Assembly (NCBI GenBank): GCA_023954855.1
Contig: JAGSGY010000059.1
Location: forward strand, 1-34,353
DNA: 34,353 nucleotides
Origin: Pseudomonadota bacterium
Lineage (GTDB): Bacteria; Myxococcota_A; UBA796; GCA-2862545
Reading direction: 5' to 3'
Shown here in pieces: positions 1 through 34,353 of the stretch (within the stretch, counting starts at the first letter, position 1; the number at the start of each line of letters is the position of its first letter). The position numbers and the translations under genes were made by a program. A model generated the notes under the pieces. That model was given only the letters and a program-made list of their open reading frames with translations, had not been told where the DNA came from and ran no database searches.

Positions 1-44
1 ATGGGGGAGAAGAGAAGGGCGGTGAGCAGCAGGGGGCGAAGCAT
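1..44 (-). CDS. N-terminal fragment of a probable secreted protein running off the left edge
   Basis: Reading the minus strand from an ATG at 44-42 gives fourteen codons before the window ends. They encode Met-Leu-Arg-Pro followed by a leucine-rich hydrophobic run, which looks like the start of a Sec signal peptide. An AGGAG ribosome-binding site lies about eight bases upstream. Third codon positions are almost all G or C, apart from two CTT codons, as expected of a gene here. The mature protein lies outside the window, so no function can be given. The start and signal peptide are seen; that this is a real gene is inference. Confidence 0.5.
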   Translation of the reverse strand, partial: MLRPLLLTALLFSP

Positions 45-62
45 GGGAGGGGCTCCTGGAGA

Positions 63-239
63 GTGTTCCACCATGCATCAACTTTTCTAGAAATACTCCA
101 ATTTCTCAAAGATGCTTTTGGACCTGCCGCTCAGGTGCTTGTCGACGGCATCTCAGCAGATGACATGCCTGTGACGCTTCTTCTCGAAGCATCACGGGTG
201 TCGCGAAAGGACCTTGGCGGATTGCTTGCGTCGGGTTGA
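63..239 (+). CDS. possible small ORF or gene remnant, 58 codons, unrecognised
   Basis: A plus-strand frame is open from the left edge to a TGA at 237-239. From a GTG at 63 it would encode 58 residues. The second half reads like amphipathic helical protein (Gln-Val-Leu-Val-Asp-Gly, then Leu-Leu-Leu-Glu-Ala-Ser-Arg). The region is richer in A+T than its neighbours, and third-position GC is weaker than in the clear genes. No ribosome-binding site is obvious. It may be a truncated gene tail, a small protein, or chance openness in a divergent promoter region. I do not recognise it. Confidence 0.2.
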   Translation: MFHHASTFLEILQFLKDAFGPAAQVLVDGISADDMPVTLLLEASRVSRKDLGGLLASG

Positions 240-289
240 CGTCAGCCGTCGGGATCGGCGGGTAGGTTGCGCCTCTTCGCGAGGAACTC

Positions 290-1213
290 ATGCGCACGCT
301 GCTTCTTCCACTCGTCCTCGTTGCTTGCTCCAACCCCGAGCCGGTCGATTCTGTAGAGGGACGCGGCGCGTGGACAACTCCGCCGCCTTCGGTGATCCAG
401 ACTTCGGGACGCCTGGTCGGCTTCGCCGATGTTCACGGCGACTACGACGCCGCGGTCGAGGTGCTGCAGTTGGCCGGTTTGGTCGACGCCTCGCTCAACT
501 GGAGTGGAGGCACGACGGTGGCGGTGCAGACCGGCGACCAGCTCGACCGCGGCGATGGCGAGCGCGCCATCCTCGATCTCTTCGAGAGCCTCTCGGAGCA
601 AGCTTGGGATGCGGGCGGCGGCTTCTACCCGCTGCTCGGCAATCACGAGACCATGAACGTGGAGCTCGATTTTCGCTACGTCACCGACGGCGGCTGGGCC
701 GACTTTGCGGATGTGCCCTTCGACGACACCGATGCGCAGATCATGGCCTATCCGGAGGCCGAGCGCGGTCGCGCGGCAGCTTTCCGTCCCGGCGGGCCCT
801 ATGCGCAGATGCTCTCGGGCCACAACCTGGCGATGCAGGTCAACGACACCGTGTTCGTACACGGCGGCATTCTTCCCGAGCACGCTCGAACCGGCCTCGA
901 GACGATCAACGCCGAAGTGCAGCAGTGGATGCGCGGCGAACGGGCCTCTGCCGAGACCTGGGTGGGGTCGGGGTCTCCAGTGTGGACCCGGCTCTATTCC
1001 GAGGACCCCACCGCCGATGCCTGTGCATCTCTGGGCGAGAGCCTAGAGCTTCTGGGGGCGACGCGAATGGTCGTAGGTCACACGGTCCAGGACATGGCGA
1101 ACCCGGCCTGTGGTGGTCGTGTCTGGCTGATGGATGTGGGCATGGCGGACCACTACGGCGGAAGCCCGGCGGCGCTCGTCATGGAAGGCCAGACGGTCAC
1201 TGTGCTCGAGTAG
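290..1213 (+). CDS. lipoprotein metallophosphoesterase (calcineurin-like, Shewanella-type phosphatase)
   Basis: A 307-residue protein with all the calcineurin-like phosphoesterase signatures in order: D47-V-H49-G-D, G-D83-Q-L-D-R-G, G-N118-H119-E, H191-G-G and G-H264-T. These residues bind a di-metal centre that hydrolyses phosphomonoesters. The arrangement resembles the bacterial PPP-like Shelph phosphatases, which may act on phosphoproteins, but the substrate cannot be read from sequence. The first residues form a hydrophobic leader ending in a Leu-Val-Ala-Cys lipobox (Cys13), so it is probably a membrane-anchored lipoprotein outside the cytoplasm. The start has GAGGA five bases upstream (281-285). 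Its stop abuts that of the convergent HesB-like gene with no spacer. Confidence 0.88.
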   Translation: MRTLLLPLVLVACSNPEPVDSVEGRGAWTTPPPSVIQTSGRLVGFADVHGDYDAAVEVLQLAGLVDASLNWSGGTTVAVQTGDQLDRGDGERAILDLFESLSEQAWDAGGGFYPLLGNHETMNVELDFRYVTDGGWADFADVPFDDTDAQIMAYPEAERGRAAAFRPGGPYAQMLSGHNLAMQVNDTVFVHGGILPEHARTGLETINAEVQQWMRGERASAETWVGSGSPVWTRLYSEDPTADACASLGESLELLGATRMVVGHTVQDMANPACGGRVWLMDVGMADHYGGSPAALVMEGQTVTVLE

Positions 1214-1504
1214 CTAGGGCTTGGGCGCCTTATGAGCGCGGCGAATCCAGAAGAAGCCCGTCTCGGGGTCTCCGAGCCAGTCGATGTCGAAGTCACCGAT
1301 GCGCTTGTGGTCAAGCGGGCTCACGACAACCTCGACGCCACCGAGCTCGAAGACCACGTCGCTATCGGAAGGTGCATCCAGCACCAGCCCCAGCTCGGGG
1401 CAGCCGTGTCAACCGAGGCCACGGTCCTGTAGGCGCGCGACCTTTCCGGGATGGCGACCGAGGGCGGCACGAATGGCGGCAGCTGCGGAAGGGTGGATGG
1501 TCAT
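1214..1504 (-). CDS. HesB/IscA-like protein with in-frame TGA; candidate selenoprotein
   Basis: Reading through one TGA (codon 32, 1411-1409) from the ATG at 1504 to the TAG at 1216-1214 gives 96 residues with an unbroken HesB/IscA-type pattern. There is a short N-terminal helix, then Gly-Leu-Gly-U32-His-Gly-Cys35, then a Leu-Gly-Leu-Val-Leu-Asp strand, an Asp-Val-Val-Phe-Glu turn, a Gly-Val-Glu-Val-Val-Val strand, and Phe-Asp-Ile-Asp ahead of a Gly-Phe-Phe-Trp end. The TGA falls where HesB-family proteins carry their first conserved Cys, and HesB-like proteins are a known bacterial and archaeal selenoprotein family. The C-terminal Cys-x-Cys of true IscA scaffolds is absent, so Fe-S scaffold activity is doubtful and a redox role is possible. 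It starts 27 nt after purC ends, probably co-transcribed; its own ribosome-binding site is weak (GGACGG). Alternatives are a nonsense mutation or a base error at a TGC or TGT codon. Confidence 0.75.
1367..1391 (-). promoter_or_regulatory. SECIS-like hairpin downstream of the TGA
   Basis: On the minus strand GGTGC (1385-1381) pairs perfectly with GCACC (1375-1371) around the five-base loop TGGAT (1380-1376). The stem can extend through a two-base bulge, GGGG (1391-1388) against TTCC (1370-1367), using two G-C and two G-U pairs. The loop begins 28 nt after the TGA and has G at its second and third positions. Known bacterial SECIS elements have a small apical loop with a G in the first two positions, about 16-37 nt after the UGA; this fits. 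A second hairpin (GCCCC-GAGCT-GGGGC, 1401-1387) lies only 12 nt from the TGA and could compete. Confidence 0.6.
1409..1411 (-). other. in-frame TGA, putative selenocysteine codon (U32)
   Basis: This triplet, TGA on the minus strand, is the only stop in an otherwise intact HesB/IscA-like frame. It aligns with the first conserved Cys of the family, and codons on both sides keep family similarity. The next residues are His-Gly-Cys, giving a UxxC arrangement. A conventional gene caller would stop here and lose the gene. Confidence 0.65.
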
Positions 1505-1531
1505 GCCCGTCCACTATCACCGTGTCCGCGG

Positions 1532-2485
1532 CTAGACAGCCAGTGCCTCGTACACCGTCTCCGCGACGTCCCGGGCCGGCGGCACAAAGGGGCGTCCGAG
1601 CAGGCGTTCATGCAGTCGGCAGTACACTTCGGCGAGATCCAGGCGAACATCGTCGGGGAAGTGCGGGATCTCGCCTTCGCCCATGTAGCCCTGGCCGATC
1701 AGCCACTGACGGATGTTCTCCTTGTCGAGCATCGCCTGAGGTTCACCAGCGGCGAAGCGCGCGTCGAACTCGCTGGCGATCCAGTACCGGCTCGAGTCGG
1801 CGGTGTGGATCTCGTCGATCAAGATCAGCTCGCCATCGATGAGGCCCATCTCGTACTTGGTGTCGACCAGGATGAGTCCCTGCTCGGCGGCGAGGGCTTC
1901 GCCGCGCAGGAACAGCTTGCGGGCGACGTCGTAGGCCTTGTCCAGCACCGCCTCGCTCACGAGACCGCGCTCCAAGATGACCCGACGGCTGATCGGCTCG
2001 TCGTGCACGCCAATCTCGGCCTTGGTCGAGGGGGTGATGATGATGTCGTCGAGGCGTTGGTCCTTGCGGATGCCCTCGGGAAGGGGAACCTCGTAGACCC
2101 CGTGCCGATCGGCCTCGACATCGCGCCACAGCGAGCCGGTCACGTGGCGACGAACGACGATCTCGATCGGCAGCGCGTCGGCCTTGCGCACTCGCACAAT
2201 GTTCGGATGCGGCACCTCGATGAGGTGGTTCGCACAGATGTCCGCGGTCTGCGCGAAGGCGTTGACGGCGATGGCGTTGAGAATGGCTCCCTTGCAGGGA
2301 ATCGAGGTGAGCACCACGTCGAAGGCTGAGAGGCGGTCGCTGGTGATCATGACGATCTCGTCGTCGCCGATGAACAGGTCGCGGACCTTGCCCTTGTAGT
2401 GCTTGCCCAGGCCGCCGAGACGCTCCGCGTCCACGGAGACGAAGTTGCTGTGCAGGTGGCGGGCCAGTTCTTCTCGTAGCGTCAT
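1532..2485 (-). CDS. purC: phosphoribosylaminoimidazole-succinocarboxamide synthase (SAICAR synthetase)
   Basis: A 317-residue cytoplasmic enzyme of purine synthesis that joins CAIR and aspartate, using ATP, to make SAICAR. Family marks include the N-terminal nucleotide-binding segment Gly-Lys-Val-Arg-Asp-Leu, the Thr-Ser-Asp-Arg-Leu-Ser-Ala-Phe-Asp block, Arg-Arg-His-Val-Thr-Gly-Ser, Leu-Ile-Leu-Val-Asp-Thr-Lys-Tyr-Glu, and the Ile-Asp-Glu-Ile-His-Thr-Ala-Asp-Ser-Ser-Arg catalytic segment. The length matches the longer SAICAR synthetases (about 300 residues) rather than the short E. coli type. The ATG at 2485 has GAGG six bases upstream. No other purine gene is in the window; the HesB-like gene follows after 27 nt. 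Confidence 0.96.
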   Translation of the reverse strand: MTLREELARHLHSNFVSVDAERLGGLGKHYKGKVRDLFIGDDEIVMITSDRLSAFDVVLTSIPCKGAILNAIAVNAFAQTADICANHLIEVPHPNIVRVRKADALPIEIVVRRHVTGSLWRDVEADRHGVYEVPLPEGIRKDQRLDDIIITPSTKAEIGVHDEPISRRVILERGLVSEAVLDKAYDVARKLFLRGEALAAEQGLILVDTKYEMGLIDGELILIDEIHTADSSRYWIASEFDARFAAGEPQAMLDKENIRQWLIGQGYMGEGEIPHFPDDVRLDLAEVYCRLHERLLGRPFVPPARDVAETVYEALAV

Positions 2486-2557
2486 GATCGCCTCGGCTGG
2501 AGCCGCCTTTCTAACTGAGGCTCTCTACCGAAGTGTGTCGATTCGCCGACGGCCGTG

Positions 2558-2583
2558 CACCTTCACGACAACGCGCGAAGGTG
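2558..2583 (-). terminator. hairpin downstream of the TadG-like gene
   Basis: CACCTTC (2558-2564) and GAAGGTG (2577-2583) form a seven-base-pair stem with a 12-nt loop, just beyond the TadG-like stop codon (2600-2598) and ahead of purC. There is no T-run, so this is a weak terminator candidate. Confidence 0.35.
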
Positions 2584-2597
2584 GGGCGCTGCGGGGG

Positions 2598-4013
2598 CTA
2601 CCGCACCATGGCGGTGCGACCCTTGTCGGCGCTCTCGACGACCTCATCGAAGCCCACATGAACGGCATCGGGACTGCCGTCGCCATCGGTGTCTTCCGTG
2701 TCTTCGCCCTCTGCGTTGCGACAGCTGATGAACGCGTCGAGGAACTTGTCCTGTCCCTGGCTCTCGATGTTGTAGATCAGCATGGTCACGAAGCCACTGA
2801 CGTCCTGGTCGTCGTTGTAGTTCCAGCTGCTCTGGGTCTGCACATTGCCGTTGGCATCGCAGGTCACACCGGAGCTGTTGAATACGGCCATCTGACGGCG
2901 CAGAAAGACACCATTCGTGCAGTCCGCAGCCACCGTTGGGCAGGTGCTGACCCAGCTGCCTCCATTGCCATCGCATGCGGTCGCGGTCGCCGAGCCGATA
3001 CAGTCCTGCTGCGAGTTCGGGCAGTCGCAGGTCCCTTGGATCTCGGCATTGCAGAGGGTGTCGGCCAAGGTGCCGGGGCAGTTCGGCCCCCAGGTCGTGT
3101 AGTCCCAGCCTACGCGTGCGTTCGCATAGTTGAGCACCTCGTCCTGACCGTCGCCGTCGGTGTCGACGATGTAGGTGTCGGCATCGAGCTGGGCCGAGAT
3201 GATGTGAAAGGCGGTGTTCATCTGGCCGTTCATCAGCGAGACGTCGGCTTCCCCATCGTCGATGTCGGCCTCTGACCAGGTGCTCGTGCACGCGTCGCCG
3301 TTGATGTCCGCGATGGCCGCGAGCGTGTCGTAGGTTCCGCCGTCCACAGGCGAGGACCAGGCCACCGTGTCGATCTGAGAACTGCTCAAGCGCAGGCGGA
3401 CCAATGAATCACAGGCCTCGCCCGACATCCAGCCGTCGATGGCGCATTGCGGCATCGTAAGTGGAAAGGCGCAGCCCACCCCGGGCGTGATCGGCAGACG
3501 TGCGGTGGCCGTCTGAGCGACCGCCAGCGTCTGGCTGCCGAAGGGCATAGTCGAGAAGATCGTGTTGACGGTGCTCTGAATGCTCACTTGAACAGCATTG
3601 GTATCTGCTGGGGTCACAAGCCCCGTCCGTGAGGGGCTGTAGCCCGTGTACTCCGAGTCGAGGACGGACCAGCATCCGTCGTCGAGGGCGCAGTCATTCT
3701 CGTTCACGTTGTCGTAGCGCCCTGCGAGGATGTTTTGCTCGGGTAGGGGAACGACCACCAGGTTGCCGTGAACCCGGTTCGCCTCGGCAATGACCTTGGC
3801 CCGGGCCACCGCGGCGTCCACGCCCTCTTGGGTTCCATCGAGCAACACGCTTCCGGCGTGTGCACCGGCGTCAGCGGCGTTTGCCAGCTGACTCTCCCCG
3901 AGGCGGTGCCACCCCGCGTCAATGGCAATGGACGTAAACCCAAGCAACATGGACGCGGTCACACCAAAGATGACGGCGTACGTTCCGCGTCGTTTCTCAT
4001 TCAAGTGGAGCAT
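2598..4013 (-). CDS. TadG-like secreted/pilus-associated protein with Ca-binding-like loops
   Basis: A 471-residue protein. The first 60 residues match the N-terminal Tad domain of TadE/TadG proteins: a short basic head (Glu-Lys-Arg-Arg-Gly-Thr), one membrane helix at about 10-32, then Ala-Asn-Ala-Ala-Asp-Ala-Gly-Ala. Such proteins are minor components of Flp/Tad pili or secreted surface proteins. The large outer part is Cys-rich and has Asp-Thr-Asp-Gly-Asp-Gly motifs around residues 290 and 445, typical of calcium-binding loops. A GTG at 4016 is in frame, but AGGAGG sits only two bases from it and five bases from the ATG at 4013, which I prefer. No tadA, tadB, tadC or flp gene is nearby, so its secretion partner is not in the window. 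Confidence 0.75.
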   Translation of the reverse strand: MLHLNEKRRGTYAVIFGVTASMLLGFTSIAIDAGWHRLGESQLANAADAGAHAGSVLLDGTQEGVDAAVARAKVIAEANRVHGNLVVVPLPEQNILAGRYDNVNENDCALDDGCWSVLDSEYTGYSPSRTGLVTPADTNAVQVSIQSTVNTIFSTMPFGSQTLAVAQTATARLPITPGVGCAFPLTMPQCAIDGWMSGEACDSLVRLRLSSSQIDTVAWSSPVDGGTYDTLAAIADINGDACTSTWSEADIDDGEADVSLMNGQMNTAFHIISAQLDADTYIVDTDGDGQDEVLNYANARVGWDYTTWGPNCPGTLADTLCNAEIQGTCDCPNSQQDCIGSATATACDGNGGSWVSTCPTVAADCTNGVFLRRQMAVFNSSGVTCDANGNVQTQSSWNYNDDQDVSGFVTMLIYNIESQGQDKFLDAFISCRNAEGEDTEDTDGDGSPDAVHVGFDEVVESADKGRTAMVR

Positions 4014-4396
4014 CACAACCTCCTGCTCTGAATGATGACGGGTATCGTGCCTCTTTGCTGTTCAATCAAAGGTTAATCAGCGCAATGAGCCTCCGTGGCG
4101 GCTTCGCGTGGGCTTCGCGTGACCCGGCGGAAATCTTTCCTCGATCGCGTGTGGGGCGTGGTTCGATATGGGGCCGCTAAGGCGGAATATCGAAGGGTTG
4201 GGTGGTCCGACTGAAGGTGCAAGAGTTCATCGGATTAGGGCCGGTGGGCCGCCGACCGCATCGCCTCCCGTAGGGTCAGGCGTGGGTTAAACTCCGCGGG
4301 CGAGCCCATCGAACCTCAAGTGGCCATTCGGCGCATGGGTGGCGGGCCTGCGAGATGGGCACCTGATGCTGCAGATTTTGCAGCTATTGGCAGCCA
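4014..4396. other. non-coding stretch upstream of the TadG-like gene
   Basis: About 380 bp without a convincing gene in any frame. It includes the ribosome-binding site of the TadG-like gene (AGGAGG, minus strand, ending at 4019) and presumably its promoter. It also contains an 11-base direct repeat (see separate entry). I saw no tRNA, riboswitch or clear terminator, and cannot place -35/-10 elements with confidence. Confidence 0.5.
4101..4121 (+). repeat. short tandem direct repeat, two copies of gcttcgcgtg
   Basis: The decamer gcttcgcgtg occurs at 4101-4110 and again at 4112-4121, a period of 11 bases, close to one DNA turn. It lies about 90-110 bp upstream of the TadG-like start and could be a tandem operator or a chance duplication. 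Confidence 0.4.
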
Positions 4397-4867
4397 CTAC
4401 CGACTTTCGGCCTGAAACCAGGCCGAGGTCTGCGTCGACTCGTAGATGACTTTACCGTCCTGCTCGAACGTAAAGGCATAAGTCACGTGGTACGTGCCCT
4501 TGTACTGTCTCACCTTTGTGGCCACGCACTCGGCAGTGACGCCGGGACCGATGTGACCGAGGCTGGGAAAGCGCGCCTTCTTGATGGTCGCTCCGAAGCC
4601 CGCCCAGCCTTCGGATGGACGCAGGCCGAGCACGTAGATGGCGTGCAGCTGTCCGAGCGTTCCGGTGACCTGAATGGCAATGGCACCGGGAAAGTGCTTG
4701 GGGTGGCCGGGCCGGGCCCGTTGGGCGTCGACAATTGCGCCGAGCCTCTCGGTATCGATCGCCACCCGCACACGCTGGGCATCGGGGTCGATGTCGAGGA
4801 TGTCGTGAACGAACCACGCCTCGGGGGCGTACAGGCTCTCGGACGCGAAGTCGGGTGGCATAGGCAT
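4397..4867 (-). CDS. hotdog-fold protein resembling FabZ-type dehydratase
   Basis: A 156-residue protein from the ATG at 4867. It has a His-Phe-Pro-Gly motif followed by a long hydrophobic helix ending Leu-Gly-Gln, then strands containing Lys-Lys-Ala-Arg-Phe-Pro and Gly-Pro-Gly, the layout of FabZ-like 3-hydroxyacyl-ACP dehydratases. However, the segment after His-Phe-Pro-Gly is a few residues shorter than in FabZ, and the helix position that carries the catalytic Glu appears to be Gln. The exact reaction (dehydratase, thioesterase or binding role) is therefore uncertain. An upstream ATG at 4948 is in frame but would overlap the divergent peroxidase start and adds 27 unpatterned residues; ATG at 4867 or 4861 is more likely. 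The neighbours give no fatty-acid context. Confidence 0.6.
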   Translation of the reverse strand: MPMPPDFASESLYAPEAWFVHDILDIDPDAQRVRVAIDTERLGAIVDAQRARPGHPKHFPGAIAIQVTGTLGQLHAIYVLGLRPSEGWAGFGATIKKARFPSLGHIGPGVTAECVATKVRQYKGTYHVTYAFTFEQDGKVIYESTQTSAWFQAESR

Positions 4868-4937
4868 GCGGGCGCATAGCTCGCGCGGTGAGTCGTGGCA
4901 TGGTCGTTGCAGGCTCTGAAGGCATCTAGGAGAGTCG

Positions 4938-6080
4938 ATGTCACTCACGCGCCCGATGCTGTTTGCCGCAGCCTTTGCCCTCGTTGCCTGTACCGAGACC
5001 GAAGAGGGCGGTGAGCTCGACTACGAGTACGCGGATGCCTCACTTCCCCAGCACTACCAGGAGTCAGGCCAGACCGGCAACATGATGGCTCCTGGGTTCG
5101 ACGCGGCCATCGACTTCGACAACACGCCCGCCGACAACCCGATCACGAACAACGGCGCCAAGCTCGGACGGGTGCTCTTCTACGACACCGACCTAAGCCA
5201 GAATCGCACCATCTCGTGCGCGTCTTGCCATGTTCAGGAGTTCGGATTCTCGGACGACGAGGTGCTCTCGATTGGCTTTGACGGGGGGCTCACCGGGCGG
5301 CACTCGATGGGCCTGACCAACGCGCGCTTCTACGGGAACGGGCGCTTCTTCTGGGACCAGCGGGCCGAGACCCTCGAGGCGCAGGTCCTGATGCCGATGC
5401 AGGACCCGGTCGAGATGGGCATGACCCTCGAGGAGGTCGTGGAGAGGGTCGAGGAGGATGAGCGCTATGCGCCGCTGTTCGAGGCCGCCTACGGCAGCGA
5501 CGTGGTCGACACGGATCGAATCTCGAAGTCCATCGCACAGTTCGTGCGGAGCATGGTGAGCACGACGAGTCGCTACGATGAAGGTCGGGCGGAGGTGAGC
5601 GCAATCCTCGACGACTTTCCGAACTTCACCGCCGAAGAGAACGCAGGCAAGACGCTGTTCTACGCGCCTCCGCCGATGGGTGGGCTCGGTTGCGCGCATT
5701 GCCACGGTACCGACGCCCAGATTGGCATTGGCGCGATCAGCAACGGCTTGGACGCATCGGTCACCGACGAGGGATTTGGCAGTGTCACTGGTGCCCAAGC
5801 CGACATGGGGACCTTCAAGGTTCCGTCCCTCAGGAATGTGGGGGTCCGGGCCCCGTACATGCACGATGGACGCTTCGAGTCGCTGGAAGAGGTCATCGAG
5901 CACTACAGCACGGGTGTCCAGTTTCATCCGTCACTGTTCCCGTTCTTACTCGATGGCAACGGCGGCACCCAGCCGCTCAACCTGACGGCCGCCGAGAAGG
6001 CGCAACTTCGCGCATTTCTGCTGACCCTGACGGACGATGCAATGCTCACAGACCCGAAGTTTAGTGACCCCGGTTGGTAG
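4938..6080 (+). CDS. di-haem cytochrome c peroxidase / MauG-family lipoprotein
   Basis: A 380-residue protein with two haem c attachment motifs, C94-Ala-Ser-C97-H98 and C252-Ala-His-C255-H256, in the two-domain layout of bacterial di-haem peroxidases. The conserved Val-Pro-Ser-Leu-Arg-Asn segment and Ala-Pro-Tyr-M308-His-Asp-Gly-Arg follow; M308 is the expected axial ligand of the high-potential haem. Family members reduce hydrogen peroxide with electrons from small cytochromes, or oxidise protein substrates (MauG). The leader ends in Leu-Val-Ala-Cys18, a lipobox, so it is probably a periplasmic lipoprotein. AGGAGAG precedes the ATG by a few bases. The gene is divergent from the hotdog gene and ends before a strong hairpin. 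Confidence 0.92.
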   Translation: MSLTRPMLFAAAFALVACTETEEGGELDYEYADASLPQHYQESGQTGNMMAPGFDAAIDFDNTPADNPITNNGAKLGRVLFYDTDLSQNRTISCASCHVQEFGFSDDEVLSIGFDGGLTGRHSMGLTNARFYGNGRFFWDQRAETLEAQVLMPMQDPVEMGMTLEEVVERVEEDERYAPLFEAAYGSDVVDTDRISKSIAQFVRSMVSTTSRYDEGRAEVSAILDDFPNFTAEENAGKTLFYAPPPMGGLGCAHCHGTDAQIGIGAISNGLDASVTDEGFGSVTGAQADMGTFKVPSLRNVGVRAPYMHDGRFESLEEVIEHYSTGVQFHPSLFPFLLDGNGGTQPLNLTAAEKAQLRAFLLTLTDDAMLTDPKFSDPGW

Positions 6081-6146
6081 CAAGACCACTCAAAATCGTT
6101 CAGACATCTTGATGCGATTCGAGACCCTCGACCCCACACGCAGCGA

Positions 6147-6172
6147 CGGCCCGACGAGTGGTCGTCGGGCCG
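6147..6172. terminator. strong inverted repeat between convergent genes
   Basis: cggcccgacga (6147-6157) is followed by the loop gtgg and then its perfect complement (6162-6172), an 11-bp GC-rich stem. It lies between the convergent peroxidase stop (6080) and the small lipoprotein stop (6188), so it could act in both directions. No T-tract follows on either side. Confidence 0.7.
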
Positions 6173-6187
6173 GCGTGGGACGTCTGC

Positions 6188-6832
6188 CTAGTCGAGCGGC
6201 AGTACGCCTCCAAGGTTGCCGAGTCCTCCGTCGATGAGCTCGGGGAGGTGGGCATGGTCTGACCACCCGTCGCAGCCCCGCTTGTCGATACACAGACAGT
6301 CCTCGCTGCCGAGGCGAGCGAAGTACGACGCGGAGTGCTCCCCACCGATGGCGCAGTCAATCACGCCCGTAGCGGAGTCGATGGACTCGATGCGAAGGGC
6401 CAAGATCTGCAGGCCATCGGCACAATGCAGGTTCGTGGTCGACAGCGCGTCGTAGTCGGCCGGCCGCCAGATCTCGTCCAGTGAAATGGACCAGCCAAGG
6501 CGGGCATCATCGTCGGGCACCAGCTCGTGTCTCTCGGCATAGTTTGCGGTCTTGCCCTCAACCGGACCCGGGTTCGAGGCGCTTCTGGAGCGCTCGACCA
6601 TCGTCAGGCGAACGCGGTCGACGGGCGCATCCGTCCGGGCATCAAAGAACCATGAACCCGTCGAAGCGGCTCCCTGCACATCCGCAGAGAGGCCGTCGAG
6701 GTCGCAGCTCGCGACGGCGAAGACCAGCTCTCCCAATCCTTCTTCTCCACACAATCCAGCATCACAACCATCACCATTCTCTGGCTCGGAAACACACCCG
6801 ACCAGCAACAACAGTAGGGCAGCTCTCATCAT
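6188..6832 (-). CDS. small lipoprotein, function unknown
   Basis: A 214-residue protein that I do not recognise. A short Met-Met-Arg head and a leucine run end in Leu-Leu-Val-Gly-Cys, a clear lipobox, so it should be lipid-anchored at the cell surface or in the periplasm. The mature part has several Cys residues, with clusters near the N-terminus and a Cys-Leu-Cys pair near residue 183, suggesting disulfides. Two consecutive ATGs (6832 and 6829) follow GGAGG; the second has the more usual spacing. The gene converges on the peroxidase gene across the 6147-6172 hairpin. Confidence 0.75.
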   Translation of the reverse strand: MMRAALLLLLVGCVSEPENGDGCDAGLCGEEGLGELVFAVASCDLDGLSADVQGAASTGSWFFDARTDAPVDRVRLTMVERSRSASNPGPVEGKTANYAERHELVPDDDARLGWSISLDEIWRPADYDALSTTNLHCADGLQILALRIESIDSATGVIDCAIGGEHSASYFARLGSEDCLCIDKRGCDGWSDHAHLPELIDGGLGNLGGVLPLD

Positions 6833-7077
6833 TCACCTCCCAATACCCTAGGGCTAACCGCTAGAATTCGAAGAGGTGACTCCAAAAGGTTCAAAACATC
6901 TGTTCGTGGGAGGGTTTCCTGTGTCCGCTGATGGTGGGCTTTTGCGGGGACGTCGGGGAAAGGAGTTACGTCGATCGGGTGTGTAGGCGGGTCACGGGAG
7001 TCGCGCATGCGTGTATGGGCGCACCTCGCTTGCGGCTTTTGCAGAACTGCACTTGTTCTTGCGCGTGGAATGTGGCC

Positions 7078-8448
7078 TTAGGTGTGTGCTCGACCGTGGC
7101 CTGCGTGGATCAGGATCCCGCTGTGCACCGGCCTCACGGGTCCCGATCGCCCGCCGCTCTGCACTTCTGTGCTTGGCAAGTCGACGACGCGACCCTGCAC
7201 CACCATGCGCTTCGAGGAGCCGCCGTCCAGGTTCATGGCGTAGACGCAGCCGTGCGCACGTAAGACCTCACCAAGCTGTCGGAGGGTCATGCCTGGGGCT
7301 CGCTCGAAGTGGCGGCCATCAACGGCACAGAACAGCAGACTGCCGTCTTCGCGAATGCCCACGCCCATGCGGGGAAGCAAGTTCTGGTCGAAGGTCTCAT
7401 CTTGGCTGAAGGTGACGGGTGGGGCAGTGCCCGCAAAGTCCTCTGCGGCGAGATCGAGGACCGGTTCCGTGGGGTGAAGCAGCATTGGGCCTCCCGCTAC
7501 GGCGTTGACGATCGAGCCGGGGTGCCAACCGGGGTCTTCATTAGGCCTGCACGGCACCACCGCACCGGCGAGTGGAATCGCCAGTCGACCCACACCGCGT
7601 GCGACGACCTGGGTTCCGATCATGGCGGCCACGGGGCCGGCATCTTCGGGGCTGTGCGTCCCATGCGCGCGTGTCCACCTGGGGCCTGGGGCCTCGATAG
7701 CCTCGATGCGGACGCGGCCATCGCGATCTTGCACGAGCGCGCTGCGGCGCAGCCACGGAGGATTGAGGACCTCGCCGTCGTGGACCAGTAGGCCAACCGG
7801 ATCGCCACGATGGCTCGGCGGCTCGATGTCAGGCTCGGAGTAGAGAAAGAAGCCGCCGGACACACCCGCGCAGGCCCCGGTCTCCCGCACCGCCTCGGCG
7901 AAGTCACGACCCGAGAAGTTACCGGTCTCGATGCGGACGTCCGTGGCCGACAAGAGGTTGAGGTGAACCGGGCCCCAAGCCGAGCGCCCATCGATGCGTC
8001 CATGTCGAACGCCGGGTGCTACGTCTCTCCAGGTGGCGGGAAGGTCGGCGGGCTGGGGGTGGCTAGGGTCAGCCCAGCGCAGCACGGCAGCTTGGGCAAA
8101 GTAGAAGTCGATGATGGCGCGAATACGTGCGGCTCGCGGACCTGGTGAAGCCAGAATCCCGGCCACCCTGCAGCGCAGTCCCCGCTTGAGCAACTGCCAA
8201 CGGGCATCCCCGTCGAGCTCGAGCACGGCCTTCATGCGGCGCTCGAACATGGCAGCCTGGGCGCGATCCACTTCCTCGATCAGGCGGTCCGCAACGGGGA
8301 GGCTGGCCACTGCCCGGTCAAGTGCGGCGAGGGAGGGGTGGTCTGCGATGGGGTCCGTCACGCTGGGGAAGGCGCGAAGAACCGCGAGAAGGTTGGCGGG
8401 CAGACCGTCGTCGTCGACGGCTGCTTCGAGCAGGTGAAGCCAGTGCAT
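7078..8448 (-). CDS. phosphodiester glycosidase (NAGPA-domain) family protein
   Basis: A 456-residue protein. The C-terminal 300 residues match the NAGPA domain: Gly-Val-Ser-Gly-Gly-Phe-Phe near residue 200, a Pro-Arg-Met-Gly-Val-Gly segment, Asp-Gly-Arg, and the hallmark Asn-Leu-Asp-Gly-Gly-Ser-Ser near the end. The family cleaves GlcNAc-1-phosphodiesters in animals, and in bacteria acts on surface polysaccharide or peptidoglycan-linked phosphodiesters. The N-terminal 150 residues are helical and unassigned. No signal peptide is evident, which is unusual for an envelope-acting member. The ATG at 8448 has only a distant GGAG. The 6833-7077 gap below it holds no convincing gene. Confidence 0.85.
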   Translation of the reverse strand: MHWLHLLEAAVDDDGLPANLLAVLRAFPSVTDPIADHPSLAALDRAVASLPVADRLIEEVDRAQAAMFERRMKAVLELDGDARWQLLKRGLRCRVAGILASPGPRAARIRAIIDFYFAQAAVLRWADPSHPQPADLPATWRDVAPGVRHGRIDGRSAWGPVHLNLLSATDVRIETGNFSGRDFAEAVRETGACAGVSGGFFLYSEPDIEPPSHRGDPVGLLVHDGEVLNPPWLRRSALVQDRDGRVRIEAIEAPGPRWTRAHGTHSPEDAGPVAAMIGTQVVARGVGRLAIPLAGAVVPCRPNEDPGWHPGSIVNAVAGGPMLLHPTEPVLDLAAEDFAGTAPPVTFSQDETFDQNLLPRMGVGIREDGSLLFCAVDGRHFERAPGMTLRQLGEVLRAHGCVYAMNLDGGSSKRMVVQGRVVDLPSTEVQSGGRSGPVRPVHSGILIHAGHGRAHT

Positions 8449-8579
8449 GGCGCATGCTACTCCGACCGGGGGAGTTGGCCCCGCGGACCTGTGTGGAAAG
8501 CCCCACCGTTCGGCGTCGATCCTTCTGGCGGGGCGTGTTGGACTGGCCCCAAGTTTGCAGCGTTCTGAGCGGAGGGCTC

Positions 8580-10370
8580 ATGAACCACCGCACTACGAGG
8601 ACTCGCGACGGCGGAGTGGTACGCCGACTGGCGCTGGTACTCCTACTTGGCGGATGCACGCCGTGGATCACGTCGGACCAGACGGAACAACGTCTCGATC
8701 CGGATGAGGATGGCTACGCCTACCCGGCGGACTGCAACTCGAGCAGCGCTGAGGCCTATCCAGGTGCTGTCGAGGTCTGTGACGGCATCGACAACGACTG
8801 CGACGGCACTGTCGATGGCGCAGACGCGGTGGATGCGGTCGACTGGTTCTTCGACTCTGACGGCGATGGCTGGGGCTCGGGCTCCGCGGAGCGGCAATGC
8901 GACCCGCCAAGCGAGGACCACGTAGACCGCGGTGGAGACTGTGAGGATGGCCTCGATAGCGTGCATCCCGAGGTCGCCGAGGTCTGTAACGACCTGCTCG
9001 ACAACGACTGTGACGGCGGCGCCAACGACTGCGTGTGGACCGGAACCTACACGGTCGAGTCCGACGCTCTCCTGGGCATTGGGACCGTGGCCACCGACAA
9101 CTACGGGTCTGCCCTGGCAGTGGCCGACCTCGACATCGATGGCACCGTGGACCTGTTGGTCGGTGCGGTGGACTACAGTATTGCCGGTGGTGTGGGCGTG
9201 TTCTACGGCCCCGTCGAGACCGCGCTCGGACTGGCGGATGCCGCGGCTCGGGTCAGCACTGGGTCCGGCAACGCAGAGGCCTTCGGGCACAGCATCGCGA
9301 ACGTCGGAAACCTCGATGGTGCCCGCCGCGACGTCGTGGTCATCGGGCATCCGGGGGCTGGGAGCGACGGAAATGGCGGCTTCACGCTGCTCCGCAACGG
9401 CGGGGGCATGGCCGGCGAGGTCTACGCGGGCTTCTGGCCCCACTCGAATGGGTCGCCTCAGGACCGCCTGGGCACCGCCGTCAGCGGCCTCAATGACGTG
9501 GATGGCGACGGGGACGATGAGCTCCTCGTGACCGCACCTGGCTCGGATGTCAACCATCTCGACGGCGGCGTCGTTCGGATGTTCCACGGGCCGGCCAGCA
9601 GCATTGCACCGACGGGGGCGGCAGCGCAGATCACCGGTCCAGCGGGCTGCGGTCTCGGCGATGCGCTCGCCACCGGCGACTTTGACGGAGATGGCGTGCA
9701 GGACGTGGTGATCGGAAGTGCTGCCTGTGACATCTCGGGCGTACCGGTGGGAGCGGTTCACATCGTCTCAGGCTCGGTGACGGGCCTCCAGGCAGTCGGA
9801 GATGCAGCCTTCGCGATGATCGAAGGCACGGTCGTCGACCAGCTCTTCGGCACCGCACTCGCCGTGGGCGATGCGGACGGCGACGGCAACGATGACTTGT
9901 GGGTGGCCTCACCTGGCGCACCGTCGGCGGTTTCTCCGGCAGACCGGGTGGGTTCGGTGTCTCTGTTCCTCGGCCCGCTGTCCGGTCAGGCACTCAGCAG
10001 CCAGGCCGACGTGATCATCTACGGGATTCAGGGCTTCGAGGGCTTTGGGCGCTCGATCATGACCGTGCCGGACCTGACGGGCGACGGCATCGACGAGCTG
10101 GTCATCGGTGCGCCGGAACACAGCGAGTCGAGCTTTCGGGCCATCGCGCCTTCGGGCGGGGCGTACCTGTTCTACGGACCGTTCGCCGACGCGACTCGGG
10201 ACGACGCCGATGCCGTGTTTCTGGGGCGCTTCGGGACCTTTGGGTTCGGAGCCGCGATGCTGGCTGAAGACCTCGATGATGACGGCGTGAGCGAGCTCGT
10301 CATCGGTGGACCGCCGCCGAACTGGGATGACCATGGCGCCGTCTCGGTGTTCTGGGGGGTGGGACTGTGA
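8580..10370 (+). CDS. MopM-type metal-binding lipoprotein with FG-GAP repeats
   Basis: A 596-residue protein. The leader ends at Leu-Leu-Gly-Gly-Cys26, a lipobox. Residues 40-150 carry the Cys-Asp-Gly-Ile-Asp-Asn-Asp-Cys-Asp-Gly motif (first at 67-76) and a second variant copy, the putative metal-binding (MopM-like) repeat common in Myxococcota surface proteins. From about 160 to the end there are six or seven FG-GAP/integrin-alpha-like repeats, each with an Asp-rich calcium loop (Asp-Xaa-Asp-Gly-Asp-Gly) and a Val-Ile-Gly-type strand, predicting a beta-propeller. The frame is open further upstream, but GGAGGG just before the ATG at 8580 and the lipobox fix the start. The stop overlaps the next start (GTGA). 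Confidence 0.88.
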   Translation: MNHRTTRTRDGGVVRRLALVLLLGGCTPWITSDQTEQRLDPDEDGYAYPADCNSSSAEAYPGAVEVCDGIDNDCDGTVDGADAVDAVDWFFDSDGDGWGSGSAERQCDPPSEDHVDRGGDCEDGLDSVHPEVAEVCNDLLDNDCDGGANDCVWTGTYTVESDALLGIGTVATDNYGSALAVADLDIDGTVDLLVGAVDYSIAGGVGVFYGPVETALGLADAAARVSTGSGNAEAFGHSIANVGNLDGARRDVVVIGHPGAGSDGNGGFTLLRNGGGMAGEVYAGFWPHSNGSPQDRLGTAVSGLNDVDGDGDDELLVTAPGSDVNHLDGGVVRMFHGPASSIAPTGAAAQITGPAGCGLGDALATGDFDGDGVQDVVIGSAACDISGVPVGAVHIVSGSVTGLQAVGDAAFAMIEGTVVDQLFGTALAVGDADGDGNDDLWVASPGAPSAVSPADRVGSVSLFLGPLSGQALSSQADVIIYGIQGFEGFGRSIMTVPDLTGDGIDELVIGAPEHSESSFRAIAPSGGAYLFYGPFADATRDDADAVFLGRFGTFGFGAAMLAEDLDDDGVSELVIGGPPPNWDDHGAVSVFWGVGL

Positions 10371-11185
10371 TTGCCTTCATGCTGATGGGGCTGGGAGCCG
10401 CCCTTGCTTCCGACTGTGAGCAGCCGACCACCGCCGTGGCGCTCATCGAGACCCTCGGCCGTGCCGACAGTGCCTTCGTCGAGCTGGACCTCGACGGCTT
10501 CCACGCAGCAGCGGACCAGGCCCAGGCCGAGCTCGCCTGTCTCGGTGAGCCCCTCGTGCCGGCCGATGCCGCTGCAGTCCACCGCTTCCAGGCGCTGTTG
10601 GCCTTCGTCGACCAGCGCGACGAGGATGTGCGACTGGCCTATTCCGCGGCCGCGTCGCTGCGCCCGGACTACGCGTTGTCGCTGCGTGTCGCGCCGGATG
10701 GACACCCGCTTCGCGCCTTCTACGATGAGGGAGCTCGCCTCGAGCCAGGACCGACCTTGAAGCTCGGCAAGAATGGACTGCTGGTCGACGGCACGCGCTC
10801 CGAGGACCTGGTCACCGGGCGTCCGGCGGTGCTACAGCTGGAGCTGAAGTCTGGGGCCATCGACGCCACCGAGTGGGTCGGCATGCCGCGCGACGGTGCC
10901 CTTCCCGACTGGGTCGTCCTCGCGCCTCCGGAGTCGGATCGGCCGCAGCGGCCGAAGCTCAAACTCGGAAAGCCCTTCGCGATTGCGGCTGGCGCCTCGG
11001 CGGTGCTCGCGGGGTCGCTCTACGCCACGTCCTGGGGCACGCGGGCCCGCTATCTCAACGAAGAGACGCCGATGGAGGAGCTCGAGGGGCTGAAGAAGAC
11101 GAATCACGGCACGCTCGTCGGCGCGGGTGTGGCCGGCGGACTGGCGATTGGCTTGGGTAGTGCTGCATGGGTGGTGGAATGGTAA
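10367..11185 (+). CDS. membrane protein with signal peptide, function unknown
   Basis: A 272-residue protein I cannot assign. It has a short N-terminal signal peptide (Met-Leu-Met-Gly-Leu-Gly to Ala-Leu-Ala-Ser), a helical periplasmic part resembling tetratricopeptide helices (residues 20-110), a beta-rich middle, and two hydrophobic segments near the C-terminus (about 205-225 and 250-270). Similar small proteins often precede kinase genes in myxobacteria. Its GTG start overlaps the upstream TGA as GTGA, and its end overlaps the next kinase gene, so translation of the three genes is probably coupled. A role linked to the kinase or lipoprotein is inference. Confidence 0.75.
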   Translation: MIAFMLMGLGAALASDCEQPTTAVALIETLGRADSAFVELDLDGFHAAADQAQAELACLGEPLVPADAAAVHRFQALLAFVDQRDEDVRLAYSAAASLRPDYALSLRVAPDGHPLRAFYDEGARLEPGPTLKLGKNGLLVDGTRSEDLVTGRPAVLQLELKSGAIDATEWVGMPRDGALPDWVVLAPPESDRPQRPKLKLGKPFAIAAGASAVLAGSLYATSWGTRARYLNEETPMEELEGLKKTNHGTLVGAGVAGGLAIGLGSAAWVVEW

Positions 11186-12774
11186 CGACCGACCGTCGGC
11201 AGTACCGCATCATCAAGACGCTCGGAAAGGGCGGCTTCGGCACCGTCTACCTGGCCGAGCTGATCGGCGAGGGCGGCTTCTCGAAGACGGTCGCCCTCAA
11301 GGTCCTCAACCCCGACGTGGCTGGCATCGAGGAGGTCGCCCAGCGTCTCCGAGATGAGGCGAGGGTGCTCGGTCTGGTCCGTCACCGCGCCATTGTGCAG
11401 GTCGACGGTCTGGTGAACCTCGAGAACCGCTGGACCGTCGTCATGGAGTACGTCGAGGGTGCCGACCTCAAGCACTTGGTTCGAGCCGGTCCGATTCCAG
11501 CTGGACCTGCGCTCGAGATGGTCGCTGAGGTGTCGAACGGACTCAGAGCGGCGTTCGAGCAGAACGGTCCAGATGGGCGGCCGCTGTGCATGATTCACCG
11601 CGACTTGAAGCCCTCGAACCTCACGATCACCGCACGTGGTGAGGTGAAGATCCTCGACTTTGGCACGGCGCGAGCCAACTTCGCGAGTCGTGAAGCCAAG
11701 ACCCAGTCCCTGGCCTTCGGAACCATCGACTACATGGCTCCGGAGCGCCTCGACTTCGAGGATGGGCCTGCGGGCGATGTGTACGCGGTGGGGGCGATAC
11801 TCGCAGAGATGCTCTCGGGTGAGAAGGTCGGGCGAACGTCGCCTCGACCCGAGCGTCACCAGGGGGTGCGCGACGCCGCACTGGCCCGACTCGAGCAGAC
11901 GGGGACTCAAGAGGACGTCATCGACTTTGTGCGGCAGCTCTTGGCCTTCGAGCCCGAGGACCGGCCGGCGATTCACGAGGTAGAGCGCAAGGCCCGTGAA
12001 CTTCGCATTGCCTGCGGCGGTCCGTGGCTGTCGGACTGGGCCTCCGAGCTTGTCCCGGCGGTGATGGAAGGGCTGGGAGACTCCGAACCCGGGGACCTCT
12101 CGGGGATGACCTTGATCGAGGGAAGCGGTTCACGCCCTCGGCCTCGACCGCCTGAGCCGGCGCCGGATCCGGGAACCCAGTGGGTCCGCCGTGAAGACGA
12201 GGCCCCGTCACTCGAAGGGAGCCCGTCCAGACCGCCATCCGGGGCTGCTCGGACGTCGGCCTCGCAGGAGCCCTCCCGGCGCCGTGGCTTTCCTGTGTGG
12301 ATTGCCGCCGTTGTGGTGGTATTCCTTGGGGTCGGGGCCGTCGGCGTCGGCGTGTTCTTCGGCAGCCGCTCTGTGGAGCCGCCGACGGCACCTCCTGCCG
12401 AGCCCTTGCCGGTCGCTGTGCCCGTCGAGATTCCCGATTCGCCCGAACCCACAGAGGATCCCGTCATCGAGGCGCCGGTCGAGCCGGTGGTGGCTCAGCC
12501 CGAGGTGGCGCCGGTCGAACCGAAGCCCGCCTCGCCCCGTCCAAGACCTCGTCCGGCGACAGGCACCTGGTCGGTGAGCGGAGACGTGGCCAAGGTCGAG
12601 CTGGTGTCGGGTGGGCGCCGCTATGGCCCGGGCAAGGTGCCAGCGGGCACCTACACCATCGAGGCGACCTTTGGAGAGCGCGGCGTGGTGGGGGCTGGCT
12701 CGGTCGAGCTGAGTGCCGGCCAGACAGTGCAGGTCAACTGCGTGGCGGCCTTCGCGAAGTGCTCGGTCCGCTAG
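11167..12774 (+). CDS. membrane Ser/Thr protein kinase with C-terminal outer domain
   Basis: A Hanks-type kinase of up to 535 residues. The ATP loop Gly-Lys-Gly-Gly-Phe-Gly (20-25), Val-Ala-Leu-Lys45, helix C Glu64, His-Arg-Asp146-Leu-Lys-Pro-Ser-Asn, Asp164-Phe-Gly and Ala-Pro-Glu are all intact, so it should be active. A Pro-rich linker leads to one membrane helix (about 378-402), a second Pro/Glu-rich spacer, and a small beta domain near the C-terminus resembling PEGA-type modules. The kinase therefore faces the cytoplasm and the tail the envelope. The ATG at 11179, with GGTGG just before it, is an alternative start; both overlap the upstream gene. Its TAG lies in a CTAG shared with the convergent YfhO-like gene. 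Confidence 0.93.
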   Translation: MGGGMVTTDRRQYRIIKTLGKGGFGTVYLAELIGEGGFSKTVALKVLNPDVAGIEEVAQRLRDEARVLGLVRHRAIVQVDGLVNLENRWTVVMEYVEGADLKHLVRAGPIPAGPALEMVAEVSNGLRAAFEQNGPDGRPLCMIHRDLKPSNLTITARGEVKILDFGTARANFASREAKTQSLAFGTIDYMAPERLDFEDGPAGDVYAVGAILAEMLSGEKVGRTSPRPERHQGVRDAALARLEQTGTQEDVIDFVRQLLAFEPEDRPAIHEVERKARELRIACGGPWLSDWASELVPAVMEGLGDSEPGDLSGMTLIEGSGSRPRPRPPEPAPDPGTQWVRREDEAPSLEGSPSRPPSGAARTSASQEPSRRRGFPVWIAAVVVVFLGVGAVGVGVFFGSRSVEPPTAPPAEPLPVAVPVEIPDSPEPTEDPVIEAPVEPVVAQPEVAPVEPKPASPRPRPRPATGTWSVSGDVAKVELVSGGRRYGPGKVPAGTYTIEATFGERGVVGAGSVELSAGQTVQVNCVAAFAKCSVR

Positions 12775-15134
12775 CTGTCCCTGCGACGAAAGAAGCCGTG
12801 CAGGCCCAGCAGACCGAACAGCAGCGCAAGGGCCGTGCTCATGATGATCTTGCCCTTTCGCAGGTAGGTCGGCCGGTAGATCATCTCGATCTGGTGGTCG
12901 CCCTCTTCGACGAACACCGCCCGCTGCAGCACGTTGACCTTCTTGATCTCGGCAGGCGCGCCGTCGATGAAGGCTTCCCAGCCGGGGAACCAGTTCTCGG
13001 CGACGACCACCCAGCCAGCGTCGGGCCCATTCTTCTCGAAAGACATCGCGTTGGCGCTGTGCATGGAGAGCGAGGCGGTGGTCTCGCCTGTGTTCGGTAG
13101 CGTCTTGGGCTGGTCGATGTCGGTGTCCATCATCAACACGCGGTTCGCCGGGTCGACGAGGCCCGTGGCGACCAGCGCGGCCGCTCGCGTCGCGTCTCCG
13201 CCTTCGACCCATTCGCGTGCGAACCAGACGCGTTCGAAGGCATCCTCGTTGTGGTAGACGTACAGCTCGCCGTGGTGCACCAGCTTGAGGTTCGAGAGGG
13301 GCTGGCGGCTGAGGATGAACTTGACGTTCATCATGTCGAGAATGGGACTGCGGAGCGCCGCCACCTTCTTGAAGGGTTTGAGGTGCCAGCCGTGGCGCCG
13401 ACGGCCGGGCTCGGCTTCCATCAGCAGGTTGTCCAGGTGCTGAAAGTGCAGAGGGCCAAACCCGTGCAGGTCGTGGATGCCGTAGATGGTCGGTGTGTTC
13501 GATGGGAACACCGCGAACAGGCCCTTTCCGCCGGGGGGTTCCTGGCAGAACTTGGCGATGCGGAAGGTCGAGTCTTCTTCTTGAAGGAACGTCGTGGTCT
13601 CGGTCTCGGGGAACATCGCGTCGGCGTCGCGCACGACGGTCAGCTCACGCCACCAGCCGCCGAGGTCGATCGCGCACAACACGATCGCCAGGCCGTAGAA
13701 GGCGCGCTTGGAGATGCGGTCTCGGTAGGCGAACAGGGCCAGCGTGAGCAAGGTCAGTGCCGTGCCCCAGATCACAGCCTCGGTGGCGATGCCCAGCGAC
13801 CAGGACCGCGCGATGGGCACCCGACGCGAGAGGCCGTTGACGACGTAGATGCTGATGCCGCCGAACGCCAGGCTGACGCCTGCAAGGCCGAGAGTGAGCT
13901 TGCGGTAGGGCGCGCCGGACTTGAGCAGCTGCTCCATTCCGAAGGCCGACATCCAGGCGATGCCCAGGAAGTAGGCAATCGAGAAGCGGTCGATTCGGCT
14001 GAAGTTGAAGCCCGGCAGGTTGTACGCGAGTGAGAAGACCCAGGGCGAATACAGCACGGCGCCGATGGAGAGCACGAGGGCGAGCATCCATCGGCCCTGC
14101 TTTGGCGCGCGGATGACGCCATAAAGCGCCACCAACAGCGGCGTCACGCCGTTGTACATGGTGCCGGCCCAGTACGGCGTGAAGCGAGGCGTCCAGTAGG
14201 TGCCGTCGATCATCGTGCCCGAGATGTTCGGGAACATGATGCGTAGCGCGTGAATCCAGTGGTTCTGCCGTCGGGTGAGAATCGCGACCGAGCGCTGGGC
14301 TCGCTCCGAGAAGCTCGAGTACTCGAGCACCGCTAAGAACTGCACCGCGGCGAGTCCGACCCCGATGGCGTAGCCAGTGCCAAAGAGCGCGAGGCCTCCG
14401 ACAGCCTGCTTACGGCGCTCTGGGCCCTCGAGCCAAGCACGTCCGAGCAAGTAGACGCCGATGAAGTAGGAGCCGAACACGTAGACCGAGGGGTGCCCGG
14501 CGAGAATCATCATCGTCGTGCAGGCCGCAAGCCCGGCGGCTGCCAAGAAGCGCTTGGACCCAAAGATGTGCTCGACGGCGAAGAGCATCCACGGCAGCCA
14601 TGCGGCGACGTGTACGAACTGGGGGTGGCCCTGGCGGGTCGCGAACATGCCGTTGAGCACGAAGGTCAGCGCGCCGAACAATGCCGCTTCCCGTGAGCGC
14701 CCGGCCGCACGGAACCATGCAAAGGCCCCTCCGCCCGCAATCCAGAGGTGGAAGAGCAGCAGCCAGTTGTGGGCAGCGGCGGGCTTGAGCGGAAGGGTGA
14801 GCCAGGTGAGGGGATAGAACACCTGGGTGTGGCTCAGGCCGACAAACGGGGTGCCACCGTACATGGTTGGGGACCACCACGGAATCTCGCCCTCGAGCAG
14901 CGAGTCGCGTACCACGTGCCGGTAGACGAGGTTCTCCCGGATGATGTCCGCGTTGACCATCGAGAGGTCTTCGCGGCCTTCGTCGCTCGTGTGCGGCCGG
15001 TACGGGTAGACGTTCTCGGTTCCGTAGTCTGCGAGCACCTTGCCAGGCATGAGCCCCGGGCCGAGTAGAGCCAGTGGTACAAGCAGCAAGATCAGCGTTG
15101 CAAGGCGCGTTGTGAGTCGCGGAAGGGCAGCCAT
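12771..15134 (-). CDS. YfhO-family membrane protein (GT-C-like)
   Basis: A 787-residue polytopic protein with about a dozen membrane helices, a hydrophobic N-terminal helix followed by Tyr-Pro-Tyr-Arg-Pro, and a Trp-Trp-Ser-Pro segment after the first outer loop, as in YfhO proteins. The C-terminal outer domain includes Asn-Trp-Phe-Pro-Gly-Trp and ends with a last membrane helix and a basic tail (Arg-Arg-Arg-Asp-Ser). In Firmicutes YfhO glycosylates teichoic acid, using a lipid-linked sugar at the outer face of the membrane; here a role in surface glycan transfer is inferred. It is divergent from the LTA-synthase-like gene across a 110-bp gap, which supports joint function. The end overlaps the kinase stop by four bases. 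Confidence 0.88.
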   Translation of the reverse strand: MAALPRLTTRLATLILLLVPLALLGPGLMPGKVLADYGTENVYPYRPHTSDEGREDLSMVNADIIRENLVYRHVVRDSLLEGEIPWWSPTMYGGTPFVGLSHTQVFYPLTWLTLPLKPAAAHNWLLLFHLWIAGGGAFAWFRAAGRSREAALFGALTFVLNGMFATRQGHPQFVHVAAWLPWMLFAVEHIFGSKRFLAAAGLAACTTMMILAGHPSVYVFGSYFIGVYLLGRAWLEGPERRKQAVGGLALFGTGYAIGVGLAAVQFLAVLEYSSFSERAQRSVAILTRRQNHWIHALRIMFPNISGTMIDGTYWTPRFTPYWAGTMYNGVTPLLVALYGVIRAPKQGRWMLALVLSIGAVLYSPWVFSLAYNLPGFNFSRIDRFSIAYFLGIAWMSAFGMEQLLKSGAPYRKLTLGLAGVSLAFGGISIYVVNGLSRRVPIARSWSLGIATEAVIWGTALTLLTLALFAYRDRISKRAFYGLAIVLCAIDLGGWWRELTVVRDADAMFPETETTTFLQEEDSTFRIAKFCQEPPGGKGLFAVFPSNTPTIYGIHDLHGFGPLHFQHLDNLLMEAEPGRRRHGWHLKPFKKVAALRSPILDMMNVKFILSRQPLSNLKLVHHGELYVYHNEDAFERVWFAREWVEGGDATRAAALVATGLVDPANRVLMMDTDIDQPKTLPNTGETTASLSMHSANAMSFEKNGPDAGWVVVAENWFPGWEAFIDGAPAEIKKVNVLQRAVFVEEGDHQIEMIYRPTYLRKGKIIMSTALALLFGLLGLHGFFRRRDS

Positions 15135-15245
15135 GCGCGCCCCTTAGCGTCTCGGCGCGAGTGCGCAACTGACCGGCTTTCCCTTGGTGAATTTCGAGTC
15201 TTCTAGGAAGCACACCGGTTAGCAGGCGGGCAGCGAGAAGACTGC

Positions 15246-17804
15246 ATGACCGAGCCGACCCCGAAGAGCCATCGCTGGACCTTGTTCTGGACCTTTATTG
15301 CGTTCTGGCTTCCGCCGTTGGTGGCTCGGTTTCGGCTCTCGATGGTGCAGGGGCTCGCGCTCGAGCCCGTGATCGATCTTCGCGGCGTCACGGCCGATGC
15401 GCTGCTCTCCGGTGTTCTCGCGATTGCCTTTGCCGCTCTTGCTGGACGAAGCCGCTGGCTAGTCTTTCCGGCGGTGTTGCTCTGGGCCCTGCTTCAGCAC
15501 GCGAACGCCGAGCACGTGCTCACCAACGGTGCCGAGCTCGACTACCGCTACGCCGAGTACGCCGCGACCTCGAGCTTCTTCTTTGGCTCGGTCGTGGCCG
15601 CGGCCCTGTCGGTGTGGACCCTTGCCGTGCTCGTTCCCGGACTGATCGCCGCGGGCGTGACCCTGCGGAGTGAGCCGAGCCGTCGCGCCTGGCCGGCGGG
15701 ATTGCCGGTTCTGCTCGTAGGGCTCCTGTTCATGTGGCCGACCAACTGGCAACGGCAGGGCTGGCGCCAGAGCAACGTGGTCAACGTCAACCTCTCGACG
15801 GCGCTGAGCTCGCGCGCCGACAAACCCGTCGATCACGGTGCGGCCCGCCCTCCCGAGGTCGCTCGCGCCTTGACCGCGGACCTGAGCGGCGAGCTCGTCG
15901 TGCCGCAGGCGACGGGTCCCCGCAACATCGTGGTGGTGCTCCTCGAAGCGCACACCGGCGGCTACCTCGACTCTTCGGCTGAGTTCCACGATGTGCAGAG
16001 CATCGTGAAGACGCCGTACATGAACGCCCTTGGCGAGGACAACGTCCGGTACCACACGCTCATCCACCAGCAGCGGCAGTCCAATCGCGGCAACTACGCC
16101 ATGTTCTGTGGCGACTATCCGGCTCTCGACTCTGCCAGTCCCAAGGCGATTGCCCTCGGTCAGGGCGCTGAGCGGCGCTGCCTGCCGTCCATTCTCGCCG
16201 AGCGCGGGTACCACACGTCGTTCATGCACCCGGGCAACCTACGCTTCATGGGTTTTGACACCTTCGCGGAGCAGGCGGGCTTCGATGAGATTCTCGCGGT
16301 CCAGGACTACTCACGCGGACAACCCCACAACGCCTGGGGGCCTGATGACAAGACCTTCATCAGCGAGTCCGGCGACCGTCTGATCGAATACCACCAGAGC
16401 GGACAGCCCTTCTTCGCGGTGCTGTTCTCGACGGGAACGCACCACCCCTATGCGGTTCCCGAGGACTACAAGCCCGACGACGACCCGCGTGCGCGGGCCT
16501 ATGCCTTCGCGGACGACGCCGTGAGGGACCTGATGGAGCGTCTCGAGGCCGAGGGCGTGCTCGACGACACGCTGGTGTTCCTGACTAGCGATGAGGCCGG
16601 TGGCATCGAGTACCCCGACGATGCCGTTCGGGAGCGCATTTCGCGGAACTGGGCCCCGATGGTCATGGTCACCCCCGAGAAAGCCAACCTCGACATCACC
16701 GAGGCGCATCTGTCTTCGGACATGAGCCTCACGATTCTCGACTACCTGGACCTGGCCGACACCGCGCCGCACTTCGTCGGACGAAGTCTGCTTCGCAGCT
16801 ACGCGGACTCCACCTGGCTCGCGTTCTCGAACACCTTCCTGCGGGTCAGCTACTTGTTGAGCCCCGACGCCGAGCTGCTCGAGTGCGACATGGTCGGCGA
16901 GAACTGCACGCTGTCGGCCATCGAGCCCGGCAAGCCCTTCGGTCCCAAGCGCGACCCACTCCCGATCGAGCAGGCGCGCAAGGACCTGCTGTTCGCCTTC
17001 TTCGATGCCACGAGTCGGGTGGGGGGCAACGAGCGTCCGACGCACTTCGACTTCCGCGAGCACGACATGTACCACCTGTCGAAGGCTCGGGGTCGGTCGA
17101 TGCTCTTTGGTGGCCAGTATCTCGATTTTGAGCCAGGAAAGGACATTATCCTTAACCTTGGTCTCAAGTCCAAGTACGGCCGCGGCATCTACACGATGCG
17201 GGTCGCGACCTCAGACGGGAACCTGTACCAGATGTCGTCCGTCTCGCTCGGCAAAGGCGACACCGACCACTTCCAGATGCGCATTCATCCCCCAGAGGGC
17301 GAGGGACTGCGCCGTCTGGTCTGGAACGTCTACGGCCGCCCGCGGACCTCGGGTGGCTGGGACATGTGGGTGACCGAAGCCACCATGGATGTGGTCGATG
17401 CTGCCGACGCGCCGGGTGATGGACTGATCCAGACGGACTGGCAGCCGACGCCGGACGGCTGGACCTCCCCGGTCGAAGCTCCGCTGGTCGAGGCTTCGTG
17501 TGAGGACAAGGTCTGCTTCCGAGCATGGTCGACGGACCTGGTCGACCCGCCCCGCCGGCTTCTTGCTGAGGTCGATGTGCACAGCAAGTCGCTCGGGCCC
17601 CTTCGCATTGTCGCGCGGCAGGGACCCAAGGAGAAGGCGGGCAAGGACGTACGTCTCCTGCCGGATGGGCGCGCCAAGTTCTACATGGTCGTCTCGGCCC
17701 AGGAGGGCGAGCTTCGCTTCGAGGTCATGCCTGGACGCAAGCACGAGCCCGAGTTGAAGGGTGACGTCGTTATTGAGCGGGTTCGCTTTTTACGGCCGGA
17801 CTAG
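15246..17804 (+). CDS. LTA-synthase/sulfatase-like membrane phosphotransferase with altered active site
   Basis: An 852-residue protein. The N-terminal 180 residues hold about four membrane helices; the alkaline-phosphatase-superfamily domain runs from about 225 to 520 and an unassigned beta-rich domain follows to 852. Visible active-site elements are Leu-Glu234 (metal ligand) and His399-His400-Pro, as in LtaS-type enzymes. Two key positions differ: the segment that normally carries the Thr nucleophile reads Gln-S279-Asn-Arg-Gly, and the usual Asp-His metal pair is D449-E450. It may use Ser, bind a different metal, or be inactive. Start: ATG with GAGAAG upstream. Its last 35 bases overlap the convergent sulfatase gene. 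Confidence 0.82.
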   Translation: MTEPTPKSHRWTLFWTFIAFWLPPLVARFRLSMVQGLALEPVIDLRGVTADALLSGVLAIAFAALAGRSRWLVFPAVLLWALLQHANAEHVLTNGAELDYRYAEYAATSSFFFGSVVAAALSVWTLAVLVPGLIAAGVTLRSEPSRRAWPAGLPVLLVGLLFMWPTNWQRQGWRQSNVVNVNLSTALSSRADKPVDHGAARPPEVARALTADLSGELVVPQATGPRNIVVVLLEAHTGGYLDSSAEFHDVQSIVKTPYMNALGEDNVRYHTLIHQQRQSNRGNYAMFCGDYPALDSASPKAIALGQGAERRCLPSILAERGYHTSFMHPGNLRFMGFDTFAEQAGFDEILAVQDYSRGQPHNAWGPDDKTFISESGDRLIEYHQSGQPFFAVLFSTGTHHPYAVPEDYKPDDDPRARAYAFADDAVRDLMERLEAEGVLDDTLVFLTSDEAGGIEYPDDAVRERISRNWAPMVMVTPEKANLDITEAHLSSDMSLTILDYLDLADTAPHFVGRSLLRSYADSTWLAFSNTFLRVSYLLSPDAELLECDMVGENCTLSAIEPGKPFGPKRDPLPIEQARKDLLFAFFDATSRVGGNERPTHFDFREHDMYHLSKARGRSMLFGGQYLDFEPGKDIILNLGLKSKYGRGIYTMRVATSDGNLYQMSSVSLGKGDTDHFQMRIHPPEGEGLRRLVWNVYGRPRTSGGWDMWVTEATMDVVDAADAPGDGLIQTDWQPTPDGWTSPVEAPLVEASCEDKVCFRAWSTDLVDPPRRLLAEVDVHSKSLGPLRIVARQGPKEKAGKDVRLLPDGRAKFYMVVSAQEGELRFEVMPGRKHEPELKGDVVIERVRFLRPD

Positions 17805-19728
17805 GCAGGCCGCTACGGCCTCTCTTCCTGCGCAGCGTCACGCCGTACTCTCTGTCCACTGAGAGCAGGATGTCCTTGAGCTCTGGGCGGCCAAACCCGA
17901 CCGCACAAGGGGACGTGTGTTCCTTGATCGTGCCTCGGAACCAGCGTCGATGGGCCACCTTGAAGCGTGCAAAGTGGTTGCAGCGCACCACGCCAAGAGT
18001 GCCCACGCCGTACTCTGGGGGGCCGGGAGCCTCGATCTGGCGGTGACCCATGGTGCCGTCCTTGGCCATGGCGAATCCCTCGATCGGGTTCGTGCTGAGG
18101 GCGACGTCGTCGATGCTTAGGATGAGGGGCTCGGGCGCCTGTTCTCCAGGAAGGGGAAGGGCTTCGTCGTGCATCCAGGAGGGGATCTGGGCCCTCGGGA
18201 CCCCGACGTGTTGGAGCACGGTTGCAGGCACCGACAGCAGCTGGACGTTGGCGGTGACACGTCCGGTGACGGCTGCGTTGGGGGCACGCACGATGAGCGG
18301 CACCCGGCTCATCGCCCTCCAGCCTGCCGAGTGGTCCGAGCTCACGATGAGCAGGGTGTTGTCGAGCTGTCCACGGGCGCGCAGCTCCTCGACGAAGAAG
18401 GCGACGTTGTCGTCGAACTCCGAGACCGTCGAGAGGTAGCGCGCGCGGGTCTTCTCATTTCGGATGGGGCCCGAGAACTTCTGGGCGTCTTCGACGGTGT
18501 AGCGGTCCTCGAGTGGGTGGAACGTGCAGCAGTGGGTTCCCAGCAGGTGCAGGTGCATCAGCACCGGACCGTCGGCTTCGTCTAGGTACGCGAGTGCTTC
18601 CTCGAGCACGGCACGGTCCGCTCGGGAGTCGATCTCGGAGTCGCCGCCCACGTCGCGGAAGGCATCGACGCGCACCACCCCTGTTGCGAAGGTGTACAAG
18701 GTCTCCACCAAGTCCGCGCGGAGGCGCCGGCCTAGGTACAGCTCATCGTTCACGGCGAGTGCGACGCTGCGCAGGGGCCCGAGGCGCGGGAGGGTCGAGA
18801 TATCGCGGCCGTTGGCCACATCGAAGGCGCCGACCATGTTCAGGTCTTCGGCGTCGGCGTAGAAACGCACCGAGCGCTGGATTCCCGTGTACCCCCACTC
18901 TCGGAGAATGCGCGGGAGGTGGCGGTGGCTGTAGGCACCCGCCAATACCTGCGGAGGGAACATCACCTTCGACTCGAGGGGGTGAACGCCACTGAGCATC
19001 GAGGTGGTCGAGCCCGTGGTCTTGCCCGAGTTCACGAACGCGTTCTCGTAGACGATGGACTCGTCAGCCAGCTTGTTCAGGTACGGGGTGGTGTCGAGGG
19101 GGCTGCCGTATGGAGTCAGGCTTCGCGACTCGATGCCGTCGGCGGCCAAGAGGATGACGTGCGGGCGGCTAGTGGGCTCCATATCGGCCAGGGGTGTGTA
19201 CCCGGCAGGGGGAGCGGGCAGCCAGCGGGCGAGAGTCCACAGGGCGCAGAGCGTCAGTAGCGCGGGACCCGGCAGCTTGGTCCATCGAGTGAGGGGCTCG
19301 TCCACCGTAGCCCGCAGGCGAAAGTAGGTCGCGAGGCCAAGCACAGCGGGGCCCAGGCGCCAGGCGACCTTGTGCGACAGGGCGGCTTCGGCACCCGCGG
19401 GGTCGAGCATGCGTTCGAGCAGCATCACCGCCATACCGGCGACCACCACCGAAGGCACGATGGGGAGCAGCGTTTTTGCCCGAGCTGGCCAGCGCAGGCT
19501 GGCCGCGAAGAACGGAAGCATCGCGACGAGTTGGGTGCAGAACAGCAAGCCCGACAGCAGCAGCACGCCGCCGAAGAGATCGGACCGCGGAAAGCTGTCG
19601 GTGAAGGTGCCGGCGTCACCCGCGTAGTAGGCAACCTCGAGGACGGCGTAGACCGCCGCCGCGACGGCCGCATGCGTGGTGCCCATCCACAGAGAAGAGT
19701 GGGAGGACTCCGAAGAGCCCTTGGTCAC
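17770..19728 (-). CDS. membrane-anchored sulfatase/phosphoethanolamine-transferase-like enzyme
   Basis: A 652-residue protein with about five N-terminal membrane helices (roughly 15-180) and a periplasmic sulfatase-fold domain. Metal and nucleophile positions are intact: Ala-Asp197-Gly, Lys236-Thr-Thr-Gly-Ser (nucleophile Thr237 or Thr238), and Ser-Asp465-His466. Family members transfer phospho-groups (phosphoethanolamine or phosphoglycerol) or hydrolyse sulfate esters on surface glycans; the substrate is not readable. The GTG start overlaps the methyltransferase TGA as GTGA, so translation is coupled. A Cys-rich segment (His-Cys-Cys-Thr) near residue 400 is unusual. Confidence 0.85.
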   Translation of the reverse strand: MTKGSSESSHSSLWMGTTHAAVAAAVYAVLEVAYYAGDAGTFTDSFPRSDLFGGVLLLSGLLFCTQLVAMLPFFAASLRWPARAKTLLPIVPSVVVAGMAVMLLERMLDPAGAEAALSHKVAWRLGPAVLGLATYFRLRATVDEPLTRWTKLPGPALLTLCALWTLARWLPAPPAGYTPLADMEPTSRPHVILLAADGIESRSLTPYGSPLDTTPYLNKLADESIVYENAFVNSGKTTGSTTSMLSGVHPLESKVMFPPQVLAGAYSHRHLPRILREWGYTGIQRSVRFYADAEDLNMVGAFDVANGRDISTLPRLGPLRSVALAVNDELYLGRRLRADLVETLYTFATGVVRVDAFRDVGGDSEIDSRADRAVLEEALAYLDEADGPVLMHLHLLGTHCCTFHPLEDRYTVEDAQKFSGPIRNEKTRARYLSTVSEFDDNVAFFVEELRARGQLDNTLLIVSSDHSAGWRAMSRVPLIVRAPNAAVTGRVTANVQLLSVPATVLQHVGVPRAQIPSWMHDEALPLPGEQAPEPLILSIDDVALSTNPIEGFAMAKDGTMGHRQIEAPGPPEYGVGTLGVVRCNHFARFKVAHRRWFRGTIKEHTSPCAVGFGRPELKDILLSVDREYGVTLRRKRGRSGLPSPAVKSEPAQ

Positions 19729-21122
19729 GCCGACCTGCGTCGCAGCAAGTAGAGCGTGCGGTCTGTGCCTTCGATTGGGGCCTTCTCGGCAATCTCGAAG
19801 ATCGGAGCCATGGCGTCTTCAAAGCCCTCTTCCGTGTACGCCGGGAAGATGTCGGGTCGCGAGGCGAGCAGGATCTTCACCTGCGAGTCGCTCTTCGGAA
19901 CGAACTCGACGAGGGCCGTCGGGGCCAGCGATGCGAGCAGCTTGCCGAAGTGGGCGAGTGGAACGTTGTTCGAGATGCAGATGTGGTGAATCAGCGCCAG
20001 GGTCATGACGACGTCGGACTGGCACCGGTCAAAAGCGCTGTCGCGTTCGTCGAGCGCCCAACCTAGGCCCGGGCTGGGGCGCATGAGGTCGAGACGGATG
20101 ACGTCGTAGCCCTCGAGCTTGTCGCCCAGGGCCATGCGGTAGTTCTTCTCGACTGCGGCGGGGTCGACGTCGCTCGAGATGACCTGGGCGCCGAGGTCGA
20201 GGCCGAGCCGGGAGTACAGGCCGTTGTTGCCGCCGAGGTCGAGCAGTCGTCCGCCCGACTCGGGAAGTCCCTGCTTCAGCAGCTGCTTCACCATCTCGGC
20301 CTTCTTGGAAGCTGCGGCGTCGCTGTAGTTGGTGAAGGTGTAGTAGTCGCCCCACTCGGTGCCGCTCGGGGTCCAGGTCATGCCCTCGACGAGTCCTCGC
20401 AGGCTCTGGAGCATGCCGCGCTGGGCGTTCTCGCTGATGTTTGGCGCCTTCTTGGGACCCGCGCCGCTGTCCTGGTGGGTGCGCTGGGCCTTGGCGTGCA
20501 GGTGCACGTGCATCTGAAGGCCTGGCGACAGCTTGGTGCTCCACGGAAGCAGACGAGCGCCGATCTCGAGGGGAATGCCCTCGACGAACTGCTGAAACAG
20601 CTCGCCCAGGCGAACGTCAACTTTGCTCATGAGGGCGAGCGGCACGAGGAAGTGCTCGCAGAACTGCTTGTACGCCACCCATGGGGCGCCGTCGGGGCGA
20701 ATCTCGAAGGAGAGCGTGTCGATCATCACCGGCTTGAGGTCGACGAACTGGATGTTGTAGGCCGTGGCATCCTTGAGTGTCATGCCGTGGTCGAGCGCGA
20801 TTTCCTGCAGGTCCAGAGTCGCGAGCGCCGCGGCCTTGAGCGCTGAGAAGCTCCACTCGTAGGGGTAGCTGATCAGCGGGACTTCGGTGGGCGCGAGCAC
20901 GCGGTAGGCATCGGCGACCGGAGAGCTGTCGGTCGGTGCTTCCTCGTGGGCCACGAGCAGCTTGCGCTTCACCAGGACGTCGTAGAGTCCCGACTCCATG
21001 AGCTGGTCGTAGTGGGGGGCGTACGCCTCGGCGACGTGACGCAGCAATCGTCCGTTCGAGCGGAACACAAAGCCGCTCGGGTCGCGGAAGGAGCCGCCGA
21101 CCACTTCGTTTGTCGACGTCAT
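19725..21122 (-). CDS. class I SAM-dependent methyltransferase in envelope operon
   Basis: A 465-residue cytoplasmic protein. The methyltransferase core starts near residue 290 with motif I, Leu-Asp295-Leu-Gly-Gly-Asn-Asn-Gly, followed by the acidic Ser-Ser-Asp-Val-Asp strand end that would bind the SAM ribose. The first 270 residues are a separate helical region with Asp-Ala-Thr-Ala-Tyr-Asn-Ile-Gln and Tyr-Lys-Gln-Phe-Cys segments, reminiscent of methyltransferases beside polysaccharide and nodulation-type genes. It probably methylates a sugar, lipid or protein of the envelope pathway; the substrate is unknown. It starts 2 nt after the small YLDPGTGS gene and overlaps the sulfatase start. 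Confidence 0.85.
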   Translation of the reverse strand: MTSTNEVVGGSFRDPSGFVFRSNGRLLRHVAEAYAPHYDQLMESGLYDVLVKRKLLVAHEEAPTDSSPVADAYRVLAPTEVPLISYPYEWSFSALKAAALATLDLQEIALDHGMTLKDATAYNIQFVDLKPVMIDTLSFEIRPDGAPWVAYKQFCEHFLVPLALMSKVDVRLGELFQQFVEGIPLEIGARLLPWSTKLSPGLQMHVHLHAKAQRTHQDSGAGPKKAPNISENAQRGMLQSLRGLVEGMTWTPSGTEWGDYYTFTNYSDAAASKKAEMVKQLLKQGLPESGGRLLDLGGNNGLYSRLGLDLGAQVISSDVDPAAVEKNYRMALGDKLEGYDVIRLDLMRPSPGLGWALDERDSAFDRCQSDVVMTLALIHHICISNNVPLAHFGKLLASLAPTALVEFVPKSDSQVKILLASRPDIFPAYTEEGFEDAMAPIFEIAEKAPIEGTDRTLYLLRRRSA

Positions 21123-21124
21123 GG

Positions 21125-21370
21125 CTAGGATTCGGACTCGGAGGTCTCTTCCTCGATCTCAGGCTTCGGCTTCTCGCCCTTGAACTTTGCGACGATGGTC
21201 GCCCAGGTCTGGCGCAGGAAGAACATCGAGCCGAAGATGGCGGCCAGGGCGCCCTGCAAGATCAGGCTGCCGGTTCCCGGGTCCAGATACGCGTGGGCAT
21301 CTTGGGTCAGGACGACGAGGCTGGCGAGGCCAAGCAGAAGGGTGCGGCGGACTGTGCTTTGCGTGATCAT
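21125..21370 (-). CDS. small YLDPGTGS-motif membrane protein
   Basis: An 81-residue protein from the ATG at 21370. It has a signal peptide ending Ala-His-Ala, then Tyr-Leu-Asp-Pro-Gly-Thr-Gly-Ser at the start of the mature protein, one membrane helix (Leu-Ile-Leu-Gln to Phe-Phe-Leu), and an acidic tail (Glu-Glu-Glu-Thr-Ser-Glu). The DPGTGS motif marks a widespread family of tiny membrane proteins of unknown function, often next to envelope enzymes. A longer frame from 21415 adds 15 residues before the signal peptide and is unlikely. Two nucleotides separate it from the methyltransferase, so they are surely co-transcribed. It may be a partner of the methyltransferase-sulfatase pair. Confidence 0.75.
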   Translation of the reverse strand: MITQSTVRRTLLLGLASLVVLTQDAHAYLDPGTGSLILQGALAAIFGSMFFLRQTWATIVAKFKGEKPKPEIEEETSESES

Positions 21371-21418
21371 GCGCTCTGATACCACCGTATCCGCGCGGCC
21401 GCATGGATTTGGCACACC

Positions 21419-24400
21419 TCAGTCGCCTCGCGGCGATGCGGGCGGTCCGATGCGCTTCTGAAAGGCCTCGCGCTGGTCCTCGGGGAGTCCCGCCGAGGCG
21501 TCCCAAGCGAGCTGGTGTGCCCGCTGGGATCGCGGAGCATCCTCTCGGTCGTTCCACTGCTTTGCGGCCTGGTGGAATAGACTGGTGGTGTTGTGCGCGT
21601 GCCGCGTCACGAGGGCGTCGAGTTGGCGACAGCGGTCGGCCGCGCGGTCGAAGCTGGGGCCGTCCCCAACGAGGGCTGCCGAGTAGGTCAACATCGACGC
21701 CGCACCGACAATCATGAACCGATCGTAGACCGCCTCAAGGTCCGCCAACAGCTGCCCAAGCAAGGGGTGGGCTTGTTCGGCCTGGCCCCGATCGAGCTCG
21801 AGCCATGCGAGGTTGAGTCGCACGACCACCGCGTGCTTCGAGCTGCCCGCGAGCTCCAGTGACTGCCGAAAGTACTGTGCTGCGAGCTCGAGTGAGCCCA
21901 CGTAGCGCTCGATGTTCCCGAGGCTGTTGGCGGCTGCGGCGGCCTGGACAGGCTTGCCTTGTTCGAGTGCCAACGCGAGTGCTCGAAGCCCTCGGGCTCG
22001 GGCGTCTTCTTCGTCCAGGCGGTTCCACGCGATCTCGCCCAACAGTCGCTCACTCTGTGCATCTCCGTGGCCCGCGGCGAGGAGCCATGCTTCGGCCTGA
22101 TCCCAGTCCCCGGCGACGAAAGCGGTGCTGCCGCAGGACCGAAGAAGGGCCCGACCCTCGGGGGTCTCAACATCGGCATCCACGGCGAGAGTGCGCGCTG
22201 CCGCCATTCCTTCCTCCGCGCGACCGGAGCGTGCGAGGACCTGGGCGCGAAGGGCCTCGCCCTCGCGACGGAGGGGCGCTTCCGCGGGGGTCTCGAGGTC
22301 GTCGAGAGCCGTGTTTCGGCGAGAGAGCGCGGCTTCGGCGAGATCGAAGCGACTGTCTTGCTCGGCCTCATGTGCTGCGCGCAGCAGCAGGGGATGGGCT
22401 CGCTCGGGCATGCCTGCCTCGAGCCACAATCGACCGGCGTGCAGTGCTGCCGCCTCATCCTGCTCCAACACCGCCGCGACGTGCGAGAGCCGGGTCTTGC
22501 GCGGATTGGGAAGGCGCGTCTCGAGCCACGCCTCTCGCAGAAGGGGGTGGGCGAGGTCCCATCCGGTGGCATGGCGCGACGCGAGCCCCCGCTCGACGAG
22601 GTCATCCAGTGCTGTAGGCACGACCTCCTCACCCAGCCGCCGAACGACAGTTCGCCACAGGGTCTGGTCGATACGTGGACCCAAGGCTGCGGCGATCCAG
22701 CCGGCTTCCGCAGCTGCGGGCGACCAGCGTGGGCGGACCTTCTCGATGCGTTCCCTCCACAGTCGGGTGGCATCGGGAATGGCCAGTAGCCGCTGCGTCG
22801 GCGGTGCAAAGCCATCCGTGCTGGTGGTGAGAGCGCCGTCGGCCACCCAGTCTCGCAGCAGGTTCAGGGCGAAACCAGGGTGGCCGGCTGCCCGAACCTG
22901 CAGCGTGCCGACGACGTGCGGGGCCAAGCCGAGCGCGCCTCGCAGCAGGGCTGCCATCGCCTCGGAGGGCAGGGGGTCGAGAGTGACCTTGGCGGTCGAG
23001 CGGGCGACGAGTTCGGGAAGCGCCGTGCGAATCGACGCCTCGACCTTCTCGGGCTGCACCACCATGCAGACCAGAATGGGTCCGACGTCTGGGGTGTCGA
23101 GAATGCGCTTGGCCAGGTCCACCAGCGCCGGGCTTCGGTGTGCGTCATCGAGCCAGAGCAACACCGGACGTCGCCGGGACCGGCGGGCGAGCAGTCCTAG
23201 GGCGACCCCGACCGCATCGGGATGTTTTCCGCGGACGGCGGCGACCAGGGTCTCAGCGTGGGCTTCTTGGCTCAGCGCGTTGGACCAGTGGGTACTCGGA
23301 ACACCGGATAGGCCCAGTCCGTCGGCGAGCATGCCGATGATGCCCCCGGCTCCTGCCCGCCAGAGCTGGGCGGCACCGAGCTCTTGGGCGCGATGGGCGA
23401 CCCATTCTGTGAGCCGGCTTCCGCCCAGCCCCCGGTGGGCGGCGATGGTCACGAGCTGGGGGCTCGACGTGGACGCAGTCTCACCCAGTGCGCTCCACAC
23501 CGTGGCCCGCTCGCGGTGGCGGTGCACAAAGGGGATGCGTCGAACGCCGAATAGGCTGGCGCCAGCGCCGCCAAGTAGATGCAGCGGGAACGGGGGCTCG
23601 TCGCGTTCCCACTCAGTGGCGAACGGTGCGATCGGGTGCGGAAGTCCTTCCGCCTCGGGCAGCGGCAGGCTCGGCAAGAATGCCGCGTTTGAGAAGGTGA
23701 ACGTGGGGGTGCTGCTTGGATTGGAGCCCGTAAAGCGCTCGACAAACTCGCCCTCGGTCGGGGGCCCAAGTCGTGACAGCGCGAACGCGGCATCGGCCGC
23801 GAGCGCGGGGCGGTCGTGCACTGATTTCGAGAGTAGCCAGAGAACCCAGTCCTCCAGCTCAGCGGGAACCGCCATTCGAGGTTCGAAGGCCGGCGGCGCT
23901 TGGTCCCGGTGTGCGAGCGCAAGTTCCTTCGAGCGCAGACCCGCAAAGACCTCTCGTCCTGTCGCGAGCTCCCAGGCGATGCATCCGACGGCGTAGAGGT
24001 CCGTCGAAGGTCCAAGGGCCCAGACCGCACCAGCGGCTTGCTCGGGGGCCATCGAGTGGGGTGAGCCGGCGACGCGTGGCCCTTCGGTGCCAAGCGACCA
24101 CGCGACTCCGAAGTCCGCAAGCTTCAAGCCTGGACGTCGGTCCGTTTCGTCGCAGACGAGCAGGTTCGCGAGCTTCAGGTCCCGGTGGATGACCCCGCGA
24201 GAATGGGCGTGAGCGAGGGCGTCGAGCAGCTGGACGAGCAGCCGGTGGGCGCCTTCCCAGGTGGTCGGCGGGGCGGTGGCTACGGAGCCCGCTGAGGCAC
24301 GTTCCATGATGAGCCAAGGCGCCCCCACCGGGGCCGGTGCCTCGTCGTCTGCGTTGACCACGCCCTGGTCGAAGATCGACAGGATGTGCGGGTGGCTGAG

Positions 24401-24583
24401 GGAGGCCATCGAGTGGACCTCGCGCCGAAGCTCCGAGAGGGTCTCCGGGCCCGGCGTTGCAGTGAGAATCTTCGCCGCCACGGCCTCGCCAGAAGGGAGG
24501 TGGGTCGCCGCATACACCCGTCCCATCGCCCCTCGACCAAGGGGACGCTCGAGGCTGAAGGGACCGATCTGACCGAGGCTCAC
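21419..24583 (-). CDS. Ser/Thr protein kinase fused to STAND-like ATPase and TPR region
   Basis: A 1054-residue cytoplasmic protein. Residues 8-270 are a Hanks kinase with Gly16-Arg-Gly-Ala-Met-Gly, Lys38, His-Arg-Asp135-Leu-Lys-Leu-Ala-Asn and Asp157-Phe-Gly, all intact. Residues about 340-690 resemble the AAA/STAND module of PknK-like kinases. The P-loop position reads Arg384-Gly-Leu-Gly-Gly-Ser389-Arg, lacking the Lys that binds phosphate, while the Walker B (Leu-Trp-Leu-Asp479-Asp480) is kept. Residues about 700-1050 form TPR-like helical repeats. The GTG start has AAGGTG upstream. It lies 44 nt after the cyclase and 48 nt before the small membrane protein, suggesting one operon. It probably senses protein partners and phosphorylates targets. 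Confidence 0.92.
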   Translation of the reverse strand: MSLGQIGPFSLERPLGRGAMGRVYAATHLPSGEAVAAKILTATPGPETLSELRREVHSMASLSHPHILSIFDQGVVNADDEAPAPVGAPWLIMERASAGSVATAPPTTWEGAHRLLVQLLDALAHAHSRGVIHRDLKLANLLVCDETDRRPGLKLADFGVAWSLGTEGPRVAGSPHSMAPEQAAGAVWALGPSTDLYAVGCIAWELATGREVFAGLRSKELALAHRDQAPPAFEPRMAVPAELEDWVLWLLSKSVHDRPALAADAAFALSRLGPPTEGEFVERFTGSNPSSTPTFTFSNAAFLPSLPLPEAEGLPHPIAPFATEWERDEPPFPLHLLGGAGASLFGVRRIPFVHRHRERATVWSALGETASTSSPQLVTIAAHRGLGGSRLTEWVAHRAQELGAAQLWRAGAGGIIGMLADGLGLSGVPSTHWSNALSQEAHAETLVAAVRGKHPDAVGVALGLLARRSRRRPVLLWLDDAHRSPALVDLAKRILDTPDVGPILVCMVVQPEKVEASIRTALPELVARSTAKVTLDPLPSEAMAALLRGALGLAPHVVGTLQVRAAGHPGFALNLLRDWVADGALTTSTDGFAPPTQRLLAIPDATRLWRERIEKVRPRWSPAAAEAGWIAAALGPRIDQTLWRTVVRRLGEEVVPTALDDLVERGLASRHATGWDLAHPLLREAWLETRLPNPRKTRLSHVAAVLEQDEAAALHAGRLWLEAGMPERAHPLLLRAAHEAEQDSRFDLAEAALSRRNTALDDLETPAEAPLRREGEALRAQVLARSGRAEEGMAAARTLAVDADVETPEGRALLRSCGSTAFVAGDWDQAEAWLLAAGHGDAQSERLLGEIAWNRLDEEDARARGLRALALALEQGKPVQAAAAANSLGNIERYVGSLELAAQYFRQSLELAGSSKHAVVVRLNLAWLELDRGQAEQAHPLLGQLLADLEAVYDRFMIVGAASMLTYSAALVGDGPSFDRAADRCRQLDALVTRHAHNTTSLFHQAAKQWNDREDAPRSQRAHQLAWDASAGLPEDQREAFQKRIGPPASPRGD

Positions 24584-24627
24584 GCGAGCACCTTATCCCC
24601 AGGCTTCGGCGGCTGCCGGGGACTTGG

Positions 24628-26409
24628 TCAGCGCGGTGGGACTTCCCAGGCGCGCACACCGCCATCCGGGGCGTATCCCTTTAGATCGAGTGACACCCAG
24701 GCGCCGGTCGGCGGTGAGGTGAGCGCGGCGTGCGTGCGTTCGCAGAGGGTGATTCCGCCGTGTGGGGCCTTCGGCTCGAGCCGTGCGGAGAGGTTCACGA
24801 CCGGGCCGATGGCCGTGTACTCGACGTGGCCCTCGCCCCCGAGGTTGCCGACGAAGGCCGGACCAGTGGCCAGGCCGATGCGGACCTTGAGCTCGCCATC
24901 GGTGACGTCCTTCCACTCGGCCTTCATGCGCTGAACCTCGGCATGCATCTCTTCGGCGCAATCGAGGCCTGCCTGCGCGGCGTCGTCGAGTGGGCGGGGC
25001 GCGCCGAAGAGCACCATCAGCCCGTCACCGTTGATCTTGTCCAGGTAGCCACCGTGCTTCTGAATGATCGGGATCATCGCCTGAAGGTAGAGCCGTAGCG
25101 ATCGCAGGACATCCTCGGTGGGAAGGCGATTCGACAGCTTGGTGTAGCCGACGATGTCGGTGAACATCACGGTCACCTCCCTGCGCTCGGCGGCCGAGGG
25201 GCTGAGGGCTTCGCCACCGGTGGACTGCAACCAGTCGAGCACGTCGGGAGAGACGTACTTGCCGAAGGCCTGGGTGAGCATCTGGTTGTATCGAAGCTGG
25301 CGCCAGCCTTGGTGACCCGCCGATGCGAGGGCACCCACGGAGAGCGGCAGTGCCAGTGCGAGTGGCTGAATCCAGAGGTCCGCCGCGCGAAAGGCCACCC
25401 AGGACAGCAAGTAGGCATCGAGGAAGATGCCGGCTGAGATCACCAGCCAGAGTCGCGCGCTCCACCGTCGGGTGACGAACACTACGGCGAGGATGAGCCC
25501 CGCCAACAGCGTCATCCGTCGAGAGACCGCACGGATGGAGCGACCCTCGGCGAGGGCCTGTGAGAGGTTTGCATGCACGCTGACCAGGGGCTCGAGAGCC
25601 GCCGCGGGAGTGCGACCAAGGTCGGCGACGCTTTGGGCGCTGGCACCGATCAGGACGTGTCTGCCGTCGACGACCTCGCGAATCTCGGCGAGACCTTCGG
25701 GTGTCGCGGTCCGCTCGACTAGGTCGTAGAGCGTCACACGAGGAAAGTCGTCGAAGTCGCGGCTGTACGGGACGAGTTCCGGAACGCAGGAGGTCGGCGC
25801 CGTGCCGGTAGTCGCGTAGCTCAGCGACGGGATGCATCCGTCGTGGACCGATAGGCACGGAGTCACGGCCCGGTAGACGCCGTCGGCGTGAATGGGGGGC
25901 GCGGCGAGGTGAGCGATGCGTGTGCCCTGGACGCCCTTGCGAAGCGGCAAGACGTAGCTGGCAGGGTCGGCCGCGCACTGCGACAGGGCGGAAGGGCCGG
26001 AGGGCGGCAGAGCGGCGCCGGTGGACGACTGCTTGCGCGTGACTTCGGTTCCGAGAACGAGGCCGATCGACTTCGCCGTGTCGCGCAGCACCTCATCCGA
26101 GGGCCTTGCCGGCGCGAGAGGGTCGCCGCTGAGCAAGACGTCCACACCGACGCTCTTCGCTCCTTGAGCCGTCACCACATCGGCGATCGCCGCGTAGATT
26201 TCGGGGTCGACGGGCCAGCCGTAGGTCAGCGCGGAGCGGTCATCGATGTCGATGATCGCTACGTGCGAGGGCCCCTGGGGTACACCGACCTGCCATCGGT
26301 CGAGGGTACTTAGGTCCGAGGCGCTTACGGGAGAGAGAAGCGCCAGCAGCAGCCCCACGACGGCCCCCGCAAGCAGTGCGGCGGCGGTGTTCGGAGGGGC
26401 GGTGCTCAC
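24628..26409 (-). CDS. CHASE2-domain class III adenylate cyclase
   Basis: A 593-residue membrane receptor that should convert ATP to cAMP. A first hydrophobic helix (about 8-28) is followed by a periplasmic CHASE2 sensor (about 30-290) with several Cys, then about three membrane helices (295-370), a linker, and the catalytic domain. Metal-binding Asp418 (Phe-Thr-Asp-Ile-Val-Gly-Tyr) and Asp462, substrate-selecting Lys458, and catalytic Asn539 and Arg543 are present. The second substrate-selecting position is Thr532 rather than Asp, the mark of class IIIb adenylate cyclases, many of which respond to bicarbonate. Start is GTG. It lies 6 nt after the transglutaminase-like gene; both probably share a promoter. 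Confidence 0.93.
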   Translation of the reverse strand: MSTAPPNTAAALLAGAVVGLLLALLSPVSASDLSTLDRWQVGVPQGPSHVAIIDIDDRSALTYGWPVDPEIYAAIADVVTAQGAKSVGVDVLLSGDPLAPARPSDEVLRDTAKSIGLVLGTEVTRKQSSTGAALPPSGPSALSQCAADPASYVLPLRKGVQGTRIAHLAAPPIHADGVYRAVTPCLSVHDGCIPSLSYATTGTAPTSCVPELVPYSRDFDDFPRVTLYDLVERTATPEGLAEIREVVDGRHVLIGASAQSVADLGRTPAAALEPLVSVHANLSQALAEGRSIRAVSRRMTLLAGLILAVVFVTRRWSARLWLVISAGIFLDAYLLSWVAFRAADLWIQPLALALPLSVGALASAGHQGWRQLRYNQMLTQAFGKYVSPDVLDWLQSTGGEALSPSAAERREVTVMFTDIVGYTKLSNRLPTEDVLRSLRLYLQAMIPIIQKHGGYLDKINGDGLMVLFGAPRPLDDAAQAGLDCAEEMHAEVQRMKAEWKDVTDGELKVRIGLATGPAFVGNLGGEGHVEYTAIGPVVNLSARLEPKAPHGGITLCERTHAALTSPPTGAWVSLDLKGYAPDGGVRAWEVPPR

Positions 26410-26415
26410 GGCGGC

Positions 26416-29181
26416 CTAGAGGGACGCGGGTGCGTAGAAGAACAGGGGCGCTAGCGCTTCCTCTTCGGTCTGCGGGGCGCCTCGGCGGCCGGCCATTGCA
26501 TCGGTCTCGAGCGGTGCGTCGGTCAGACCCTCGGCTTCCATCTGCTCCTGTCGCTTTCGTGCCTTCTCGAGCACGCTCTCGAGGCGCCGCTCGATGGCGG
26601 CATCTTCGCTGGCCTCGGTGGCATCGTCGGCCATGCCTCCGCTCTCGAGGAGCATGCGCATGACGGGCCGTGGCAGAAGCATGAAGGCGGCTTCAATCTG
26701 TGCGAATGCGGACGCGTCTTGGGCTTCACCCTTCGACGTCGCTGCGAGCATGACGCCGAGGTTGTAGCAAGACTCGCCGACTCCGCTCTCGCAGATGGTG
26801 AGCGCTTGCTCGAGCCCCGCCTTGCGGCTGCCGCCCATCCAGGCAAGGACCGAGAGCGCCATGGGGCTCGCACTGTCCGGTGGAGTGGCCGGAACCGTCA
26901 TCGCGGGAAGGGCAGCCAACGCGGTCGATGGGTCCGCTCCCGTCGGCTCGAGGGCATTGTCCTCGGCGTTTGGAAGGGCGATCGTCGGGTAGTCGCGCCA
27001 GGCGTCGCGGGTTCGGAACGCTTCGAAGCTCTCGGACTTTCCGATGAGGTCGGCACCGAGGGTCCACGCTTCGGTGAAGTCCACCGACATGGCCGTCGCC
27101 TCGACGGGTACAAAGAGCGCGCCGTCGACTTCGATGAAACGGTCCGCCTCAAGGCCGAGAAGCAGATGCCCTCCCGAGCGCAGCCCGGTGTCGACACCGA
27201 GCAAGACGTGGCCGGGGGTGGTGATGATCACTGTGCCGAGGCCGACGGCCTCGAACATCGAGGCCATGAGCACAGTCAGGTCGTCGCAGTCGCCGGTGAG
27301 TCGGGCCAAGGTCTGGCGCGGGTGCTGAACCTCATCGATGCTGTCGGCGAACGAGGTCTGTACCGGGTCTGGGACATAGCGGAGCTCTGGGCTCCACAGC
27401 GCGGTGTGCACGGCGGCAGCACGGCCCAGAGCCTTGGTGGGGACGCCATCGGGAAGCGCTCCGGCGGTGGCTGCTGTCGAGAGGTCGCGGACGGTGCTGT
27501 CGGCGGGGTCTACGAATGCGGCGACCGAGCGGGGCTGGCGCCAATCCACCGTGTTCCGGCGGTGCACGGTCAGGCTCGCGTAGGCACGAGAGCGGCCGAA
27601 GCTGTCGTCGAGCTTGTAGCTGAGTGTCGCCGAGAGCTGGATCGCGTGCTGGGCCTCGGGGTCGAGTTCTGGAAGGCTCTCAAGCCTCACGGGGAGCGCA
27701 TGCGAGGAGCCCGCGGGAATGTCAGGAACCTCGAGTGTCGCGAGCACCTGGTCGGCGCCGCGGATTTCGAGAGTCGCGCCGGTGAGTGCGGTCTCACCAC
27801 CATTGGTGATGCTGAGCGAGCCGACCCCTTGCTCGGTGGCCTCGCGGGCCCTAGCAGGGAACAGCGGGCTCAGGTCGAAGGAGCCGATCTCGACGGCCTG
27901 AGGGGCGAGCCCCTCGCCGACGCTACTCGGCAATCCCAGTTTGGCCCGCTTGCCCGGGTCGTCGATGGCTGTCGTGAAGCGAGCGTCGAGGTCGCGGACC
28001 GCGGTGTCGAGCGCGCTGTACGGATCGGCGCCGTTGCCGGTGGCGGTGAGCACTTCGCCGCCGCCGGTGCCCTTTAGGCTCGCAGTCACGAGCCAGCGCG
28101 TGTCGCCGTCGCTGCGGCTGTCTTGGTAGGTGACGACCGCAAAGTAGGGGTCTTCAGCCGCCTTGGCCTCGGCCATCGGGGACTTGTCTGAGACGGACTC
28201 GACGTCGACCCAAGTGAGGTTTGCCAGCGCCGAGCGCACCAGGGTCGGCGCGCTTGCCGCGACCACGGCTGCCTCGGACTTCGCGGCAGGGCTCTTCGGT
28301 CCAATGACCTGCACCCGCACCGAGCGGCGATTTAGCCGGCCGAAGTGCATCTCGGCGTGCAGCAGGCGGTCGGACTGGTGGGTGACCGCCAGACCGAGGC
28401 CCCGGTCAGACTCGATGTGTTCGCCGAGGTGCTCGAGGGCGTCGATGCCCTCACCGCGAAGCATGAACTGGCTCACGGTGCGGGAGAATGCGCCCAGGCG
28501 GGCTCCGGTGATGCCCGGAAGCTCGGCGAGGCGGTCGGCGATGGCTTCGGCTTGTGCACGGTCGCGCAGACCGCTGACCTTCAGGTCCACGTCCCAGGGG
28601 CCCGTGGGCTTCCACTCGCCGGTCCACGCGGTGACATCCGAAGCGAGCAGGTCCGGTGAGCGCTTCTTGACGTTGCCGCCGAACAAGGCCTGACCGAAGT
28701 TGGCGCCGAAGATGTCGTGCCAGCTGACCGAGTCGGAGTAGACCGTATCGCCCTGGCTGATGCGAATGACGTGACGGGTGAGCGTGCAGTAGTAGGTGAG
28801 CCCCATCGCGGCTGCGCTGCCCGAGTCTTTCTCGCACGCGAGCTGCACCGACCATGCGGCGTCGGCGTTGAGGACGGTCAGCTCGTCCGGAACCTGCCCA
28901 GAGGCGAGTGCGTCGGAGAGTGCGAAGGACTGGCTGCGCAGCGAACTGTCGAGGTCCACAACTCTGTGTCCGGCGTCTTTGAGAGCGCCGTGAACCCAGG
29001 CGTCGAGGGGGCCGGCGTCGCGTGTCTGGCCGTCCGCGGTGACTTTCGAGACCACCACCACCCGCAGGGGCGTGGACTCTTGGGCGTGCGCAAGCGGCGC
29101 TGCGAGCGCGAGAGCGGCCAGGCCGAGCGTGGCTCTCACCATGCGGCGGCCTGCGCTGCGCGTCGATTCGAAGTCGCTCAT
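26416..29181 (-). CDS. large secreted transglutaminase-like protein
   Basis: A 921-residue exported protein. The ATG at 29181 has GAGGAG upstream and opens a signal peptide (Gly-Arg-Arg, leucine/alanine core, Ala-His-Ala-Gln); an in-frame start at 29277 would add 32 residues before it and is unlikely. Residues about 30-590 are repeated alpha-beta and beta-sandwich-like units I cannot name. A transglutaminase-like/cysteine-protease-like domain follows, with Gly-Asp-C632-Asp-Asp, Pro-Gly-H658 and Ile-Glu-Val-D686 as the likely catalytic triad. The last 150 residues are helical with a Cys pair and an acidic, Arg/Glu-rich stretch. Such domains often process peptides or peptidoglycan in the envelope. 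It heads the cyclase-kinase operon, so it may help sense or shape an external signal. Confidence 0.8.
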   Translation of the reverse strand: MSDFESTRSAGRRMVRATLGLAALALAAPLAHAQESTPLRVVVVSKVTADGQTRDAGPLDAWVHGALKDAGHRVVDLDSSLRSQSFALSDALASGQVPDELTVLNADAAWSVQLACEKDSGSAAAMGLTYYCTLTRHVIRISQGDTVYSDSVSWHDIFGANFGQALFGGNVKKRSPDLLASDVTAWTGEWKPTGPWDVDLKVSGLRDRAQAEAIADRLAELPGITGARLGAFSRTVSQFMLRGEGIDALEHLGEHIESDRGLGLAVTHQSDRLLHAEMHFGRLNRRSVRVQVIGPKSPAAKSEAAVVAASAPTLVRSALANLTWVDVESVSDKSPMAEAKAAEDPYFAVVTYQDSRSDGDTRWLVTASLKGTGGGEVLTATGNGADPYSALDTAVRDLDARFTTAIDDPGKRAKLGLPSSVGEGLAPQAVEIGSFDLSPLFPARAREATEQGVGSLSITNGGETALTGATLEIRGADQVLATLEVPDIPAGSSHALPVRLESLPELDPEAQHAIQLSATLSYKLDDSFGRSRAYASLTVHRRNTVDWRQPRSVAAFVDPADSTVRDLSTAATAGALPDGVPTKALGRAAAVHTALWSPELRYVPDPVQTSFADSIDEVQHPRQTLARLTGDCDDLTVLMASMFEAVGLGTVIITTPGHVLLGVDTGLRSGGHLLLGLEADRFIEVDGALFVPVEATAMSVDFTEAWTLGADLIGKSESFEAFRTRDAWRDYPTIALPNAEDNALEPTGADPSTALAALPAMTVPATPPDSASPMALSVLAWMGGSRKAGLEQALTICESGVGESCYNLGVMLAATSKGEAQDASAFAQIEAAFMLLPRPVMRMLLESGGMADDATEASEDAAIERRLESVLEKARKRQEQMEAEGLTDAPLETDAMAGRRGAPQTEEEALAPLFFYAPASL

Positions 29182-29384
29182 GGACACTCCTCGCTGCGTT
29201 TCGGCAGCGGACGCGCCCAGTGTAGTGCTTGCGTGGCGCTGCGTGTGCAGCGAGTCAACGCGTGTGACCGTCAACATGGTCCTCTCCGGGTCAAAAACGA
29301 CGCCTACTCAACAGGCATCCCAGAGAAGGTATGCGATCCACGAGCCGTCGACCACCGGCGTCTGCGGCGATCGGCCTGGAGCGT

Positions 29385-29414
29385 GCACTGGGCCCGGCAG
29401 GTGGGGCCCAGTGC
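29385..29414 (-). terminator. perfect 11-bp hairpin after the universal stress protein gene
   Basis: GCACTGGGCCC (29385-29395) and its exact complement (29404-29414) enclose an 8-nt loop. The hairpin lies 6 nt beyond the universal stress protein stop on the minus strand, the right place for a terminator. There is no T-run, so a protein-assisted or RNA-stabilising role is equally possible. Confidence 0.7.
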
Positions 29415-29420
29415 GACTTC

Positions 29421-30275
29421 CTACGCTGCGGCTGGAATGACCAGGACCGGGCACTCGGCGCCTTGGATGATCCGATCTGCGCGGCTGCCCATCACACTGT
29501 CCATCAGGCTGTCGTGCCCGTGGGTCACCATGGCGACGGCCGAGACGTCTAGCCGCTCAGCGGCGTGCAGGATGGAGGGCACGACGGCCCCGTCGGCATA
29601 CTCGGTTCGCCACGACCAATGCGGACGACTGGGCAGCTTCAGCAGCGGCATCTGGCCTCGCGGTCCGACGTGCAGCAGGACGAACTCGGTCGCGCCATGC
29701 CACAGGCCATCGATCAAGTCCACCGCGCCGTCGACGGCGGCCTGCTGGTCTTCCTGGCTCGAGATCGGGACGAGAACGCGAGGAAAGCCGATGGTGCCTC
29801 GGCGTAGATGCACAAGGGGGCGCGCATGCCGCTGTACGACGAGCGCCGCATGTGGCGCCTCTCGCGCGATGGATGCGCCGACACTGCCCTCGACCAGTCG
29901 ATCGATGCCTCTGGGCCGGTGGGTGCCGAGCACCACGAGGTCCGGGTTCAGGTGGCGCATGGCGACGCTGATGCCCTCCCTCGCGCTGGCGTTCCTGATG
30001 CTCTTCAGGTGAATACGGAAACCGAGCTTTCGGAAGTCGCTGGTGGTGGCGTCGTAGTCGAGCAGCCCCCAGTCCACGAGGAGCTGGCGTGCCGTTGGCA
30101 GCCGTGTCCAGTGGGAAGTCTCCCCGTGCTTGCGTACATGCAGGGCTGTGAGGTCAGCCCCCGTCTCGGAGCACAGCTTCAGTGCGTGGGCCCAAGGCGC
30201 GGCAGCACCTTCGGCAAGGTCGGTCGCCAACATCACGTTCTTGAACGGGGGGTGGTGGTGGAGTGCGGTGGCCAT
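29421..30275 (-). CDS. tandem-domain universal stress protein
   Basis: A 284-residue protein made of two UspA domains (about 10-150 and 158-284). Each has the start strand (Val-Met-Leu-Ala-Thr-Asp; Val-Leu-Val-Pro-Ile) and an ATP-site-like segment: Gly-Thr-His-Arg-Pro-Arg-Gly with Gly-Ser after nine residues in the first, and Thr-His-Gly-His with Met-Gly-Ser in the second. The family binds ATP or AMP and helps cells survive starvation or stress. GGAGG lies five bases before the ATG. It stands alone and ends at the 29385-29414 hairpin. The roughly 170 bp upstream are relatively A+T-rich and shared with a divergent gene, so hold both promoters. Confidence 0.93.
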   Translation of the reverse strand: MATALHHHPPFKNVMLATDLAEGAAAPWAHALKLCSETGADLTALHVRKHGETSHWTRLPTARQLLVDWGLLDYDATTSDFRKLGFRIHLKSIRNASAREGISVAMRHLNPDLVVLGTHRPRGIDRLVEGSVGASIAREAPHAALVVQRHARPLVHLRRGTIGFPRVLVPISSQEDQQAAVDGAVDLIDGLWHGATEFVLLHVGPRGQMPLLKLPSRPHWSWRTEYADGAVVPSILHAAERLDVSAVAMVTHGHDSLMDSVMGSRADRIIQGAECPVLVIPAAA

Positions 30276-30448
30276 AAGAACCTCCTCTCAATGCAAACCC
30301 TTTCCTTTTGAGTATCCAGTTTAGAGGCTGATTTCGAGCGATATATGGCCGATTGCGCTCCCGCGCGGATCGACACGGGTGAAACGCTCCGGGGTCCCAG
30401 GCGACTAAGGAGTAACTTGGACTTACCCTTGTTCTCGTGGAGTTAGAG

Positions 30449-30733
30449 ATGGCGCGTGCAGTCTGGAATGGTGTGGTGCTTGCCGAGTCGGATGACACGG
30501 TCGTCGTCGAGGGCAATCACTACTTCCCGCCCGAGTCGCTCAATCGGGAGTTCTTCGCCGAGAGTGGCCACCACAGCGTGTGTCCTTGGAAGGGCACGGC
30601 GTCGTATCTTCACGTCGACGTGAATGGCGAGCGCAATGCGGATGCCGCCTGGTTCTACCCAGAGACCAAGCCTCGCGCCGAGGTGGTCAAGGGACGCGTG
30701 GCGTTTTGGCGAGGCGTTCAGGTCGAGCTGTAA
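30449..30733 (+). CDS. DUF427 domain protein
   Basis: A 94-residue protein from the ATG at 30449. It matches DUF427 throughout: Trp-Asn-Gly-Val-Val-Leu-Ala-Glu-Ser, Val-Glu-Gly-Asn-His-Tyr-Phe-Pro, Cys-Pro-Trp-Lys-Gly-Thr-Ala-Ser-Tyr and Ala-Ala-Trp-Phe-Tyr-Pro. The fold is a small beta-barrel; function is unknown, though some relatives bind nucleotides or sit near redox enzymes. A GTG at 30437 is in frame, but GGAG at 30439-30442 fits the ATG better. Its last 16 bases overlap the convergent FHA gene. Confidence 0.88.
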   Translation: MARAVWNGVVLAESDDTVVVEGNHYFPPESLNREFFAESGHHSVCPWKGTASYLHVDVNGERNADAAWFYPETKPRAEVVKGRVAFWRGVQVEL

Positions 30734-31218
30734 GACGATGTCAGATCGGCCTGCGGACTGGAGGCTCCAGGAGTCGTGAAGAACCACGCGTGGCCGTCAT
30801 CGAAGAACCAGCCGGCGGCGTCGGGTCGGTGTCCCGGAGCGAGGCGAGGCGGCTCGGTGTACAGGCTGCAGACACCGCTCAGCGAGACCGTGTCGAGTCG
30901 ATCGCCGCGCAGCGCGAGGACGCTGGTGGGCAGGCGCACGTCCTCGATGGTGAGCGCGAGGCCAGGGGCGAGCTCGATGACCAGGCCCGGCTCGAGAATC
31001 GGGTCGGGGGTGAGGGCTCCACCCACCGCCACCGCCACCGCCCCGCGCAGGCAGAGCAAGCGAAGGTCGCCTCCCCGCAGCGAGATCATGGCGTGTGCCT
31101 CTGAGATCCGCTCGTCCGCGATGCACACCGCACTCGTCCACAGCCGTCCAATCAGGTCGCCAGGACCGGCTTGGACCAGCGTGCCATCGGGCATGCGCAG
31201 GAGTGCGAAGGGCTTCAT
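30718..31218 (-). CDS. FHA-domain protein
   Basis: A 166-residue protein from the ATG at 31218. The forkhead-associated core is visible from residue 15 to about 90: Leu-Ile-Gly-Arg, then Ile-Ser-Glu-Ala-His-Ala, the Arg and Ser-plus-His positions that bind phosphothreonine peptides. The remaining 75 residues are unassigned. FHA proteins are readers of Ser/Thr kinase signalling, so this may act downstream of kinases like those in the window, though they are not adjacent. A GTG at 31263 is in frame, but adds 15 residues with no pattern. Its 3-prime end overlaps the DUF427 gene tail by 16 bases. Confidence 0.75.
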   Translation of the reverse strand: MKPFALLRMPDGTLVQAGPGDLIGRLWTSAVCIADERISEAHAMISLRGGDLRLLCLRGAVAVAVGGALTPDPILEPGLVIELAPGLALTIEDVRLPTSVLALRGDRLDTVSLSGVCSLYTEPPRLAPGHRPDAAGWFFDDGHAWFFTTPGASSPQADLTSSYSST

Positions 31219-31280
31219 CGCGGCCCCATATCGCTGTGGACGGGCGTCGGCAGCCGGTGCCACGCCAGGCTTCAGCCCTT

Positions 31281-32411
31281 CTATTCGCCGAGCACGCTGT
31301 GAATTGACTCGGCGAAGAGCACATCCGCGAGCCAGTCGGCGACGGTGACGCCCTCGACCTCGGTCTCGTCGAAGGACCCAAGCACATTATCGAGGGTCTC
31401 GGCATCGACGTTGAGAGGCAGGCCTGCGGCCGCTCCCGAGAACTCGATGCTCGAGTCCACGGCCGTCGCGGTGTGCTTGCTGCCGCCGTAGACGAACGAG
31501 GCGTAGCGGTCGGGAAAGGCCTCGCTCAGGCGGGCGGTCTCGGTGAGCACCGCGGCCTCGTAGTCCTCGAAGTCCTGGTCCAGGAACATGGTGCCGATGA
31601 TGAAGTCGCCGCGGGAGGTCACGGGGAAGTAGCGCAGCTTCTTGTCGCGCTTGAGCTGCCACTCCACGAAGGACGTGAGGTGGCCATTCGCGGTGCAGTC
31701 TTTGCAGCTGTCTGGAAGCAGGTGCCCGATGCCCCAGTCGTCGATGCGCTCCTCGATCCAGCTCGGATCGTCGGCGAGAGCGAGCGCGAGCCCGGCGTCC
31801 TGCACCACGTCGATCGGCACGTTCGGGTACAGCTCGCGCAGCATCGGCGCGACGATGATCGAGCCGTACGCACCCCCGGAGACGCCGGCCAGCACGATGC
31901 GCTCGGGCTCCGGGTAGCTGTCGACAATCACGTCGAGGGCAGCCGAGGTGTTCATCAGCCCGCGGTGGATGCGGTCGGGTGTGCCATCGCCGTCGTCGTC
32001 GCGCTCTGCGTTGCCGGCAAATAGCGAGCCATCGCAGTACGGCACGAAGGCCGCGTCCCAGTCTTTGACGGGGTTGGCGTCGAGGTCCGGATTGAGAATG
32101 CCGCCCTGGGGAACGCCGGGGTTGGCCACGTCGAAGGCTTGGCAGAAGTCATCCCAGCAAGCGCCGCCGCCTTGCAGCGCGATGAGCAGAGGCCCCCCAG
32201 AGCCGGCGCGAGTGGCCATCTGGTAGGGGTCGCCGTGCAGGCACTGCGGTCCGTCCTCGGGGTCGAAGCCGTACTGGACTACGCCATCGCCGAGCTCGTC
32301 GACCGAGCTGGGCTCGAAGGCGCCGAGGTAGTCGTAGGCACCGGTCTTATCGAGCGCGCCCAGCGGATTGCCGCAGGCGGTGAGCAGGACGAGCAGGGGA
32401 GTGAGTCGCAC
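31281..32411 (-). CDS. pectinacetylesterase/Notum-like lipoprotein esterase
   Basis: A 376-residue lipoprotein. Starting at the GTG at 32411, with GGAGG five bases upstream, the leader Arg-Leu-Thr-Pro-Leu-Leu-Val-Leu-Leu-Thr-Ala-Cys is an ideal lipobox; the in-frame ATG at 32492 would add 27 residues before it. The mature protein shows Gln-Gly-Gly-Gly-Ala-Cys-Trp (oxyanion segment), Gly-Val-Ser178-Gly-Gly-Ala-Tyr-Gly (nucleophile) and Lys-His313-Thr-Ala (catalytic His), the pattern of the pectinacetylesterase/Notum family of alpha/beta-hydrolases that remove O-acetyl or O-acyl groups. A calcium-type Asp-Asp-Asp-Gly-Asp-Gly loop lies near residue 130. The substrate is unknown. Confidence 0.85.
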   Translation of the reverse strand: MRLTPLLVLLTACGNPLGALDKTGAYDYLGAFEPSSVDELGDGVVQYGFDPEDGPQCLHGDPYQMATRAGSGGPLLIALQGGGACWDDFCQAFDVANPGVPQGGILNPDLDANPVKDWDAAFVPYCDGSLFAGNAERDDDGDGTPDRIHRGLMNTSAALDVIVDSYPEPERIVLAGVSGGAYGSIIVAPMLRELYPNVPIDVVQDAGLALALADDPSWIEERIDDWGIGHLLPDSCKDCTANGHLTSFVEWQLKRDKKLRYFPVTSRGDFIIGTMFLDQDFEDYEAAVLTETARLSEAFPDRYASFVYGGSKHTATAVDSSIEFSGAAAGLPLNVDAETLDNVLGSFDETEVEGVTVADWLADVLFAESIHSVLGE

Positions 32412-32527
32412 GAGGGCCTCCGACGCGCGCACTATACGGCTCGGCGCCAGCGGTTCTGTTTCAGTCCAGCGAACACTGAGGCGGCTCCGCATGCCCGGTC
32501 TACACTGCGGCCACCTCAGGAGTCGTC

Positions 32528-33448
32528 ATGCCTCTTCGCCCGACCCACGCCTTCTCGATTGTCGCCCGGGACAGCGCCACTGGAGCGCTCGGCGGTGCGA
32601 TTGTGAGCCCTCTCTTCGCGGCGGGCCGGGACGTGCTCTGGATTCGCCAAGAAGTCGGTGCGGTGGCGAACCAGGGATTCATCCATGTTGCCGGCGGCTC
32701 GGGTACCTTGGAGCGCCTCGCGGCTGGCAAGAGCCCCAAGGATGCGCTGGCCGAGCTGATTGCAGCGGACCCGGGCTCGGCACTGCGCCAGATCGGCGTC
32801 GTCGCAGCGAGTGGCGCAAGTGCGGCGCACACGGGTGAGCGCTGCGTCGCGCAGGCCGTTCACCACCATGGGCAGAACTTCTCGGTCCAGGCCAACATGA
32901 TGGACAAGTCGAGTGTGGTGCCTGCGATGGTGGCTGCGTGGGAGTCGAGCGAGGGCACGGAATTGGCCGAGCGGCTGGTAGCCGTGTTGCGTGCGGGTCA
33001 GGCCGCTAGCGGCGAGGGGCCGGCCGTGCAGTCGGCAGCGGTCATCGTGGCACCTCCCAAGGCCAGCGGGAGTGGCTGGGAGCGGTACCAGGTGGACTTG
33101 CGCGTCGACGAACACACCGATCCCATCGAAGAGATCGGTCGCCTTCTCGCGGTACATCGCGGCTACCAGCACCTCGACGAGGCCGAGATTGCCCTTGAAC
33201 GCGAAGATCTCCCGGCGGCGATTCGTCACTACGAGACCGCTTCGGAGCTCGTGCCCGAGAACACCGAGATTCAGTTCTGGCACGGCCTGCTGCTCATCCA
33301 GAATGGCGATGCCCTTCCGGGTGCGGCGAAGCTGCGGATGGTCTGCACCCGCCAGCCGCGGTGGATTGAGGTCGCGCGACGTCTCGGGGACGTGAACATC
33401 ATCTCGCAAGAGACGGTCGCGCAGGTCCTCACCATCGTGAGTCCGTAG
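32528..33448 (+). CDS. DUF1028 protein with C-terminal TPR-like repeat
   Basis: A 306-residue protein. Residues 5-215 match DUF1028, a family with an Ntn-hydrolase-like fold: His-Ala-Phe-Ser-Ile-Val-Ala-Arg-Asp at the start, Gly-Ala-Val-Ala-Asn-Gln, Arg-Gln-Ile-Gly-Val-Val, and Gly-Gln-Asn-Phe-Ser-Val-Gln-Ala-Asn. The catalytic activity of the family is not established. The last 80 residues form a tetratricopeptide-like helical pair (Ala-Leu-Glu-Arg-Glu-Asp-Leu-Pro), which may bind partners. AGGAG precedes the ATG. It lies back to back with the pectinacetylesterase-like gene and converges on the cyclophilin gene. Confidence 0.88.
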   Translation: MPLRPTHAFSIVARDSATGALGGAIVSPLFAAGRDVLWIRQEVGAVANQGFIHVAGGSGTLERLAAGKSPKDALAELIAADPGSALRQIGVVAASGASAAHTGERCVAQAVHHHGQNFSVQANMMDKSSVVPAMVAAWESSEGTELAERLVAVLRAGQAASGEGPAVQSAAVIVAPPKASGSGWERYQVDLRVDEHTDPIEEIGRLLAVHRGYQHLDEAEIALEREDLPAAIRHYETASELVPENTEIQFWHGLLLIQNGDALPGAAKLRMVCTRQPRWIEVARRLGDVNIISQETVAQVLTIVSP

Positions 33449-33449
33449 G

Positions 33450-33471
33450 GGCCCGACCTCGCAGCCGGGCC
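33450..33471. terminator. short inverted repeat between convergent genes
   Basis: GGCCCG (33450-33455) and CGGGCC (33466-33471) form a six-base-pair stem around a 10-nt loop, in the 30-bp gap between the DUF1028 and cyclophilin stops. It could terminate transcription in both directions but lacks a T-run. Confidence 0.45.
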
Positions 33472-33478
33472 ACCTCGA

Positions 33479-34294
33479 CTACTCGATGATCGTCGCCTTG
33501 GTGACCGACGACATGTTCGGCCAGCCGGCGTTCAGGTAGGCGTTGCCCATGCTCTGGGTCAGGCCCTGGCTCGGACCCATGCCGCGCGGTGCGCCTTCGC
33601 CGTAGCAGTCGTAGAGCTTATCGACGACGCCCATGCCCTCAACCACGCGACCGAAGCCCGAGAAGCCCTGCGGGTCGAGCATCGAGTTGTCTTTGTGGTT
33701 GATGAAGACCTGGGTGCTGCGGCAGTTCGGCATGCCACACTTCGCGAAGGTGATGATGCCGCGCTGGTTGCCCTGCACGACGGGCTCGTCCTGGATGCGG
33801 TTCTCGGACCAGACCTTGTTGGCCTCGGGGTAGCCGCTGACACCGAACTGGACCATGAACCCAGCGATGTTGCGGAAGAAGCGCACGTCGTCGTAGTACC
33901 CCATCTGCACGAGGTTGTAGAAGTGGTCGGCGCCGATGGGAGCCCAGTCGCGGTGCACTTCGACGATGAACTCGCCTTCGGTGGTCTCGAACTTGACCTT
34001 ATACAGATCGGGGGCGGTGTCGGTCGGGGCCTTGCTCTTGTCCGAGAGGCCGGCGTGGGCGCCTTCGGGCAGGGCGGGGGCCTCGAGCGTGGCCGTGTCG
34101 ACGGGGGTCGGCTTGGTGGCATCGGCACAAGCGGCCGGGTCACGGGTCGACGCGGGAGCGGCCCATTCGGGGGCCTTCGGCTCGGGGGCGGGCTCGACGG
34201 CAGCGGGAGCGGCAGGCTCCTCGGTCTGGGTCGATTCGGTTCCACAGGCGGACAGTGCGAGTGCTGCAACGAGGGCAACGAGAGTGCGAGACAT
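33479..34294 (-). CDS. cyclophilin-type peptidyl-prolyl isomerase lipoprotein
   Basis: A 271-residue lipoprotein. GGAGG a few bases before the ATG at 34294, and the leader ending Leu-Ser-Ala-Cys, fix the start; an in-frame ATG at 34324 would add ten residues. After the lipobox comes a Pro/Ala/Glu-rich spacer (about residues 22-80), then a cyclophilin domain with Phe-Glu-Thr-Thr-Glu-Gly, Phe-Tyr-Asn-Leu-Val, Phe-Met-Val-Gln-Phe-Gly and Ser-Thr-Gln-Val-Phe-Ile-Asn-His. These enzymes speed proline isomerisation during folding of exported proteins. A Cys-Gly-Met-Pro-Asn-Cys segment inside the domain is unusual and could form a disulfide. Confidence 0.92.
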   Translation of the reverse strand: MSRTLVALVAALALSACGTESTQTEEPAAPAAVEPAPEPKAPEWAAPASTRDPAACADATKPTPVDTATLEAPALPEGAHAGLSDKSKAPTDTAPDLYKVKFETTEGEFIVEVHRDWAPIGADHFYNLVQMGYYDDVRFFRNIAGFMVQFGVSGYPEANKVWSENRIQDEPVVQGNQRGIITFAKCGMPNCRSTQVFINHKDNSMLDPQGFSGFGRVVEGMGVVDKLYDCYGEGAPRGMGPSQGLTQSMGNAYLNAGWPNMSSVTKATIIE

Positions 34295-34353
34295 GAACCC
34301 CTCCAAGGGTGAGGGGCGGTCCATAACTGCGCACCGGCGCGGTGTCAGGCGTG

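Follow-up and report, generated by a model that had tools for sequence, protein, structure and literature searches.

The HesB-like selenoproteins form an established family (PMC1088965, PMC1794560, PMC13188914), as the earlier note on this DNA had stated, and their tabulated motif is UxGP (PMC13188914). The member from M. maripaludis was found by mutagenesis and 75Se labelling; its biochemical function is unclear (PMC11097638). Two curated models represent the family, TIGR01911 (HesB_rel_seleno) and NF038090 (IscA_HesB_Se). Other described systems suited for comparison are the A-type Fe-S carriers IscA, SufA, and ErpA (PF01521 and TIGR00049) and the DsrR-type IscA-fold protein (PDB 2k4z). DsrR is not known to carry the cluster cysteines, and its role lies elsewhere than in Fe-S assembly.

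The window (i.e., the whole stretch of 34,353 nucleotides analyzed here) belongs to a draft genome of 6.1 Mb in 178 contigs. It encodes a predicted protein that shares with the HesB-like selenoproteins an IscA-type sequence, selenocysteine (Sec) in the place of the first ligand Cys, and a bacterial SECIS element within the coding sequence, but departs from them in its sub-cutoff score, UHGC in place of UxGP, an extra codon after Sec, and the absence of a C-terminal Cys. With IscA, SufA, and ErpA it has the fold and overall sequence in common, whereas, of the three ligand Cys residues of such carriers (one central and two in the C-terminal tail), the first is replaced by Sec and the C-terminal ones are missing, and its scores fall under the Pfam and TIGR00049 cutoffs. 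Its model also has the same fold as the DsrR-type protein (match E value, 6e-4).

Against NF038090, the protein scored 21.3 bits (cutoff, 85), and a TIGR01911 scan of it gave no match. The eight Sec relatives scanned reached 30 to 70 bits and were also under the cutoff for HesB-like selenoproteins; all nine order-level members matched NF038090. Most relatives outside the window's subclade carry UGGP. As expected of a bacterial selenoprotein gene, the in-frame UGA is conserved in homologs and aligned to Cys in others. The protein shares descent with Sec proteins of the UGGP type and is separate from ordinary Cys IscA. Because the curated cutoffs and UxGP were missed but descent is shared with the UGGP type, we classified the protein as a variant of the HesB-like selenoproteins. 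The HesB/IscA-like selenoprotein identity proposed earlier was supported, with two qualifications: the IscA C-terminal Cys pair is lacking, and this divergent branch falls under the curated selenoprotein cutoffs. The family itself is already known. What is new is a branch that scores far under the curated models, without UxGP or any Cys at the C terminus, in which the third residue past Sec is Cys (UHGC).

The interrupted frame and its homologs

The features of the locus, all on the minus strand, are as follows.

1214..1504, minus strand: predicted HesB/IscA-like selenoprotein gene (ATG at 1504-1502, TAG at 1216-1214, 96 codons, one in-frame TGA)
1409..1411, minus strand: putative Sec codon 32 (UGA), aligned with the first cluster-ligand Cys of IscA; all 20 extracted Sec homologs have it in this column
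1406..1408, minus strand: extra codon (His33) after Sec, confined in the alignments to this genus (two members) and giving U-x-x-C
1400..1402, minus strand: Cys35, proposed relocated partner of Sec32, from the Cys pattern among Sec homologs
1387..1401, minus strand: weaker second hairpin, GCCCC-GAGCU-GGGGC, between the UGA and the SECIS hairpin (78% of cells paired, 9 sequences)
1371..1385, minus strand: predicted SECIS apical hairpin, GGUGC-UGGAU-GCACC, from conserved pairing, covariation, and folding energy
1532..2485, minus strand: purC-like SAICAR synthetase gene (Pfam PF01259; E value, 1.5e-57)

The minus-strand translation of 1504..1214 is MTIHPSAAAAIRAALGRHPGKVARLQDRGLG*HGCPELGLVLDAPSDSDVVFELGGVEVVVSPLDHKRIGDFDIDWLGDPETGFFWIRRAHKAPKP*, in which the TGA of codon 32 (1411-1409) is the sole internal stop; the frame contains neither a further stop nor a frameshift. 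This agrees with the earlier description of a 96-residue frame split by a single in-frame TGA. An alignment with E. coli IscA (E value, 2e-4) places codon 32 opposite the first conserved cluster-ligand Cys, the position to which the TGA had been assigned. With TGA taken as a stop, the ORF list holds no ORF of at least 80 amino acids in this frame, so ordinary gene calling would miss the gene, as had been anticipated. The purC-like gene ends 27 nucleotides before the ATG of the selenoprotein gene on the same strand, and the two are possibly cotranscribed; a phosphoesterase gene in convergent orientation has its end at 1213, abutting the selenoprotein stop. No recurrent neighbor gene was found in ten relatives, and no pathway was supported by the neighborhood.

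The Sec set comprised 20 sequences from 19 genomes (the window's genome and 18 others), and in every sequence the TGA occupies a single shared alignment column. A search of the order (63 genomes) returned 15 matches, 9 with exactly one in-frame TGA and 6 of the Cys IscA type with none. In the phylum (379 genomes), the 19 best-scoring places (at least 43 bits) all contained an in-frame TGA, and nearly all places below 43 bits had none. The class search revealed a second TGA copy in genome G015; the two TGA codons listed for G055 are the Sec codon and the terminal stop. Many homologs share the Sec context G(Y/F)GUGGPRLGLALDEP. A search for related loci with four alignment rows gave three relatives with names, Deltaproteobacteria bacterium M1803 (68% identity), HyVt-553, and Myxococcota bacterium MAG.533; these match genomes already in the homolog searches. 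In the phylogenetic tree, the 20 Sec rows and one Cys row formed a 100/100 group apart from ordinary Cys IscA, and the window's protein grouped with the UGGP-type Sec proteins. The Cys row (L056, GCSGPRLGFALESP) represents a Cys homolog from the same branch, of the kind that the earlier note had sought in relatives.

Outside the window's subclade, most of the Sec HesB-like genes (L046-L055) have Cys as their last codon, followed immediately by a TGA stop. Because the sequence past this codon pair is not conserved, that TGA looks like a true stop.

Comparison with the same-genus copy gave dN and dS values of 0.20 and 1.10 before the TGA and 0.25 and 0.57 after it, pointing to purifying selection on both halves of the frame. 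That copy, from an independent genome, has the identical TGA, and its SECIS region is nearly the same. The codon might instead be an ordinary nonsense change in a pseudogene or a miscalled TGC/TGT, a concern raised by the draft state of the genome (178 contigs). Against this stand the same TGA at one column in 18 other genomes, the selection on both sides of it, the absence of a second stop or frameshift, and the covariation in the SECIS hairpin described below; this explanation is largely refuted already, and we regard it as very improbable. The earlier argument that a random change would rarely hit this codon is strengthened by the column common to the 20 Sec sequences and by the constraint on both halves, and the scattered stops in homologs that would have spoken against recoding were not seen.

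SECIS hairpin and selenocysteine machinery

The predicted SECIS hairpin has a 5-nucleotide loop (UGGAU) with G at loop position 2, a 5-bp stem, and 28 nucleotides from the UGA to the loop. It starts 23 nucleotides after the UGA, compared with 20 in relatives without the extra codon. The published bacterial model describes a loop of 3 to 9 nucleotides, a stem of 4 to 16 bp, a G in the first two loop positions, a distance of 16 to 37 nucleotides from the UGA, and an MFE of -7.5 or lower (PMC13188914). Our element agrees with this model, in the case of energy through the 47-nucleotide element (-19.6 kcal/mol), since the bare 15-nucleotide hairpin (-7.4 kcal/mol; z, -3.9) narrowly misses the limit.

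All five stem pairs were formed in 20 of 20 Sec homologs and in 0 of 31 Cys homologs; when synonymous codons were redrawn, the null mean was 1.4 and the maximum was 6 of 20. Two positions change on both sides of the stem (C-G or U-A at one and U-A, G-C, or C-G at the other). Of the codons that specify the same residue, all 13 in the segment directly following the TGA were identical, versus 25 of 43 elsewhere (p, 0.003), and this freezing of silent sites over the SECIS stretch is a sign of RNA-level constraint. The second hairpin at 1387..1401 is possibly part of the SECIS element. An Rfam scan of the window detected no RNA family.

Sec decoding had been predicted to need selA, selB, selC, and selD, and a genome search found all four: selA (506 bits), selB (300 bits; with the SECIS-binding winged helices PF09106 and PF09107), selD (253 bits), and a tRNA-Sec with anticodon TCA. 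SelA was present in 9 of 9 TGA genomes of the order, but also in 52 of 63 overall, which makes its co-occurrence weak evidence. The selD gene (L012:304-2556) has a pyridine-nucleotide-disulfide oxidoreductase fused at its N terminus and contains Cys (CGGCAAK), not Sec.

Four further candidate genes in the genome have a TGA at known Sec-type motifs (WUTSC, WUPSC, GSYSUPYC, and CVVU). The first three (L125, L126, and L127, on contigs C65, C144, and C95, respectively) are of the thioredoxin/peroxiredoxin type with one in-frame TGA each, and the fourth (L128, contig C87:1713-1916) is SelW-like, with its TGA at the U of the motif. WUTSC and WUPSC lie downstream of DxDxDG-repeat stretches of secreted-type proteins; the GSYSUPYC gene presumably resembles those of deiodinase-like proteins.

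Stop codons were counted for 138 long genes in other contigs (TAG, 65; TGA, 66; TAA, 7) and for the 24 main genes of the window (TAG, 15; TGA, 5; TAA, 4). TAG stops are unusually common given the 66% GC content of the genome. Avoidance of TGA as a stop, considered from the 5 of 24 in the window, was rejected on the basis of the counts in other contigs. Because TGA is a common true stop, recoding appears to be codon specific rather than genome-wide. A reading of the UGA as another amino acid, through a genome-wide code change or simple read-through, would account for the open frame and nothing more; the use of TGA to end 66 of 138 long genes and the presence of a Sec-specific tRNA, SelB, and a SECIS hairpin leave it hardly any probability.

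UGA codon 32 of 1504..1214 is, judging from sequence, very probably decoded as selenocysteine, as the earlier note proposed on the basis of the frame. The computed features are the frame, the conserved UGA column, a SECIS hairpin with covariation, the full Sec machinery, and a predicted IscA fold; actual Sec insertion into the window's protein is inferred. SelB and tRNA-Sec would insert Sec at codon 32 of the 96-residue protein, guided by the hairpin within the coding sequence, with 28 nucleotides between the UGA and the hairpin loop.

Predicted fold, proposed partner cysteine, and possible role

An AlphaFold model of the protein (pLDDT, 92.5) has the IscA fold, with IscA 1r94 as the best match. 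Four of the 20 Sec homologs (the window's protein, L024, L026, and L028) lack a C-terminal Cys, and the other 16 keep at least one. A Cys at U+2 or U+3 occurs in precisely these four (UHGC, UHGC, UGC, and UAC) and in 0 of the 16 others; a Cys near Sec and a C-terminal Cys are therefore mutually exclusive across the set. If rows were independent, the chance of this pattern would be 1 in 4,845 (20 choose 4), but the rows are not independent; on the tree, which has several weak nodes, two or three switches of Cys position are needed.

This either-or pattern suggests a Sec-Cys pair with a relocatable Cys. Sec and one Cys would form a selenol/thiol pair, the partner Cys being C-terminal in most relatives and two or three residues past Sec in this genus and two other lineages. 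For the window protein, such a redox-pair role is a tentative assignment. Equally tentative is the broader proposal that HesB-like selenoproteins act via a Sec-Cys pair whose partner, in this order, moved more than once from the tail to U+2 or U+3 (UxC or UxxC), leaving the tail without Cys. The U-x-x-C motif could bind metal instead of forming a selenenylsulfide.

With Sec decoding unchanged, the protein might also be a true carrier of Fe-S or another metal, with Sec standing in for the first ligand Cys and adjusting the stability or redox potential of the cluster. The predicted fold, the location of Sec exactly at the first cluster ligand, and the distant relationship to IscA discussed for the HesB-like selenoprotein of M. 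maripaludis (PMC11097638) favor this role, but the CGCGESF-type tail of the Cys homologs is absent from all aligned Sec homologs, the window protein has no C-terminal Cys at all, and two ordinary Cys IscA-type proteins are encoded in the same genome. We consider a carrier role unlikely. Most likely, the protein is a small redox or metal-handling selenoprotein on the IscA fold rather than a standard three-Cys Fe-S carrier.

The locus adds a selenoprotein branch in the Myxococcota/Deltaproteobacteria lineage that is out of reach of the curated models scanned, and public annotation is consequently likely to omit or split its genes. No function has been established for HesB-like selenoproteins; the alternative placements of the partner Cys offer a direct, testable hint as to which residues cooperate. 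If the proposed pairing is true, the HesB-like selenoprotein family would consist of selenol/thiol redox proteins built on the IscA fold.
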